From: Moheibacter sediminis
Lineage (GTDB): Bacteria; Bacteroidota; Bacteroidia; Flavobacteriales; Weeksellaceae
Assembly: GCF_900176425.1 (NCBI RefSeq)
Contig: NZ_FWXS01000008.1
Location: 62,001-126,000 of the forward strand
Reading direction: 5' to 3'
DNA length: 64,000 nucleotides
Part shown: positions 1 through 64,000 of the stretch, piece by piece
Layout of the letters: each line of letters starts with the position of its first letter
How positions within the stretch are numbered: position 1 is the stretch's first letter
Notes under the pieces: generated by a model
What the model saw: the letters and a program-made list of their open reading frames with translations, nothing else
What the model was told of the DNA's origin: nothing
Databases searched by the model: none
Translations under genes and position numbers: made by a program

Positions 1-11
1 CTTAGTTTGAA

Positions 12-1472
12 TTAATTCGAATAATTCGGAGCTTCTTTGGTAATCACAACATCGTGTGGATGACTTTCGTTCAAGCCTGCATTGGTGATTTTTACCATCT
101 TTCCATTTTTGATTAATGAATCAATGTCAGGCGTTCCGCAATAACCCATTCCGGCACGTAAACCACCACACAATTGGTAAACTACTTCAGCCAAAGAACC
201 TTTGTAAGGAACTCTTCCTTCAATTCCTTCCGGAACCAATTTCTTCGCATCCGACTGGAAATAACGGTCTTTGCTTCCGCGTTTCATCGCCGAAAGGGAG
301 CCCATTCCTTGATAGGTTTTGAATTTTCTTCCTTGATAAATGATTTCTTCTCCTGGAGCTTCGTCTGTTCCTGCAAATAAACTTCCCACCATCACACAAT
401 TTGCTCCTGAAGCAATTGCTTTTACGATGTCACCCGAAAGTTTGATTCCACCATCGGCGATGATAGAAACATTTTTGGAATGTGCATATTCATACACGTC
501 ATAAATCGCAGAAAGTTGAGGTACACCCACGCCTGCAACAACTCTTGTAGTACAGATAGAACCCGGTCCAACGCCCACTTTCAAAACATTTGCGCCAGCA
601 TCAATTAAATCTTTTGCTGCCCATCCGGTAACGATATTTCCACCTACAATATCTAATTGAGGAAATGCATTTCTTACTTCCCTTACTTTGTCAATCACAC
701 CTTTTGAATGTCCGTGTGCAGAATCCAAAGCGATGATGTCCACACCCTTATTGATTAATGCTTGTACTCTTTCCATCGTGTCCGGCCCTACGCCAACGCC
801 TGCACCAACTCTCAATCTTCCTTTGCTGTCTTTGCTTGCATTTGGAAATTCAGATAAATTGTCGATGTCTTTGATAGTAATCAATCCTATTAATTTATAA
901 GAATCATCCACGATAGGAAGTTTCTCTACACGGTTTTTGAGTAAAATGTCTTTGGCTCTGTGTAAATCGGTATTGATGTCAGAAGTGATTAAATTTTCTT
1001 TGGTCATCACATCTTCCACAACTTGTTCCATATCGGTTTGGTAACGGATGTCACGGTTGGTAATGATTCCAACCAATGTTTTATCGTCTTCGACAACAGG
1101 CAGACCTGAAATGCGGTAACGCTGCATCAATTGCTCTGCATCTTTCAGTTTGTGGTGCCGGCTCAACGTAATCGGGTCGGTAATCATTCCACTTTCGGAA
1201 CGTTTTACGTTATCGATTTCATTGGCCTGCTCCTCAATAGTCATATTTTTATGAATGAATGAAAGTCCGCCTTCGCGCGCTAGAGCAATCGCAAGTTTGG
1301 CTTCTGAAACAGTATCCATCGCGGCTGAAACCAAAGGAATGTTCAACTCTATTTTTTCTGTGAGTCTTGTTTTGAGGGAAACTTGATTGGGTAAAACTTC
1401 TGAATAAGAAGGGACTAAAAGAACATCGTCAAATGTGATTGCGTCCTGAATAATTTTATCTGAAAGTGGCAT
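12..1472 (-). CDS. guaB: IMP dehydrogenase
   Basis: Oxidises IMP to XMP with NAD+, the first committed step of GMP synthesis in the cytoplasm. The 486-residue protein has the family's usual length. Two CBS domains (about residues 95-205) are inserted in the TIM barrel. The catalytic cysteine loop reads GPGSICTTR near residue 306, and the flap region [12 protein letters not shown] follows. The start at 1472 fits the conserved N-terminus and lies a few bases downstream of a TAAATTTG promoter element on the minus strand. It is transcribed away from the DUF2723 gene. Recognition is from strong family motifs. Confidence 0.98.
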
Positions 1473-1486
1473 TGCTTTTTGCCAAG

Positions 1487-1494
1487 CAAATTTA
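1487..1494 (-). promoter_or_regulatory. Bacteroidota -7 promoter element of guaB
   Basis: On the minus strand this reads TAAATTTG, a full match to the TAnnTTTG -7 consensus of Bacteroidota. It sits 14 nt before the guaB start codon, implying a very short leader. No clear -33 TTTG is visible. Confidence 0.55.
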
Positions 1495-1569
1495 GGGAAT
1501 TAATTTGTATAGAATGAATTAAATATGAAAAAATGTTGAGAATTTGCCGGATGCGGGTGTTGGATATGA

Positions 1570-1714
1570 GGGGCTTGCGCGAAGGATGTGCAGGGCGGCG
1601 AGGAACGAGCCGGTCTGTAGTGCAGCAGAAGACCGAAGCGAAGCGCAGCCCGAAGCAGCCTGACCCCGACGGATGTAAAAAAAAGGAATTTTACATCCGT
1701 CGGGGATGCGCCCC
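1570..1714. repeat. GC-rich intergenic hairpin element, 145 nt
   Basis: This fills the middle of the 405-nt gap between guaB and the DUF2723 gene, which holds no gene. It is much more GC-rich than its surroundings. It is bounded by GGGGC (1570-1574) and GCCCC (1710-1714). Inside is a perfect 17-bp inverted repeat: the left arm at 1664-1680 starts CCCCGACGG, the right arm at 1689-1705 ends CCGTCGGGG, and the loop is 8 nt. The part at 1575-1660 contains GAGGAACGAGCC and GACCGAAGCGAAGCG. From memory, similar GC-rich palindromic elements recur between genes in Flavobacteriia; a genome search is needed to count copies. Short ORFs across it on both strands look spurious. Confidence 0.75.
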
Positions 1715-1849
1715 AATTAATTACAAAATAGGGAAACAGAGAAGAGAATATAGAAATTAGTTTGGTAGAGTTTTCTGAAAAGATGGATGATTATGGGTAT
1801 TGACTTAACATTTACATTTCATTAACCGTGTAAACAATAAAAATGTTCT

Positions 1850-1857
1850 TATTTTCG
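1850..1857 (+). promoter_or_regulatory. possible -7 element of the DUF2723 gene
   Basis: Reads TATTTTCG, a one-base variant of TAnnTTTG, 20 nt upstream of the start codon at 1878. The TTCG variant is also seen upstream of ileS and the second susC in this window. No convincing -33 element is present. Confidence 0.35.
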
Positions 1858-1877
1858 CAGGATATAATTTTTAGAGG

Positions 1878-4800
1878 ATGAATATCAATTTCAAAAAGTT
1901 GAATAATTATACAGGTTGGGCAATGTTTGCGATTGCTTCCACGGTTTATTTAATGACCATGGAGCGCAAGTTGAGTTTCTGGGACTGTGGTGAATATATT
2001 GTTTCTTCTGCCAAATTGGGAGTGACGCACGCTCCGGGTGCGGCATTGTTTCAATTGATAGGTGCGGTTTGGGCTGGATTGGCTTTTGGTGATACGAGCA
2101 AATATGCAGTGGTCATAAATTCGATGTCTGCCATCAGTAGTGCGTTGACCATTATGTTGCTTTTCTGGACTATTACGCATTTTGTACGCAGGATGTTTTT
2201 CTCTACAAAAGTAGGCGAATTGGCACCTGATGCACACAATGTAGCATTGTCCAAGGCACAATCTATTATCACGATTGGTAGTGGTATTGTAGGCTCATCG
2301 GTATTTATGTTCAGTGATTCATTTTGGTTTTCAGCTGCAGAGGGTGAAGTATATGCAATGGCTTCTTTGTTTACGGCAATCATCGTTTGGTTGGGATGTA
2401 AATGGGAAGAGGAAAGTGACAGTAAAAGAGCGAACCGATGGTTTATATTGATTTCGTTACTGATTGGTTTGGCGACGGCAGTTCACTTGATGGCAATCTT
2501 AGCGATTCCTGCGGTATGTTATATTTATTATTCTAAAAATTATAAAATCAACATAAAAACTTTCCTTTGGGCAAATTTGTTTACGGGAATTTTCCTGATG
2601 TTTGTTTTTTCGGTTTTATTTAAAGCGGTGATGACTTTCTTTGGAAGGACTGAAATGTTTGTGGTAAATAATTTCGGATTGCCATTTAATTCAGGAACCA
2701 TCATTGCAGCTATAATTTTAGGAATTGCTTTTTGGTTGTTGTTGAAATACACAAAGAAATACAATTGGAATTTGGCGCATACTCTTGTGTTATCAATTAT
2801 GTTTATGTTGATTGGATTTACATCATGGCTGGTCATTCCAATCCGTGCCAATGCAAATCCACACATGAACTTAAATGATCCAGATACGGCTTTGGGAATG
2901 TTGGATTATTTCAACCGTGAACAATATGGTGACTGGCCTACTTATTACGGACCGGCTTATACAGCTCATATTGCTGAGGACGGAATTAAAATCAAAGCAG
3001 ATGGGAGTTATGATTCTGAACCTGATGGTTATAACTATTTTAAGGATGAAAAGTCAGGGAAATATTTGAAACTTTCTGAAAGGAGAAAATATATATACAA
3101 TAAAAAACACGAAGTATTCTTCCCCAAGATGTATAATGCGCAGCCGGATGTGATGGAAAATTACGCAGCGATGTATGGTTTTCCCGAGTTTTCTCTCAAT
3201 CCTATGTTTTACAATAATATGCAGGATCCTCCTGAATTGCGTGCACAAAAAAGACAAATTGCTGAACAGACTTTTAGCCAGTTGATTCAGAAAAAAGAAA
3301 GCGGAACTTTGACGGTAGCGGAATTACAGAAAAATGCTGAGTTCTTAGATATACAGCCACCGACATTTGGGCAGCAGTTCAATTACTTCATGAATTTTCA
3401 GCTGGATTATATGTTCTTTCGATATTTCATGTGGAATTTCTCCGGGAAACAAAATGACTGGGAAGGGAATTTAGAAGTGACAAAAGGAAACTGGATTACA
3501 GGAATTTCGTTTATAGACAATGCAAGGTTGGGCGATCAGTCAAAATTACCTGCCGTTTACAAAGAAAATCAAGGCAGAAATGCTTATTATATGTTGCCGC
3601 TGATGTTAGGTTTGATAGGATTTTTCGTTCAATTGAACAGAAACGTTGGACATTGGTGGGCATTGTTATCCTTATTTTTATTGACAAGTGTCGGAATTAT
3701 TTTCTATACAAGTGTGAAACCATTTGAACCAAGAGAGCGTGATTATGCTTTGGTAAGTGCTTTTTATGCTTTTTCCATTTGGATTGGATTGGGTGTGCAG
3801 GGAATTTATTTATTGATCAAAAAAGTTAAGAAAAGAGAACTGACGCCTGCTGTTCCTATTGTCATCACTGCGCTTTGTGCGGTGGTTCCAATATTGATGG
3901 GCTTTCAAAACTGGGATGACCATGACCGATCTAAACGTGAGGCAGCTTATGCGATGGCGCATAACTACCTCAATAAATTAGACAAAAATTCCATTTTGTT
4001 TGTGTATGGAGACAATGATACTTATCCGCTTTGGGGCTTGCAAGAAACAGAAAATTTTAGAGACGATGTGAAAATTGTGAACTATACTTTATTGGGGTCT
4101 CCTTGGAATATAGAACAATCACACCGTAAAACCTATGATGCCGCCGCGTTGCCTCATCAAATGGTTCCGGGTCAATATCAATTGAATACCAATGACAACA
4201 TCATGGTTGTTGCTAAAAATGTGCGTTCTATTTTTGGAGAATTACACAGCATTATCAAACCCGATTCACCATTGAGCGTTGCTGAGATTATGGAATTGCC
4301 GGCAGAGCAGATAACACAATATTTAATAGACCCGAATTATGACCCTGCGGGAATCAAACAGTTGTACCAATCGGTAAAACCATTGGAAAAATATTTGGTG
4401 CAGGAAAGTATGACTGCTAAGGAAGCAATTGAATTTATTTTAGATAACAAAAATCCCGCAAAACAGGCAATTGCCGATTATTATGGTTATCCTGTCGGTG
4501 CAGTAAATTACCTTCCGGTTGACAAAATCGTTATTCCTGTAAACAAAGCAAATGCTGTAAAGTATGGAATTGTTTCTGCTCAGGATGCTAGCCAGATGGT
4601 AGATCAAATCACGGTAACTTTAGGTAAATCACAATTGTACAAATCAGAATTGGCTATGATCGATTTATTTGCCAATTATAACTGGGATAGAGCGATTTAT
4701 TTCAGTGGAGGAGGAATCTCTGATCCGGCTAATATTTTTTGGTTGAATGATTATCTGGAATACAGCGGATTTTCTTACAAATTGATACCGATTTATACAA

Positions 4801-5513
4801 AATTCGGACAAGGAGGTAAAATAGGAAGAAGCAATACAAAAGCATTGTACGCAAGTTTCCAGGATTTTGAGTGGGGAAATTACAATCTGCCTGAAGCTTC
4901 TTTTTCAAATACAGACAGGAATTATACCAATACATACCGCAATATCGGAGTGCGTTTGGCAGAAGATTTGGCTGCGCAAGGTGACAAAGCAAAAGCCAAA
5001 GCAGTTTTGGATAAATTGATGGAAATGATTCCTGATGTTCCAAGTTACGATTATGGATTGAGCATAGAAAGAGTAGCGCAGGCTTACAACAAAGTAGGCG
5101 AGACGGAAAAGGCACAAACTTTGCTAAATACGACCAAAAATCGTTTGGTAGAAAAGATTGGCTTTTACGAAACATTGCCGCCAAATTTGCGTTATACAGT
5201 TGCACGAGATTTAAATGATGCAAGGAGTGATTATTCCCTTATGGTGTACGGAGAAGTGGGGAAATTTCTCGAAAAAGGAGACAAAGCAAATGCTCTGAAA
5301 GTTTTCCAGGCTGAATTTGCGCCGGTGAAAGCCAAATTAATTCAGTCTTATAAGGAATATATGAAAGACGGAAACATGGATGTGAGAGAAGAGTCAAATA
5401 TCGATGGCCAATTCAAATTCGTAAGTGAATTGATGGGCATTGCTGATATGATTGACACAGCGTATGCGACGAAAGAAACCAATGATTTGTATAAAATGTT
5501 GGAAAGTAAATAA
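1878..5513 (+). CDS. DUF2723 family large membrane protein
   Basis: A 1211-residue protein of the DUF2723 family, which is common in Bacteroidota and distantly resembles protein O-mannosyltransferases. Many hydrophobic helices occupy about residues 10-330 and 575-680. A long soluble loop lies between them, and the C-terminal half is soluble with helical, TPR-like character near residues 1020-1211. The WDCGEYIVSSAKLGVTHAPG stretch near residue 35 is the typical family N-terminus. It is probably an inner-membrane glycosyltransferase using a lipid-linked donor, but donor and acceptor are unknown. The small barrel gene starts 24 nt downstream and may be co-transcribed. Confidence 0.85.
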   Translation: MNINFKKLNNYTGWAMFAIASTVYLMTMERKLSFWDCGEYIVSSAKLGVTHAPGAALFQLIGAVWAGLAFGDTSKYAVVINSMSAISSALTIMLLFWTITHFVRRMFFSTKVGELAPDAHNVALSKAQSIITIGSGIVGSSVFMFSDSFWFSAAEGEVYAMASLFTAIIVWLGCKWEEESDSKRANRWFILISLLIGLATAVHLMAILAIPAVCYIYYSKNYKINIKTFLWANLFTGIFLMFVFSVLFKAVMTFFGRTEMFVVNNFGLPFNSGTIIAAIILGIAFWLLLKYTKKYNWNLAHTLVLSIMFMLIGFTSWLVIPIRANANPHMNLNDPDTALGMLDYFNREQYGDWPTYYGPAYTAHIAEDGIKIKADGSYDSEPDGYNYFKDEKSGKYLKLSERRKYIYNKKHEVFFPKMYNAQPDVMENYAAMYGFPEFSLNPMFYNNMQDPPELRAQKRQIAEQTFSQLIQKKESGTLTVAELQKNAEFLDIQPPTFGQQFNYFMNFQLDYMFFRYFMWNFSGKQNDWEGNLEVTKGNWITGISFIDNARLGDQSKLPAVYKENQGRNAYYMLPLMLGLIGFFVQLNRNVGHWWALLSLFLLTSVGIIFYTSVKPFEPRERDYALVSAFYAFSIWIGLGVQGIYLLIKKVKKRELTPAVPIVITALCAVVPILMGFQNWDDHDRSKREAAYAMAHNYLNKLDKNSILFVYGDNDTYPLWGLQETENFRDDVKIVNYTLLGSPWNIEQSHRKTYDAAALPHQMVPGQYQLNTNDNIMVVAKNVRSIFGELHSIIKPDSPLSVAEIMELPAEQITQYLIDPNYDPAGIKQLYQSVKPLEKYLVQESMTAKEAIEFILDNKNPAKQAIADYYGYPVGAVNYLPVDKIVIPVNKANAVKYGIVSAQDASQMVDQITVTLGKSQLYKSELAMIDLFANYNWDRAIYFSGGGISDPANIFWLNDYLEYSGFSYKLIPIYTKFGQGGKIGRSNTKALYASFQDFEWGNYNLPEASFSNTDRNYTNTYRNIGVRLAEDLAAQGDKAKAKAVLDKLMEMIPDVPSYDYGLSIERVAQAYNKVGETEKAQTLLNTTKNRLVEKIGFYETLPPNLRYTVARDLNDARSDYSLMVYGEVGKFLEKGDKANALKVFQAEFAPVKAKLIQSYKEYMKDGNMDVREESNIDGQFKFVSELMGIADMIDTAYATKETNDLYKMLESK

Positions 5514-5537
5514 CAGAATAAAAGCAATATATAATTT

Positions 5538-6068
5538 ATGAAAAAATTAGTATTAAGTATGATGGTTGCCGTATTAGGATTGACAACGGCAAATGCGCAG
5601 GAAGGATTGAAAGCAAGTGCTCACATAGGAGCAGTTGTGGGTGATGCTACAGAAGTTTTTGGATTTAACATTGGAGCTGATGCTACTTATTTGTATCCGG
5701 TTATGGACAATTTACATATCGGTGGTAAAGTAGGATTGGAAATGTTCTCCGGTAAAAGCATTCCTGATTCAAATGCAAAATACAAAGGTTTGACTTTGAT
5801 TCCTGTGACTGTAAGTGCACAATTTGATATCACAGAAGAATTTTTTGCAGCAGCTGATTTAGGTTATGCTTTGAGTATCAACAACGATTACGATGGTGGA
5901 TTTTATTTCATGCCGAAAGGTGGATGGCAAAATGATGATTTCCAAATTTTTGCATTCTTGAAAGGAATTTCTTCTAAAATAGATAGAAAATTGGATTTAG
6001 GAGAAACGACCGTAAGAGGTTTTTCCAATACAATGGCAATCGGTATCGGGGGTGCCTACAAATTTTAG
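5538..6068 (+). CDS. small outer-membrane beta-barrel protein
   Basis: A 176-residue protein with a clear signal peptide (cleavage after TTANAQ, about residue 20). It then shows alternating, aromatic-rich beta-strand sequence and ends in GIGGAYKF, with the terminal phenylalanine typical of outer-membrane barrels. Its length suggests an eight-stranded OmpA/OmpX-like barrel. The exact function cannot be assigned. It follows the DUF2723 gene closely and is closed by a strong terminator. Confidence 0.8.
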   Translation: MKKLVLSMMVAVLGLTTANAQEGLKASAHIGAVVGDATEVFGFNIGADATYLYPVMDNLHIGGKVGLEMFSGKSIPDSNAKYKGLTLIPVTVSAQFDITEEFFAAADLGYALSINNDYDGGFYFMPKGGWQNDDFQIFAFLKGISSKIDRKLDLGETTVRGFSNTMAIGIGGAYKF

Positions 6069-6092
6069 TTTGAAATAATTGAATTATATAAT

Positions 6093-6127
6093 AAAGCCGA
6101 ATCGCAAGATTCGGCTTTTATTTTTTT
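6093..6127 (+). terminator. intrinsic terminator, probably bidirectional
   Basis: A perfect 11-bp stem (6093-6103 with 6108-6118; core GCCGAATC/GATTCGGC) is closed by a GCAA tetraloop and followed by a T-rich run. It sits between the convergent barrel gene and the deoxynucleoside kinase gene. The A-run on its left side suits termination of the minus-strand gene as well. Confidence 0.92.
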
Positions 6128-6146
6128 CTATTAATTTGAATTAAAA

Positions 6147-6761
6147 CTAAAACAAACCATTTACCTGAGCACTCACTTTCTCATAAACGAAACTTAAATC
6201 TTCCGGATTGTTGACAAAATCAAGATTATCCACATCAATGATGAGCAGATTTCCTTCTTTGTAAGATTTAACCCAATCCTCATATTTTTCATTGAGACGA
6301 CTTAGATATTCGATGCTGATTGAACTTTCATATTCACGTCCTCTTAGCTGAATTTGCCGCACCAAAGTCGGAATCGATGCACGCAGGTAAATCAACAAAT
6401 CAGGTGCCTGTACAAAAGAATTCATCAAATTAAAAACCGTCAAATAATTGTCATAATCACGCGTCATCAATAATCCCATGTCATGCAAATTGCTCGCGAA
6501 AATGTACGCGTCTTCATGAATCGTTCTGTCCTGGATAATGTTTTCACCGCTTTCACGGATTTCTTTGATCTGTCCGAAACGGCTTCCCAAAAAATAAATC
6601 TGCAGGTTAAATGCCCATTGTTCCATGTTGTTATAGAAATCATCTAAGTACGGATTTTGGTCAACGTCCTCGAACTGAGCATGCCAATGGAAATTTTTTG
6701 CCAGTAATCTGGTCAGTGTGGTTTTTCCGGCGCCGATATTTCCTGCAATTGCTATGTGCAT
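6147..6761 (-). CDS. deoxynucleoside kinase
   Basis: Phosphorylates deoxynucleosides (probably deoxyadenosine or deoxyguanosine) to 5'-monophosphates for nucleotide salvage in the cytoplasm. The 204-residue protein starts with the P-loop GNIGAGKT (residues 7-14) and carries the family DRTIHED motif near residue 78. The arginine-rich lid LRGREYE is near residue 140. Length and motifs fit the dNK/dGK family of Bacteroidota; substrate preference cannot be read from sequence. It lies 3 nt downstream of a secreted propeller-like gene, so the two are probably co-transcribed. Confidence 0.93.
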   Translation of the reverse strand: MHIAIAGNIGAGKTTLTRLLAKNFHWHAQFEDVDQNPYLDDFYNNMEQWAFNLQIYFLGSRFGQIKEIRESGENIIQDRTIHEDAYIFASNLHDMGLLMTRDYDNYLTVFNLMNSFVQAPDLLIYLRASIPTLVRQIQLRGREYESSISIEYLSRLNEKYEDWVKSYKEGNLLIIDVDNLDFVNNPEDLSFVYEKVSAQVNGLF

Positions 6762-6764
6762 TTT

Positions 6765-7565
6765 TTATGATTTGATTTGAGAATCGTAAAGATATACAAC
6801 CTTATCATTTAACACAAAAAGATGTCGCGTATTTGTTGAAAAATAATCCACCGGTGTTTTTAAATTAATCTTCAAAATCTCTTTGGAACGGAGATTCATG
6901 CGGAAAAGCTCTTTTTTATTTGTGAAATAAATGAATTCATCACCGATTTCAATCTGGTTAAATTTCTGAAACGGAATCACTTCTTTCAAATTGGCATAAT
7001 CATCGAAAACCAAAATTTTTGTAGTTCCAACTAAATAGATTTTATCCTTCTTAAAAATTAAATCTGAATAAAATTCATCACCTGTTTTTTCGCTCAAAAT
7101 GACCGATTGTCTCAGTATTTTATTTTGCTGGTAATTCCACAAAATCAGCCTTTGCAAAACCGGATCGTATCCCCAAAGGAAATTATTGTCCACCAAAGTA
7201 AGCAAAGTAGGAGAGAAATTGTTTTCAATCGGGAAGCGAATAGCATCCTGAAAAGGATTCAACTGATTGTCTAAAATAATTAAATTGAACAAATTGGATT
7301 TCACGGTAATCTGCAAAATATTTTGAGTATTCAGATTTTCTAAAGCGGTTTGATTGGAAAAAGATTTTTTGATTTGTGTCCGCGCTTCAATTTTATTCAA
7401 TTCGGAAAAATTTCTGATGTAATAAACATTTCCAAAATCATCAACCGAAAAATCTGTAATCGTGTCTTTTGACTCAATTTTGAGCGAATCTTTAACGGTA
7501 AATTCTTGTGCTGATAGTGTGTTAAATACACACAACAAGATAATTATTTGGAAGAAATTTTTCAC
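6765..7565 (-). CDS. secreted beta-propeller-like protein, function unknown
   Basis: A 266-residue protein with an N-terminal signal peptide (cleavage near FNTLSAQ, residue 19). The rest is repeated short beta-strand units such as DFGNVYYIRN, NNFLWGYDP, KDKIYLVGTTKI and GDEFIYFTN, suggesting a small beta-propeller. I do not recognise a named family. It sits 3 nt upstream of the deoxynucleoside kinase gene on the same strand, but that pairing suggests no function. The tRNA-Arg gene lies upstream, separated by a terminator. Confidence 0.7.
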   Translation of the reverse strand: MKNFFQIIILLCVFNTLSAQEFTVKDSLKIESKDTITDFSVDDFGNVYYIRNFSELNKIEARTQIKKSFSNQTALENLNTQNILQITVKSNLFNLIILDNQLNPFQDAIRFPIENNFSPTLLTLVDNNFLWGYDPVLQRLILWNYQQNKILRQSVILSEKTGDEFYSDLIFKKDKIYLVGTTKILVFDDYANLKEVIPFQKFNQIEIGDEFIYFTNKKELFRMNLRSKEILKINLKTPVDYFSTNTRHLFVLNDKVVYLYDSQIKS

Positions 7566-7606
7566 TTCATTTTTGATTTAACCAAATATACGATTATCAC
7601 AAAAAC

Positions 7607-7636
7607 AAAAAAGACCAATCCTCAGATTAGTCTTTT
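7607..7636 (-). terminator. terminator of tRNA-Arg
   Basis: Arms at 7609-7620 and 7625-7636 pair over 12 positions with one mismatch around the loop CTCA. On the minus strand the stem is followed by T-rich sequence, directly downstream of the tRNA-Arg gene. Confidence 0.8.
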
Positions 7637-7637
7637 G

Positions 7638-7711
7638 TGACCCCGACAGGATTCAAACCTGTAACCCTCAGAGCCGAAATCTGATATTCTATTCAATTGA
7701 ACTACGGGGCC
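7638..7711 (-). tRNA. tRNA-Arg (anticodon TCG)
   Basis: Folds as a full cloverleaf of 74 nt on the minus strand. The acceptor is GGCCCCG/CGGGGTC, the D-stem GTTC/GAAT, and the anticodon stem TCAGA/TCTGA around loop TTTCGGC, giving anticodon TCG for arginine codon CGA. The T-stem is ACAGG/CCTGT and the discriminator base is A. CCA is not encoded. The D-loop AATTGAATA has A instead of G at position 19, and the T-loop TTTGAAT has T instead of C at position 56, so the 19-56 elbow pair is A-U instead of G-C. Confidence 0.95.
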
Positions 7712-7742
7712 TATTTACGGATGCAAAAGTATAAAATCTAAA

Positions 7743-9386
7743 TTACAATCCTAAAACTTTCACACCTTGTTCAAAGATAATGTCATCCGGAATTTTTGCC
7801 GTTCTGAGTTTATCTAAATCTTTTTGTAATTCTGATGAAATATTTCCTTTTTCCTTTGTCAGTTTGACCACACCGTCATAATCTCCGTTTCCTTGTAGTG
7901 TTAAAATCAATTCAGAAAGTCCATTCATGGCTTTTTCCATGTTTTCAAAATTGACTTTGTAAGTCCCGTTTTCTGTACGTTCAAATGCTTTTTGTTCTTG
8001 AAAATAATTGAAACAAATCATATTTGCCGAACCATGTGCACTCGTTCCGAAACGAACCGAACGGAAAATTCCTGCCAAAAATGTTACATAAAAATCTTTG
8101 TTATCACCTTTAATTTCACCTTTTTTATGCAATTGATTGACCATGTACAATCCCAAAATGTCCGCTTTTCCTTCTTCCAAATGAGAATTTTGTTCTTTCA
8201 AAGCATCACGAACCGAACCTTTTCCGTTGATTGTATTTTTAATTCCCAATCCATGCGCAACCTCATGAAACATCACATTGGAAAAGAAAGCATCAAAAGT
8301 CACGTGTTTACGCTGGGATTCATCAATCAAAATATCGGCAATCGGCTTCATAATTTTATCAAACTTCGCACGCATCGTATTTTTCAACTGCAGGCGACGT
8401 GTTCCTTTTTCAAGCTGTACTCTTTCGTCATTAGGTAAATTGATAGCGATTGTTTTTCCGCCCGCATTGCAATCTCCTGCATAATAAACAACGTCGTATG
8501 CATTCAAATCTGAATCCGTTCCGGGAGATTCTGCTTTGTATTTGTCATTGATGGGAAGATTGGATTGCAATTCAGGTAGAAATGAAGCATATTTTTCCAA
8601 CTTTTTAGACCATTCCATATCTTTTATCAAAACATAAGCAGAATGCGCAGTTTTATAGCCAAAAAGTTCATCTTCGTAATTTTCAATCGGTCCGATTACC
8701 AAATCCAAACGATTGGACTTCATGTCCATCCAAGCAATGTCACTCGGAAAATAATTATCTGTTTCCAAAGCATCTGCACGCAGATTCAAATAATTTTTGA
8801 GTCCAGTATCTTCAGCAAATGAAGCGGCCCTTCTAAGCAAATCAGCGGCTTTTCTCACTTGTGATTTGAAATGTTCGTTGTAAGGAATTGTATACAATTT
8901 TCCATTTTCATCGCGTCTGACTAAAGTGTAGGGGTCTTTTCCTTTGAGTAGATTTGCTTTTTCAAATTCCTCAACGGTCATGTCTGCCGGATAGAAATTG
9001 GCGCCTTTGGGTTTCTCTCCAAATCCCTGAATGAACGGAAGATTCCCGTTTAATCTGTCCCAAGGCCCATAATTGATGATCGTATAATTTTTGAAACTTT
9101 CAGGAACTTTAGCCAATAATTCGTTTTTATCGCCGTAGGCTTCGTACCAGAAAATTTCATCCATGATCTCAGAAGCTTGTATGAAAAGCATCAGCATTGC
9201 CTTTTCTTTTTCGGAAAGATGTGAAATGTCTGCATCCAATTTTACTTTTGCATACAATTTAAGTGAGTCATTTTCAGGGCTTTCAACCAAATCTTCGGTA
9301 ATTGTATCTTGTTGTTTTTCAGATTTACAATTTAAGAACATAAGTGCTCCGGTGGCTATGATGATAGGGATAATTGTTCTGCGCAT
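7743..9386 (-). CDS. M49-like zinc metallopeptidase lipoprotein
   Basis: A 547-residue protein resembling dipeptidyl peptidase III (M49). The zinc motif HEVAHGLG (about residues 371-378) is followed about 25 residues later by EEGKAD, which resembles the EECRAE motif of DPP III. Unlike classical M49, the first motif is HEXXH, not HEXXXH. The N-terminus is lipoprotein-like, with lipobox LMFLNC just after residue 15, so it is probably membrane-anchored. I chose the ATG at 9386 over one at 9458: a TACTTTTG promoter element at 9409-9416 would leave the upstream ATG outside the transcript. Related proteins are sometimes mislabelled dihydrofolate reductase. Peptide specificity is not predictable. 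Confidence 0.8.
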   Translation of the reverse strand: MRRTIIPIIIATGALMFLNCKSEKQQDTITEDLVESPENDSLKLYAKVKLDADISHLSEKEKAMLMLFIQASEIMDEIFWYEAYGDKNELLAKVPESFKNYTIINYGPWDRLNGNLPFIQGFGEKPKGANFYPADMTVEEFEKANLLKGKDPYTLVRRDENGKLYTIPYNEHFKSQVRKAADLLRRAASFAEDTGLKNYLNLRADALETDNYFPSDIAWMDMKSNRLDLVIGPIENYEDELFGYKTAHSAYVLIKDMEWSKKLEKYASFLPELQSNLPINDKYKAESPGTDSDLNAYDVVYYAGDCNAGGKTIAINLPNDERVQLEKGTRRLQLKNTMRAKFDKIMKPIADILIDESQRKHVTFDAFFSNVMFHEVAHGLGIKNTINGKGSVRDALKEQNSHLEEGKADILGLYMVNQLHKKGEIKGDNKDFYVTFLAGIFRSVRFGTSAHGSANMICFNYFQEQKAFERTENGTYKVNFENMEKAMNGLSELILTLQGNGDYDGVVKLTKEKGNISSELQKDLDKLRTAKIPDDIIFEQGVKVLGL

Positions 9387-9408
9387 CGATGATTTTTTTG
9401 AATTTACC

Positions 9409-9416
9409 CAAAAGTA
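9409..9416 (-). promoter_or_regulatory. -7 promoter element of the M49-like peptidase gene
   Basis: On the minus strand this reads TACTTTTG, matching TAnnTTTG, 23 nt upstream of the chosen ATG at 9386. It supports that start over the ATG at 9458. Confidence 0.5.
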
Positions 9417-9432
9417 CGAAAAATCAAAAAGA

Positions 9433-9466
9433 AAAAGAAGCTGAACCCGAAAGTGCAACTTCTTTT
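9433..9466 (-). terminator. terminator-like hairpin downstream of the metallophosphoesterase gene
   Basis: Arms AAAAGAAGCTGAAC (9433-9446) and GTGCAACTTCTTTT (9453-9466) pair with two mismatches around a 6-nt loop. It lies 20 nt after the stop codon of the minus-strand metallophosphoesterase gene. A close copy is at 12310-12343. Confidence 0.65.
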
Positions 9467-9485
9467 CTACTATATCTAAGATAAT

Positions 9486-12221
9486 TTACTTAATGATGAT
9501 TTTTACAGAATGCAATTTGTTGGAATGAATTTTCAAGATGTAAGTTCCTTTTGGTAAACTTTGGTTGATGATCGAAAAATCATAGTTATTGATGTTTTTT
9601 GACGTATAGAAAAGGTTTCCGGTTAAATCATAAACATCAATTTGCTGGATCGGATATTTTGATTTGATGAAAGTTTTTTCTCCTTGCTTCGTTGGATTTG
9701 GATAAACCTGAATAGCCGGAGCATTTTCATTCTCGTAATTACCCATTGTCGGATCCACAACTTCAAATTCCACTCGGTTAGAAACTTCGGTATAAGAGTC
9801 ATTGGTAAACATTACGATGAAGTATTCACCTGTATCAGTTGGTAACGCGGGTTCACTGATAATAGTGGTTCCTTCCGGTAATCCGTCGAAATAAGTATAA
9901 CTCAACAGTTCATCTACATTTGGATCATCTCCTTCGTGATAAATTCCTAACCAATCTTTAATGATTCCTGGGCCATCTGACCAAGTAGCAATGATATTTT
10001 CATTCAAGTTATAGACAGTTTTATTGATGGCCAATTGTGTGATATGCTCACCTACTTGGAAAAATACTTTATTTCCAATACTGTTGTAACCGTCTTGTAA
10101 ATAGTATTCTGCATAGTAATATCCTTTTGTCAAACCATCAAAAGCAAAAGTTCCGTTTTCTTCTGTTACATATCTCCATAGAGCTGAAGTTTGTGTACCG
10201 GGAATATGCCCGACCTTGTAAATGCCAATCCAGTCATTTGCAAAATGCGGAGCTTCTTCAAAAGTAATATTGATTGTTTCTCCTTCTTCGTACATCTCTT
10301 TATCGGTTTCCAATCGAACAAATGGACCAACATAGAAATAACTTCTTTCGGCAGCTTCCGTATATCCGCCGTCTCCAAAAATGCTTGCATAGTACCTTCC
10401 TGCATCCGGTAATCCATTGAAAGTCATAGTCCCGCTAGTCTGTCCATTTAAATAGCTCCATAATTGAGAAGGAGAAGAGGAGCCGGGTGTTTGATCGGCT
10501 TTGTATAACCCAATCCATGCACTAGGGTGGTCCGGTGCATCTGTGAAAATTACCTGAATTGATGAGTTTTGAGCATAGGCAATTGTATCTGTTTCAATAT
10601 GTGTGTCAACTACAATGCTATTGATGATAGTGAATTCTTTTGTATCACTCCATTCGGACCAGCTTAAGTTTTCATCCCTGTATCGGGCTTTTATAAAATA
10701 ATTTCCATTTGGAATTTCATTTTCTTCGATGGTGAATTTGGTGATGTCCACTCCTAAATTCAGGTTCGCAGTAGAGTCAACTTGTGAGCCAACCGGACCG
10801 TATAAATTCTCAAAATCACGGTAAACTTCTTTTTCCATGATAGTGAATTCAGGTGTTTTTGAAATTTGGAATTGGGTTGTGTTCAGATTTTGATCGGTAG
10901 TTGTCTGGTAAGCAGAACCTTCAATTGCCAGGGGTAATTCTGATTCAGCAGGGAATTCAGTTAGGATTTCAGGTTTTTCAGGTGCTGGTAATCCTTTGTA
11001 ATGGTGGAATTCATCCATTAACTCATTGTCTTTCCATTGGTACACACTTCCGATTGAATAATTTTCCACGTCAAAAGTTTCGTTTTCCACATCGATATCT
11101 ATAATTTGATAAATCCAGTTAGAAATTGTTTTCTGAACATCTTCAAAATCTTGTTCAACAGACATTCCCCAATATTGATCCCAAGCAACTCCACCTGAAA
11201 TGATTTGATAGGTAGGAGTATCTTTCAATTGTCCCCTGTGGTACAAATGATGATGAGCTCCAATGTGCAAAATGTGTTTTGGAGAAGTAGTCAAAACCGG
11301 AATTACAGAGTTTCTGATCCAGGTTGAGATGTCACCGACGTATTGTTCTGCCTGATAAGGCCTGTGCCCTAAAGAAATGATCCAATCTACCGTATCATCA
11401 TTGTTGGCTGCATTTACAACTTGCATTATCCAGCTTAGTTGTGTCGCGCTTGGATGTTCGGTATCGGTAGCGATAAATAAAACGTTTCCAACTTGATTAG
11501 CATAATAATTCTCAGTTCCTGAAGAAATTCCTTGATAAGACATTTCTTCCAAAACAAAATGGTCATAATAAGCTTGCATTCCAAGCGTTCCATACGTTTC
11601 ATGATTTCCTACAAGTGTTTGGATTGGTAAAAACGACGAAAGCGCTTTATTCTTTCTGAAATGTACATGTTCGTAGTGGTCTAATGTTCCTACATCCACC
11701 TGGTCACCAACCATTATCGTCATGATAATATTGTCAGACGGATCGCTTTCATATCCCCATTTTTCAGCAATTTTTCTACGCGCGGCAGAAACCAGTGAGT
11801 CAAAACGAGGGACGTTCCTCATCTGGTTATCTCCCAAAACAAGGAAACGAAGGTGCCCGTCTTCTGTTGAAGCTTGTCCTGCCAAAGGCATGGTTCGGAA
11901 CGAAAAAACGTCTGAAGTTAAGCTTCCGGTTTTTATACGGTAATAATACTTGGTATTGGGCTGTAGATTCTGAATTTTTGCCGTGTGATAGAAATAATTT
12001 GCATTATACCCAACGTCAGAAAGAATTTGGTTGCTTCCGTTGATCGATTGGTTTAAATTAGAAGGAGAACTTCCATATTCAACTATAGTTTCGGGGTTTG
12101 ATTCGGTTTTCCAATTGACATAAATGGAAGTAGGTGTGGGAGCTTGTAAGTAAGGAAACAGCTCCTGACCACTTAAAAAAGCAGCTGCTAAAAGCAAAAT
12201 TAGGAGATTGAAATTTTTCAT
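9486..12221 (-). CDS. secreted metallophosphoesterase with Ig-like repeats and T9SS sorting domain
   Basis: A 911-residue exported protein. After a signal peptide (about 1-18) comes a fibronectin-III-like domain like the N-terminal domain of purple acid phosphatases (about 20-110). A calcineurin-like phosphoesterase follows (about 120-345), with metal-binding motifs GDNQMRN, GDQVDVG, GNHETYG, GHRPY and GAHHHLYH. Three tandem Ig-like repeats occupy about 540-810, each with a W(I/L)G(I/L)Y core. The C-terminus (about 835-911, starting VYPNPT) is a type A Por sorting domain, so the enzyme should leave the cell through type IX secretion. A TAGCTTTG promoter element lies upstream. Likely a surface or secreted phosphatase; its substrate is unknown. 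Confidence 0.9.
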   Translation of the reverse strand: MKNFNLLILLLAAAFLSGQELFPYLQAPTPTSIYVNWKTESNPETIVEYGSSPSNLNQSINGSNQILSDVGYNANYFYHTAKIQNLQPNTKYYYRIKTGSLTSDVFSFRTMPLAGQASTEDGHLRFLVLGDNQMRNVPRFDSLVSAARRKIAEKWGYESDPSDNIIMTIMVGDQVDVGTLDHYEHVHFRKNKALSSFLPIQTLVGNHETYGTLGMQAYYDHFVLEEMSYQGISSGTENYYANQVGNVLFIATDTEHPSATQLSWIMQVVNAANNDDTVDWIISLGHRPYQAEQYVGDISTWIRNSVIPVLTTSPKHILHIGAHHHLYHRGQLKDTPTYQIISGGVAWDQYWGMSVEQDFEDVQKTISNWIYQIIDIDVENETFDVENYSIGSVYQWKDNELMDEFHHYKGLPAPEKPEILTEFPAESELPLAIEGSAYQTTTDQNLNTTQFQISKTPEFTIMEKEVYRDFENLYGPVGSQVDSTANLNLGVDITKFTIEENEIPNGNYFIKARYRDENLSWSEWSDTKEFTIINSIVVDTHIETDTIAYAQNSSIQVIFTDAPDHPSAWIGLYKADQTPGSSSPSQLWSYLNGQTSGTMTFNGLPDAGRYYASIFGDGGYTEAAERSYFYVGPFVRLETDKEMYEEGETINITFEEAPHFANDWIGIYKVGHIPGTQTSALWRYVTEENGTFAFDGLTKGYYYAEYYLQDGYNSIGNKVFFQVGEHITQLAINKTVYNLNENIIATWSDGPGIIKDWLGIYHEGDDPNVDELLSYTYFDGLPEGTTIISEPALPTDTGEYFIVMFTNDSYTEVSNRVEFEVVDPTMGNYENENAPAIQVYPNPTKQGEKTFIKSKYPIQQIDVYDLTGNLFYTSKNINNYDFSIINQSLPKGTYILKIHSNKLHSVKIIIK

Positions 12222-12244
12222 TTTGTGTGAATTTAATTATTGCG

Positions 12245-12252
12245 CAAAGCTA
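12245..12252 (-). promoter_or_regulatory. -7 promoter element of the metallophosphoesterase gene
   Basis: Minus strand reads TAGCTTTG, matching TAnnTTTG, 24 nt upstream of the start codon at 12221. Confidence 0.5.
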
Positions 12253-12309
12253 AATTCACAAAGAAATGAAGACGTTAAACAGATATTATTTAAATGTTAA
12301 AATTAAACA

Positions 12310-12343
12310 AAAAGAAGCTGAACTGTACAGTACAACTTCTTTT
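12310..12343 (-). terminator. terminator-like hairpin, copy of the one at 9433-9466
   Basis: Arms AAAAGAAGCTGAAC and GTACAACTTCTTTT flank the loop TGTACA. The arms match the copy at 9433-9466 except for one base. It lies 125 nt downstream of the HsdR-like gene and upstream of the metallophosphoesterase promoter. Confidence 0.6.
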
Positions 12344-12467
12344 CTAACACACATGAGAACAATTTTTACATGGCAAATTTAGAAACAGTAAATGGGCTGT
12401 GCGTTAGGTAAACATTAATTAGCTGGGATTTTTGTATGATTTTTGGCAGGGAAATTTTATTGGTTTA

Positions 12468-13538
12468 TTAATTTTGTTCAATGTAATTTAAAAGTGATTT
12501 TTCTAAATCTTCCGAATGATTATAAATATCATCCAGTGAGAAAATTTCGTGTTTGATTTCTTTTTTAGATTCATCAATGACTGCTAAATATTTCTTTCCA
12601 CCATTTAAATAAAGCCTGCAAATAGATTTTCGGTTATTATCATCTAACAAAATTGCAAAATAAGATTGAGCGTCACGATAATGAATTCGAGCGCCTTCAA
12701 CCTTATTTCTCAAAATAGCTTTAACAATATAAAAACCTTCCAATTCTTCTTCGGTTGTCACAATATCAGAGTCCTTTAAAGTTGGGTGCGAAATAATTTC
12801 GGCTTGTTCAGATTCTATATCCTGCTCTTTTGTGAGCGCATTCTTCAGCCTATCTGTTATATTATCACTTAAGTATTGTTGAAATGAAGCTTTGATTAAA
12901 TTTCGGAACAATTCAATTATCTTGGCATTTACCTGGCCGGTATAAACTTGTTTTGCTAAATATCTAATGAAATCGTCACTTGGTTCTGTAAGTTCAGAGT
13001 GAATGATTTTCTTTAATTCGTTAGTATATTTTAGTTCATTTGCGGTGTTTGTAATATTGTCAACATCAAAAATTGATTTATGAAATTTTTTAAGTTCCTC
13101 AATTTGAAATGGTTTGATGTTCGTTATATCAAATGAAAAAAAAGATTTCATATCCATTCTGTTGGGAGTGTCCAAATCTGTATAAAATTTGAAGACAATT
13201 CCATTTGTCAAGATGGCAAATTTTGCTTTTGTTGTATGAAAGTATCTGAACAATTGTGATTCCTTATTAACATCCAAAGAATCGATATGACATTTGCATT
13301 CAATCAAAATCACGGGCTGTCCATCTTTCATAATTGCATAATCAATCTTTTCACCTTTTTTGATTCCAATGTCAGCAATTAATTCAGGAACAACTTCTAA
13401 AGGATTAAATACATCATAGCCTAATTCTTTAATAAAAGGCATAATGAACGCGTTTTTAGTAGCTTCTTCCGTAAGTACTTGGCTTTTAAGTTTTTCTATT
13501 CTGTCACCAAGCATTTTGATTTGGTCTTTAAATTCCAT
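12468..13538 (-). CDS. HsdR N-terminal-like PD-(D/E)XK nuclease, stand-alone
   Basis: A 356-residue protein whose N-terminal half resembles the nuclease domain of type I restriction HsdR subunits. A PD-(D/E)XK-type active site is visible as D66 (KIDYAIM) with E80 and K82 (LIECK), preceded by an acidic residue in LEVVPE. There is no helicase domain, and no HsdM or HsdS gene lies nearby, so this is not a complete restriction system. The C-terminal part (about 240-356) is of unknown type. Such stand-alone HSDR_N proteins are widespread and poorly understood; a defence role is possible but unproven. The tRNA-His gene lies upstream. Confidence 0.8.
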   Translation of the reverse strand: MEFKDQIKMLGDRIEKLKSQVLTEEATKNAFIMPFIKELGYDVFNPLEVVPELIADIGIKKGEKIDYAIMKDGQPVILIECKCHIDSLDVNKESQLFRYFHTTKAKFAILTNGIVFKFYTDLDTPNRMDMKSFFSFDITNIKPFQIEELKKFHKSIFDVDNITNTANELKYTNELKKIIHSELTEPSDDFIRYLAKQVYTGQVNAKIIELFRNLIKASFQQYLSDNITDRLKNALTKEQDIESEQAEIISHPTLKDSDIVTTEEELEGFYIVKAILRNKVEGARIHYRDAQSYFAILLDDNNRKSICRLYLNGGKKYLAVIDESKKEIKHEIFSLDDIYNHSEDLEKSLLNYIEQN

Positions 13539-13643
13539 AGCAGATATTTATTTAAATTTCAATTAAAATGCTAAGGTTGTACCTATTTACAGATAAAAAT
13601 TACGGGAATCCGTAAAGAGAAAAAGATTTAAAATTTAAGAAAC

Positions 13644-13675
13644 AAAAAAAGTCCCGAATTTCTTCAGGACTTTTT
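13644..13675 (-). terminator. terminator of tRNA-His
   Basis: A perfect 9-bp stem AAAAAGTCC/GGACTTTTT (13646-13654 with 13667-13675) has a 12-nt loop. It lies immediately downstream of tRNA-His on the minus strand. Confidence 0.85.
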
Positions 13676-13676
13676 G

Positions 13677-13751
13677 GGTGAATGACCGGGTTCGAACCGG
13701 CGACCTCCGGAACCACAATCCGGCGCTCTAACCAACTGAGCTACAATCACC
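13677..13751 (-). tRNA. tRNA-His (anticodon GTG)
   Basis: Cloverleaf on the minus strand. The anticodon stem CCGGA/TCCGG surrounds loop TTGTGGT, giving anticodon GTG. The acceptor GTGATTG/CATTCAC has one U-U mismatch. The extra G at -1 (complement of 13751) faces a C at position 73, the identity pair of tRNA-His. The T-loop is TTCGAAC. A complete CCA is not encoded. Confidence 0.97.
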
Positions 13752-13826
13752 ATTTTTCAATTGGACTGCAAATATAATAATAATTTGAATTCCATAATTC
13801 AAAATTTAAAATTTTTCATTCAAAAT

Positions 13827-14528
13827 TTAAACAAGTCCTTCAAAATCTTTCAGTCCCAAATAGCCTTTCAGCATAAATCCTTCGCCGGCTTCCGTACCTA
13901 TCAACATCCCTAAATCTCTGGCTCTGTTGGTGATGCTGTCCTGAAATTGCGGTGAAGATATGGGCGTATTCGGTTCTTGATTGGTGGCGTCAAAAAACTG
14001 CGTTTTATAAGCCAAACAAGATTTTAATTTTGTTTCTACAAATTCCGAAACATCCAGAACGAAGTCCGGTTTGAGCGGATACCATTGGATGTAATGGAAA
14101 ATATGTTTCGGGCGCCATGCTTCCTGACCGGTTTCAATTTTCTTTAAACCTGAAAGAAAACAAGCATCTTCCACCAAGGCAGAACCTTTCGGATGGTCAA
14201 TGTGCCGATCGTCAATTGCATTGCACAGCACAATTTCAGGTTGATATTTGCGAATAATTTCGATGATTTTCATTTGATGCGCTTCATCATTTGTAAAAAA
14301 CCCATCCCGAAATCCTAAATTTTCACGAACAGCTACACCAAGAATTTTGGCAGCATCAGCCGCTTCTGAATCACGCGTTTCAGCCGTGCCGCGTGTCCCT
14401 AACTCGCCACGCGTCAAATCTAAAATTCCGACTTTTTTCCCATCGTGAACCATTTTGGCAACAGTTGCACCAGCACCTAATTCCACATCATCGGGATGCG
14501 CGCCGATAGCTAATATATCTAATTTCAT
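13827..14528 (-). CDS. bshB1: bacillithiol biosynthesis deacetylase BshB1
   Basis: Deacetylates N-acetylglucosaminyl-malate, the second step of bacillithiol synthesis, in the cytoplasm. The 233-residue protein has the LmbE/PIG-L zinc motif AHPDD (residues 10-14), the family stretch TRGELGTRG, and the second metal motif HIDHP near residue 110. The match to the BshB1 subfamily is close along its length. bshA and bshC are not in this window. It is a single gene; the upstream region holds a decayed toxin gene. Confidence 0.95.
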   Translation of the reverse strand: MKLDILAIGAHPDDVELGAGATVAKMVHDGKKVGILDLTRGELGTRGTAETRDSEAADAAKILGVAVRENLGFRDGFFTNDEAHQMKIIEIIRKYQPEIVLCNAIDDRHIDHPKGSALVEDACFLSGLKKIETGQEAWRPKHIFHYIQWYPLKPDFVLDVSEFVETKLKSCLAYKTQFFDATNQEPNTPISSPQFQDSITNRARDLGMLIGTEAGEGFMLKGYLGLKDFEGLV

Positions 14529-14617
14529 TTATTCAAAATTTAGTTTAAAGTTTCAGATTGAATGTTGGAAGTTGAAAATTTAAATAACCAATAATCATTT
14601 GTTGTTTTCTAGAATTT

Positions 14618-14878
14618 TTAAAAGTCTTTAGGGTCTGTACGGCTGTCCCAGAAAGCTGTTATGATGATTTCTTGGGCAGTGATTTTATAAAAAATGCTAA
14701 AATTATCTAATGGAGAAATTGTGATTTCATTAAAATCAGTTACTTTGTTCGATAATGGATTCTCTGCTACTAGCTTTGTCCTTTCAACCAATCTCAGGAG
14801 TTTTTTGAATAAAAATTGGATTGATTTCTTTTGTCCATTGCTTCTTGAGAAATAAGATTGCCATTTTTTAATTATGAA
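14618..14878 (-). pseudogene. ParE/RelE-family toxin remnant
   Basis: The 435-nt gap between bshB1 and the glutathione peroxidase gene holds an 86-codon open frame on the minus strand with no ATG, GTG or TTG start; an in-frame stop precedes it directly. Its translation has the marks of ParE/RelE toxins. These are WQSYFSRSNG (family: YW..RNG), a leucine-rich helix LFKKLLRLVERTKL, the FSIFYKI strand, and the conserved ending IIITAFWDSRTDPKDF. The N-terminal strand and start are missing, and no intact antitoxin is present. A short open stretch in another frame (about 14881-14935) could be the tail of a lost antitoxin. I read it as a decayed toxin gene. Confidence 0.7.
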
Positions 14879-14963
14879 TTATAAATATCAGAAATTTTGA
14901 TGATTTTCCCAATTAATTTTAATGTTTCAGGCTAAACACTTTAAAGTTCAAACATCAAACCTA

Positions 14964-15515
14964 TTATTTTCTCTCAATCCACTTCGAGATTTTCTTGCTG
15001 TCGGGAGTTGTAATAGAATAGAAATAATCCTCAAAAGTTCCATCTTCGTTGATGATATATTTTTGGAAATTCCATTTGACAGAAGAATTCTTTTTACCGT
15101 TTAATTCTTTTTTGGTAAGGAATTCATAAATAGGAGCGATGCTATCGCCTTTAACAGAAATTTTGCTCATCATAGGGAAAGTTACACCGTAATTGAGTCG
15201 GCAGTATTCTGCAATTTCTTCATTGCTTCCCGGGTCTTGCTGTCCGAAATCATTCGAAGGAAATCCGACAATCACAAAATTATCGTCTTTGTATTTTTGG
15301 TACAAATCTTCTAATCCGTCAAACTGAGGCGTGAAACCGCATTTGGAAGCGGTATTTACAATCAGGATTTTTTTACCTTTCAAATCAGCGAAATTGAATT
15401 CATCTCCGTTGATGTCTTCAACCTTGAAATCATATATTGTTTTCATTTCTTTTTTATTTTGAGCCTGACAGCTAACCAGACTGATTAAAATTACGAATAA
15501 ACTTAAAATTCTCAT
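14964..15515 (-). CDS. glutathione peroxidase-family thiol peroxidase lipoprotein
   Basis: Reduces hydrogen peroxide or organic hydroperoxides, probably using thioredoxin-type donors. The 183-residue protein has a lipobox (LVSC, Cys16), so it is likely tethered in the periplasm. The peroxidatic Cys59 is in NTASKCGFTPQ, Gln93 in FGQQDPG, and Trp148/Asn149 in VKWNFQK, forming the family's catalytic set. A likely resolving Cys105 (EYCRLNYG) marks the thioredoxin-dependent type. The start codon overlaps the stop of ccsBA by 4 nt (ATGA), so the two are translationally linked; both act on periplasmic redox chemistry. Confidence 0.93.
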   Translation of the reverse strand: MRILSLFVILISLVSCQAQNKKEMKTIYDFKVEDINGDEFNFADLKGKKILIVNTASKCGFTPQFDGLEDLYQKYKDDNFVIVGFPSNDFGQQDPGSNEEIAEYCRLNYGVTFPMMSKISVKGDSIAPIYEFLTKKELNGKKNSSVKWNFQKYIINEDGTFEDYFYSITTPDSKKISKWIERK

Positions 15516-18500
15516 TTATTTAAAGTTTTAAAATTTTTCTTTTTTGGGTTAAATTTCTTATCCCGAAGATACGAAACGATTGTCAAAATTAACATCGATA
15601 CAGCTGTGATGTAAATCCAATTTGGAATCGGAATCGGGTCACCCGCCGCATATGAGTGCAATCCTGACAAATAATAATTTACTCCAAAATAAGTCATAAT
15701 TATCGACCAAACCGCCCACATACTTGCCATGTTGAAAACCCATTTTCCACGCAATCCCGGAACCAAACGCAAGTGTAACACAATTGCATAAACAATGACT
15801 GAAATAAATGCCCAGGTTTCTTTCGGATCCCAGCTCCAGTAGCGTCCCCAGCTTTCATTTGCCCACATTCCTCCCAAGAAAGTTCCAATGGTTAATGCAA
15901 ATAAACCAATGGTTATGGACATTTCACTGACGATGGTGATTTCTTTCAGTGAATGTTTGATTTTTTTAGTTGGTTTAAATAATAATAGAATCAATGAAAT
16001 CACAGAAATTACTGCTGATAATCCAAAGAATCCATAGCTGGAAGTGATGATTCCAACATGAACCATTAACCAATAAGACTTTAGAACCGGAACCAATGGC
16101 GTAATTTGGGGATCTAATAATCCGCCGCCGTGTGCAAACCCCATCATAATCGTCGCCACGATTGCTCCCGTCGCTGGAATGAATGCGTTTCTGTTTTTGT
16201 ATAATAATAATCCAGCCAAAACGCCAACCCATGATATGAAAATAATCGCTTCATAACCATTGCTCCAAGGCGCGTGACCTGATAAATACCAGCGAATTGC
16301 CAATCCAATTAAATGAATTGTAAAAATTAAAATCAATAATCCGATGAAAGTATTGGTCAGATAATGAACAAATTTTCGCGCTTTCGTTTCCGAACCTAAA
16401 ACTTCAATGAATGTCAATAGAACCAAAATTCCTCCAATCATGCTATACGCAATCATCAACCACAAGAAAACATTGAATTTGTTGTATAAAATTTCGATAT
16501 TGACTTTCGTTTCAGAAGGCAATACATTTTTTCCCCATTCTTTTTGGTAAGCATCGATTTCTGCAAGTGATTTGTCAGCGGCTTTCCAATCATTGGTTTG
16601 CATTCCTTGTTTAATGGTGTTCAGGTATTTAGAAATGAATCCATAAGCAACAGAATCAATTTCTACAGCGCTTTCTTCGGTACTGTAAATCCAGCTCACC
16701 CACATTTCTCCCGGATCATTTTTTACAGGAATTATTTTGGTGAAATAACCATAAGCAACGTTATTGAAAACATTGAATCTTTCAGTCAGGTTGATTACTT
16801 CATCGTCATATTTTGTGCGGTCTGCAGGACGTTTGCTGAATGCGGAATTGTATTGTTTTTCCAATATGTATTGTCCTGTCGCCGGGTCAATTAAATTCAA
16901 ATAAGAAGTATAGCCACCCCTAAAACCAATAGTTCCTTCTATGACTTTTGTTTCTTCTTTTAACCTGTCTCCACCTGAATTTTGTACATAAATCAGCGGT
17001 GCATCAGCCCAGGAAGCCGGATCGATCTGCAAGGAAATGAACCATTGCTCTGCAGAAATTCCTTCAAATTTGTCTTTTTTATGAATTTTTCTAATCAATT
17101 CCAATGCGTGTGTATTCATCGGTTTGATTCTTCCCTCAAAATCCTGAACGAGTAATCTTCCAAATTTATCTGCATGTGTTTTATCGACCATCGCTCGCTG
17201 TCCCAAAGAATCCGGATGCGTAAACTGAGATGCAGGATTCATTTGCGGAGCAGAATGCCCGTGAATGGAATCTTGTGCAAATGCCAATCCCGACAAGAAT
17301 ATAAACGGAACTAAAATTAATTTTTTCTTGATTAAATTCTTTTTGTTTAAATTTTTCAATTGAGAATTCAAACTCCAAAAATGTGTTCCTTTCCAGAAAA
17401 GTGTCGCAAACATTCCGAAGAAAAGTAAAAAATATCCAACATAAGTGATATTCGTTCCCCACCAATCTGCGTTTACAGAAAGAATTGTTCCTGTTTCGTC
17501 CGGGAAATAACTCGCCTGGAAAAAGCGGTAACCTTTGTAATCCATCACATTATTCATGTAAACATGCTGCGGATTTTCTTTTCCTTCATCGATTACGGTA
17601 ATTTCACTTTCGAATGAAGAAGGATTTGTAGAACCCGGATATCTGTCCAAAATGAAATCATCTAAACGAATCGAAAATGGCGTATTAATTACTTTAGATC
17701 CATAACCGATTGAAACACTTAATCCGTTGATATTAGTGTCTTTGCTAAATGCAGTCAAGCCTCTTCCACCAATAATGGTCAACGTATCTTTTTCACTTCC
17801 TGAACTTACTTCAACAGTAATTGCGCCTGGAAGTTCTTTATCCATGGGATTGGTTTTGTCTCCCTTGTAATAAACCATTTCTCCCTGAAAAGCAGGTTTC
17901 GGGATGATGAATCTTGAATTGTTTAAAGTATAAAGTGTTCTGTAATTGATATTTTGAACAGAATCCACAACAATTTTTCCGGATTGTTGCGCCAATAAAG
18001 CAGAATCCGTAACCATACCTTTTTGTTGTCCTGTCATGGTCATGAATTGTCCGTTGAAAGGCGATTTCATTTTCAAAACTCCTTCATGTTCAAACAATTG
18101 AATCGAACCTGGCATTTCGCGGTTGTAACTCACCATCGACCCGCCAATGTCTTTTATTTCTCCCTCTCCAATGAAATTACTTTGGCGTCCTGATTCGCCC
18201 ATAGAAACCACTTCCAACATCTTTTTGCCGGATTTTGTCGGTTTGATGGAATCTTTTGCCAATGGAACATAATCCAAAGTTCTCAGCGAAACCATCTTAT
18301 CTTCAAACTGGTAATTTCCTTTGAAAGTTCTTTTCAACGGCCATGGCGCATCTTTGGAATTGAAATGTGACATCATATAAGGAAGGTTGTCATATTGCAA
18401 AGCACGTTCGCCATTGTTAATCAATAACTTGAAATAAGTTCTGTCTGAAATGATTTCATTCGTCGTTTCGCCTTCGCCGATGGGCATTTGTCCTTCAAAA

Positions 18501-18796
18501 CTAATATATCGAGTAATGGCTCCCCCGATGAAAATGAAAATAAACGAAAGGTGAAAAATCAACAATGGCCATTTCTCTTTGCGTAACAATCTGTAACGTT
18601 GAATGCTGACAACAAATAAAATGATGAGCCAAAGCATCAGAATTTCAAACCATTTCGCTTCATAAATCAGCGTTTTGGCAGTTGCGGTATCATAATCGTT
18701 CTCAATAAAAGTTGCAACGCCCATGGCGATAGCATATAAGAACAGTAAAACTGTCATGGTTCTAGTGGAAAAGAAAAACTTCTCTAATCTGGTCAT
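15512..18796 (-). CDS. fused cytochrome c biogenesis protein CcsBA (ResB-CcsA)
   Basis: Exports haem and ligates it to apocytochromes c in the system II pathway, in the inner membrane. The 1094-residue protein joins a ResB/CcsB part (about 1-480, four membrane helices and a large periplasmic loop) to a CcsA part (about 760-1075). The haem-handling tryptophan-rich motif WGRYWSWDPKETWAF lies near residue 985. The middle (about 500-760) is periplasmic. One-piece CcsBA is usual in Bacteroidota and Epsilonproteobacteria. A TAATTTTG promoter element lies upstream at 18817-18824. Confidence 0.96.
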   Translation of the reverse strand: MTRLEKFFFSTRTMTVLLFLYAIAMGVATFIENDYDTATAKTLIYEAKWFEILMLWLIILFVVSIQRYRLLRKEKWPLLIFHLSFIFIFIGGAITRYISFEGQMPIGEGETTNEIISDRTYFKLLINNGERALQYDNLPYMMSHFNSKDAPWPLKRTFKGNYQFEDKMVSLRTLDYVPLAKDSIKPTKSGKKMLEVVSMGESGRQSNFIGEGEIKDIGGSMVSYNREMPGSIQLFEHEGVLKMKSPFNGQFMTMTGQQKGMVTDSALLAQQSGKIVVDSVQNINYRTLYTLNNSRFIIPKPAFQGEMVYYKGDKTNPMDKELPGAITVEVSSGSEKDTLTIIGGRGLTAFSKDTNINGLSVSIGYGSKVINTPFSIRLDDFILDRYPGSTNPSSFESEITVIDEGKENPQHVYMNNVMDYKGYRFFQASYFPDETGTILSVNADWWGTNITYVGYFLLFFGMFATLFWKGTHFWSLNSQLKNLNKKNLIKKKLILVPFIFLSGLAFAQDSIHGHSAPQMNPASQFTHPDSLGQRAMVDKTHADKFGRLLVQDFEGRIKPMNTHALELIRKIHKKDKFEGISAEQWFISLQIDPASWADAPLIYVQNSGGDRLKEETKVIEGTIGFRGGYTSYLNLIDPATGQYILEKQYNSAFSKRPADRTKYDDEVINLTERFNVFNNVAYGYFTKIIPVKNDPGEMWVSWIYSTEESAVEIDSVAYGFISKYLNTIKQGMQTNDWKAADKSLAEIDAYQKEWGKNVLPSETKVNIEILYNKFNVFLWLMIAYSMIGGILVLLTFIEVLGSETKARKFVHYLTNTFIGLLILIFTIHLIGLAIRWYLSGHAPWSNGYEAIIFISWVGVLAGLLLYKNRNAFIPATGAIVATIMMGFAHGGGLLDPQITPLVPVLKSYWLMVHVGIITSSYGFFGLSAVISVISLILLLFKPTKKIKHSLKEITIVSEMSITIGLFALTIGTFLGGMWANESWGRYWSWDPKETWAFISVIVYAIVLHLRLVPGLRGKWVFNMASMWAVWSIIMTYFGVNYYLSGLHSYAAGDPIPIPNWIYITAVSMLILTIVSYLRDKKFNPKKKNFKTLNK

Positions 18797-18816
18797 TTGT
18801 GAAATGATTAATCCAA

Positions 18817-18824
18817 CAAAATTA
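18817..18824 (-). promoter_or_regulatory. -7 promoter element of ccsBA
   Basis: Minus strand reads TAATTTTG, matching TAnnTTTG, 21 nt before the ccsBA start codon. Confidence 0.5.
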
Positions 18825-18968
18825 CACCAAGCATCTACATTTAATGCTAAAGGTCAAGTGATTTTTATTAGATATGAATTGAAAAACTTAATTTAAAATT
18901 GTTCTAAATAATTTATTTGCGGACTATTTAAATTTTAATTAAGTTCAGCATCTAATTCAAATGCTGTG

Positions 18969-21731
18969 ATGGAGAATGTCTTTTTGAAAAGAAATTTTAT
19001 TTTGGTTTTGCTGATGTTGGTTTTTGTGCCATTTCATTTGTGGTCGCAACAGCAATTAATTCCTTATGTGAAAAGTTATTCAAAACTCGATTACGATGGT
19101 GAGGCATTGGTTTGGAGTATTTCTCAAACTGCGGATAAACAGATGTATTTTGCAAATAATAAATATCTGCTGCAGTTTGACGGTCATCGATGGCAGAAAT
19201 TTTCTTTGCCCAAGAAGACTATTATCCGTTCTGTATATGCAAAAGGTAATGTAATTTATTCGGGATCTTTAAAAGAATTTGGATTTTGGAAAAATTCAAA
19301 TGATTCACTTGCTTATACTTCCATCTCTCAGAAATTTAATTGTTTTAAGTCTGATGAAAATGATGAGGTCTGGAAAATTTTGGAGTATGATGGAAAATTA
19401 ATTTTCCAAACCTTTTTTTCCTTGTTTGTTTATGATGGAAAATCTGTCAATAAATATAAAACGCCTTCACAAATCAGTTATGTCTTCAATGTGAAAGATA
19501 AATTATATGCTTGCTCTGTTTTCAAAGGAATTTATTTGTTTGATGGTGAAAATTTTGTTGTTGATAAACGTTTCGATGTACTGAAGGGCAAAATTATCCA
19601 TTCAATGATACCTTATAAAGATGAGATTTTAATTTTTACTCTTAAGGATGGTGTTTTTGTACTTAAAAATAATGTTTTATCTGTCTGGGAGAATGCGCTT
19701 AATGAAACATTTAAAAATGAAATGGTAAGTTCTGTAAAGGTAATTTCAGAAAATGTAATTGCTGTCGGTACTTCAGGGAACGGGATGTATCTCGTGGATC
19801 TTAAGGTAAATCAAATTACTAATTTTCATAAAACCAATGGAAGTCTTCAAAACAATACGGTCTTAAGTATATACAAAGATGCAGAATCTAATTTGTGGCT
19901 GGGGTTGGACAATGGAATCTCATTTATACAAAATGATGCAAATGCTTATATTTTTCAGGATTATACTGGCAAACTAGGAAGTGTAAACTCTGTATCTACA
20001 ACAAATAATGGATTTTTTCTTGGCTCGAATAGAGGTTTTTTCAAGTTTGAAAATAAAGAAATTAATTTAATTTCGGGTACTCAGGGTCCTATATGGAGCG
20101 TTGCAGAAATAGGAAATAAATTCATTTTAGGTCACAATACGGAAACAATTTTAGTCGAAAATAACTCTTCCACTAAACTCAATAATTTAGCGGGAGGTTA
20201 TAAATTCTTGAAATTAAGTGATAGCAAATTTATACAGTCCAATTACACAGGGCTGTATTTGTATGAATATAAATCAGGAAAATGGGGATATGAAAAAATA
20301 GCTCCTGAGCTCACTGCACCCATCAATAATTTTATTCAAAAAGATAATACAATCTGGGCATCAGATGCTTATAAAGGAATTTATAGGGTTGATTTGGCAA
20401 ATAATTCTTACGAAGAAATCAAATCTGAAAAAGGTTTGGAAATCTATAATGGTAAAATAGTAGAAATTAATAATCAAATTTATTTTCTGTCTAATCAGGT
20501 GTGGTATGAATATGATACTTGGACCAAAAAATTGAAACGATCTGAAAGGCTAAATCAAATGCTGCCTTATATAGATAATGTTGCGGGTTTAGAAAAAAAT
20601 ATGTTATTGGTTCAGTCAAGTGAATCACTGTCAATTGTGAAAATTGAAGATCAAAAAATTATTTGGAAAAATATACCGGAAAAGTATTATAAAGGAAAAA
20701 TTGTAAATGATTGGCTTTCACCTTACTTGCAAAACGGTTATTTATTTCTAAACCTTGATAATGGATTTCTTAAATACAAAATTTCATTTGAAAACACCAA
20801 ACGACCTACGGTTTATATTGAAGCACAAGTAAATGGAGAAAAAATGCCTTCAGGTAAGAAAATTGGTTACTATAATAATGCAGTAGATTTTTACATTTCA
20901 ACTCGTGAATACGGATATTCTGAACAAAATTTATACTATAAACTTTTGCCATTAGATGATACATACAGACCTTTGAAGGACGGAAAATTAAATTACAGCC
21001 ATCTTTCAAACGGAAGCTATAAATTGTCAGTTGCAATCAAATCCGGGAATTATTACCATGAGCTAAAATCATTTGAATTTCGAGTGAAAAAACCTTGGTT
21101 CATTTCTAATCTGATGATAGTGTTCTATGTGCTCTCAGTCTTCCTGATTTATTTTCTTTACCACAGTTTCATTCAACGCCAAAACAAACAAAAGCTGGAA
21201 CAGCTTCAGCATGAAGTAGAACTTCAGAAAGAATTGGTTAAAATGAAAAGCGAGGCGCAGAAGAAAGAAGCTGAACATTGGGTCGAAAAACAAAAGCTCG
21301 AACATGATGTGAAAAGTAAAACAACGGAGTTGGCTTCACGTGCACTTTCCATCGCATCACAAAGTGAATTGCTGATAGAATTGGAATCAATCATGAAGAA
21401 CATTGATGAGGATGCAAATAGCAAAACAAAGAAAGATATTGCAAAGATTCTACGAGATTACAATTACAATCAAAATGAATGGAAAGTTTTTGATACCAAC
21501 TTACACGAACTACACGAAGATTTCATTTCAAGACTTGTAAAATCATATCCAAACTTGACGTCCAAAGACATCAGATTGGCAATTCTTTTACGAATGAATA
21601 TGACATCAAAAGAGATAGCCCCACTGATGAGAAAAAGTTTTAGGAGCGTCGAACTACAACGTTATAGATTGCGTAAAAAAATGAAGCTTTCCTCTCAGAC
21701 CAACCTTTCTAAGTTCTTTTTGAATTTCTGA
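18969..21731 (+). CDS. membrane-spanning propeller/HTH transcriptional regulator of the PUL
   Basis: A 920-residue one-component regulator. A signal/anchor helix (about 10-28) precedes a long periplasmic region of two-component-regulator-type beta-propeller repeats (about 40-630) and a Y_Y_Y domain (about 640-705). Then come a membrane helix (about 715-735), a coiled coil (about 740-800) and a C-terminal LuxR-like helix-turn-helix (about 855-915; SKDIRLAILLRMNMTSKEIA). It has no histidine kinase or receiver domain, unlike hybrid two-component sensors. I chose the ATG at 18969 over an adjacent GTG. It lies directly upstream of susC and presumably senses an oligosaccharide in the periplasm to control the locus. 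Regulators of this build are common in Bacteroidota PULs. Confidence 0.88.
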   Translation: MENVFLKRNFILVLLMLVFVPFHLWSQQQLIPYVKSYSKLDYDGEALVWSISQTADKQMYFANNKYLLQFDGHRWQKFSLPKKTIIRSVYAKGNVIYSGSLKEFGFWKNSNDSLAYTSISQKFNCFKSDENDEVWKILEYDGKLIFQTFFSLFVYDGKSVNKYKTPSQISYVFNVKDKLYACSVFKGIYLFDGENFVVDKRFDVLKGKIIHSMIPYKDEILIFTLKDGVFVLKNNVLSVWENALNETFKNEMVSSVKVISENVIAVGTSGNGMYLVDLKVNQITNFHKTNGSLQNNTVLSIYKDAESNLWLGLDNGISFIQNDANAYIFQDYTGKLGSVNSVSTTNNGFFLGSNRGFFKFENKEINLISGTQGPIWSVAEIGNKFILGHNTETILVENNSSTKLNNLAGGYKFLKLSDSKFIQSNYTGLYLYEYKSGKWGYEKIAPELTAPINNFIQKDNTIWASDAYKGIYRVDLANNSYEEIKSEKGLEIYNGKIVEINNQIYFLSNQVWYEYDTWTKKLKRSERLNQMLPYIDNVAGLEKNMLLVQSSESLSIVKIEDQKIIWKNIPEKYYKGKIVNDWLSPYLQNGYLFLNLDNGFLKYKISFENTKRPTVYIEAQVNGEKMPSGKKIGYYNNAVDFYISTREYGYSEQNLYYKLLPLDDTYRPLKDGKLNYSHLSNGSYKLSVAIKSGNYYHELKSFEFRVKKPWFISNLMIVFYVLSVFLIYFLYHSFIQRQNKQKLEQLQHEVELQKELVKMKSEAQKKEAEHWVEKQKLEHDVKSKTTELASRALSIASQSELLIELESIMKNIDEDANSKTKKDIAKILRDYNYNQNEWKVFDTNLHELHEDFISRLVKSYPNLTSKDIRLAILLRMNMTSKEIAPLMRKSFRSVELQRYRLRKKMKLSSQTNLSKFFLNF

Positions 21732-21735
21732 TAAA

Positions 21736-21784
21736 TACATCATTTAATTTCATAAACTACATCATTTATACATCATTTGATGTA
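21736..21784 (+). promoter_or_regulatory. candidate operator array: three TACATCATTT repeats plus a palindrome
   Basis: TACATCATTTA occurs at 21736-21746 and 21758-21768, and TACATCATTTG at 21769-21779. Starts are 22 and 11 nt apart, so they fall on the same face of the helix. The third copy continues into TGATGTA, making TACATCA-TT-TGATGTA, a palindrome with perfect 7-bp arms. An inverted near-copy lies at 21855-21865. The array sits between the regulator gene and susC, upstream of the susC promoter, as expected for binding sites of the PUL regulator. Confidence 0.6.
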
Positions 21785-21854
21785 TTTCTAACTTTCTGAT
21801 TCTTTTAAAAGCTATTTTGTATAAAGGATTTGAATCGTTGTGTACTAAATACAC

Positions 21855-21865
21855 TAAATGATGTT
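21855..21865 (-). promoter_or_regulatory. inverted copy of the TACATCATTTA site
   Basis: Reads TAAATGATGTT, the reverse complement of AACATCATTTA, one base different from the direct copies at 21736-21779. It is 45 nt upstream of the susC -7 element. Confidence 0.5.
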
Positions 21866-21909
21866 TCTTTTATGAGTTTTTAACTTTTCCATAACAAATC
21901 ATTCCTCAC

Positions 21910-21917
21910 TAAATTTG
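21910..21917 (+). promoter_or_regulatory. -7 promoter element of susC
   Basis: Reads TAAATTTG, matching TAnnTTTG, 18 nt upstream of the susC start. A weak TTTT-containing -33 candidate lies near 21884-21889. Confidence 0.55.
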
Positions 21918-21934
21918 ATTCAAACAAAAATAAT

Positions 21935-24829
21935 ATGAGGAAAATTTTATTAACATCAATTTTTGTGTCCATAGCTGGAGTGCTATCGGCACAAGAAGAT
22001 TCCCTCCGAATCGATCAATATTCGGTTGAGGAATTATCAGATTCTCTAGATGGAGATTTTGGATTGGAATTAGAAGAGACCGTAGTCGTAGGTTATGGCA
22101 CTCAGAAAAGAGGTGACTTAACTTCTGCTGTTTCATCAGTGAAAGCAGAAGACATCATGAAACAACCCGCAACAACTGCGATGCAGTCTTTACAAGGTAA
22201 ATTATCAGGTGTTAATGTGTTAAATTCAGATGCACCTGGGGCAACTCCAACTGTAATCATCAGAGGTATGGGTACAGCCTTAAATGGAATGAATCCATTG
22301 TATATTGTAGATGGTTTGGTAGTTTCCAACATTAATAACATCAACCCTAATGACATTCAAAGCATTGATGTACTGAAAGATGCTGCCTCTTCTGCAATTT
22401 ATGGTGTACGTGGAGCAAACGGTGTCGTAATAGTAACTACCAAAAGAGGTAGAGGTAAAACACGTATTACTTATGATGCTTATGCCGGAGTTCGTAACGC
22501 TATGAATATGGTAGATATGGCAGGTACTCAGGAATATGTTCAGTATTTCAATGAAGCGGAAGCAGCTGCCGGGGGTATAGAATTCTTAAGTACAAGCCAA
22601 CCTTACAATACTGATTGGTTTGATGAAGTATTGAATACAGGAATGTTCTTTAATAATAGCGTTGCAATATCCGGATCAAGTGATAATTTTGGTTATTATT
22701 TTGGGGTTGACCACTTTGCTGAAGAAGGAATCTTAGATGATAATAAATTTAAACGTACTACGGTTAGAAATAACAATGATTATAAGCTGTTTGATAATCG
22801 TTTAAGAATTAGCCAAAATATAAGTGCAACCTTTACGCATGAAATACCAAAACCTTTTGGAGCAATCGATTTGGCTTACCGTCAATCTCCTTTAATGCCT
22901 GTGACTTTTGCAGATGGTACTTGGGGTGTGCCTAATTATAATGTGGAAACTGGAGTTGCTGGACCAATTGGACAACCAATGAATTCTCATGGTAATCCGG
23001 TAGCTAATTTATATTTCAATAATGAAAAAATTAATACAACTACCTTACAAGGTAATTTGGAAGCAACTTTAGATATCGTTGACGGATTGTCTGTTACTTC
23101 TCGTGCAGGTGCAACTAAATATTGGTACAATAAAAGAGCATTTGCCCCTCTTTTAGATCAATGGTTGGCCGCAGATCCTACTAGGACTGAGGCTCAATAT
23201 ACTGGAAATAAGAATTCTTTGACTTTTAATGAAATTGAAACTTTTCGTTGGTCTTGGGAAAATTTTGTAACTTATACCAAAAGTTTTGGAAGTCATAACC
23301 TTTCTGCCGTTGTAGGTGTAAATGCAGAAGAGCAGTCAATAGGATTTTTTAGTAATATGACTGGTTATAATGTTCCTGTAGAAGAACAATATTGGTCGAT
23401 TCATCATGCTACTGGAGAAACGACGATTGATCAAAATAATTACACGAAAAAATCATTAGCGTCTTACTTTGGAAGGTTGCAATATGATTTTGATAAACGC
23501 TATTTCATTACTGCTATCATTAGACGTGATGGTTCAAGTACATTTTATGATAATAAAGATTTTTGGGGAACATTTCCTTCTATAAGTGCTGCTTGGAATG
23601 TTACTAACGAAGAATTCTTGAAAGACAATGGTGTTATAAATTTCTTGAAATTAAGAGGAGGATGGGGTAAGCTAGGAAATGATAATATTCCTTTTATTGT
23701 TAATAAAATAAATACTAGCCTCGAAAGTAATTCAGCAAATTACGTTTTTGGACCTGGTCAAGATTTAATTTTTGGAGCATATTTAGGTTCACCTGTTAAA
23801 GATGTTTCTTGGGAAATAGTGAAAGAATATGGTGGAGGAGTTGATTTTGAATTTTTAAGTGGTAAACTTTTTGGTACTGCAGATTATTATCACAAAACTA
23901 CAGAAAATGCTATTTTGAAAATTACTCCTGTTTATAGTTCAGGTTTTAATGAGGATTTCTATGATCATGCAGCGGAAATTGTCAACAAAGGTTACGAATT
24001 TTCATTAGGTTGGAGAGATAATACTTCTTCCGGTCTTAGATATTCTGTTAGTGGAAATATTAATTTCAATGACAATGAAATTGTAAGTGTACTTCCTGCG
24101 TACGAAGGTATGATGGGTGGTTCTTTAGGTAATGGAAGATTGACAAAGCGTTTAGAAGCCGGACAGGAGTTAGGATCTTGGTGGATGTATGAAGTCGAAG
24201 GCATTTGGCAATCTGATGAAGAAATAACAAATAATCCACATATTGCAGGTGCTCAGCCTGGATTCTTACGTTATAAAGACCAAAACGGAGATGGTGTAAT
24301 TGATGACCGTGACAAAAAATTCTTTGGTGGTTATATTCCTTCTTATACTTATGGAGTTAATTTATCATTGGAGTACAAAGGATTTGATTTCAGTGTTACA
24401 GGATACGGAGTGGGTGGAAACAAAATCTACAACGGTATCAACAATGCGAGAATAGGAGGTGAAAATGTTTCTATGGAAATGTATAACGATCGTTGGACAG
24501 GTGCTGGTACCAGCAATACCAATCCTGGGGCATACAGAGATTATGAAGCATCTAATTATTACTTGGAAGATGGAGACTATTTCCGTTTGAGCAATGTGAC
24601 ATTGGGTTACAACTTCAGAGATATGTTTGGAGCAGCTAGAAATATGAGAGTTTATGTTACAGCTCAAAACTTGTTCATGATTACTAAATATTCTGGATTT
24701 ACACCTGAATTGACTAGGAATACTGGCGACCAGCCTTATGATGGTAATCCTTATGGAACCACAGGTGTTGAATTATCTGCTTACCCAACAATTAGAACAT
24801 TCTTGGCAGGTGTTAATTTTGAGTTTTAA
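21935..24829 (+). CDS. SusC/RagA-family TonB-linked outer-membrane transporter
   Basis: Imports oligosaccharides across the outer membrane with its SusD partner, energised by TonB. The 964-residue protein has a signal peptide (cleavage after VLSAQ, about residue 20) and the family start of the plug (ETVVVGYGTQKRGDLTSAVS near residue 50). The plug then contains VIIRGMGT and NPLYIVDGL, followed by a 22-strand barrel ending in VNFEF. It lacks the N-terminal carboxypeptidase-regulatory-like domain present in most SusC proteins, including the second one here. Instead a short acidic linker (about 21-45) precedes the plug. susD follows 28 nt downstream. Confidence 0.95.
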   Translation: MRKILLTSIFVSIAGVLSAQEDSLRIDQYSVEELSDSLDGDFGLELEETVVVGYGTQKRGDLTSAVSSVKAEDIMKQPATTAMQSLQGKLSGVNVLNSDAPGATPTVIIRGMGTALNGMNPLYIVDGLVVSNINNINPNDIQSIDVLKDAASSAIYGVRGANGVVIVTTKRGRGKTRITYDAYAGVRNAMNMVDMAGTQEYVQYFNEAEAAAGGIEFLSTSQPYNTDWFDEVLNTGMFFNNSVAISGSSDNFGYYFGVDHFAEEGILDDNKFKRTTVRNNNDYKLFDNRLRISQNISATFTHEIPKPFGAIDLAYRQSPLMPVTFADGTWGVPNYNVETGVAGPIGQPMNSHGNPVANLYFNNEKINTTTLQGNLEATLDIVDGLSVTSRAGATKYWYNKRAFAPLLDQWLAADPTRTEAQYTGNKNSLTFNEIETFRWSWENFVTYTKSFGSHNLSAVVGVNAEEQSIGFFSNMTGYNVPVEEQYWSIHHATGETTIDQNNYTKKSLASYFGRLQYDFDKRYFITAIIRRDGSSTFYDNKDFWGTFPSISAAWNVTNEEFLKDNGVINFLKLRGGWGKLGNDNIPFIVNKINTSLESNSANYVFGPGQDLIFGAYLGSPVKDVSWEIVKEYGGGVDFEFLSGKLFGTADYYHKTTENAILKITPVYSSGFNEDFYDHAAEIVNKGYEFSLGWRDNTSSGLRYSVSGNINFNDNEIVSVLPAYEGMMGGSLGNGRLTKRLEAGQELGSWWMYEVEGIWQSDEEITNNPHIAGAQPGFLRYKDQNGDGVIDDRDKKFFGGYIPSYTYGVNLSLEYKGFDFSVTGYGVGGNKIYNGINNARIGGENVSMEMYNDRWTGAGTSNTNPGAYRDYEASNYYLEDGDYFRLSNVTLGYNFRDMFGAARNMRVYVTAQNLFMITKYSGFTPELTRNTGDQPYDGNPYGTTGVELSAYPTIRTFLAGVNFEF

Positions 24830-24857
24830 TTAGTTAAAACCATTTAAAAATAATTTT

Positions 24858-26279
24858 ATGAAAAAAAATATAATTAAAATAACATTAATTGCTGTTCTTG
24901 GACTTATGGGGTCTTGTTCAGATGATTTTTTGGATGTAGATCCAAGAGAAAACATAGAGGATGTTGATAGTAATTTGGATCCGGAATTTTATGTAAATTC
25001 TACTTACGGTTCCTATACAGAATGGGATTTTGCATTTTCCTGGTTAGGAGTTACGGAAATGATTTCAGATAACGCTGACAAAGGAAGTTCTCCCTCAGAC
25101 GCAGGAGGAGATAAAAATTTGTTAGATGCTTTGACACATACAAGTACAACAGGTTCTATTCAGGCAATGTGGACACGCTTTTACACCACAATAAACAGAG
25201 CAAATTATGCTTTAGGTTACATAGAAAATTATGACGAAGCTTATGGTTTAGATGCTGCATATAAAAATCGTTTGATTGGAGAAGCGAAATTCTTGCGAGC
25301 TTTGAGCTATTTCTATTTGGTTAGAATGTTTGGAGATGTACCTCTTTTGGACATTAACGAATCTGCATCATGGGGTGTGAGAGTTACAAAGTCTGAAATA
25401 TACGCTTACATAGAAGCAGATTTGCAAGATGCCATCAGCAAATTACCAAACAAAAATGAATATCCAGCAGAAGATTTGGGTCGTGCAACTAAAGGCGCAG
25501 CGCAAGGTCTTTTGGCAAAAGTTTTCTTATACGAAGAAAAATGGCAAGATGCTTATGATATGGCAGGGACTGTCATGAGTACAGGTGGATATGGGTTAGA
25601 GGCTGATTATGCAACAGTTTGGAGAGAATCAACTGAAAATGGAATTGAATCTTTATTCGAAATCCAAGCAAGAGGAGAAGTCGTAGCACATGGTGTTCAG
25701 CAATATTCTCAAACACAAGGTGCCCGTGGTACAAGTGGTTGGGGTTGGGGATTCAATACGCCGTCTCAAAATTTGTTAGATGCTTTCAATGCTGAAGGAG
25801 ATAACATCCGTCGTGATGCAACCATTATTTTCAGAGGGGAAACACTTTGGGATGGTAGAGAAGTTTCAGTTGAAGTAGAAAATCCTATGTACAATGAGAA
25901 AGCATACACAAGCTTCAATTCAGGAGATGGTGATACGGACAAAAACATCCGCGTAATCCGTTATGCTGAAATCCTTTTGATCAGAGCTGAAGCCGCAACT
26001 TATGTAGGTGGTGACGCTGCAGGTCCATTGAATCAGGTTAGAAATAGAGTTAATTTAGCTCCGATTGCGAGTCCAACAGTTCAGAACATCTGGAAAGAAA
26101 GAAGATTGGAACTGGCATTTGAGCATGACCGTTGGTTTGATATTGTGCGTACAGGACAAGGTCAGGCTGCGATGGCTGCAGATGGTAAAACATTTGTTGT
26201 TGGAAAACATGAATTGTTCCCGATTCCAAATGCTCAGTTAATCCAAACACCAAATATGACCCAAAATCCGGGTTGGTAA
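24858..26279 (+). CDS. SusD/RagB-family glycan-binding lipoprotein
   Basis: Surface lipoprotein that caps SusC and binds the oligosaccharide. The 473-residue protein has a lipobox (GLMGSC, Cys20) and then acidic residues (SDDFLDVDP) typical of surface-exported lipoproteins of this phylum. Further family marks are FLRALSYFYLVRMFGDVPLL near residue 145 and WKERRLELAFEHDRWFDIVR near 415. It pairs with the upstream SusC and is followed by the first GH144 gene after 22 nt. Confidence 0.95.
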   Translation: MKKNIIKITLIAVLGLMGSCSDDFLDVDPRENIEDVDSNLDPEFYVNSTYGSYTEWDFAFSWLGVTEMISDNADKGSSPSDAGGDKNLLDALTHTSTTGSIQAMWTRFYTTINRANYALGYIENYDEAYGLDAAYKNRLIGEAKFLRALSYFYLVRMFGDVPLLDINESASWGVRVTKSEIYAYIEADLQDAISKLPNKNEYPAEDLGRATKGAAQGLLAKVFLYEEKWQDAYDMAGTVMSTGGYGLEADYATVWRESTENGIESLFEIQARGEVVAHGVQQYSQTQGARGTSGWGWGFNTPSQNLLDAFNAEGDNIRRDATIIFRGETLWDGREVSVEVENPMYNEKAYTSFNSGDGDTDKNIRVIRYAEILLIRAEAATYVGGDAAGPLNQVRNRVNLAPIASPTVQNIWKERRLELAFEHDRWFDIVRTGQGQAAMAADGKTFVVGKHELFPIPNAQLIQTPNMTQNPGW

Positions 26280-26301
26280 AAATTAATCTAAAAATGACGG
26301 G

Positions 26302-27663
26302 ATGACGAAATACCTCATTTTATTTATATGTTTTATAACAATCCTTGGATGTAATCCTCCGGCGCCTGAAACCTCAGTAGGCGCTGGGGAGATTACTTCT
26401 CATGATAATAATCAATTGCTGGACGAGGTTCAGAAAGATGTTCTCAAATATTTTTGGGATTATGCCGAACCTAATTCCTTACTTGCAAGAGAAAGATACC
26501 ATCCTGACGGGCTTTATCCTGAAAATGATTCACATATTATTACTTCAGGCGGTTCCGGTTTTGGATTGATGACTTTATTGGTCGGAATTGACAGGAAATT
26601 TATTCCGCGTGATGAAGCTGTAAAACGCTTACACCATATGATGGATTTTCTTGCAAAAGCAGACCGTTTCCACGGCGCATGGTCACATTGGATGGATGGT
26701 AAAACCGGAAAGGTGAAACCATTTGGTCAAATGGACAATGGTGGAGATTTGGTCGAAACCGCATTTTTGGTACAAGGTTTAATTTGTGTCAAAGAATATT
26801 TCAAAAACGGAAACGATTCCGAAAAACAATTGGCTCAAAAAGCCGATGAACTCTGGAAAGGAGTCGAATGGAACTGGTACACCAAAGACGAAGATGTTCT
26901 TTATTGGCACTGGTCTCCAGAATATGAATGGAAAATGAACTTCGCATTGAAAGGGTACAACGAATGTTTGATTACTTATGTTTTAGCAGCGTCTTCTCCT
27001 GATTATTCAATTTCAAAAGAAGTATTTGACAAAGGCTGGAGCCGTTCCGGCAAAATTAAATCAGATGTAAAAAAATATGACGTTCCGGTTATTGTAAATC
27101 ACAATGGCGAACCCGGTTCAGTCGGGCCGTTATTTTGGGCGCAATATTCCTATATTGGTTTAAACCCAAAAGGACTTTCCGATGATTATGTAAATTATTG
27201 GGATTTGAATGTAAATCATTCAAAAATTATTTATGAATACTGTGTAGAAAATCCAAAACAATTTAAAGGTTACGGAAATAATTTTTGGGGATTGACTGCG
27301 AGTTACACAAGAAACGAAAATGGAGAAATGGGTTACACAGCACATTCTCCGCAAAATGACACAGGTATTGTAACACCTACGGCTGCATTGTCGTCTTTTC
27401 CTTATACACCAAAGGAATCTATGGATTTTTTAAAATTTATTTACAACAAAGAAAATAAGAACAAATTCATCGGGCCGGCAGGTCCTTATGATGCTTTGTC
27501 GATACAATATGATTGGGTGGCGAAAAACTACCTCGCAATCGATCAGGGACCAATTGCGCCTATGATTGAAAATCACCGTACAGGATTGATTTGGAAATTA
27601 TTCATGCAAAATGAAGATGTGCAGAAAGGGTTAGCGAAGTTGGGTTTTAAAGTAGCAAAATGA
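26302..27663 (+). CDS. GH144-family endo-beta-1,2-glucanase lipoprotein, copy 1
   Basis: Member of the 'glucoamylase' Pfam family PF10091, which includes CAZy family GH144, endo-beta-1,2-glucanases that release sophorooligosaccharides. The 453-residue protein has a lipobox (ITILGC, Cys17). Conserved stretches across the (alpha/alpha)6 fold are GGSGFGLM, DRFHGAWSHW, DNGGDLVETAFLVQ, YWHWSPEYEW, GPLFWAQYSYIGL, AHSPQNDTGI, GPAGPYDA and IDQGPIAPMIENHRTG. It probably acts on the outside of the cell or in the periplasm. Its last 4 nt overlap the start of the second GH144 gene. The family assignment is strong; substrate follows from characterised members. Confidence 0.88.
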   Translation: MTKYLILFICFITILGCNPPAPETSVGAGEITSHDNNQLLDEVQKDVLKYFWDYAEPNSLLARERYHPDGLYPENDSHIITSGGSGFGLMTLLVGIDRKFIPRDEAVKRLHHMMDFLAKADRFHGAWSHWMDGKTGKVKPFGQMDNGGDLVETAFLVQGLICVKEYFKNGNDSEKQLAQKADELWKGVEWNWYTKDEDVLYWHWSPEYEWKMNFALKGYNECLITYVLAASSPDYSISKEVFDKGWSRSGKIKSDVKKYDVPVIVNHNGEPGSVGPLFWAQYSYIGLNPKGLSDDYVNYWDLNVNHSKIIYEYCVENPKQFKGYGNNFWGLTASYTRNENGEMGYTAHSPQNDTGIVTPTAALSSFPYTPKESMDFLKFIYNKENKNKFIGPAGPYDALSIQYDWVAKNYLAIDQGPIAPMIENHRTGLIWKLFMQNEDVQKGLAKLGFKVAK

Positions 27664-29048
27664 AAAAGTTTTTCGGATTAATTATTTTCAGTTTTTTAAT
27701 TTTCAGTTGCAGTTCATCAGACGATACGGTAGCAATAATTGATGATGGCAATGGTGGCAATAATGATACCGATCCGGAAACTGAAATCAGTTTTGATCCG
27801 ATTGACAATAACCAATTGATGGACATCGTCCAGAGAGAAACTTTCAAATACTTCTGGGATTATGCCGAAACAAATTCAGGCGCGGCACGCGAAAGATACC
27901 ACCCAAGTGATCCTGGAAATAGTTCCAATGTAGTTGCGACAGGTGGTTCCGGATTTGGATTGATGTCAATTTTGGTCGGAATCGAAAGAGGTTATGTTTC
28001 AAGAGATCAAGCTGCAATCAGAATTCAAACCATTCTTAATTTCTTCGAAAATGCAGACCGTTTTCATGGCGCATGGCCGCATTGGTTAAACGGAACTTCA
28101 GGAGATGTAATTCCTTTTAGTACGCAGGATGACGGCGGGGATTTGGTGGAAACTTCATTTTTAGCAATGGGATTAATTTCAGTTCGCGAATATTTCAAAA
28201 ACGGAACCCAACAAGAAGTCCAATTATCTCAAAAAGCAGACGACCTTTGGAAAGGAATTGAATGGGACTGGTATACCAACGGGCAAAATCAATTGTATTG
28301 GCATTGGTCTCCGAATCACGGATTCGCTATTAATCTTGCTTTGAAAGGTTACAACGAAACTTTGATTACATACGTTTTGGCAGCAGCTTCGCCTACACAT
28401 CCGATTTCTCAAAATACTTATCAGTTTGGTTGGGCAAGTGGTGGTGGATTTTTGAATTCTAATATTTTGTATGAAATTCCTATGTTGGTAAAACATGGCG
28501 GAAATTCATCGAATGTTGGACCGCTATTTCTTTCGCATTATTCCTTTTTGGGGTTAGACCCGAGAAATCTGCGAGACCAATACGTAAATTATTGGGAGGT
28601 CGCCAAAAATCATTCTTTGATTAATTACCAATATGCGCTTGCCAATCCACAAGATTACCAAGATTACGGAAAATACGTTTGGGGATTGACGGCAAGTTAT
28701 ACTTATCAGGCAGGTGGCGGAATGAGTTACGCAGCACACAGTCCGGCAAATGATACGGGTGTAATTTCACCAACGGCGGCCGTAAGTTCGATCGTTTATA
28801 CACCAGAACAATCCATCGATGCCATGCAATATTTTTATCATAGACGAGATATCCTGATGGGACCTGCAGGATTTTATGATGCATTCAGTCCGGAAAGGAA
28901 TTATTGGGTAGCACAAGCTTATTTGGCAATTGACCAAGGACCAATGATTATCATGATTGAAAATCACAGAACACAATTGTTGTGGAATCTCTTTATGGGA
29001 GCGGATGATGTGCGTACGGGTTTAACGAATTTAGGGTTTACATATTAA
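27660..29048 (+). CDS. GH144-family endo-beta-1,2-glucanase lipoprotein, copy 2
   Basis: A 462-residue paralog of the preceding gene, with the same conserved blocks (GGSGFGLMS, DRFHGAWPHW, DDGGDLVETSF, YWHWSPNHGF, GPLFLSHYSFLGL, AHSPANDTGVISP, GPAGFYDA, IDQGPMIIMIENHRT). It has its own lipobox (IFSC, Cys17) and an acidic, glycine/asparagine-rich linker (about 20-45). The start codon overlaps the previous stop as ATGA. Tandem duplication followed by divergence is the simplest reading. The two may differ in chain-length preference or in which side of the outer membrane they face. Confidence 0.88.
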   Translation: MKKFFGLIIFSFLIFSCSSSDDTVAIIDDGNGGNNDTDPETEISFDPIDNNQLMDIVQRETFKYFWDYAETNSGAARERYHPSDPGNSSNVVATGGSGFGLMSILVGIERGYVSRDQAAIRIQTILNFFENADRFHGAWPHWLNGTSGDVIPFSTQDDGGDLVETSFLAMGLISVREYFKNGTQQEVQLSQKADDLWKGIEWDWYTNGQNQLYWHWSPNHGFAINLALKGYNETLITYVLAAASPTHPISQNTYQFGWASGGGFLNSNILYEIPMLVKHGGNSSNVGPLFLSHYSFLGLDPRNLRDQYVNYWEVAKNHSLINYQYALANPQDYQDYGKYVWGLTASYTYQAGGGMSYAAHSPANDTGVISPTAAVSSIVYTPEQSIDAMQYFYHRRDILMGPAGFYDAFSPERNYWVAQAYLAIDQGPMIIMIENHRTQLLWNLFMGADDVRTGLTNLGFTY

Positions 29049-29098
29049 TGATACAAATTAATTCGTCAAACTGAACTTGTCGAATTTCATTTAAAATT

Positions 29099-29809
29099 AT
29101 GACAAAAAAAATATACATATTCATCATTATTCTAATTTCAAACGTAAATTTCGCGCAGCAAACTAACGGAAAATTCAAAGAAAAAGTGGAAATAGAATTT
29201 GAATTAAATTATCTGCTTCGATTACCCGAAAAACCTCAAGGGAAATATCCGTTAATGATTTTTCTTCATGGCGCAGGTGAGCGCGGAACCGATATTAACA
29301 AAGTAATTGCAAATGGACCGCTTCAGGATAAATACAAAGAATATACAAAAGAGTTCGCCATTCTAGCTCCACAATGTCCGGAAGGTCAATACTGGGATGT
29401 AGAAGCGGTTTATCAGTTAATTAAAAAAATAATAAAGGACAATAAAAACATCGATACCAATCGAATTTACCTTACAGGATTGAGCATGGGTGGTTGGGGA
29501 AGCTGGCGCTTGGCGGAAAAACACCCGGAAATGTTTGCAGCTTTGGTAACGGTTTGCGGACCTGCAGGGTTGCCGGAAAAACGTGAAGCTCATTTAATTA
29601 AAGATATTCCAACCAGAATTTTTCACGGTGCGCTTGATGATGTTGTTCCGGTAGATAATTCGATTCAAATGTACCAAGAATTAAAATCTTTAGAAGCAGA
29701 TGTTGATTTGACAATTTTTAAAGATGATAATCACAACAGTTGGGATTCAACTTATTCAAATCCTGAATTGTATAAATGGATTTTAAAACAGCGAAAAACT
29801 AAAATATGA
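29099..29809 (+). CDS. secreted esterase of the alpha/beta-hydrolase fold (dienelactone hydrolase/PHB depolymerase-like)
   Basis: A 236-residue exported hydrolase with a signal peptide ending NVNFAQ (residue 20). The oxyanion motif FLHGAGERG is at 55-63, and the nucleophile Ser129 is in GLSMGGWG. Asp180 or Asp181 and His212 (DDNHNSW) complete the triad. Such enzymes are common in PULs as carbohydrate esterases or peptidase-like hydrolases; here the target could be ester groups on the glucan. The stop overlaps the GH3 start by 4 nt (ATGA), placing it firmly in the operon. Confidence 0.85.
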   Translation: MTKKIYIFIIILISNVNFAQQTNGKFKEKVEIEFELNYLLRLPEKPQGKYPLMIFLHGAGERGTDINKVIANGPLQDKYKEYTKEFAILAPQCPEGQYWDVEAVYQLIKKIIKDNKNIDTNRIYLTGLSMGGWGSWRLAEKHPEMFAALVTVCGPAGLPEKREAHLIKDIPTRIFHGALDDVVPVDNSIQMYQELKSLEADVDLTIFKDDNHNSWDSTYSNPELYKWILKQRKTKI

Positions 29810-32091
29810 CACGTAAACTGATTTTACTATGTACACTTTTTGGATTTGCTTTTGGTTTTGGCCAGAAAGTGAAATTCGACAAGAAAAAGCCTAAAGACCA
29901 ATTCATCAATGAAATAATTTCTCAAATGACTTTGGAAGAAAAACTTGGACAGTTAAATCTTCCGAGTTCCGGAGATTTTACAACCGGACAAACCAAAAGT
30001 TCAAACATCGGGAAAAATATTGAAGCCGGAAAAGTAGGTGGATTGTTCAATATAAAAGGTGTTGACAGAATCAGAGACGTTCAGAAAGTAGCAGTAGAAA
30101 ATAGCCGTTTAGGGATTCCTTTGATTTTCGGAATGGACATTATCCACGGTTATGAAACCGCTTTCCCGATTCCTTTGGGATTGGCAGCGAGCTGGGATGT
30201 TTTAGCTTATGAAAAAGTAGCGAGAGTTTCCGCACAAGAAGGAACAGCTGACGGTATCAACTGGACTTTTTCGCCGATGGTCGATATTTCGCGAGATCCG
30301 CGTTGGGGGCGTATATCTGAAGGTGGAGGTGAAGACACTTACCTCGTGAGTCAAATGGCAAAATACATGGTCAAAGGTTATCAGGGAGATGACTTGGCTG
30401 CAAAAAATACAATGTTGGCTTGTGTGAAACATTTTGCATTGTACGGTGCGCCAACAGGGGGGCGTGATTACAACCATGTGGATATGAGCCGCTGGACAAT
30501 GTTTAATACGTATTTTCCGCCTTACAAAGCCGCTGTAGATGCGGGGGTAGCCTCTGTGATGATGTCTTTCAATGATGTGGACGGAATTCCTGCAACTGCC
30601 AACAAATGGTTGATTGACGATGTTTTACGCAAACAATGGGGATTTGATGGTTTTGTAGTAACGGACTACACGGGTATCAACGAAATGGTGGAACATGGAA
30701 TGGGAGATTTGAAACAAGTTTCTGCTTTGGCTTTGAATGCCGGAGTGGACATGGATATGGTTGGTGAAGGATTTTTAACAACCATTGAAAAATCTTTGCA
30801 GGAAGGAAAAGTGACGATGAAACAAATCGATGATGCGGTTAGGAGAATTTTAGAAGCGAAATACAAATTAGGTTTGTTTGAAGACCCATACCGTTATACC
30901 GATTCAAAACGTGCTAAAGCTGAAGTTTTTTCAAAAGAAAATGTGGCAGAATCGCGTAGAATTGCTTCTGAAACTTTTGTTTTATTAAAGAATGAAAATC
31001 AGGTTTTACCCTTAAAACCAAATTCAAAAATCGCATTGGTAGGTCCGATGGCTGATGCAGCAGATAATATGCCGGGAACTTGGTCGGTAGCTGCAAGATT
31101 TGAAGCTTCGGTCTCTGTAAAAATGGGATTGAAAGATAAAAATGTGGTTTATGCACATGGTTCCAATTTGGTAGATGACAAAGTTTTGTTTGATAACTCT
31201 ACAATTTTTGGGAAAAAGCCAAGATGGGATGACAGAAGTGCGGATGAATTAATCAAAGAGGCGGTTGAAGCAACTAAAAATGTGGATGTAATCGTAGCTG
31301 CAGTTGGGGAATCTTCTGAAATGAGCGGAGAAAGCAGCAGCATGGTCAATTTGGATATTCCCTTGGCGCAGAAAAGATTATTGCAAGCGATGTACGATAC
31401 CGGAAAACCGGTTGTAATTGTGCTTTTCACAGGTAGAGCTAAAACTTTGATGGAAGAAAATGAAAAAGCAGATGCAATTTTAAATGTTTGGTTCGGCGGA
31501 ACAGAAACCGGAAATGCTGTTACAGATGTTTTGTACGGAAAAGTAAATCCAAGCGGTAAATTGCCGGTAACTTTCCCGAGAAGCGTGGGTCAGATTCCGA
31601 TTTATTATTCACATTTCAACACTGGAAGACCATTGAGTGATGAAAAATCTGATGGTTGTACTTTTGAAAAATTCCGTTCAAATTATCTGGATGAATGTAA
31701 CACGCCTTTGTATGAATTTGGATTTGGACTTTCTTACACGACTTTTGATATTTCAAATTTAAAACTGGATAAAACAACCATCAATCAGGGCGGTTCTGTG
31801 AAAGTTTCCGTTCAGGTAAAAAATACCGGAAATTATGACGGAACAGAAGTGGTTCAATTATATACAAGAGATTTGATTGGTTCGATTTCAAGACCTGTAA
31901 AAGAATTGAAAGGATTTCAAAAAATTTTCCTGAAAAAAGGAGAATCTAAGACAGTTGAATTTAATTTGACAACGGAAGATTTGAAATTTTACAATGCTGA
32001 AATGAAGTTTGTAGCAGAGCCGGGAGAATTCGAAGTCTTTGTAGGAAATTCATCCAACGCAAAATTAAAATCCAAATTTGAATTAAAATAA
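29806..32091 (+). CDS. bglX: GH3 beta-glucosidase (BglX type)
   Basis: Removes glucose from the non-reducing end of beta-glucan oligosaccharides, probably in the periplasm. The 761-residue protein has a signal peptide (ends FGFGQ, about residue 20), an N-terminal TIM barrel with the nucleophile aspartate in FVVTDYTG (about residue 287), an alpha/beta sandwich domain and a C-terminal fibronectin-III-like domain (about 670-755). Some BglX-like GH3 enzymes of Bacteroidota act on beta-1,2-linked glucose disaccharides, which fits the GH144 context. The gene symbol reflects family resemblance only. It overlaps the upstream esterase by 4 nt. Confidence 0.92.
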   Translation: MTRKLILLCTLFGFAFGFGQKVKFDKKKPKDQFINEIISQMTLEEKLGQLNLPSSGDFTTGQTKSSNIGKNIEAGKVGGLFNIKGVDRIRDVQKVAVENSRLGIPLIFGMDIIHGYETAFPIPLGLAASWDVLAYEKVARVSAQEGTADGINWTFSPMVDISRDPRWGRISEGGGEDTYLVSQMAKYMVKGYQGDDLAAKNTMLACVKHFALYGAPTGGRDYNHVDMSRWTMFNTYFPPYKAAVDAGVASVMMSFNDVDGIPATANKWLIDDVLRKQWGFDGFVVTDYTGINEMVEHGMGDLKQVSALALNAGVDMDMVGEGFLTTIEKSLQEGKVTMKQIDDAVRRILEAKYKLGLFEDPYRYTDSKRAKAEVFSKENVAESRRIASETFVLLKNENQVLPLKPNSKIALVGPMADAADNMPGTWSVAARFEASVSVKMGLKDKNVVYAHGSNLVDDKVLFDNSTIFGKKPRWDDRSADELIKEAVEATKNVDVIVAAVGESSEMSGESSSMVNLDIPLAQKRLLQAMYDTGKPVVIVLFTGRAKTLMEENEKADAILNVWFGGTETGNAVTDVLYGKVNPSGKLPVTFPRSVGQIPIYYSHFNTGRPLSDEKSDGCTFEKFRSNYLDECNTPLYEFGFGLSYTTFDISNLKLDKTTINQGGSVKVSVQVKNTGNYDGTEVVQLYTRDLIGSISRPVKELKGFQKIFLKKGESKTVEFNLTTEDLKFYNAEMKFVAEPGEFEVFVGNSSNAKLKSKFELK

Positions 32092-32126
32092 TTATCTTAA
32101 TCCGATTTTTAAGAATTTTTTAGCAC

Positions 32127-33965
32127 ATGGAAAACAATCAAATAAAAACAAATTACCCAGCTTTATACACACTTATCGTGGTATTTTTCTTTTGGGGGTT
32201 TATTGCAGCGGGCAATAGTATTTTCATTCCTTTTTGTAAAAGTTACTTTTCTTTAGACCAATTTCAGTCACAGTTAGTAGATTTTGCATTTTACACAGCC
32301 TATTATTTAGGAGCTCTTTTACTTTTTATAATGAGTTCTGTCAAAGGAAAAGATTTGGTCGGTAAATGGGGATATAAAAAGAGTATTGTATATGGGCTTT
32401 TGTTTTCTGCTTTAGGAGCAGTCGCGATGATTATAGCTGTAGAGGTAAATATGTATGCCGGAATGTTGTTAGGTTTATTCATTGTAGCATTGGGTTTTTC
32501 TTTGCAACAAACTGCGGCAAATCCATTTGCATATTTGCTCGGTGATCCCAAAACAGGTGCAAGCAGGGTAAATTTGGGTGGAGGAATTAATTCTTTCGGA
32601 ACTACTATTGGTCCTTTGATTGTTGCATTCGCTCTTTTTGGAACAACGGCAGCCGTTTCCGATGATGAAATTGCTGGTTTACCATTGAACAAAGTAGTTT
32701 ATCTATATGCTTGTGTGGGATTGTTATTTGTAGCAGCTGCAGCATTATTTCATTTTTCTAAAAAGGTTCCTGCAGGTATTTCAGATGAACCAATGGAAAA
32801 GGCAAATAAAGCCATCAATGTACTTGTAATTATGACTATTTTATTAGGAGTAATGTTTATTCCGGTTTTTAATAGCTATAATACCGATGAAGCAAAAAAA
32901 ATAGTTGAAATTGAAGGCACAATTGCTCCAACAACAAAAATGATCGAGCAAAATAACAATTCAATATCTCAAATTAAAAAAGATCAAAATCTTAGTGAGG
33001 ATCAAAAATCTGATCAAATTGAGGTTTTAAATGTGAAGAATGCTGAATTGAATTTATTAATTAAACCTCAAGTTGATGAAATTAATGAGATAAGACATCC
33101 TTTGGAAAAGAAAAGAATGTATTGGTTAGGTGGAGCTTTGTTGGTAGTGATTGGCGGTCTGGTAATTGCCGGAAGTCTAGCGAGAAAAAAAACAGAAGGA
33201 TGGGGAGCAATGCAATATCCACAAGTTATTTTGGGGATGTTAGCTATATTTACCTATGTAGGTGTTGAGGTGGCAATCGGCAGTAATTTGGGAGAATTAC
33301 TGAAATTACCAGAGTTTGGCGGACATAGTTCTTCTGAAATCGCACCCTATATTTCTATGTATTGGGGGAGTTTGATGATTGGTCGTTGGGCAGGATCAAT
33401 TGCAGTATTCAATTTATCAAAAAGTAAGAAAATGATTGCACTCATTGTCGTGCCTTTGATAGCTTTTTCAGTTATTTTGATCGTTAATATTATTGCCCAA
33501 AAAGATATGACACCTCTTTATTATTATATCATCTGTATTTTGATTCAGATTGCCATGTTTTTTATTGCAAAAGACAGACCAGCAGCAACAATGCTTATTT
33601 TCGGAATAATGGGAATCGCAGCCATGCTAATAGGTTTGTTTTCTGAAGGGACTGTTGCGATTTACTCATTCTTGGCTGGTGGATTGGCTTGTAGTATCAT
33701 GTGGCCATCTATTTTTAGTTTGGCAATTACAGGATTAGGTAAATACACGGCGCAAGGTTCTGCTTTTTTAGTAATGATGATTTTGGGTGGAGGAATTATT
33801 CCGCCAATTCAAGGAAAATTAGCAGATATTATTGGAATTCATAATTCTTACGTAATTCCTGTTCTTTGTTTTGCTTACCTTACATTGTTTGCTATTTTGG
33901 TAAAATCAGCTCTCAAAAAACAAGGAATTGATGTGGATAATATTGAATCAAGTGGTGGACATTAA
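32127..33965 (+). CDS. MFS sugar transporter (FucP/GluP-like) with periplasmic coiled-coil insert
   Basis: Imports monosaccharide, probably glucose, across the inner membrane. The N-terminal half (about 10-215) has six helices and the family stretch [20 protein letters not shown]. The C-terminal half (about 365-600) has [20 protein letters not shown]. At 612 residues it is about 170-200 longer than usual FucP/GluP carriers. The extra part is a helix (about 233-252), an acidic/lysine-rich coiled coil (about 255-330) and another helix (about 333-351) inserted between the two halves. It is the last gene of the main PUL operon, closed by a terminator. Confidence 0.9.
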
Positions 33966-33992
33966 TTTGAAATATAAATAATTATATAAATC

Positions 33993-34025
33993 AACCTCAC
34001 AGGTCCAATCCTGTGGGGTTTTTAT
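33993..34025 (+). terminator. terminator of the main PUL operon
   Basis: An 11-bp stem AACCTCACAGG/CCTGTGGGGTT (33993-34003 with 34010-34020; one T-G wobble) is followed by a T-run, 28 nt after the MFS gene. The next gene starts only 11 nt later, so read-through may supply it. Confidence 0.85.
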
Positions 34026-34035
34026 TTAAAATAAA

Positions 34036-34878
34036 ATGAAAAAAATAATTAAGTTTTTTATTTTACTAATTGGAATTAGCGGATTTGCTCAAGATGATTA
34101 TTCCATCATGAGTTACAATATTCGTTTAGGTTCTGTAGATGACGGTGAAAATCATTGGAACAAAAGAAAACAACCTTTAGTAGATTTGATAAAATATTAT
34201 CAACCTGATTTTCTGGGAACACAGGAAGGTCAATATCCGCAATTGACTTTTATCACTTCAGGATTATTTGGATATAGTTATGTCGGCAAACCAAGAACGG
34301 CCGATGAAAATGGAGAATATACTGCTATATTTTATAAAACCAAGAAATTCGAAGTGATAGAACAAAATACCTTTTGGTTATCAGAAACACCTGATAAAAT
34401 TTCCAAAGGTTGGGATGCCGATTACGAAAGGATTGCAACTTACGTTTTGTTTAAGGACAAATCTAATGGAAAACAAATTTGGATAATGAACACGCATTTT
34501 GACCACATCGGAAAAGAAGCGAGAAGAAATTCCGCCAAAATGATTTTGGAAAAAGTAAAAGAACTAAAAGCTAAAAAAGATTTTCCTGTTTTAGTAATGG
34601 GAGATTTTAATTCGGTGGAAACAGATGAACCGATTCAGATCATTTACGAAGAATTAAATGATACTCGAAAAATTTCAAATTCAGCACCGTACGGGCCTGA
34701 AAATACATTTACTGCATTTGAGTTTCCTGCAGCAAAAGAAAAACAAATTCTGGATTATATTTTTGTGAGCTATCACCCCGATGTAGAAATTAAAAAATTT
34801 GCGGTGATTGATGATTTCTATGGCGATGGAAAATATCCCTCAGATCACTTTCCGGTTTTTGTAAATTTTAAATATTAA
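34036..34878 (+). CDS. secreted endonuclease/exonuclease/phosphatase (EEP) family protein
   Basis: A 280-residue exported member of the EEP superfamily (DNase I/inositol phosphatase/sphingomyelinase fold). After a signal peptide (ends GISGFAQ, residue 19) come the conserved metal and catalytic residues: Asn28 in SYNIR, Glu64 in GTQEGQ, His in NTHFDHIG (about 153-160), Asp/Asn in MGDFNS (about 194-199) and SDHFPV near the C-terminus. EEP proteins of this size are frequent in Bacteroidota PULs but their substrates are not established. A phosphodiesterase acting on phosphoglycerol or similar groups of the glucan is possible. Confidence 0.88.
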   Translation: MKKIIKFFILLIGISGFAQDDYSIMSYNIRLGSVDDGENHWNKRKQPLVDLIKYYQPDFLGTQEGQYPQLTFITSGLFGYSYVGKPRTADENGEYTAIFYKTKKFEVIEQNTFWLSETPDKISKGWDADYERIATYVLFKDKSNGKQIWIMNTHFDHIGKEARRNSAKMILEKVKELKAKKDFPVLVMGDFNSVETDEPIQIIYEELNDTRKISNSAPYGPENTFTAFEFPAAKEKQILDYIFVSYHPDVEIKKFAVIDDFYGDGKYPSDHFPVFVNFKY

Positions 34879-34901
34879 TGAAATGAAAGATCAATTAAGA
34901 T

Positions 34902-34969
34902 TGTCATTCAGAGTAAACCGAAGCAGAGCGATGAATCTTAAATCAGATTTCTCCTTCATCGAAATGACA
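34902..34969. repeat. REP-like imperfect palindrome containing a start codon
   Basis: TGTCATT at 34902-34908 is mirrored by AATGACA at 34963-34969, and an inner stem AATCT/AGATT lies near 34935-34950. The sequence between (CAGAGTAAACCGAAGCAGAGCG) resembles, in decayed form, REP-like palindromes of Bacteroidota that begin TGTCATTCTGAGC. The ATG of the downstream GH43-like gene (34964) lies inside the right arm. The long upstream extension of that reading frame is just this repeat. Confidence 0.6.
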
Positions 34970-36724
34970 TTGAAGAAGATATTTGTTTTCTTTTTGCTAA
35001 TTGTGACAACAATATGTTTCTCCCAACAAAAGACATATTGCAATCCAATCAATATTGACTACGGATATACGCCATTTGAAGTATTTTCCAAACAAGGTAA
35101 ACATCGTGCTACAGCGGATCCTGTCATAGTCAATTTCAAAGACCAATTATTTCTTTTTTCAACAAATCAAGAAGGTTATTGGTATAGTGATGATATGCTC
35201 GACTGGAAATTTGTTTACCGAAAATTTCTTCGTGACGACAAATACATTCACGATTTGAATGCACCAGCGGCTTGGGTGATGAAAGATACGCTTTATGTTT
35301 ATGGTTCAACATGGGAACAGGATTTCCCGATTTATAAATCAACAAATCCAACCAAAGACGAATGGGAAATCGCAGTCGATACTTTAAAAGTTGGCGCTTG
35401 GGACCCGGCTTTTCATTACGATGAAGACAAAAATAAATTGTATCTCTATTGGGGGTCGAGCAACGAATGGCCGCTTCTCGGAACAGAAGTAAAGGTCAAT
35501 ACCATGCAGTCTGAAGGTTTTGTGAAACCGATTTTGCGTTTAAATCCTGAAGACCACGGTTGGGAAAGATTTGGTGAATACAATGACAATGTTTTCCTGC
35601 AACCCTTTGTGGAAGGTGCCTGGGTGACGAAATACAAGGGGAAATATTATATGCAGTACGGAGCACCCGGAACGGAATTCAGCGGTTACGCAGATGGCGT
35701 TTATGTGAGCGAAAATCCTTTAGAAGGATATGCTTATCAGAAACACAATCCATTTTCGTATAAACCGGGCGGTTTTGCTCGCGGGGCAGGTCATGGAGCA
35801 ACTTATCAGGATAAATACGGGAATTGGTGGCACGTTTCCACGATTTTCATTTCCACCAAAAATAATTTTGAAAGAAGATTGGGAATCTGGCCAGCAGGAT
35901 TTGATAAGGAAGATATTATGTATTGCAACACAGCTTATGGCGACTATCCGACATACATCCCTGAATTTGCACAGGGAAAAGATTTTTCCCAAGGATTATT
36001 TTCTGGTTGGATGTTGCTGAATTACAATAAACCCGTTCAGGTTTCATCAACTTTAGGTGGTTATCAACCAAATTTTGCAGTAGATGAAGACATCAAAACT
36101 TATTGGTCGGCTAACACGGGAGATAAAGGTGAATGGTTTCAAACGGATCTGGGAGAAATTTCTACCATTAATGCAATTCAAATCAATTATGCAGATCAGG
36201 ATGTAGAATTTATGGGTAAAACTTTAGAGAAATTTCATCAATACAAAATTTACGGTTCAGACGATGGAAAAAAATGGAAAGTAATCGTTGACAAAAGCCA
36301 AAACAAAAAAGACATTCCGCATGATTATGTCGAATTTGAAAAGTCTGTAAAAGCGCGTTTCCTCAAAATGGAAAACATCAAAATGCCAACAGGAAAATTT
36401 GCTTTGAGCGGATTTCGTGTGTTTGGAAAAGGAGCAGGAAAAGTTCCGGAGAAAGTTCAGAATTTTGTTCCGCTTCGCGCAGATGCCAAAAAACATGGTG
36501 AACGCAGAAGTATCTGGATGAAATGGCAGCAAAATCCGGACGCCGATGGTTATGTGATTTATTGGGGAAAATCTTCTGACAAATTGTATGGAAGCATTAT
36601 GGTTTATGGAAAAAATGAATATTATTTTACAGGAGCTGACAGAATGGACGGTTATTTTTTCCAAATTGAAGCATTTAATTCAAATGGAATTTCTGAGAAA
36701 AGTCAAATTTATGAAAGTCCTTAG
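34964..36724 (+). CDS. GH43-like five-bladed propeller hydrolase with discoidin and Fn3-like domains
   Basis: A 586-residue exported protein. I start it at the ATG at 34964 because a proper signal peptide (TLKKIFVFFLLIVTTICFS) begins there. The upstream frame, open from 34883, encodes only a repeat. The catalytic domain (about 23-345) has the GH43-clan triad: Asp52 in TADPVIV, Asp148 in GAWDPAF and Glu218 in VEGAWV. A discoidin (F5/8 type C) domain follows (about 365-495), then a fibronectin-III-like tail. GH43 enzymes usually remove arabinose, xylose or galactose from side chains; the target here is unknown. It may be transcribed with the EEP gene. Confidence 0.85.
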   Translation: MTLKKIFVFFLLIVTTICFSQQKTYCNPINIDYGYTPFEVFSKQGKHRATADPVIVNFKDQLFLFSTNQEGYWYSDDMLDWKFVYRKFLRDDKYIHDLNAPAAWVMKDTLYVYGSTWEQDFPIYKSTNPTKDEWEIAVDTLKVGAWDPAFHYDEDKNKLYLYWGSSNEWPLLGTEVKVNTMQSEGFVKPILRLNPEDHGWERFGEYNDNVFLQPFVEGAWVTKYKGKYYMQYGAPGTEFSGYADGVYVSENPLEGYAYQKHNPFSYKPGGFARGAGHGATYQDKYGNWWHVSTIFISTKNNFERRLGIWPAGFDKEDIMYCNTAYGDYPTYIPEFAQGKDFSQGLFSGWMLLNYNKPVQVSSTLGGYQPNFAVDEDIKTYWSANTGDKGEWFQTDLGEISTINAIQINYADQDVEFMGKTLEKFHQYKIYGSDDGKKWKVIVDKSQNKKDIPHDYVEFEKSVKARFLKMENIKMPTGKFALSGFRVFGKGAGKVPEKVQNFVPLRADAKKHGERRSIWMKWQQNPDADGYVIYWGKSSDKLYGSIMVYGKNEYYFTGADRMDGYFFQIEAFNSNGISEKSQIYESP

Positions 36725-36779
36725 TTCTAAATAATTAAGGATTATCTTTCCGAATATAGTGCAACGAAATGAAGAATCT

Positions 36780-37658
36780 ATGAAGTTTAATTTATTGATA
36801 TTTAGTTTTTTAATTTTATTTAATTCAATTGTTTTTAGCCAAACAAAAGAAACGCATATTTATTCAGTCAAAGATGAGGAAGAATTAAAATTGGACATTT
36901 ATTATCCTGAAAATGTTCAGAACCAAAGAAATATTCCTGCAATTGTGTGGATGCATGGCGGAGGTTTTGCGGGTGGCAGCCGCGATGCGCCGGATGAAGC
37001 TAAATTTTGTCAGGAAATTGCAAACAGAAATTACATTGCCGTTTCCATTTCATACCGATTGACCAGAAAAAATACAAAAGAAGGCGTGGGTTGCGATTGT
37101 CCTAAAGATGTCAAAGTGGAAACTTTTCAAAAAGCATCAGAAGATTATTTGGATGCGGTTCAGTTTTTAATTCATAACAAAGAAAAATTTAAAATTGATT
37201 CGGAAAAAATCATTGCAGGAGGAAGCAGTGCAGGAGCAGAAGGAATTTTGAATGCCATTTTCATGAAAGAAAAATGGTTTGGAAATAAATATGACGACAT
37301 CAATTTTGCCGGATTGATATCTCTTGCGGGCGCAGCAGTGGAAGAAGTCGAAATTGATGATGATAATTCTATACCTGCTGTGTTTTTTCATGGAGCGAAA
37401 GATAATGTTGTTCCTTTTGAGACTGCTCCCCATCATTTTTGTAAAGAAAATCAACCAGGATTTATGATTTTAAAAGGTTCGAAATCGATTGTCGAGAAAT
37501 ATCAAAAACTGGACAAATCTTATTTTCTTTATACAGATTCAAAAGGTAAACATGAAGTTTCAGGAATTCCTTTTAATTATTTAAAGGAAATTTTTGAATT
37601 TTTGGATTTGACAGCTATCCAAGGAAAACATCAAACATACGAAATTGAAATTGACTAG
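36780..37658 (+). CDS. secreted alpha/beta hydrolase (BD-FAE/HSL-like esterase)
   Basis: A 292-residue exported hydrolase. I use the ATG at 36780, which opens directly into a signal peptide (ends SIVFSQ, about residue 21). The HGGGF oxyanion motif (59-63) and the nucleophile Ser150 in GGSSAGAEG are clear; Asp and His are likely in DNVVP and KHEVSG. The family includes carbohydrate and feruloyl esterases. Two extra cysteines (GCDCP near 105) are unusual. It is the last gene of the PUL on this strand, and its stop codon overlaps the end of the convergent archaemetzincin-like gene by 4 nt. Confidence 0.85.
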   Translation: MKFNLLIFSFLILFNSIVFSQTKETHIYSVKDEEELKLDIYYPENVQNQRNIPAIVWMHGGGFAGGSRDAPDEAKFCQEIANRNYIAVSISYRLTRKNTKEGVGCDCPKDVKVETFQKASEDYLDAVQFLIHNKEKFKIDSEKIIAGGSSAGAEGILNAIFMKEKWFGNKYDDINFAGLISLAGAAVEEVEIDDDNSIPAVFFHGAKDNVVPFETAPHHFCKENQPGFMILKGSKSIVEKYQKLDKSYFLYTDSKGKHEVSGIPFNYLKEIFEFLDLTAIQGKHQTYEIEID

Positions 37659-38272
37659 TCTTTTGATTTAAGGTATTTTTGAATCTTTGATTTACACTTG
37701 TCACAATAACCATCTACATAATCCACGGTGCTGACTTTTCCGTTAGCATCGCGCATCAGACAAGATTTTGAATTTTTACAATGAGGCAATCCCAGCGTGT
37801 GGCCAAATTCATGCATCGTAACTTTTTTGAGCCTTTCCTTTTTATGTTCTTCTGATTTTGCACCGCGAAATGTTCTGAATGTGGAAACGATACAGCTTTT
37901 TCCGGGACAATAAGCGAGCCCCATGATTCCCCAATCTTCATATTGATCTACAGTTGTTGAAATATCTTTATCGGTAATCCCGATAACTTTATCTGTATCC
38001 AAATTTTCTTTTAAAAATTGAATCAATTTGTCTGCTCTGTAGCGATTTCTAGGTTTATAATAAGTTTCCTCAGGTAAGTCTTGACCAATTACAATTACAG
38101 AATCGATGTTGTAATTTTCATTTAAGATTGATTTTATAAAGTTGATTTGGTAACTATCAACTTCTCCCAAATTGACCAACGAAATCTGAAAAGAGTTTTT
38201 GAGATTACTTTGGTTGCAATTAACACAAAATAAAATGATGATAGGTACTGAAATAATTTTTAATAATTTCAT
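37655..38272 (-). CDS. archaemetzincin-like zinc metalloprotease (M54)
   Basis: A 205-residue protein with the archaemetzincin signature: HEFGHTLGLPHC (about residues 153-164), then CLM six residues after that cysteine, and a distal CDKC pair about 16 residues after the methionine. The spacing is one residue off the HEXXHXXGX3CX4CXM pattern. The N-terminus is hydrophobic with LFCVNC near residue 19, suggesting a lipoprotein, so it probably acts outside the cytoplasm. Physiological substrates of this family are unknown. It overlaps the convergent esterase gene by 4 nt. Confidence 0.85.
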   Translation of the reverse strand: MKLLKIISVPIIILFCVNCNQSNLKNSFQISLVNLGEVDSYQINFIKSILNENYNIDSVIVIGQDLPEETYYKPRNRYRADKLIQFLKENLDTDKVIGITDKDISTTVDQYEDWGIMGLAYCPGKSCIVSTFRTFRGAKSEEHKKERLKKVTMHEFGHTLGLPHCKNSKSCLMRDANGKVSTVDYVDGYCDKCKSKIQKYLKSKD

Positions 38273-38322
38273 AAATTCTTAATACATTAGTTATAGCAAA
38301 TAACAATCAAAACAATTAAATT

Positions 38323-40179
38323 ATGAAATTAAATTTATCTTGTTTATCCATTGGTTTTTTGTTGGCATTTTCAGGGGTGGGGGCTCAACAGTCTCAACTA
38401 GAGAGTGCTGCAAAAAGATGGATAATACAGAATTCTAATGAATTGGGATTAAAATCTCATCATGACACGGATCTTAATTTTTCACGAAAAGGAAGTGCAG
38501 GCGAAACGCTTCGTTTTCAACAGATGATTCAGGGGGTTCCCGTTTTTCAATCAGAAATCGTAGTACACTTTAACAACAAAGGAGCAGTGACCTATACTTC
38601 AGAAAGTCTCCAGAAAGAAGCGGCTAATATTTCAGTAACACCTGCTTTATCTGCACAAACTGCTATGCAAACTGCAAAAACAGCTTTGAACTTACAAGGT
38701 CAAATCACAGATGAACAAAACAAACTTTACGTATTGCAAACAGAAAACAACGAAACCAAATTAGTTTATCGTGTGGTTTTAAGTTCTTTCGATACGCCAG
38801 GCAATTGGGAAGCGATGATCGATGCTCAAAACGGAAATGTAATCAGTATCAAAGACATTGCCATTTACTATCATGGAAAAGATGGGCACGACCATGGAAA
38901 TCATAGACATGACCATGAGCCACCTATAAAATCAACTGTCAATACTGTGGCTACAGGAACAGGATATATTTTTAATCCGGATCCGCTTTCTCAAACGGGT
39001 TCAAATTATGGCGGACAGTATACTGACGGTAATGATGCTACAAATGCAAGTCTGGATGCAGCACGTACATTAGTAGATATTCCTGAATTGGAATTGGCAG
39101 GTGGAATGTATAAATTGAAAGGAACCTATGCTGAAATCAAAGAATTGGAAGCTCCAACTACCGGATTGTTTACACAAGCATCCAACGCATTTTTGTTTAA
39201 CAGAAATGAGCAAGGCTTCGAAGCAGTAAATGCTTACTGGCATGTAGATAAAAGTATGCGTTACATCAACGAAACTTTGGGAATAGAGTGTTTGCCTATG
39301 ACCAATGGAGGTGTTGTTTGGTTTGATCCACACGGATTAGGTGGAGATGACAACTCTTATTATACCAACGGAAGATTGGTTTTTGGAGAAGGAGGAGTAG
39401 ACGATGCTGAAGATGCGGATGTCATTATACACGAGTTGGGGCATGGTATTCACGATTGGATGACCAATGGGAGCCTTTCTCAAGTGAACGGACTCAGCGA
39501 GGGTTCAGGAGATTACTGGGCACAGTCTTACAGCAGAGATTTGAACCAATGGGAAGAATCAGATCCACAATACCAATGGGTATTTAACTGGGATGGACAC
39601 AATCCATTCTGGCAAGGCAGAACTACGGGTTACAATGCAACTTATCCGGGAGGTTTGACAGGACAAATTCATACAGACGGTCAAATCTGGGCGACTTCAT
39701 TGATGAGAATTTGGGACAGAATCGGAAGAGAAAAAACGGATCGCGCCTTCCTGGAAGGATTAGCTTTGACGAATTCCAGCACCAATCAGCAAAATGCAGC
39801 ACGAGCCGTAAGACAAGCCGCACTAGATATGGTTGGTCAATTTGGTTTTACCTGTGCGGACATCATTGTGATGACGGAAGAATTCACACAAACAGGATAC
39901 AACATGCCGGCGTACGATTGTGAAGATATGGCTGTAAACGATTTGTTGAATGGGAAAATTGCATCCGTCTATCCCAACCCTGTTTCTGATAAATTAAACA
40001 TTGTCATGGATTTCAAAAAACCTGAAACTGTAATCGTCATGGACATGACCGGAAGAAAAGTTTTGGAAACCCAAATCGGTTCAAACAAAAGTTTCATCAA
40101 CGTAGGGAATTTATCAAAAGGAGTTTATGTTTTGTCAATCAAAGGAACTTCATTTACACATAAATTTGTAAAAGAATAG
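38323..40179 (+). CDS. secreted M36/fungalysin-like metalloprotease with T9SS sorting domain
   Basis: A 618-residue exported protease. The signal peptide ends near GVGAQ (residue 22). An FTP/PepSY-type propeptide follows (about 25-190), with QGVPVFQSEIVVHF, then a short histidine-rich linker (GHDHGNHRHDHEP, about 190-205). The catalytic domain has HELGHGIHD (about 369) and the third zinc ligand in GLSEGSGDYW (about 392). The C-terminus (VYPNPVSDK to the end, about 545-618) is a type A Por domain for type IX secretion. The histidine-rich stretch may bind metal. Probably a nutrient-acquiring extracellular protease. Confidence 0.92.
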   Translation: MKLNLSCLSIGFLLAFSGVGAQQSQLESAAKRWIIQNSNELGLKSHHDTDLNFSRKGSAGETLRFQQMIQGVPVFQSEIVVHFNNKGAVTYTSESLQKEAANISVTPALSAQTAMQTAKTALNLQGQITDEQNKLYVLQTENNETKLVYRVVLSSFDTPGNWEAMIDAQNGNVISIKDIAIYYHGKDGHDHGNHRHDHEPPIKSTVNTVATGTGYIFNPDPLSQTGSNYGGQYTDGNDATNASLDAARTLVDIPELELAGGMYKLKGTYAEIKELEAPTTGLFTQASNAFLFNRNEQGFEAVNAYWHVDKSMRYINETLGIECLPMTNGGVVWFDPHGLGGDDNSYYTNGRLVFGEGGVDDAEDADVIIHELGHGIHDWMTNGSLSQVNGLSEGSGDYWAQSYSRDLNQWEESDPQYQWVFNWDGHNPFWQGRTTGYNATYPGGLTGQIHTDGQIWATSLMRIWDRIGREKTDRAFLEGLALTNSSTNQQNAARAVRQAALDMVGQFGFTCADIIVMTEEFTQTGYNMPAYDCEDMAVNDLLNGKIASVYPNPVSDKLNIVMDFKKPETVIVMDMTGRKVLETQIGSNKSFINVGNLSKGVYVLSIKGTSFTHKFVKE

Positions 40180-40205
40180 GTTTAAGTTTTAATTAATAAT
40201 TAGGT

Positions 40206-40234
40206 AATCCGGATTAGAAATAGTCCGGATTTTT
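40206..40234 (+). terminator. terminator between the M36-like protease gene and rarA
   Basis: An 8-bp perfect stem AATCCGGA/TCCGGATT (40206-40213 with 40224-40231) has a 10-nt loop and a following T-run. It lies 26 nt after the protease stop, between convergent genes. Confidence 0.85.
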
Positions 40235-40285
40235 ATTTAAACATTTAGAATTTCAAATCTAAACTCAGAATTCTAAAATCTCAAA

Positions 40286-41596
40286 TTAATAACCGTATTT
40301 ACCTTTCCACTTTTTCTTCAAAGCTTCTTTATCAGCTTGTTCACGTTGATTCATGCCAGGTTCGTAGAAAGTAGTTCCTTTAATTTCATCTGGTAAAAAT
40401 TCTTGTTCGATGAAATTGTTCTCATACGAATGAGCGTATTTGTACTCTTTCCCATAATCCAAATCTTTCATCAATTTGGTGGGAGCATTACGCAAATGAA
40501 GCGGAACAGGCAAGTCTCCGGTTTGTCGGACGGTCTGTTGTGCTTTACCTATGGCCTCATAAGTTGCATTGCTTTTGGGAGAATTTGCCAGATAAACCGC
40601 ACACTGACTCAAAATAATTCTCGCTTCCGGGTAACCAATTGTTGTGACTGCTTGAAATGCATTGTTAGCAATAACCAAAGCCGTTGGATTTGCATTTCCT
40701 ATGTCTTCCGAAGCAGAGATTAATAATCTTCTTGCTATGAATTTCAAATCCTCGCCACCTTCCAGCATACGCGCCAGCCAATAGACCGCACCATTTGGAT
40801 CTGAACCACGAATGGATTTGATGAAAGCAGAAATAATGTCGTAATGCATTTCTCCGCTTTTGTCGTATTTTGCTAAATTTTGCTGAATATTTTTGGTAAC
40901 AATTTCATTGGTAAGAACGATTTTTTCTTCAGAAATACTATTTATGACAAGCTCTAAACCGTTGAGTAATTTCCTTGCATCACCTCCTGAAAAACGAATC
41001 AAAGAATCGGTTTCCTCAATAGTTATATTTTTTTTGTTTAAATATTCATCTTTGGAAACAGCACGACTGATCAAATCATCTAAATCTTCTTTTGATAAAG
41101 AATTCAATGTATAAACCTGACAACGCGAAAGCAAAGCAGGAACGACTTCAAAACTTGGATTTTCAGTAGTGGCACCCATCAAGGTAATCCAGCCTTTTTC
41201 GACTGCGCCCAATAAACTGTCTTGTTGGGATTTATTGAACCGATGGATTTCGTCGATGAATAAAATAGGGGAGTTGCCTCCGGAAAAAAGGTTTTGATTT
41301 TTTGCTTTTTCAATTATTTCCCGAACTTCTTTCACCCCTGAACTAATGGCGCTTAATTCATAGAAATTTCTTTTTGATAATTCAGAAATCATCTGAGCTA
41401 AAGTAGTTTTCCCCGTTCCGGGCGGTCCCCAAAAAATCATGGAAGCAATATGCCCTGTTTTCAACATAATACGAATTGGCGAATTTTCCCCAATCAAATG
41501 TTTTTGATTGATGAATTCATCCAGAGATTTGGGGCGCATTCTTTCAGCTAATGGCTGCATTTTTTTATTCCTTTCAACAAATTTATGAAATTCCAA
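40286..41596 (-). CDS. rarA: replication-associated recombination protein A (MgsA/RarA)
   Basis: AAA+ ATPase that acts at stalled replication forks in the cytoplasm. The 436-residue protein has Walker A GPPGTGKT, Walker B FIDEIHRF, the TTENPSF sensor region and the MgsA C-terminal domain (SKSNATYEAIGKA, VPLHLRNAPTKLM). The conserved family N-terminus starts at PLAERMRP; the ATG at 41560 would give a more typical length. The ATG at 41596 is only 8 nt after the upstream antiporter stop. Probably the last gene of an operon with the lipoprotein and antiporter genes. Confidence 0.96.
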   Translation of the reverse strand: MEFHKFVERNKKMQPLAERMRPKSLDEFINQKHLIGENSPIRIMLKTGHIASMIFWGPPGTGKTTLAQMISELSKRNFYELSAISSGVKEVREIIEKAKNQNLFSGGNSPILFIDEIHRFNKSQQDSLLGAVEKGWITLMGATTENPSFEVVPALLSRCQVYTLNSLSKEDLDDLISRAVSKDEYLNKKNITIEETDSLIRFSGGDARKLLNGLELVINSISEEKIVLTNEIVTKNIQQNLAKYDKSGEMHYDIISAFIKSIRGSDPNGAVYWLARMLEGGEDLKFIARRLLISASEDIGNANPTALVIANNAFQAVTTIGYPEARIILSQCAVYLANSPKSNATYEAIGKAQQTVRQTGDLPVPLHLRNAPTKLMKDLDYGKEYKYAHSYENNFIEQEFLPDEIKGTTFYEPGMNQREQADKEALKKKWKGKYGY

Positions 41597-41604
41597 TCTG
41601 AAAT

Positions 41605-43728
41605 TTATTTAAATAACTTTCCAATAACATTTCCGATTTGCACAAAATCTCCATGATTTCCTACTGAGCGAACTTCTGTATTGTTGTTTGATTCACCCTG
41701 ATATGGATAAATTAAAAGATAATTTTTTTCTTTGAATAATGTGTTCAAAATGCCAGGAACACGACTCATTTGTGGCAGGTAAGAATTCATTCCCCGTTTT
41801 GCCATGAAAACAATTAATCCTTCATTTTCGCCGACTGTGCTAGCAATTTCTTCTGTTTCCGCCCATGAATTGATGATTTTGAATTTAGCTTCAATATTTA
41901 CTTTCTTCAGAATTCTTTTTAAAATTGAAGTTGTTTTTTCAGTAGCATAAAAAGTCATTTGTGCGCCTGAATTCCTGGCAATGTTCCAAACTTTCAGCAA
42001 AGCATGGAAAAATCCCGGTTCTGTATGCGCGTTGGCAGGAATGAGAACGATTTGTGTTTTGATGGTAGAAATCGGCTGTGCAGCATGGTAAACCAAAACA
42101 TTTGTATTTTTATTTTGTAAATAGCCATTGTAAAGATTGAAACTGAATGAAGAAGAAAATCCCTTTCCGTTTTCTACACCGATAATCAAATCCGTGATTT
42201 TTTTCTCTTTCAGAACATTATTTACCCCATTTAAAACATCATTGTCATAACGAGTCAACGGAGTGATGTTTACATCGGCAGCCGCTGCTTTTTGAACGGT
42301 ATCGTGTGCAATTTTTTCTGCATTTTTCACTGAAGATTCATTCTTTTCCTCATTAATTACATTTAATGAAAAAATATTTTCTGTATTTGATTTTGACTTT
42401 ATAATTACCGAAAGATTAACCATGAAATCTACCGTATCAATATGATTGATGGCCAAAAGCAAGTTTTCATTTTCTTCTGTTTTTCCTGCAACCATATCTT
42501 CATTTTCAGATTCAGCAATTTTTTGTGCATTTGACATAGAGACAAATGAAGAAACAGTACAGGAAATGAGTATCATCAAAATACTTCCGTTCAGCACATG
42601 TTCATTCAATAAACGAACTGGTTCACCGGCTTCTGTTTCTGAAATGATGATATTGTAACCAACCATCACCGCAGCAAGTGTAGCAGCAGCAGAAGCAGAG
42701 CTGAGTCCAAAAATCAATTTACCTTCTTCTTTTGTAAAACGAAATGTTTTTTGAGTCAGAATTGCAGCCAAATATTTTGCAAGAATTGAAGTCCCTGTCA
42801 TCAAACCAGCTACAGCAATGGTTTCCCAACTTTTAAAAAATACTTTGAAATCAATCAGCATACCGACACTTATCAAAAAGAAAGGGATGAAAATCGCATT
42901 TCCAACAAATTCAACACGGTTCATCAAAGAGGATGTATGCGGAATCAATCTGTTTAATGCAAGTCCGGCGAGGAAAGCTCCAATAATGGCTTCAATTCCG
43001 GCAATTTCAGCTAATACCGCTGCCAAATAAATCATTACCAATACAAAAATATACTGCGAAATCTTGTCGTCAACTTTCTTGAAAAACCATCTTCCGATAA
43101 TTGGAAAAACTAGTAAAACAACCAATCCAAACGCCAATATGGATAAGGACATTTTGATCCAGAATTCTTTCCCAACTTCACCCTGTGCCATTCCAACACA
43201 GCCCGCGAGGACGAGTAATGCTAGAATATCGGTTATCATAGTCCCACCGACGGTTACATTTACTGCACGGTTTTTCGCAACTCCTAATTTACTGACAAGG
43301 GGATAAGCAATCAATGTATGTGAGGAAAATAAACTTGCGAATAGGAAAGAAGTTAATTGAGAAAATCCTAATAAATAATATGCTCCAATGTAACCTAATA
43401 ATAACGGAATGATAAATGTATAAAGTCCGAAAGTCAAACTTTTCCATTTATTTTTTTTGAAATCCCCCATGTCAATTTCGAGTCCCGCAAGGAACATGAT
43501 GTAGAGTAATCCGGTAGTTCCGGTAACAACGATGCTGCTGTCACGCGCCAGTACGTTGAATCCGTTTGGTCCGATTACTGCACCTGCAATGATGAGCCCC
43601 AATAAGTGAGGGACTTTTATTTTGTTTAATAACAAGGGTGCGAATAAAATGATTATCAGTACGAGCAGAAACTTCAAAACAGGATCTGCGATGGGTAACG
43701 ATAAATCGTGAATGCTCAGAAACAACAT
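41605..43728 (-). CDS. Kef/CPA2-type cation:proton antiporter with C-terminal USP-like region
   Basis: Exchanges Na+ or K+ for protons across the inner membrane. The 707-residue protein has about 12 helices in residues 10-405 with CPA2 features (PHLLGLIIAGAVIGP near 45; EIAGIEAIIGAFLAGLALNR near 240). The soluble C-terminal part (about 420-690) looks like two universal-stress-protein-like units, probably a regulatory domain. There is no TrkA-N domain. It lies between a small lipoprotein gene (22 nt upstream) and rarA (8 nt downstream). Ion specificity cannot be read. Confidence 0.9.
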   Translation of the reverse strand: MLFLSIHDLSLPIADPVLKFLLVLIIILFAPLLLNKIKVPHLLGLIIAGAVIGPNGFNVLARDSSIVVTGTTGLLYIMFLAGLEIDMGDFKKNKWKSLTFGLYTFIIPLLLGYIGAYYLLGFSQLTSFLFASLFSSHTLIAYPLVSKLGVAKNRAVNVTVGGTMITDILALLVLAGCVGMAQGEVGKEFWIKMSLSILAFGLVVLLVFPIIGRWFFKKVDDKISQYIFVLVMIYLAAVLAEIAGIEAIIGAFLAGLALNRLIPHTSSLMNRVEFVGNAIFIPFFLISVGMLIDFKVFFKSWETIAVAGLMTGTSILAKYLAAILTQKTFRFTKEEGKLIFGLSSASAAATLAAVMVGYNIIISETEAGEPVRLLNEHVLNGSILMILISCTVSSFVSMSNAQKIAESENEDMVAGKTEENENLLLAINHIDTVDFMVNLSVIIKSKSNTENIFSLNVINEEKNESSVKNAEKIAHDTVQKAAAADVNITPLTRYDNDVLNGVNNVLKEKKITDLIIGVENGKGFSSSFSFNLYNGYLQNKNTNVLVYHAAQPISTIKTQIVLIPANAHTEPGFFHALLKVWNIARNSGAQMTFYATEKTTSILKRILKKVNIEAKFKIINSWAETEEIASTVGENEGLIVFMAKRGMNSYLPQMSRVPGILNTLFKEKNYLLIYPYQGESNNNTEVRSVGNHGDFVQIGNVIGKLFK

Positions 43729-43750
43729 AAATATTTGTATTGGTTAGGCT

Positions 43751-44326
43751 TTATTTTTTAGGATTGGGACGAGTGAGTTCGACATTGAAGACGGCGGAAC
43801 ACTTATTGTCAACGGAAATATTTCTTTTTCCGGTGAGCTTATCAGATTTTATATTGTCTAAATTGATGTTCATCACAACTTGTTTGTCTGCAAGCGAATC
43901 TGTTTTAAACTTAAGTTGAATTCCTGCTGGGGAAAACTTAGCAGCATAAGTTCGGACAATCTCATTTTTATTGTTCAAAACACGCGTAATTAAGCCTGTT
44001 GAGTCTTGAGCAAATTCCCAATTGTCGACACGTTGGTCACCTATCACATAATCGTTGCAATTTGATTCGGTACAAATAACTTTACTACTCCAAATGCCCG
44101 AAATACTGTCGGGCCAGCTGAAGTATACGGTTGAATCCTGAACTGTTTTGAGGCTGTCGCGCATTTTGATAAGAGATAAATAATCGGCTTCTTTTTCAGC
44201 AAACTGTGATTCTTTTTGGGCGATTGCTTTTTCACGTTGGATCAATTCTTCTTCTCGTTTTGTATCGCCACAGCTGGTTAGTGATATTAAACCAACGACA
44301 ATTAAACAACTAAGATACTTTGTCAT
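43751..44326 (-). CDS. small lipoprotein with coiled coil, function unknown
   Basis: A 191-residue protein with a clear lipobox (LISLTSC, Cys19). A charged coiled coil (about 22-60) precedes a C-terminal beta-rich domain (about 70-190) with a CTESNC pair. I do not recognise the family. A TATTTTTG promoter element lies 41 nt upstream, and the antiporter gene follows after 22 nt, suggesting this is the first gene of a three-gene operon ending in rarA. Confidence 0.7.
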   Translation of the reverse strand: MTKYLSCLIVVGLISLTSCGDTKREEELIQREKAIAQKESQFAEKEADYLSLIKMRDSLKTVQDSTVYFSWPDSISGIWSSKVICTESNCNDYVIGDQRVDNWEFAQDSTGLITRVLNNKNEIVRTYAAKFSPAGIQLKFKTDSLADKQVVMNINLDNIKSDKLTGKRNISVDNKCSAVFNVELTRPNPKK

Positions 44327-44366
44327 GAAAATGTTTTTGATTGAATTAATTTAGATTTTCAATTTA

Positions 44367-44374
44367 CAAAAATA
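44367..44374 (-). promoter_or_regulatory. -7 promoter element of the lipoprotein-antiporter-rarA group
   Basis: Minus strand reads TATTTTTG, matching TAnnTTTG, 41 nt upstream of the start codon at 44326. Confidence 0.5.
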
Positions 44375-44411
44375 GGGGTAATTAAACTTTACAAAAGGTG
44401 TTAAAATAAAA

Positions 44412-44432
44412 AACCCCGCATTTTGCGGGGCT
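44412..44432 (-). terminator. terminator of the second SusCD operon
   Basis: The stem CCCCGC/GCGGGG (44414-44419 with 44425-44430) has loop ATTTT and is preceded by an A-run, which becomes a T-run on the minus strand. It lies 24 nt after the susD stop. Confidence 0.88.
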
Positions 44433-44455
44433 TAATTAAATTCTAAAACCTGGGA

Positions 44456-45919
44456 TTAGTTAACGTCCCAGAATACTTTAGTAGTTAAATTGTCTCCGCC
44501 AATCGCTGTTGAGGCAGCTGTCCAGTTAGTACCATTTACAGTTTGTTCAGGAATAGGATAAGTTAATCTAGTAGGTATCTTTCCTTGAGCTGCAGGGACT
44601 GCATTAGGTGCTGTAAGCAAGGGATAGTCTAGCCTTCTAAAGAAATTCCATGATTCAAAGCCTCTATTATACATCGCAATCCATGCTTGCGTTCCTATTT
44701 TTTCTTTCCAATCTCCTGTAGCGGTAGAGTATGCAACATTTGGTTGCGTTAGATAAGTAGAAATATTAACAGTAGGTACCCCCCATTGTTCCATAGAAGC
44801 TGTGATTGCAGCATTATAATAATTCTCCTCTGAACCTCCTACAGAATATCCTCTTGCAGCAGCCTCCGCTAAATAGAAATTTACTTCTGAAGCGTCAAAC
44901 AAGAAAGAATGAAAGTCAGGAGCAATTAGCATATCTCCAACATGTGAAAGTTCAGTCCATGTATTTAATGTACCTAAAACTCCTCCGATATATTCTCCAT
45001 CTACTGCTGTGAAGTATGAGGATATTCTAGGGTCTTCCAGCATATTTAAATGGTCAATGAGAGTTTCTTCTCCAACATAGTCATTTCTTCCACTTGCTAT
45101 GACGTTTGCATAAATCTGATTGTAATTTGGTGCAGCTGAAGGATATTTAAATATAGCATTATTAGAATTTGAGAGTATGACTCCTGCAGCGTATGCAGAT
45201 TCAACGGTTGATTTTGCCAATGAAGAATTGGTGTCTGCTAAGTTAATTCCTAATTTCAGTTTTAAAGAATTGGCAAAAATGTTCCATTTACCAACATCGC
45301 CATTCAATAAATTATCCCCAGATGTGAAAGAACCATAATTTACATCAAGCATAGCTATGTCATCATTTAAGCGATCAATAAGCATAGGATAGATTTCTGA
45401 ATCATTATCATAGGCAGGAAGAACATTTGTAGGATCTAGAGCTTCACTATAAGGAATATCGCCAAATGAATCTACCAATATTTGATAAGTATATACCTGA
45501 AGAATATCTATAATAGCAATTTTATTTGCTTGTTGTTTATTAAATTGTTCTTCTGTAATAGTACTTGGTTTTGTTTCTAGTCCAACATTTTGTTTTGCTG
45601 TCTCTAAATTACCCAAAACGTTTGTATATAAATTTAACCAATGATTGTCAGGGACTCTTCTTGTTCCTGTGAAGTTGAATCTGGCATCTCCTGGATAATC
45701 CGTAGTTGCCCAATATTTCTGAAAGAAACGAAACACATTCAAATTGACACTTGGTGTGGTCATTTGATCTGCGAGACTTTTTTGAGCATATGCTAATAAA
45801 GTTTCCGGAGGAACATCATATGGGCGATCCCTATTATCATTAAAATCATCGGAATCATTTACACATCCTGCCATAAAAAGGAATGACAAGGCTGTTATGG
45901 CGAAAATTATTTTTTTCAT
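44456..45919 (-). CDS. SusD/RagB-family outer-membrane lipoprotein (SusD-like 2 type)
   Basis: A 487-residue lipoprotein (lipobox FMAGC, Cys19) followed by the acidic run DSDDFNDNRDRPYD typical of surface lipoproteins in this phylum. Blocks such as FGDIPYSEALD (about 155), FNFTGTRRVPDNHW (about 85), LDASEVNFYLAEAAARGY (about 345) and GFESWNFFRRLDYP (about 435) place it in the SusD-like family that pairs with short-ligand transporters. It lies 10 nt downstream of its SusC. There is no enzyme or regulator gene nearby, so the ligand cannot be guessed. Confidence 0.93.
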   Translation of the reverse strand: MKKIIFAITALSFLFMAGCVNDSDDFNDNRDRPYDVPPETLLAYAQKSLADQMTTPSVNLNVFRFFQKYWATTDYPGDARFNFTGTRRVPDNHWLNLYTNVLGNLETAKQNVGLETKPSTITEEQFNKQQANKIAIIDILQVYTYQILVDSFGDIPYSEALDPTNVLPAYDNDSEIYPMLIDRLNDDIAMLDVNYGSFTSGDNLLNGDVGKWNIFANSLKLKLGINLADTNSSLAKSTVESAYAAGVILSNSNNAIFKYPSAAPNYNQIYANVIASGRNDYVGEETLIDHLNMLEDPRISSYFTAVDGEYIGGVLGTLNTWTELSHVGDMLIAPDFHSFLFDASEVNFYLAEAAARGYSVGGSEENYYNAAITASMEQWGVPTVNISTYLTQPNVAYSTATGDWKEKIGTQAWIAMYNRGFESWNFFRRLDYPLLTAPNAVPAAQGKIPTRLTYPIPEQTVNGTNWTAASTAIGGDNLTTKVFWDVN

Positions 45920-45929
45920 TTGTAATTAA

Positions 45930-48900
45930 TTAAAAATTTAACTTAACGTTGAATGAGAAAACTCTAGTTGTAGGCATTACACCTGCTTGGTATCCTTGAA
46001 TATTCCCAGAAGATGTACCGGCTTCAGGGTCTGCGAAAGGTACATTTTTATGGATTATCCATAAATTGTTACCTATTGCACTTAGTGTAGCCCCTTTTAC
46101 AAAAGTATTTTGCAAAAGTCTCTCAGGAATTGTGTAAGAAATACTTGCCTCTCTTAGTTTTACGTAAGATGCATCATAAATGAATTCTTTTTGAGGATAA
46201 TTGATATATCTGTTTTCAGCAATGGAAAAATCAGTTAAAATATCATTTTGTATATATCCAGTAACATTACCTTCACTATCAAATACCTCTTTTACGCCTG
46301 GTAATATAACCCCGCCTCCTTGATCCAAAGGATTTCTAATTGGATTTCCAAGGTGGTTAAGACCTACTGTATTTGGATATAATCCCGTATACTGACCATA
46401 CGCTTGATCAAGTGAGAATAAATCTCCTCCTTGTTTAATGTCAATTAAGAATCCTACCGATAGGTTTTTATATCTAATTTTATTGTAAATACCTCCTACC
46501 CAATCTGCTTGGATGTCACCAAGTACTTTATTGCTTTCAATTAAATAGAAACCATCTTCTCCTACAATTCTGTTTCCATTTTCATCATATGCGAAATCAG
46601 TACCTCTAATGGTTCCAAAAGCTTCGCCAACGGTAGCATTAAGGCTTGTTTGTTGAAAAGTAGCTAACTGAAGATTATCTCTGCCTTCATTTAAAGAAAC
46701 AACTTTGTTCTGGTTTTTAGACCAGTTTACATTAATATTCCATTCAAAATTTTCACTTCTAAATGGAATTAATCCCAATGTTACTTCTATACCTTTGTTT
46801 TCAGTTTCACCTGCATTTACGTATGAGAAACTGTATCCAGTCGATTGTGATTGAGGTACGGCAAATAATTGGTCTGTTGTATTCATTTGGTAAACAGAAA
46901 CGTCAAATGATACCCTTCGTTTCAAAAATGCCATTTCTATACCTGCTTCCCAACTTTTTTGTTTTTCTGGTTTTAATTTATTAAAGTCTACAAAAGTGGC
47001 ACTATTGTCTGCCATAGGATCAGTGCCAAGAAGACCTCTGTTTATTTTAAATCCTAATCTTCCAGCAGCAGGGTCATTTCCTACTTCCGCATAGCTTGCT
47101 CTTAATTTAGCAAAATTTAACCACTCTGCTTTTATGAGTTCAGATAATACAAAACTCGTTCCGACAGAAAAGTAAGCATAATCATTGTTTGCTACTGGTA
47201 GCGCGGTAGATTCGTCTCTCCTTACAGACCCTTCTAGAAATAATGTGTTTGCAAAATCAAATGATGCCTGCGCATAAATCCCTGATTTTTCATAAAGAAT
47301 TTCATCTTCTTCCGGTGCAATAATAACAGTTGAATTTGCTAAAGTATACATGCCTGGAATAACAAGCCCTCCTGCTGTTGAAGCTTCAAATTCATCAGAA
47401 TTGGATTTGGTAAAGGTACCACCGGCTAAGAAGTTAGCTCCAAACTTATCACTAATATCCCATTTGTAGGTAGCGATTAAATCATAAGTTTGTTGTAGGT
47501 AATTACGTGTGTATAACCAGTATCCAGAGGTTTCGGTAGCATTAACTGCAGCGGTTAGTCCAAATAATTCTGCATGGCTTCCTACGGCTTTTCGTTGTTC
47601 TTGTCTATCTGTAGAGTAATCAATCGTTACGCGGCCTAAAACATTTAAATTAGGTGTGACATCGTAACTTAGTGCTGCACCGGTTAATACTCTTGTTCTC
47701 TCGTCGGTATTATAGTTTTCATACACATCCCAATAAGGATTATTCCAATAAGCAGGGCGCATATCTCCATCAATAGGGTTGACAGGATTCCAGGTAACAT
47801 TTTGACGATCTCTGAAATATTCATTTCTTAATTCCAAGACGTCAACATTAATTGGCCACCATTGTCTAAATCCTGTCATAACGTTGTCGTTATATCCCAG
47901 TTTATTTCTACCCATAGTGCTTTGATCTGTAAAAGTCATAAATGCACTAACGTTGAGTTTATCGGAAAAATCTCTAGAATAGTTACCATTTATAATATTT
48001 CTATTAAGTTTACTGTTAGGTAAGATTCCAGTTTCATGATTATTAGTGAAAGTTAAGTTAAAACTACTTACATCATCACCTCCATTTAAATTTAAACTAT
48101 TTACATAAGAGTAGGAATTATTGAAAAATTCTAGAGGTCCATTTTTTGCAGGCATCCATGGAGTTGCCATCCCAAAATTTGGGTTTCCTGCAGCAAAGGC
48201 ATTCCATTGGTAAACCATTAAGTTAGGGTCAAAAGCTACTCCGTAAGAGGCGTCAGCACCATAAGGGGCAAGAATGTCATCAATACCATCTCCATTTATA
48301 TCACCTGATCCAAAACTATTGATGCCATCATAACCCGCCCCATATTGTTTTTGGTATTTGGGAAAAGTCTCTTTGTCAATCATTCCAACTGATACGGTTG
48401 AGTTTAATGAAATACCCAAAGCTTGGTTTCGTTTACCTTTTTTCGTAGTAATCATTATAGCTCCATTAGCTGCCTGGCTACCATAGAGAGCTGTGGCAGC
48501 AGCTCCTTTTAATACATTGACTGACTCTATGTTGTTAGGGTCTATGTCCGATGCTGAGTTACCAAAGTCGATACCAACTCTTCCGTTGGCTGCATCAGCA
48601 CTATTTAAATTTGCATTATTTATGGGAACCCCATCTACAACAATTAGTGCTTGATTATTTCCTGTGATACTCTTTATTCCACGTAGAACAATATTCGTGG
48701 AGCCTCCAAAATTGGAATTCGCCTTAACTTCTAGACCTGCAACTTTACCAGATAAATTATTAAGAAAGTTGTTGGTAGGTGAAGAGTTAACTTGTTCTGC
48801 ATTTAATTGTTGTGAAGAATACCCCAGAGACTTCTTCTCTCTCGTAATCCCCAAAGCAGTTACTACCGCACCTTCCAATTCAATCGTTCCCGACTCTCTT

Positions 48901-49181
48901 AATGTTGCATTGTACGAATTGCTCGCGCCTACAACTACTGTAACTATCTCCGATCCCATAGATTCGATGGTAAGAACCTCGCCTACGTTTGTTTGGATAG
49001 AATAGTTTCCGTCTGTGTCCGTGAATACCTCTTTTCCTGACGATGATTTTACACTCACGTCGGGTAGGGAGAATCCATTAGCATCAGTTACAGTACCTGT
49101 AACTGTTTTTTCCTGTGCAAAGAGAATTCCTCCGAGAAGGATTCCGCAGAACACAAGTAAACCTCTTAACTTTGTACTCAT
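45930..49181 (-). CDS. SusC/RagA-family TonB-linked outer-membrane transporter
   Basis: A 1083-residue TonB-dependent importer. The signal peptide ends near ILFAQ (residue 22). A carboxypeptidase-regulatory-like domain follows (about 25-100: VTGTVTDANGFSLPDVSV). The plug starts at LEGAVVTALGITREKKSLGY (about 103) and contains LRGIKS and ALIVVDGVPI; a 22-strand barrel ends in FNVKLNF. Unlike the SusC at 21935, it has the normal N-terminal extension. A TAAATTCG element lies upstream. It forms a two-gene operon with the downstream susD. Confidence 0.95.
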   Translation of the reverse strand: MSTKLRGLLVFCGILLGGILFAQEKTVTGTVTDANGFSLPDVSVKSSSGKEVFTDTDGNYSIQTNVGEVLTIESMGSEIVTVVVGASNSYNATLRESGTIELEGAVVTALGITREKKSLGYSSQQLNAEQVNSSPTNNFLNNLSGKVAGLEVKANSNFGGSTNIVLRGIKSITGNNQALIVVDGVPINNANLNSADAANGRVGIDFGNSASDIDPNNIESVNVLKGAAATALYGSQAANGAIMITTKKGKRNQALGISLNSTVSVGMIDKETFPKYQKQYGAGYDGINSFGSGDINGDGIDDILAPYGADASYGVAFDPNLMVYQWNAFAAGNPNFGMATPWMPAKNGPLEFFNNSYSYVNSLNLNGGDDVSSFNLTFTNNHETGILPNSKLNRNIINGNYSRDFSDKLNVSAFMTFTDQSTMGRNKLGYNDNVMTGFRQWWPINVDVLELRNEYFRDRQNVTWNPVNPIDGDMRPAYWNNPYWDVYENYNTDERTRVLTGAALSYDVTPNLNVLGRVTIDYSTDRQEQRKAVGSHAELFGLTAAVNATETSGYWLYTRNYLQQTYDLIATYKWDISDKFGANFLAGGTFTKSNSDEFEASTAGGLVIPGMYTLANSTVIIAPEEDEILYEKSGIYAQASFDFANTLFLEGSVRRDESTALPVANNDYAYFSVGTSFVLSELIKAEWLNFAKLRASYAEVGNDPAAGRLGFKINRGLLGTDPMADNSATFVDFNKLKPEKQKSWEAGIEMAFLKRRVSFDVSVYQMNTTDQLFAVPQSQSTGYSFSYVNAGETENKGIEVTLGLIPFRSENFEWNINVNWSKNQNKVVSLNEGRDNLQLATFQQTSLNATVGEAFGTIRGTDFAYDENGNRIVGEDGFYLIESNKVLGDIQADWVGGIYNKIRYKNLSVGFLIDIKQGGDLFSLDQAYGQYTGLYPNTVGLNHLGNPIRNPLDQGGGVILPGVKEVFDSEGNVTGYIQNDILTDFSIAENRYINYPQKEFIYDASYVKLREASISYTIPERLLQNTFVKGATLSAIGNNLWIIHKNVPFADPEAGTSSGNIQGYQAGVMPTTRVFSFNVKLNF

Positions 49182-49209
49182 TTGTTAAAGAATTTAATGT
49201 TTTATAGAA

Positions 49210-49217
49210 CGAATTTA
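49210..49217 (-). promoter_or_regulatory. -7 promoter element of the second susC
   Basis: Minus strand reads TAAATTCG, a one-base variant of TAnnTTTG, 29 nt upstream of the start codon at 49181. Confidence 0.4.
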
Positions 49218-49272
49218 ACAATTATTTAATGAAAGAATGTTAAAAATCATATTTTAAATTAAAAATAGTAAA

Positions 49273-49869
49273 ATGGAAAAGCAGTTTATAATTGATGCGA
49301 TTGAAGCGGGATGTGATGAAGCGGGAAGAGGTTGTCTGGCAGGTCCTGTATTTGCTGCTGCAGTAATTTTAGGAAATAATTTTGAAAATCAATTGATTAA
49401 TGATTCAAAGCAATTGTCTGAAAAAAACAGAAACCAATTAAAATCATTCATCGAACAAAATGCTTTGACATTTTCCGTGGCTTATGTAGAGCCGAAAAAA
49501 ATCGATGAAATCAATATTTTAAATGCAAGCATCCTCGCGATGCAATTGGCATTGGATGGTTTAAAAGTAATTCCTGAAAATATTATCGTGGATGGCAACC
49601 GATTTAAACCTTATAAAGAAATCCCTTACCAATGCATGATTAAAGGAGATGCAAGATTTTTAAACATTGCTGCGGCATCTATTTTGGCAAAAACGTATCG
49701 CGATGAATACATGGAAAACTTGCATTTAGAATTTCCACAATACAATTGGAAAAAAAATAAAGGTTATCCCACAATTGAACACCGGAAAGGCATTTCAGAA
49801 TTCGGATCCACCATTCATCACAGAATGTCATTTCGGCTTTTACCTACGCAATTGAGTTTGGATATTTAG
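49273..49869 (+). CDS. rnhB: ribonuclease HII
   Basis: Cleaves RNA in RNA-DNA hybrids, including single misincorporated ribonucleotides. The 198-residue protein has the catalytic acidic residues Asp15 and Glu16 in [12 protein letters not shown], the third Asp in IIVDGNRF and the fourth in AKTYRDEYM. The length is standard. It is transcribed away from the second susC and ends 6 nt before the convergent coaD stop. Confidence 0.97.
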
Positions 49870-49875
49870 TCTTAA

Positions 49876-50340
49876 TTACAAAACCCGAACCACTTCAGGA
49901 ACCAAAATTTCATAATTTCCTTTGTTTTTGATGACATCTCTTACTATGCTAGAGCTGATGTAAGATTTTCCCGAAGAAGTTAACAAGAAAATCGTTTCTA
50001 TGTCTTTTTTGGTAATGGCATGATTGGTATGCGCAATGGCCTTTTCAAATTCAAAATCCGCCGGATTTCTCAATCCTCTCAAGATGAATTGAGCATTTCT
50101 TTTTTTACAATAATCCACCGTCAAACCTTCATAAGTATCAACTTCAACGGTCGGATAATCTTTAAGTGAGTCCTCAATCCATCTTTTTCTTTGTTCCAGC
50201 GAAAACATGTAATTTTTCTGCGCATTTTGTCCGATGGCAACAATGATTTTGTCAAACAAAGGAACCGCGCGCTGGATGATGTCGTGATGACCTAAAGTAA
50301 TCGGGTCAAACGACCCAGGAAAAACTGCTATACGTTCCAT
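49876..50340 (-). CDS. coaD: phosphopantetheine adenylyltransferase
   Basis: Transfers AMP from ATP to 4'-phosphopantetheine, the penultimate step of coenzyme A synthesis. The 154-residue protein has the nucleotidyltransferase motif GSFDPITLGHHDII (residues 9-22), RGLRNPADFEFE (about 88-99) and the SSxxVR-type motif SSSIVRDVI. Its start overlaps the end of ddl by 13 nt on the same strand, so they share a transcript. Confidence 0.97.
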   Translation of the reverse strand: MERIAVFPGSFDPITLGHHDIIQRAVPLFDKIIVAIGQNAQKNYMFSLEQRKRWIEDSLKDYPTVEVDTYEGLTVDYCKKRNAQFILRGLRNPADFEFEKAIAHTNHAITKKDIETIFLLTSSGKSYISSSIVRDVIKNKGNYEILVPEVVRVL

Positions 50341-51317
50341 AAAGTTTTTCTGTTTAGTGCCAATTCAATTTCGCTGTCAAATAAATCCTGTAAAGCAATT
50401 CCGGCGTGACTTGCCTGCTGCGGAAATATGCTCGCAGGAGAAAATCCCGGTAAAGTATTCATCTCCAGAAAGTGTGGAATTCCATCGACGATGATATATT
50501 CTGAACGCGAAATTCCGGTCATCTGCAAACTGTCATAAGCACGAATAGAAATTTCTTCCACTTTTCGGGTTGTTTTATCATCAATTCTTGCCGGTGTGAT
50601 TTCTTCCGATGCACCTTGATATTTGGCCTCATAATCGAAAAATTCATTGTGGCTCACAATTTCTGTGATACCGACAACTTTGGTTTCTCCATTCAATTTA
50701 AGTACACCGACAGAAACTTCGGTTCCATCTAAAAAGGATTCTATCAAAACTTCCTTATCTTCTTTAAATGCCTTTTGTAAAGCAGTATCAAACTCATCCT
50801 TAGATTTCACCTTGGAAATTCCCAAACTCGAACCTGATTGATTCGGTTTTACAAAACAAGGCAAACCCACCTTTTCTGCAATTTCATCTATATTATAAGG
50901 GAAATTTTCATGGATGTAAACAGATTTCGCATGTGGAATTCCATATTTTTCTAAAACCGCGATGCAGTCTTTTTTATTAAATGTCAAAGCCGATTGGTAA
51001 AAATTACAACCGGTATAAGGTATTCCGATCAACTGCCAAAAAGCCTGCATATAACCATCTTCGCCGGGCGTTCCGTGAATGATGTTTACTACACAGTCAA
51101 ACAATTTTTTTTCTCCGTTTTTTGTAAAACTGAAATCTTCTTTATCAATAGGGAATTTCTCTCCGTCAATTTCAGCGTACCAGCCTTCTTTCAAAACTCT
51201 GACTCTCGTACGATTGTATTTTTCAGGGTTTAAACTCGCATAAACCAACTCACAACTTTTCAGAGAAACCACATACTCGTCAGAGTATCCACCCGCTACC
51301 ACAGCAACATTTAGCAT
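50328..51317 (-). CDS. ddl: D-alanine--D-alanine ligase
   Basis: Joins two D-alanines for peptidoglycan precursors in the cytoplasm. The 329-residue ATP-grasp protein has HGTPGEDGYMQAFWQLIGIPYTG (here HGTPGEDG at about 79-86), CFVKPNQSGSSLGISKV and the C-terminal metal-binding stretch FLEMNTLPGF. It starts at 51317 with the typical MLNVAVVAGGYSDE N-terminus. coaD follows with a 13-nt overlap. Confidence 0.97.
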   Translation of the reverse strand: MLNVAVVAGGYSDEYVVSLKSCELVYASLNPEKYNRTRVRVLKEGWYAEIDGEKFPIDKEDFSFTKNGEKKLFDCVVNIIHGTPGEDGYMQAFWQLIGIPYTGCNFYQSALTFNKKDCIAVLEKYGIPHAKSVYIHENFPYNIDEIAEKVGLPCFVKPNQSGSSLGISKVKSKDEFDTALQKAFKEDKEVLIESFLDGTEVSVGVLKLNGETKVVGITEIVSHNEFFDYEAKYQGASEEITPARIDDKTTRKVEEISIRAYDSLQMTGISRSEYIIVDGIPHFLEMNTLPGFSPASIFPQQASHAGIALQDLFDSEIELALNRKTLWNV

Positions 51318-51403
51318 AAATGATGAAATATTTAATCAAAGATAAGATTAATTGTAAAAAGCAAAACAATAAATTTCATTTATCAAAATTTATAATTCTA
51401 TTT

Positions 51404-51485
51404 GGGCGTCCGTGCGGGCTTTCCATTACAACTCCTCGTTCGTCGTTCCTCCTCACTGCGGGGTTTTCATTGCAATCCCTGACGC
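51404..51485. repeat. GC-rich intergenic element with an internal imperfect direct repeat
   Basis: The 305-nt gap between the divergent ddl and PASTA genes holds no gene. This element is bounded by GGGCGTC (51404-51410) and GACGC (51481-51485). It contains two imperfect direct copies of a 23-nt unit at 51414-51436 (GCGGGCTTTCCATTAC...) and 51458-51480 (GCGGGGTTTTCATTGC...), with CGTTCGTCGTTCCTCC between them. From memory, similar elements recur between genes of Flavobacteriia; a genome search would confirm. It differs from the hairpin element at 1570-1714. Confidence 0.65.
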
Positions 51486-51594
51486 AGATTTGAATTAATT
51501 GAAATTTTCTGAGTTTAGATAAAAATTTCAATTCCAAAACGAGACTAAAATAGAACTTTAAACGTTAAACCTTAAACATTCAACAAATTCATTT

Positions 51595-51602
51595 TATATT
51601 TG
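51595..51602 (+). promoter_or_regulatory. -7 promoter element of the PASTA gene
   Basis: Reads TATATTTG, matching TAnnTTTG, 20 nt upstream of the start codon at 51623. Confidence 0.55.
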
Positions 51603-51622
51603 TGGAGAATTTATCAAAATAA

Positions 51623-52582
51623 ATGAGATTCTTAAAAGCATTCACTAAATGGCAGTTTTGGGCAAGTCTTGTGTTGATGGCAGCCCTTGTTTATGGGTTG
51701 TATCATTTCACATTCAGAGTGTGGTTGGGTGCTTATACCAATCACAATCAAGAGATTGCAATTCCTGATTTGTCTAAAATGAAAATTCAGGAAGCCCTGA
51801 AAAACCTAGATGAATTAGGATTGACTTACGAAATTGACAGTGTGAAATATGATTCCACAAAGTCTTCATACGCAATCCTGGACTTTTATCCTGCTGCAGG
51901 ATTTAAAGTAAAAGAAGGAAGAAGAATTTTCATAAAATCAAATCCAAAAACCTGGCGCCCCGTTGCATTACCGGATATCATCGGAAAGTCTAAACGCCTT
52001 GCATTTACCCAATTGAAATTAGCGGGATTGGTAGTAGGTGATACGATTTATGAGCCAGATATTGCCAAAGATGCAGTATTGAGGGTCTTATTTCAAGGAA
52101 AACAAATTTCAAAAGATACAGAATTACCTCGCTTCGCGAAAGTTGACATAGTTTTAGGGAAAGGATTGGAATATGGTGTGAGTACCCCGAATTTAGTGGG
52201 AATGATGCTTGATCAGGCAAAATCTTCAATCCTTGCAAATCGTTTTGAAGTGGGTAGGATTTCTGTTCAGGGAGCAGTTACTGATAGTTCTAAATTGAGG
52301 ATTTTTTATCAATATCCGATTCAGGGAGATAATTATGACCAAGGCTTGCCGGTAGATTTGTGGGCTTCCGAACTGGAACCGGCAGATTTGCAAGCTTTCG
52401 TAAAAGATTTAGACAGACAATATCGTAATTACAGCGAAAACGATTCCATTTCTGCTGCTAAATATGCGGAAGAGCTGAACCGTGCCGGAACAAAACAAAA
52501 CACCGCGCCTGTAAAGGATCAGTCAGTTCCAGATCCCTCGAAGCAGCCAGCGAAACAGCCGGAAGGCATCACTATCGAATAA
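51623..52582 (+). CDS. membrane-anchored PASTA-domain protein
   Basis: A 319-residue protein with one N-terminal membrane helix (about 12-32). Three PASTA domains follow (about 45-112, 117-185 and 188-250), each with the typical P(N/D)(I/L)xxxxxxxA start. A polar C-terminal tail (about 285-319) is rich in Pro, Lys and Gln. PASTA domains bind peptidoglycan fragments or cell-wall partners. There is no kinase domain. The position between ddl and rluD is conserved in Flavobacteriia and suggests a cell-wall-linked role. rluD starts 6 nt downstream. Confidence 0.88.
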   Translation: MRFLKAFTKWQFWASLVLMAALVYGLYHFTFRVWLGAYTNHNQEIAIPDLSKMKIQEALKNLDELGLTYEIDSVKYDSTKSSYAILDFYPAAGFKVKEGRRIFIKSNPKTWRPVALPDIIGKSKRLAFTQLKLAGLVVGDTIYEPDIAKDAVLRVLFQGKQISKDTELPRFAKVDIVLGKGLEYGVSTPNLVGMMLDQAKSSILANRFEVGRISVQGAVTDSSKLRIFYQYPIQGDNYDQGLPVDLWASELEPADLQAFVKDLDRQYRNYSENDSISAAKYAEELNRAGTKQNTAPVKDQSVPDPSKQPAKQPEGITIE

Positions 52583-52588
52583 ATTATT

Positions 52589-53629
52589 ATGCATTCAGAT
52601 TCTGAAGACTTACAGCCTGAAAAGGAATTGTTTGAACAATATTCTTTCCAAGCCCACAAAGGGCAGGAGCCATTGCGTGTAGATAAATTTCTCATGAATT
52701 TCATGGAAAATGCCACACGAAATAAAATTCAAAAAGCAGCAGACAACGGTCATATTCTGGTCAATGGAATTCCTGTAAAATCTAATTACAAAGTAAAACC
52801 GGGCGACGAAGTGAAAGTTGTGTTGGAAGAAGCTCCGCGCGTGATTGACATCCTTGCAGAAAATATTCCCATCAATATCGTTTACGAAGATGAATCGGTT
52901 GCAGTTATTAACAAAGAACCCGGAATGGTGGTGCATCCCGGACATGGAAATTATAAAGGAACCTTGGTTAACGCACTGAAATACCATTTCGATAATTTAC
53001 CTTCCATGTCAGTCGAGTTAGACAGACCAGGATTGGTACACAGAATCGACAAAGATACCAGTGGACTTTTGGTCATTGCAAAATCTGAACAAGCCATGCA
53101 AAGCCTTTCTAAACAATTCAAAGACAGAAGTACAGACCGTCTTTACGATGCTTTGGTTTGGGGAAATTTAGAGGAAGAAAACGGAACAATTGAAGGTCAT
53201 ATCGGTCGCCATCTCAAGGATCGCATGCAAATGGCAGTTTTTCCGGAAGGAGATTTAGGTAAACATGCTGTTACACATTTTAAAACTTTAGAGAAATTTC
53301 TTTACGTTACTTTGGTGGAATGCAAATTGGAAACCGGTCGTACGCACCAAATCCGTGCACATTTCAAATACATAGGTCATCCGCTTTTCAACGATGACAG
53401 GTATGGCGGAAATGAAATTTTGAAAGGGACTACTTTTACCAAATACAAACAATTCGTTGAGAATTGTTTCAAAATATGTCCGCGTCAGGCATTGCATGCC
53501 AAGACATTAGGGTTTGATCATCCTCTGACCGGAGAAAGATTATTTTTTGAAGCACCTATGCCCGAAGATTTTGTGAATTTGGTGGAGAAGTGGAGAAATT
53601 ACTCTCAGCATTCCGCGAAGGAAATGTAA
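52589..53629 (+). CDS. rluD: RluD-family 23S rRNA pseudouridine synthase
   Basis: Converts specific uridines of 23S rRNA to pseudouridine. The 346-residue protein has an N-terminal S4 RNA-binding domain (about 30-90: LRVDKFLMNF, GHILVNGIPVKSNYKVKPGD). The catalytic domain carries HRIDKDTSGLLVIAK (catalytic Asp about residue 155) and the family stretch ETGRTHQIRAHF. It lies 6 nt after the PASTA gene, probably in one operon. The exact RluA/C/D subtype is an inference from architecture and neighbours. Confidence 0.93.
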   Translation: MHSDSEDLQPEKELFEQYSFQAHKGQEPLRVDKFLMNFMENATRNKIQKAADNGHILVNGIPVKSNYKVKPGDEVKVVLEEAPRVIDILAENIPINIVYEDESVAVINKEPGMVVHPGHGNYKGTLVNALKYHFDNLPSMSVELDRPGLVHRIDKDTSGLLVIAKSEQAMQSLSKQFKDRSTDRLYDALVWGNLEEENGTIEGHIGRHLKDRMQMAVFPEGDLGKHAVTHFKTLEKFLYVTLVECKLETGRTHQIRAHFKYIGHPLFNDDRYGGNEILKGTTFTKYKQFVENCFKICPRQALHAKTLGFDHPLTGERLFFEAPMPEDFVNLVEKWRNYSQHSAKEM

Positions 53630-53755
53630 TTAAAAAAATTATAAATATAAATTTTGAGATTTCAAGTGTAAACTATAGATTTGCTCCTCATAAAATTATT
53701 GGTAAAACAATTTTTTTATTATTAAAACAACAACTTAACCAAACCTTAACCTTAT

Positions 53756-54520
53756 ATGAGATATATTTCCATAATATCCCTCATGTTTTCTAGTGTCGTT
53801 TTCCCGCAAGTTGGGATAGGATTAGAAAATTTCAAGCCGGAAACTTCGTTGCATATTGTTGGAGATCAAGTCAATTCCCCTTTAGGGTTACGCGGAATTA
53901 CTACTACCCTTAGTGATACAGATGTTTATTTGATACACGATACAGATGATAAAGTGTATAAAATGAATAGGCTGGATGGAGTTGCTTTTGTAATACCTAC
54001 CGTTTTTAATACAAATGGTATTGAACTAACAACTGCAATGAATACCGGCAATGTCACTTATAATTTGGGTGTAGAAACACCTGCAAGTGTAAACAAATGG
54101 CATTTGATTCCAGGAATGACTTCAACCTTCGAGATGTTGCAAGACACAAATATTTTGAATATTTCAATTGAAGGGTTGAGTCAATATGGCGTTACTGGTG
54201 CTTTTGTGAATTTAGGTACAAACATTTATTATACTGTTGGGATATTCATAGATGGCATTTTGACAGACGCGAGAATATTGACATTCAGAGGAAATGGGCA
54301 ATCCAATTTAGTCGATAAATGGAATGTAAGTTCGCATGTGAAAAATCTCTCTAAAGGAACTCATACAATTCAAGTGTATGTTTCAAGAAGGAACGGTTCA
54401 TCCACATCAAGTCAAGATGAAAGATCAATTATGGTAGGTACTTCTTCTGTAGGTGTGTCTAATAATAATGATTTTATGAGTAGAATTGTATTAAACTGTT
54501 TTGGTAGATATGGGAATTAG
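53756..54520 (+). CDS. secreted protein of a tandem three-gene family, member 1
   Basis: A 254-residue exported protein with a short signal peptide (ends VVFPQ, residue 18). The mature N-terminus QVGIGLENFKPETSLHIVGD resembles the VGIGT..P...L.V.G motif that opens many Bacteroidota surface and fibre-like proteins. The C-terminal half (about 115-254) has NKWHLIPGM, a VGIFIDG strand, and KNLSKGTHTIQVYVSRR, all shared with member 3. It looks like an all-beta domain. There is no sorting domain. Function unknown; three paralogs stand in a row between rluD and ileS. Confidence 0.72.
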   Translation: MRYISIISLMFSSVVFPQVGIGLENFKPETSLHIVGDQVNSPLGLRGITTTLSDTDVYLIHDTDDKVYKMNRLDGVAFVIPTVFNTNGIELTTAMNTGNVTYNLGVETPASVNKWHLIPGMTSTFEMLQDTNILNISIEGLSQYGVTGAFVNLGTNIYYTVGIFIDGILTDARILTFRGNGQSNLVDKWNVSSHVKNLSKGTHTIQVYVSRRNGSSTSSQDERSIMVGTSSVGVSNNNDFMSRIVLNCFGRYGN

Positions 54521-55262
54521 TATTTTTAAATCAATAGCGAGTTTATTATTAATAGGAAGTTTTTTTATTAATTTAAATGCTCAAGTAGGGATTAACCTGG
54601 GAAATCCTGAAAGTATGTTGGATATACAAGGGAATTCATCCGTTCCTCCGCTTAAAATTCAAAATTTAACTCCTAAAAGTGTTTCTCAGCCAATTATGTT
54701 GTTAGTCGATGAAGACGATAATATAGTAAGTTCTATCAAGAGATATTATCCTATTGTTTATGCGTCAGTAACTTCTTTGACAGGATTAAATTTACCTTAT
54801 ACAGCTAACAATACATTATATGAATTGAATAATCCAACAACAGGATTTACAATAGTCAATGATCTGACAACCAATATTGTGATTGATAATCAAAGAGGTG
54901 ACAACAATGTGATTAATATAGATTTATCAGGAGTGGCTCAGTTTGATTCAAATACAGCGATTGCAACTAATGTATATTTTGATTATGAAATAGGAATATT
55001 TGTAAATAATCAATTAAAAGAAATCAGGCGTTTTTCCTTAGCAGGTGATGGATATGCAGGCTCATTTATTCCTTTTGGATTAAAAGGAGTAGTTGGCGAT
55101 CTGGCAGACGGGAATTATGAAATTAAGGTTGGATTCTTATCCAAATCTAGTAATGCTGCAATACCTTTATCGATAGGCAAAGCATCCACAGCCTTTTTAA
55201 GTAATTACTTAAAAAATGATATAGTAAGCCTGAGACTTCATGTTTACGGTGTATATTTTTAG
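54510..55262 (+). CDS. secreted protein of a tandem three-gene family, member 2
   Basis: A 250-residue exported protein. I use the ATG at 54510, which overlaps the end of member 1 by 11 nt; a TTG 9 nt earlier is a weaker choice. The signal peptide ends FINLNAQ (about residue 25), then VGINLGNPESMLDIQG. The C-terminal domain is the most divergent of the three but keeps the YEIGIFVNNQLKEIRRFSLAGDG strand pair and LADGNYEIKVGF. The overlap shows translation coupled to member 1. Confidence 0.72.
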   Translation: MGISIFKSIASLLLIGSFFINLNAQVGINLGNPESMLDIQGNSSVPPLKIQNLTPKSVSQPIMLLVDEDDNIVSSIKRYYPIVYASVTSLTGLNLPYTANNTLYELNNPTTGFTIVNDLTTNIVIDNQRGDNNVINIDLSGVAQFDSNTAIATNVYFDYEIGIFVNNQLKEIRRFSLAGDGYAGSFIPFGLKGVVGDLADGNYEIKVGFLSKSSNAAIPLSIGKASTAFLSNYLKNDIVSLRLHVYGVYF

Positions 55263-55288
55263 ATTAACCAACTTAAAAAAGAAACATC

Positions 55289-56026
55289 ATGAAATTAAAT
55301 ACATTATTAATATTTATTTTTTTATTCAATTTAACTTTAGGACAAGTTAAGATAACGTCTGGAGCCTCGACGATCTCTAATGCACAACTTGAAGTGGTAG
55401 GAGATAATCTACAATCACCTGTAAAATTAGAAAATGTTTTAATGGGGAGAGGGAACTACATTTCAGTTAATTCGAGTGGGGAAATAATCAAAACAAATCA
55501 CAGGCATTTATCTTCATTTATAATGCCGACAATTGTATCATCAGCACCTCTAACTGTGAACGACTATACAGGATTCGGACTTTATCATTACGATGATATC
55601 TATGATGCAAGTAAATGGCATTTGATTCCTGGCTTAAATTCTTCGATTGATATTGAGTTTGATAATAATATAATTGATATAGATATCGAAGGTACAGTGC
55701 AAATGGGTTCTATTGATTTCGATACAGGAGAGTATATTTCCTATGGAATAGGAATATTTGTGAATGATCATCTTGTTGCTGCAAGGGTATTCAACCTGAG
55801 AGGAACTGCCAACAATAATGAATCAATGAAATGGGAGGTACATGGGCAGGTAGAAAATCTCGCCATTGGATCAAATGATGTAAAGGTGGCTATAAATAAA
55901 CGAGGTCGCTCAGGAACTTTTACTGGAGATTTTGTAGTTGCAGGTTCTTCGACAGCACCGAGCACAACTCCCAATTTAAATAGCTTTCAGTCCAAGGCTT
56001 ATCTGCAGGTAAAAGGAAATTATTAA
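55289..56026 (+). CDS. secreted protein of a tandem three-gene family, member 3
   Basis: A 245-residue exported protein with a signal peptide (ends FNLTLGQ, residue 19). The N-terminal motif is degenerate (NAQLEVVGDNLQSPVKLENV), but it shares SKWHLIPGL, IDIEGTVQMG, GIGIFVNDHLVAARVFNLRG and VENLAIGSNDVKVAINKRG with member 1. It starts 26 nt after member 2. No named family is recognised. An adhesin or fibre-like role is only a guess. Confidence 0.72.
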   Translation: MKLNTLLIFIFLFNLTLGQVKITSGASTISNAQLEVVGDNLQSPVKLENVLMGRGNYISVNSSGEIIKTNHRHLSSFIMPTIVSSAPLTVNDYTGFGLYHYDDIYDASKWHLIPGLNSSIDIEFDNNIIDIDIEGTVQMGSIDFDTGEYISYGIGIFVNDHLVAARVFNLRGTANNNESMKWEVHGQVENLAIGSNDVKVAINKRGRSGTFTGDFVVAGSSTAPSTTPNLNSFQSKAYLQVKGNY

Positions 56027-56123
56027 TTTATAGTTAATATAACCAGGTGTGAATGATATTAATTGATGATTAAAGCCTTCTTCATTCTAATGCTCTCAAT
56101 TGCATAAATTCTCAAACTTTTCG

Positions 56124-56131
56124 TATCTTCG
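56124..56131 (+). promoter_or_regulatory. promoter of ileS (-7 TATCTTCG with -33 TTG)
   Basis: TATCTTCG is a TAnnTTTG variant. TTG at 56100-56102 lies 21 nt upstream, the expected spacing for a Bacteroidota -33 element. The start codon is at 56167. Confidence 0.5.
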
Positions 56132-56166
56132 CAAACCTTTAATTTTTAAGGGTGTAAGAAAGATTT

Positions 56167-59100
56167 ATGAGCAAGAATTTTAAAGAATACAAACAGTTAG
56201 ATTTAGTAAAATTAGCAGAAGAAGTTTTAACCGATTGGAACCGAAATCAAGTTTTTGAAAAAAGTGTTTCCTCTCGCGAAGGACAGCAGAATTATGTTTT
56301 TTACGAAGGACCGCCTTCCGCAAACGGTTTGCCGGGAATTCACCACGTGATGGCGCGTGCAATCAAAGATATTTTTTGCCGTTACCATACATTGAAAGGA
56401 GAGCAGGTTCACCGAAAAGCAGGTTGGGATACGCATGGTTTACCGATCGAATTGGGTGTTGAAAAGGAACTCGGAATTACCAAAGAAGACATCGGAAAGA
56501 AAATTTCTGTTGAAGATTATAACAAAGCTTGTCGTGAAGCGGTAATGCGCTATACCGATATCTGGAATGACTTGACTCAGAAAATGGGTTATTGGGTCGA
56601 TTTGAAAGATCCGTACATCACTTACGAACCTAAATACATGGAGTCGGTTTGGTGGCTGCTGAAACAGATTTACAACAAAGACTTGCTTTACAAAGGTTAC
56701 ACTATCCAGCCATATTCGCCCAAAGCCGGAACTGGTCTTTCTTCCCATGAATTGAACCAGCCGGGAACTTACCGAGATGTGACCGATACAACTGTTGTTG
56801 CTCAATTCAAAGCTGATAAAAATTCTTCGGATTTCTTAAAAGGAATTGAGGGTGATGTTTATTTCTTGGCTTGGACAACCACGCCCTGGACTTTGCCATC
56901 GAACACCGCTTTGACTGTAGGTTCGAAAATCGAGTATGTTTTGGTGGAGACATTTAACCAATACACATTCCGTCCGCAGAAAGTCATTTTGGGGAAACCA
57001 TTGTTGAATTCTGTTTTCGGGAAAAATTATTTTGAATCAAATGAACCTTCTGATTTTGAAAACTTCAAAGAAGGTGACAAGAAATTCCCTTACCAGATCA
57101 TCGAAACTTTCAAAGGCTCTGATTTGGTTGGAATTAAATACGAGCAATTATTGCCTTGGGTTTTGCCGTTTGAGGATGCGGACAAAGCATTCCGTGTAAT
57201 TGACGGAGATTTCGTTACGACAGAAGACGGAACCGGAATTGTACACACCGCTCCGACTTTTGGTGCAGACGATGCGAAAGTAGCGAAAGAACACGGTGTG
57301 CCGCCAATGCTCGTTTTGGATGAAAACAGAAATCCTGTTCCATTGGTGGATTTGCAAGGTAAATTCGTAGCACAATTGCCGGAAGGTTTCGGTGGTAAAT
57401 ATGTGAAAAATGAATATTACGACGAAGGAACTGCACCTGAACGTTCAGTAGATGTTGAAATTTCAATCAAACTGAAAGAAGAAAACAAAGCTTTCAAAGT
57501 AGAAAAATACAAGCACAATTATCCGCATTGCTGGAGAACTGACAAGCCGATTTTATATTATCCGCTTGACTCGTGGTTCATTAAAGTAACTTCCGTTCGT
57601 GAACGCATGGCTGAATTGAACAAATCCATCAATTGGAAGCCAAAAGCAACCGGAGAAGGACGTTTTGGAAACTGGTTGGAAAATGCAAATGACTGGAATT
57701 TATCACGTTCCCGTTATTGGGGAATTCCTTTACCTATCTGGCGTACAGAAGATAAATCGGAAGAAATTATCATCGGTTCGGTTGAAGAATTGATGAAGGA
57801 AATTCAAAAATCCATTAATTCAGGATTGATGAAACAAAATCCATTCGAAGGATTTGAAATCGGGAATATGTCTGAAGAAAATTATGCGAAAATCGATTTA
57901 CACAAAAACATCGTGGACGAAATTATTTTTACTTCGAATTCAGGCAAACCGATGAAACGCGAAAGCGATTTGATTGACGTATGGTTTGATTCGGGAGCGA
58001 TGCCGTATGCGCAGTTCCATTATCCTTTTGAAAACAAAGACTGGATTGATTCCGGTTCAAAATATCCTGCAGATTTTATCGCCGAAGGCGTTGATCAGAC
58101 ACGCGGTTGGTTCTATACTTTGCACGCTATCGGAACTTTAGTTTTTGACAGTGTTGCTTACAAAAATGTAGTTTCCAACGGATTGGTTTTGGACAAAAAC
58201 GGACAGAAAATGTCGAAACGTTTAGGGAATGCGGTGGACCCGTTTGAAACGCTTTCAGTTTACGGTCCTGATGCGACACGTTGGTACATGATTGCCAATG
58301 CACAGCCTTGGGAAAATTTGAAATTTGACATCGCAGGTGTCGACGAAGTTCGTAGAAAATTCTTCGGAACACTTTACAATACGTATTCATTCTTTGCACT
58401 TTATGCAAATGTGGATGGATTTAAATATGAAGAGGCTGAAATTCCGGTTGAGGAAAGAAGCGAACTCGACAGATGGATTTTGTCTGAATTAAATTCACTC
58501 ATCAAAAAAGTAGATGAATTTTATGCAGATTACGAACCAACACGTGCTGCGAGAGCAATTCAGGAATTTGTAATCGACAATTTAAGCAACTGGCATGTAC
58601 GCTTAAGCAGAAGACGTTTCTGGAAGGGAGATTATTCAAAAGATAAAATTTCAGCCTACCAAACGCTTTATACTGTTTTGGAAAATGTTGCAATTTTATC
58701 AGCGCCGATCGCGCCATTTTTCTCAGACAGATTGTATAAAGATTTGAATGAAGCAACGGGTAAAAATGAAGTTGAATCTGTACACTTGGCATATTTTCCA
58801 AAAGCGGATGAAACTTTGATTGATTCAGAATTGGAGGTTCGAACACAATTGGCGCAAGCTGCTACCAGCATGATTTTATCTTTGAGAAAAGGCTCGGATA
58901 TGCGTGTGCGTCAGCCTTTGCAAAAAGTGATTATTCCTGTTTTGGATGAAACGATGAAACAACGCTTGGAATCAGTTTCTGAATTATTAAAACAAGAAGT
59001 AAATGTGAAAGAAATTCAATTGTTGACAAATGAAGAAGCTTCGCATTTATTGGTGAAAAGTATCAAGCCCAATTTCAAAACATTGGGTCCGAAACATGGT

Positions 59101-59574
59101 CAGGACATGAAAGCAATTTCTGCCGCGACTGTGAAATTGATCAATGATGACATTGTGAAATTGGAATCAGAAGGAAAAATTTTATTAAATTTAGACAATA
59201 AAACTGTTGAATTAGAATTGGAAGATTTTGAAATTTCAGCCAAAGACATTCCTGGTTGGACGGTAACTTCCAATGGAAATCTTACAGTTGCTCTGGATAT
59301 ACAGCTTACAGACGAACTTCGCTCGGAAGGTGTGGCACGGGAATTGGTAAATAGAATCCAGAATTTACGAAAAGAGAACGGATTAGAAGTTACAGATAAA
59401 ATCCGTTTAATTTTAAAAAATGATGACAAAATAGAAACATCGGTAATACAAAATAAAGATTATATTTGCTCGGAAACGCTGGCTGCAGAATTGCTGTTGC
59501 AATCTGAAATAGAAGGCGGAACGAAAATAGAGATAGACGATTTGATAACTGAAATTTCGATTTCAAAAATTTAA
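56167..59574 (+). CDS. ileS: isoleucyl-tRNA synthetase
   Basis: Charges tRNA-Ile with isoleucine in the cytoplasm. The 1135-residue class I synthetase has the HIGH-type motif SANGLPGIHH (about residues 58-67) and a CP1 editing domain (about 210-440; TTTPWTLPSNTAL). The WFDSGAMPYAQ region and the signature KMSKRLGN (about 680) follow, then a tRNA anticodon-binding domain and a C-terminal DUF5915-like extension (about 930-1135). Length and layout fit the Bacteroidota/eukaryote-like type. The dksA-like gene follows after 6 nt and lspA after that, a conserved trio. Confidence 0.97.
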   Translation: MSKNFKEYKQLDLVKLAEEVLTDWNRNQVFEKSVSSREGQQNYVFYEGPPSANGLPGIHHVMARAIKDIFCRYHTLKGEQVHRKAGWDTHGLPIELGVEKELGITKEDIGKKISVEDYNKACREAVMRYTDIWNDLTQKMGYWVDLKDPYITYEPKYMESVWWLLKQIYNKDLLYKGYTIQPYSPKAGTGLSSHELNQPGTYRDVTDTTVVAQFKADKNSSDFLKGIEGDVYFLAWTTTPWTLPSNTALTVGSKIEYVLVETFNQYTFRPQKVILGKPLLNSVFGKNYFESNEPSDFENFKEGDKKFPYQIIETFKGSDLVGIKYEQLLPWVLPFEDADKAFRVIDGDFVTTEDGTGIVHTAPTFGADDAKVAKEHGVPPMLVLDENRNPVPLVDLQGKFVAQLPEGFGGKYVKNEYYDEGTAPERSVDVEISIKLKEENKAFKVEKYKHNYPHCWRTDKPILYYPLDSWFIKVTSVRERMAELNKSINWKPKATGEGRFGNWLENANDWNLSRSRYWGIPLPIWRTEDKSEEIIIGSVEELMKEIQKSINSGLMKQNPFEGFEIGNMSEENYAKIDLHKNIVDEIIFTSNSGKPMKRESDLIDVWFDSGAMPYAQFHYPFENKDWIDSGSKYPADFIAEGVDQTRGWFYTLHAIGTLVFDSVAYKNVVSNGLVLDKNGQKMSKRLGNAVDPFETLSVYGPDATRWYMIANAQPWENLKFDIAGVDEVRRKFFGTLYNTYSFFALYANVDGFKYEEAEIPVEERSELDRWILSELNSLIKKVDEFYADYEPTRAARAIQEFVIDNLSNWHVRLSRRRFWKGDYSKDKISAYQTLYTVLENVAILSAPIAPFFSDRLYKDLNEATGKNEVESVHLAYFPKADETLIDSELEVRTQLAQAATSMILSLRKGSDMRVRQPLQKVIIPVLDETMKQRLESVSELLKQEVNVKEIQLLTNEEASHLLVKSIKPNFKTLGPKHGQDMKAISAATVKLINDDIVKLESEGKILLNLDNKTVELELEDFEISAKDIPGWTVTSNGNLTVALDIQLTDELRSEGVARELVNRIQNLRKENGLEVTDKIRLILKNDDKIETSVIQNKDYICSETLAAELLLQSEIEGGTKIEIDDLITEISISKI

Positions 59575-59580
59575 ACTACT

Positions 59581-59964
59581 ATGACCACAGACGAAAAAAC
59601 AAGATATGCTGATGCTGAATTAGAGGAATTCCGTCAGATTATACAGGAAAAATTACAAAAAGCTGAGCGCGATTATGAATTGATCAAAGAATCTTTCATG
59701 AACGGTTTAGACAACGGAACTGACGATACCTCACCAACTTTCAAAGCTTTTGAAGAAGGTTCTGAAACTATGAGTAAAGAACAAAATGCACAGTTGGCAT
59801 CACGTCAGGAAAAGTTCATCCGCGATTTGAAAAACGCTTTGATCCGTATCGAAAACAAAACTTACGGTATCTGTCGTGTGACCGGAAAATTGATTAATAA
59901 AGACAGATTGAAATTGGTTCCGCACGCGACTTTGAGTATCGAAGCAAAAAACATGCAACGCTAA
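59581..59964 (+). CDS. DksA/TraR-family protein
   Basis: A 127-residue RNA-polymerase-secondary-channel-type protein. An acidic helical coiled coil (about 1-85) precedes the remnant zinc-finger region YGICRVTGKLINKDRLKLVP (about 98-117). Only one of the four classic cysteines remains, as is usual in Bacteroidota members, so zinc binding is unlikely. A role in transcription control is inferred from the family. It lies 6 nt after ileS and 9 nt before lspA. Confidence 0.88.
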   Translation: MTTDEKTRYADAELEEFRQIIQEKLQKAERDYELIKESFMNGLDNGTDDTSPTFKAFEEGSETMSKEQNAQLASRQEKFIRDLKNALIRIENKTYGICRVTGKLINKDRLKLVPHATLSIEAKNMQR

Positions 59965-59973
59965 AAAAAAGTT

Positions 59974-60591
59974 TTGAAGAAAGTAGGAATTATTGTTTTG
60001 CTGGTCTTGATTATAGACCAGCTTTCTAAGTTTTATATCAAAACCAATTTTCATTACGGAGAAGCTGTCGAGGTTTTTAATTGGTTTCAATTGAAATTCG
60101 TAGAAAATCCTGGAATGGCTTATGGTGCTGAATTTGGGGGACTTGTGGGAAAACTTGTTTTGTCAGTACTTCGTTTATTTTTGATCGTGGGAATTTGTTG
60201 GTACATCTGGAAAAATGTAGCGAAACACAACAATAATTATTTCAAAATTGGAATGGCGTTGGTGCTTGCAGGGGCAATGGGCAACCAGATTGATGGATTG
60301 TTTTACGGAATGATTTTCGACACAGGACCCGTTTGGAACCCCGAACATGGGATGTGGGAAAGTTATACAGGTGTTTCCACAGCAGACTTCAAAGGTTATT
60401 CCGGATTTTTAAAAGGAGCAGTTGTGGACATGCTTTATTTTCCATTATTTGAAATGACTTGGCCTGAATGGATTCCTGGAATCGGCGGTAAGAATTTTGA
60501 GTTTTTCTCCTATATTTTCAACGTAGCAGACGCTTCCATTACGGTTGGCGGTGCGACAATTTTATTGCTCAGAAAGAAAGTTTTTGCTTAA
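59974..60591 (+). CDS. lspA: signal peptidase II (lipoprotein signal peptidase)
   Basis: Removes signal peptides from prolipoproteins in the inner membrane, needed for the many lipoproteins in this window. The 205-residue protein has four membrane helices, the early DQLSKFYIK motif (about 14), GNQIDGLFYGM (about 107-117) and the catalytic aspartates in GAVVDMLYF and FNVADASI. The start is a TTG at 59974: an in-frame stop (59962) lies just upstream and no ATG is available before the conserved region. It has a longer periplasmic loop than E. coli LspA, as is usual in this phylum. Confidence 0.95.
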   Translation: MKKVGIIVLLVLIIDQLSKFYIKTNFHYGEAVEVFNWFQLKFVENPGMAYGAEFGGLVGKLVLSVLRLFLIVGICWYIWKNVAKHNNNYFKIGMALVLAGAMGNQIDGLFYGMIFDTGPVWNPEHGMWESYTGVSTADFKGYSGFLKGAVVDMLYFPLFEMTWPEWIPGIGGKNFEFFSYIFNVADASITVGGATILLLRKKVFA

Positions 60592-60612
60592 TTCATCCAT
60601 TTCAGTTTTCAA

Positions 60613-61929
60613 ATGAAATTTAAGTTCTCTATTGTGTTTTTTTTAATTTTGTTTCAATCCATTTTTGCACAAAATTATACGCCAATTGATACTGCCGATG
60701 AAAATTCGAGAAAAGAATTGGTGAACAAGTACAATCCTGTTTTTGAAAATTTTAATTCTATTTTAAAAAACCAATATACAGGAAAACAAAGAAATCAGAT
60801 GCTCAATATTTTTATTGAAATTCAAGAAGATTTTGTAGAGGAAATAGAACAAGGTTATTTTACTTTTGATGAGCAGTTTCAAAAAATGGCCGATGGAATT
60901 TTGAATGAATTGAAATCTAAAAACCCTGAAATTTCTGATGAATTAAAAATTTTGGTATCCAAGCATGGAACGGTAAACGGATATTGCATGGCAGATGGTA
61001 CACTAGTGATCAACATGGGAACTTTTAAATTCTTGGAAAATGAAGACCAGATAGCAGGAATTGTTGCTCACGAAATTGCCCACAAAACACTTAATCATGT
61101 TACGAAATCTGTTCAAAGACATGTTTCATCTAATATTTCTGAAACCAATCAAGGGAAGATTAATTCTATCAAAAAGAAAAAAATAGGAAAAAATGAGGAG
61201 GCATTTCAGCTCATGCGGTCAATGATGTATGAAGAAGGAAGCCTGCGCAGAAAACAGGAAATTGAAGCCGACTCTCTGGGATATATGTATTTTTCAAAAA
61301 CCAAGTACGACAAATATCAATTCGTAGAAGCATTTAAATTGCTGCAACGTTACGATACTTTGAAACCTGCCGGAGTCGAAGTCAATACATATAAAAAGTA
61401 CTTTGATTTTCCTGCTCAACAATTCAAAGAAGATTGGATGAAAATGGAAGATTTTTCTGCTTATGATTATGAAAAATACGTAGAAAAAATAAATAAGGAT
61501 TCTATTTCTTCACACCCGGAAGTGATTGAGAGGATTGATTTTATGGAAAGAAAAAATCCGGAACTGCAAACGTATTCAGAATCAATTACCGCCAATTCTA
61601 ATTTTCTGGAATTGCAATACATTGCAGAAATGGAAGAAGTGCCCAATCTGTATTTTTTGAAACAATATGGCCTGGCCATTTATTTTTCACTTTATTATTT
61701 ACAACAAGGTAAAGACGAGGGTTTTTACAAATATTGGTTGGGTAAAAGTTTTGAAAAAATCCATGAAGCCAGACGTGTTTACAAAGTCAACCGATATTTA
61801 GATACCGTTTCACCCAAAGACCAATCAGAAAGTTATATGCAGTTTTTGAATTTCATGTGGAATTTAAACTTAAACGAAATCAAAAATATTGCAGATTTTT
61901 ATTCCCAATCGCAAGCTGTCAATAGTTAA
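60613..61929 (+). CDS. secreted M48-family metalloprotease
   Basis: A 438-residue exported protease. The signal peptide ends near SIFAQ (residue 19). The zinc motif HEIAHKTLNHV (about 153-163) and the third ligand in RKQEIEADSLGYMYF (about 218-232) define peptidase M48 (BepA/Oma1-like). The C-terminal half (about 245-438) is helical and may carry degenerate TPR-like units. Periplasmic quality control of outer-membrane proteins is the known role of relatives. Its 3' end overlaps the convergent gene at 61919 by 11 nt. Confidence 0.88.
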   Translation: MKFKFSIVFFLILFQSIFAQNYTPIDTADENSRKELVNKYNPVFENFNSILKNQYTGKQRNQMLNIFIEIQEDFVEEIEQGYFTFDEQFQKMADGILNELKSKNPEISDELKILVSKHGTVNGYCMADGTLVINMGTFKFLENEDQIAGIVAHEIAHKTLNHVTKSVQRHVSSNISETNQGKINSIKKKKIGKNEEAFQLMRSMMYEEGSLRRKQEIEADSLGYMYFSKTKYDKYQFVEAFKLLQRYDTLKPAGVEVNTYKKYFDFPAQQFKEDWMKMEDFSAYDYEKYVEKINKDSISSHPEVIERIDFMERKNPELQTYSESITANSNFLELQYIAEMEEVPNLYFLKQYGLAIYFSLYYLQQGKDEGFYKYWLGKSFEKIHEARRVYKVNRYLDTVSPKDQSESYMQFLNFMWNLNLNEIKNIADFYSQSQAVNS

Positions 61930-63412
61930 GTTTCTCTAGCCTTATTTGATTTAAGTTTGACTTCTCATTAAATTCTTGTAACATTATGTAACCTTCTTTT
62001 GCCGGAATCGGGCGGATGAAAAAATCTTCTGAAGACATCGGTATGGTTTCTTCTTTGAACTCCCCATTGATGATAGTGTTGATGCCTAAAATCCAATTTT
62101 TATCTCTTGTCTCGTCATCTTTTTTGTGGTCTCTGAAAAAGAAAACAACCCCCTGATCGTCTTTTATGTACTGATGAAACAAATAATCATTTTTAAACCA
62201 TTTGCTTTTGTCTTTCTGGATGGTATAATTCGCCTTGAATTTTCCATCCTTGTCAAAATTAAACAGTACAAAATCCAAAGATTTGGTAGAAGTATAATTT
62301 GAATTTACACCTTTGAATTTCTCAGCGAGATAAGAAAAAGAACCATCTTTCAAAATGTAAATTTTCATAGGCGAGAGATAATATCCTTTTTCCACCACAC
62401 CATATTTGTTTGCTTCAAGATTGGAAGCAATTTCAGACCAAGGATAATATTTTTTTGAAATTTCCTTTCCGGTTTTATCGAGTGTAATGGTGTAAACTCC
62501 CAAGTTTTTCTGCCAATTGAAATCTTCTTTGGAATAAGGACTGTAATTTCCTACGATGTAAATCTTGTCTCCGAAATAACGAAGGTTTACAGTGTGGCTG
62601 TAAGCCGAATTTTTATCTTCAAATGGATATTCAAAAATTTGAGTGCCATTTGTCACGTCAATTCCCACCAAATTAAATTTATCGATGTATTTGCTATTGG
62701 AAAAATAACTCAATCCACCGATTATTAAACCTTCATTGATGTTGATTACATTGAAGCTTTTCCAGTCTTTTTTTACGCCATCCACATTGTATGAATAAGT
62801 CCATTTCAAATTCTGGTCAGCACCATAAACTTTTAAATCTTTTTCCAGATAATTTTTCCCTTTTTTGTTGTTTTCGGTTACAAAAAATCCATTCAGATTT
62901 TGATAATTAATAGCATAAGCGAGTGAAAATGACTCTGCGCCTTTGTAATTTTCTTTGAGTTCATCTACATTTTTGATGCTCAATTCTTTGAAGCTGTCAT
63001 TTTCGTACATAAACTCTTTGGAAACAGATTTATCTTTCAAGGAGATAATTCTATTGTAAGTCAACAATGTTTCGGTTTTGCGTTTCAGAAATTTGGAAAC
63101 CAAAATCCCATCACCCATATAAGTACAGTCAAAAAACAAATTTTTTATTCCGTCATAATGTTTTTCGGTATAAGTTCCATTGGCAGCTTTGTTGAGGTTT
63201 TTGTCAAGCAAAACATATTCGAATTGCGTATTTTCCGTATCAATTTTCCCTTGATCAAAAAAATAAATGTATCCGTACAAGTCTCCATTACTGTTAGAAA
63301 GTATGCTGCTGTATACAATATCGCCTTCAGCAATATTTTCAAGGTCCTGAATCTGAGCAGTTAAGTAATTTATAAAAAATAAAAACGAAGCAATGATAGA
63401 AAGACTTCTCAT
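61919..63412 (-). CDS. secreted protein of unknown function, beta-propeller-like
   Basis: A 497-residue protein with a signal peptide (ends INYLTAQ, about residue 19). The rest is beta-rich, with repeats of the form YGYIYFFDQGK, GDKIYIVGNYSPYSK, LIIGGLSYF and DGSFSYLAEKF, suggesting a propeller. There is no catalytic motif or sorting domain. It is convergent with the M48 gene (11-nt overlap) and divergent from the DUF3817 gene. A TATATTTG promoter element lies 25 nt upstream. Confidence 0.7.
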   Translation of the reverse strand: MRSLSIIASFLFFINYLTAQIQDLENIAEGDIVYSSILSNSNGDLYGYIYFFDQGKIDTENTQFEYVLLDKNLNKAANGTYTEKHYDGIKNLFFDCTYMGDGILVSKFLKRKTETLLTYNRIISLKDKSVSKEFMYENDSFKELSIKNVDELKENYKGAESFSLAYAINYQNLNGFFVTENNKKGKNYLEKDLKVYGADQNLKWTYSYNVDGVKKDWKSFNVININEGLIIGGLSYFSNSKYIDKFNLVGIDVTNGTQIFEYPFEDKNSAYSHTVNLRYFGDKIYIVGNYSPYSKEDFNWQKNLGVYTITLDKTGKEISKKYYPWSEIASNLEANKYGVVEKGYYLSPMKIYILKDGSFSYLAEKFKGVNSNYTSTKSLDFVLFNFDKDGKFKANYTIQKDKSKWFKNDYLFHQYIKDDQGVVFFFRDHKKDDETRDKNWILGINTIINGEFKEETIPMSSEDFFIRPIPAKEGYIMLQEFNEKSNLNQIRLEKLNY

Positions 63413-63437
63413 AAAATAAATTAAGTTTTAAAGGCTC

Positions 63438-63445
63438 CAAATATA
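63438..63445 (-). promoter_or_regulatory. -7 promoter element of the gene at 61919-63412
   Basis: Minus strand reads TATATTTG, matching TAnnTTTG, 25 nt upstream of the start codon at 63412. Confidence 0.5.
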
Positions 63446-63457
63446 ACAATTATGAGA

Positions 63458-63490
63458 TTTTGTAAGAACTAAATTATACAATTATCTTTG
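63458..63490 (+). promoter_or_regulatory. promoter of the DUF3817 gene, both elements present
   Basis: TTTTG at 63458-63462 and TATCTTTG at 63483-63490 are 20 nt apart, the standard layout of the Bacteroidota primary-sigma promoter. The start codon at 63505 is 14 nt downstream. It is back-to-back with the opposing promoter at 63438-63445. Confidence 0.7.
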
Positions 63491-63504
63491 CGCAAATTTT
63501 CTTC

Positions 63505-63813
63505 ATGAACGAGGCCTTGTTAAAAAAATGGTTTAAAATATTCTGCATAGCAGAATTCATCAGTTGTTTCTTGCTTTTTTGCGTAGCGATGCCGCTGAAA
63601 TATGGATATGACAACACAGCAATTATGTTTCCGGTTGGAATGTTTCACGGTGTAGCTTTTATGGGATACGTTGTGTTGGCATTATTGGTGCAGAAATATT
63701 ATAAATGGGACTTGGAAGAATTGATTTTTGTGATGATTTTCGCATTCATCCCATTCATGACGCTTTTGGTTCACAGAAAAGTTGAAAAATTCGAAAAGGA
63801 AAACCCTCAATAA
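63505..63813 (+). CDS. DUF3817-domain small membrane protein
   Basis: A 102-residue protein with three hydrophobic helices (about 9-28, 37-60 and 70-90) and the family stretch MFPVGMFHGVAFMGYV. Function of DUF3817 proteins is unknown. It has its own promoter with both elements. The 187 nt after it (63814-64000) contain no gene that I can support, only a short palindrome at 63961-63979. Confidence 0.88.
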   Translation: MNEALLKKWFKIFCIAEFISCFLLFCVAMPLKYGYDNTAIMFPVGMFHGVAFMGYVVLALLVQKYYKWDLEELIFVMIFAFIPFMTLLVHRKVEKFEKENPQ

Positions 63814-64000
63814 ATCTGCTATAATTTTGTAATTAATCAAAGTTGTCAGATTTGTAAGTGGTCCAATATTGACTATTTCATTAGTCTTGAAGTTTAAGCC
63901 TTTCAATTTCCACTACTTGAAAAGTCATTTATGACAAATCAATAAAGTTAAATTGATAAGTTATGATTATCAATCATAATGGAAAGTACCCTCATGCTAA

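Follow-up and report, generated by a model that had tools for sequence, protein, structure and literature searches.

The repeat cluster between the gene for a putatively membrane-anchored one-component regulator and the neighboring susC gene is very probably the operator of that regulator. In the arrangement suggested by sequence comparison, a distal array of phased direct repeats and an inverted promoter-proximal site would act together, through DNA looping, to activate the susC operon. Comparison of many loci established the architecture of this region, its conservation beside related regulators and the covariation of its letters with two residues of the regulator. Throughout, the window is the whole stretch of DNA that was analyzed (64,000 nt), and positions are counted from its first letter.

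A Direct-Repeat Array and an Inverted Site Upstream of susC

The stop codon of the regulator gene (21731) and the ATG of susC (21935) are separated by a gap of 203 bp, and the array lies between them, as a first-pass annotation of this DNA had stated. The three direct copies that it had reported, starting at 21736, 21758 and 21769 and thus 22 and 11 bp apart, were confirmed. Its 11-mer TACATCATTTA occurs without mismatch at 21736-21746 and at 21758-21768, and with one mismatch at 21769-21779; the word that is conserved, however, is the 7-bp TACATCA, and the 11-mer does not stand as the repeat unit. The inverted copy noted at 21855-21865 is present with one mismatch and belongs to a longer site at 21859-21876, TGATGTTTCTTTTATGAG, which consists of a degenerate pair with a spacing of 11. 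The palindrome with 7-bp arms around copy 3 (TACATCA-TT-TGATGTA, 21769-21784) was found in the window but not in L002, a locus of the same genus. The features discussed below are as follows.

18966-21731, plus strand: gene of the putatively membrane-anchored one-component regulator (ORF, 921 residues)
21654-21659, plus strand: codons of recognition-helix residues x1 (Leu897) and x2 (Gln898), the candidates for setting specificity, which covary with half-site bases 4 and 5
21736-21742, plus strand: distal half-site 1, TACATCA; the copy at -22 is also found in L002 and L036
21758-21764, plus strand: distal half-site 2, TACATCA; forms with half-site 3 the spacing-11 pair kept across the regulator family
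21769-21775, plus strand: distal half-site 3, TACATCA; partner of half-site 2 in that pair
21778-21784, minus strand: TGATGTA, the other arm of the palindrome at copy 3; not present in the closest relative and of doubtful function
21859-21865, minus strand: proximal inverted half-site TGATGTT; of 35 class-A loci, 29 have TGATGT ahead of susC (1.0 in shuffled sequence)
21870-21876, minus strand: TTATGAG, a degenerate partner located 11 bp beyond TGATGTT, with which it makes up the proximal inverted pair
21910-21917, plus strand: candidate promoter -7 element TAAATTTG, a match to the Bacteroidetes consensus
21935-24829, plus strand: susC (SusC/RagA TonB-dependent receptor; TIGR04056, 684.9 bits), presumed first controlled gene

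The Regulator Models as a LuxR-Type Protein

The regulator comprises a putative signal peptide, a propeller (Reg_prop, 23.2 bits in Pfam), a putative transmembrane segment at about residues 711-735 and a C-terminal HTH of the LuxR/GerE type; signal peptide and transmembrane segment were assigned from the sequence by eye. Its sensor part is related to 4a2l, 3v9f and 3va6/3ott (phmmer E values of 2.5e-19 to 3.8e-8). The Pfam model GerE scored 17.6 bits on the C-terminus and 20.7 bits on a paralog from the same genome (L007), both under the gathering cut-off of 23.5. We modeled the C-terminal domain, which gave a tetrahelical HTH with a pLDDT of 87. A Foldseek search with this model listed DosR (rank 1), RcsB (4), VraR (7), LiaR (13) and NarL (32) among the first 50 matches; there, LuxR-type matches had probabilities of 0.97-1.00 and TMt values of about 0.7-0.8 for the isolated domains, the best E value was 0.049 and none was ≤0.001. 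The domain models as a LuxR-type HTH, in which x1 and x2 would be part of the recognition helix: both are contained in predicted helix 89-102 of the model. The HMM alignment places x1-x2 opposite T-H of EsrB (VETHR), and we take Val189 of NarL to be the counterpart of x1. RcsB touches bases through K180 and S184, two residues of its recognition helix, according to the accessible part of the report (PMC5829831); aligned by eye, K180 corresponds to the invariant E that precedes x1.

The Array Is Conserved beside Orthologs and Paralogs

The same-genus ortholog (L002, genome G001) is 61% identical to the regulator. Immediately 3' of its stop codon, TACATCA is found three times at spacings of 22 and 11, followed by a proximal inverted TGATGT, and TGATGTTTC recurs near the promoter. 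All eight family genomes with an ortholog (E ≤ 1e-60; 320 searched) carry the 11-bp direct pair after the regulator gene, and in two of them (L033, L035) the first copy begins with C instead of T.

To describe the spacing without reference to a motif, we used loci with a downstream susC. A usable regulator ORF was available for 120 of 146 loci, and the 96 loci with a downstream susC were reduced to 63 non-redundant regulator-susC gaps by keeping a single member of each 80%-identity group. At spacing 11, 40 of these 63 gaps contained an exact direct repeat of 7 letters, as compared with 0.7 in dinucleotide shuffles, and at least six of seven letters were repeated at this spacing in 55 of 63 (10.2 shuffled). 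The next-commonest spacings were 8 (10 loci, 0.8 shuffled) and 22 (7 loci, 0.7). Among 73 held-out regions, spacing 11 gave exact repeats in 18 (0.9 shuffled) and at least six of seven letters in 48 (14.3), the next-commonest spacing being 32 (7 loci). Exact repeats were found in only 11 of the 52 held-out K-class regions (classes are defined below), because the two half-sites often differ there. An outer copy, counted in the 124 of 129 loci whose pair scored at least 15, lies at exactly -21 in 30 of 63 K-class loci and at -22 in three; elsewhere it is rare, with 3 of 55 at -22.

The paralog in the same genome (L007/L299, G000:C12:77095-94000) shares 31% identity with the regulator and belongs to class K. 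It has a CACAACA array, and ACAACA occurs three times at spacings of 21 and 11 both here and in its ortholog. Two paralogs of one genome are thus accompanied by different half-sites, TACATCA in the window and CACAACA at L007. At locus L157 (G631:C4), the regulator gene and susC are separated by an ORF of about 180 codons; the 11-bp pair is located about 170 nt upstream of susC, away from the regulator.

Some loci show other arrangements. At L109 and L115, whose regulators have E-I-C in the recognition helix, the direct pair is reversed in orientation (two TGATGTA, 11 bp apart) and lies about 100-120 nt past the regulator stop codon. L041 contains four copies of TACATCA about 14-67 nt past the stop codon, starting at -204, -180, -169 and -158 relative to the ATG of susC; three consecutive copies follow each other at 11-bp steps.

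The Tandem Unit, Not the Single Repeat, Is Rare in the Genome

A genome-wide motif search, proposed in the first-pass annotation, had a divided outcome. The single 11-mer is not enriched, neither in the window (43 matches when 2 mismatches are allowed, 47 expected) nor in the genome (10 exact copies, 7 for the reversed pattern), and we rejected it as a regulon marker. The tandem unit TACATCA-N4-TACATCA, on the other hand, has a single exact match in the 3.2-Mb genome and none with one mismatch; with two mismatches, 60 sites were found, whereas the reversed pattern gave 12 sites with two mismatches or fewer.

In 395 genomes sampled from the order, exact tandem units gave 66 matches in 45 genomes, and the reversed pattern 14 matches in all (counted from the table). 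Thirty-three of the 66 places (32 outside the family of the window, plus the window itself) were compared with 36 hand-picked regulator places, from a listing restricted to the two top candidates of each genome. Of these 33 units, 25 start 30-101 nt past the end of the regulator match and two more are regulator-susC loci (L157, L182). Five of the six leftover units (L155, L168, L177, L183, L184) have no susC or regulator match within the fetched 3 kb; the sixth is located at G614:C1:4651253.

The other 33 exact units are located in family genomes in which no ortholog of the regulator (P0001) was detected at E ≤ 1e-60 (G034, G043, G044, G047, G188, G198 and others; up to six per genome). At G198:C7, four tandem units overlap, and G198 also encodes a relative of the sensor part of the regulator.

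Two Residues of the Recognition Helix Covary with Two Bases of the Half-Site

We classed the regulators by the residues x1 and x2 in the pattern R[SG][VI]E-x1-x2-RYR. In the 63 loci, for which the class patterns were drawn up after viewing these same loci, the distal half-site of the regulator's own class was present in 35/35 loci of class A (1.0 shuffled), 6/6 of class T (0.2) and 18/18 of class K (2.8). In this set, no locus of class A, T or K combined a distal and a proximal site of the wrong class, and K-type half-sites occurred in 10 of the 35 class-A loci (5.3 expected).

A held-out test served as the independent check. The prediction was fixed before 80 unseen regions were fetched; 73 were scored, the remaining seven being without a recognizable HTH pattern. 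Within the scored range of 0-130 nt (the range set beforehand had been 0-200 or 0-320 nt), the distal site was found in 13 of 14 class-A regions (0.3 shuffled) and 48 of 52 class-K regions (7.4), the proximal site in 11 of 14 (0.7) and 43 of 52 (0.1), respectively. Scoring over 0-200 nt gave 13/14 for A, 50/52 for K (10.0 shuffled) and 2/5 for T. Words of the wrong class also turned up among the 52 K-class regions, six of which had the TACATCA type (0.8 expected) and nine TGATGT (2.1). Class A had one miss, L241; this is the L157 regulator, whose pair lies near susC beyond the intervening ORF.

For x1=T, the prediction failed as first stated, with the distal site in 2 of 5 regions (0.1 shuffled) and the proximal site in 1 of 5 (0.2). 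All three failures are T+K regulators, and in two of them base 4 is G and base 5 is A, which led us to read the two residues separately. The simple class rule for x1=T (2/5) was replaced afterwards by this two-residue rule.

We then pooled both sets and counted residues and bases in 129 of 135 loci without near-identical regions (L095 has no match to the HTH pattern), using a half-site picker that gives equal weight to A and T at base 5 and to A, G and T at base 4. With x2=K, base 5 is A in 67/67 second and 65/67 first half-sites; with x2=H or Q, it is T in 51/56 second and 50/56 first half-sites and A in 4/56. G at base 4 of either half accompanies x1=T in 10 of 11 loci, as compared with 3 of 118 for other x1 residues. 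Fisher tests over the 129 loci, not corrected for kinship, gave 1e-11 for x1 and 2e-30 for x2. The revised forecast for T+K regulators, CACGACA, held in seven of nine new ones, three of the seven having G in one half-site only; G at base 4 was found in 0 of the 19 other K loci of this set, some of which had been seen previously. The exceptions are T+K regulators without G at base 4 (L239, L274 and L283, the last without an array) and loci with this G but without x1=T (L222, L254, L263). On a quick tree that covers 75 regulators, leaves out the HTH and does not contain L239, x1=T requires two changes and x2=K one. The x2 association therefore counts as one independent event, and the link to x1 has two origins.

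From these sequence comparisons, we propose a code in which L, I or V at x1 would specify A or T at base 4 and T would specify G, and in which H or Q at x2 would specify T at base 5 and K would specify A. A broader reading is offered tentatively, at somewhat less than an even chance: a widespread flavobacterial family of membrane-anchored glycan sensors may apply this two-residue/two-base code to 11-bp-phased repeats that face an inverted promoter site, with residue changes keeping paralogous regulons apart and membrane-held proteins looping the promoter.

The Promoter-Proximal Site Varies with the Regulator Class

Across many loci, the inverted proximal site varies with the same class as the distal array. 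Class-T loci have TGACGT or TGGCGT in 6 of 6 cases (0.1 shuffled), and 12 of 18 class-K loci have a longer form like ATGTATGTTTTTTGT (0.0 shuffled). For the pair as a whole, IH-class loci offer the comparison TGATGTA-TTTT-TTATGTA. The proximal TGATGT is missing in 6 of 35 class-A loci, including the near relatives L031, L033 and L034.

Searching 60-120 nt, we determined the distal-to-proximal distance in the 56 loci with exactly one proximal match. It varies between 76 and 113 bp: 78-84 and 94-98 in class LH, 90-92 and 102-105 in class T, 100 and 110-113 with one locus at 76 in class VK, and 88-92 with one at 103 in class IH. That distances within a class tend to lie about 11-12 bp apart is at most suggestive of helical phasing between the distal and the proximal sites, the species being related.

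The -7 element of Bacteroidetes promoters has the consensus TAnnTTTG, which the candidate at 21910-21917 matches. A scan for σ70-type promoters found promoter-like sites at the level of shuffled sequence (2 found, 2.5 expected).

A Model for the Probable Operator and Its Alternatives

The first-pass annotation had suggested that the array is the operator of the adjacent regulator. The comparisons support this assignment, because the layout is conserved beside orthologs and paralogs, the tandem unit is nearly unique in the genome and its letters covary with recognition-helix residues. In the proposed mechanism, the C-terminal LuxR-type HTH would read a 7-bp half-site with variable bases 4 and 5 (TACATCA here), residue x1 setting base 4 and residue x2 base 5. 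Protomers would be arranged head-to-tail on direct repeats one helical turn (11 bp) apart, with the outer copy two turns off, and a second group of protomers would occupy the inverted site at 21859-21876, which precedes the predicted transcription start of susC by about 50-55 bp. An oligosaccharide sensed by the periplasmic propeller would cause the cytoplasmic HTHs to assemble and to bridge or loop both sites, and the proximal subunits would then recruit RNA polymerase to the susCD-hydrolase operon. Binding of the regulator to the array, activation and not repression, looping and the inducer are what we infer from the comparisons.

Among the alternatives, a true operator under negative or mixed control deserves attention, even if we consider it unlikely: the proximal site alone would activate, and the distal array would repress or tune the promoter. 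Judged from the coordinates, about 150-190 bp separate the array from the predicted start downstream of it, which is far for direct contact with polymerase, and the proximal site takes a position usual for an activator; the co-occurrence of both sites in 29 of 35 class-A loci, however, suggests joint use. There is little to suggest autoregulation: the gap that precedes the regulator gene (18797-18965) has no exact half-site and only one with a single mismatch, TACACCA at 18823. That the repeats are bound by some other regulator, either global or encoded elsewhere, seems quite improbable. It would account for the exact tandem units in genomes without a detected ortholog (E ≤ 1e-60), but the repeat letters track the class of the adjacent regulator even between two paralogs of one genome, and the exact unit is unique in its own genome.

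The repeats could also act at the RNA level or as a terminator, at the 3' end of the mRNA for the regulator, through a hairpin made by the copy-3 palindrome together with inverted copies that flank it. The stretch in the window can indeed pair (-8.4 kcal/mol, z of -1.69), as can that of the paralog L007 (z of -1.79), and an inverted copy immediately follows the array in L138, L132 and L139. Yet a terminator scan found no terminator-like site, L002 has the array without the hairpin (z of +1.56), and z is +0.13 for L031 and 0.0 for L136. It is the direct repeats and not complementary arms that are conserved, and they covary with protein residues; the hairpin being weak and not conserved, we rejected this explanation, which has very little probability left. 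Chance clustering of an AT-rich word is hardly credible at all: the lack of enrichment of the 11-mer and the 60 two-mismatch units would fit it, but the unit is unique in the genome at 0-1 mismatch and its spacing is conserved across 63 loci.

Comparison with Known Systems

ComA of Bacillus subtilis binds a direct-repeat site, TTGCGG-5nt-TTGCGG, with an 11-bp period, as stated in the part of the article available to us (PMC4797271). As far as that part goes, both systems share a LuxR/NarL-type HTH, a direct repeat of 11-bp period and the presence of direct and inverted sites in one promoter. ComA, however, is a soluble response regulator that recognizes a hexamer of other sequence and an inverted site with a 4-nt spacer, whereas the regulator described here is putatively membrane-anchored, with a 7-bp half-site and an inverted site 76-113 bp from the direct array in the loci measured. 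By analogy, the ComA precedent makes a LuxR-type HTH on 11-bp direct repeats plausible.

SusR-like regulators of Bacteroides have a predicted motif of two direct sites with centers 67 or 77 bp apart (PMC3878776, accessible part), and in the literature within reach this is the nearest described arrangement. According to the same text, these are membrane-bound one-component regulators of PULs encoded beside susC, their motif consists of two separated sites, and similar regulators have similar motifs. Here, susC follows a Reg_prop regulator whose putative signal peptide and transmembrane segment were read by eye, and in place of the 67/77-bp layout we found an 11-bp direct pair with an inverted site 76-113 bp further on. 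HTCS of PULs, in the description available from PMC3878776, combine kinase, receiver and AraC domains and have direct-repeat motifs with a spacer. A related periplasmic propeller sensor and spaced direct repeats are thus common ground, but the HTH of the regulator models as LuxR type, unlike the AraC domain of HTCS, and no kinase, receiver or AraC match was found in it with Pfam.

In 2013, the DNA sites of SusR and the HTCS studied were unknown and the predicted motifs were still to be tested, as far as the accessible text of PMC3878776 tells. Our literature search, with most subscription journals outside its reach, returned no description of the present operator, nor is it described in the accessible parts of PMC3878776, PMC12125979 and PMC10316084. 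The regulator family is found in 76 of the 395 genomes of the order at E ≤ 1e-60, and for this family the comparisons offer a concrete operator layout together with a simple, falsifiable recognition code, which would permit target sites to be predicted from protein sequence.

Gene Content of the Presumed Operon and of Related Loci

Downstream of susC, the genes of the presumed operon are arranged as follows.

24858-26279, plus strand: susD (PF07980)
26302-29048, plus strand: two PF10091 glycoside hydrolases (26302-27663 and 27660-29048; Pfam)
29099-32091, plus strand: alpha/beta hydrolase (29099-29809) and GH3 glycosidase (29806-32091)
32127-33965, plus strand: MFS transporter (27.0 bits, under the Pfam cut-off of 33.4)

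The PF10091 and GH3 genes follow in all four relatives examined (G001, G213, G249, G599), and this operon content supports a specific role. In the cluster of the paralog L007, susC is accompanied by GH16 and GH3 genes, and this is probably a laminarin locus. By their enzyme content, beta-1,2-glucan would be the substrate of the PF10091/GH3 operon and laminarin that of the paralog's GH16/GH3 genes. PF10091 is presumably linked to GH144. The accessible part of a paper on GH144 (PMC12102758) does not mention PF10091.

The two SusC proteins also differ in domain composition: the one in the window (21935-24829) has only plug and barrel in Pfam, and the one beside L007 has an apparent extra N-terminal stretch ahead of the plug. 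Elsewhere in the same genome, a two-mismatch tandem unit, TACAACATAAGTACAACA, lies at G000:C10:295699-295716, with an exact TACATCATTTA at 295996-296006. Both lie near a 495-residue open frame with a related HTH (match at 297190-297480), and the pair may be another operator.
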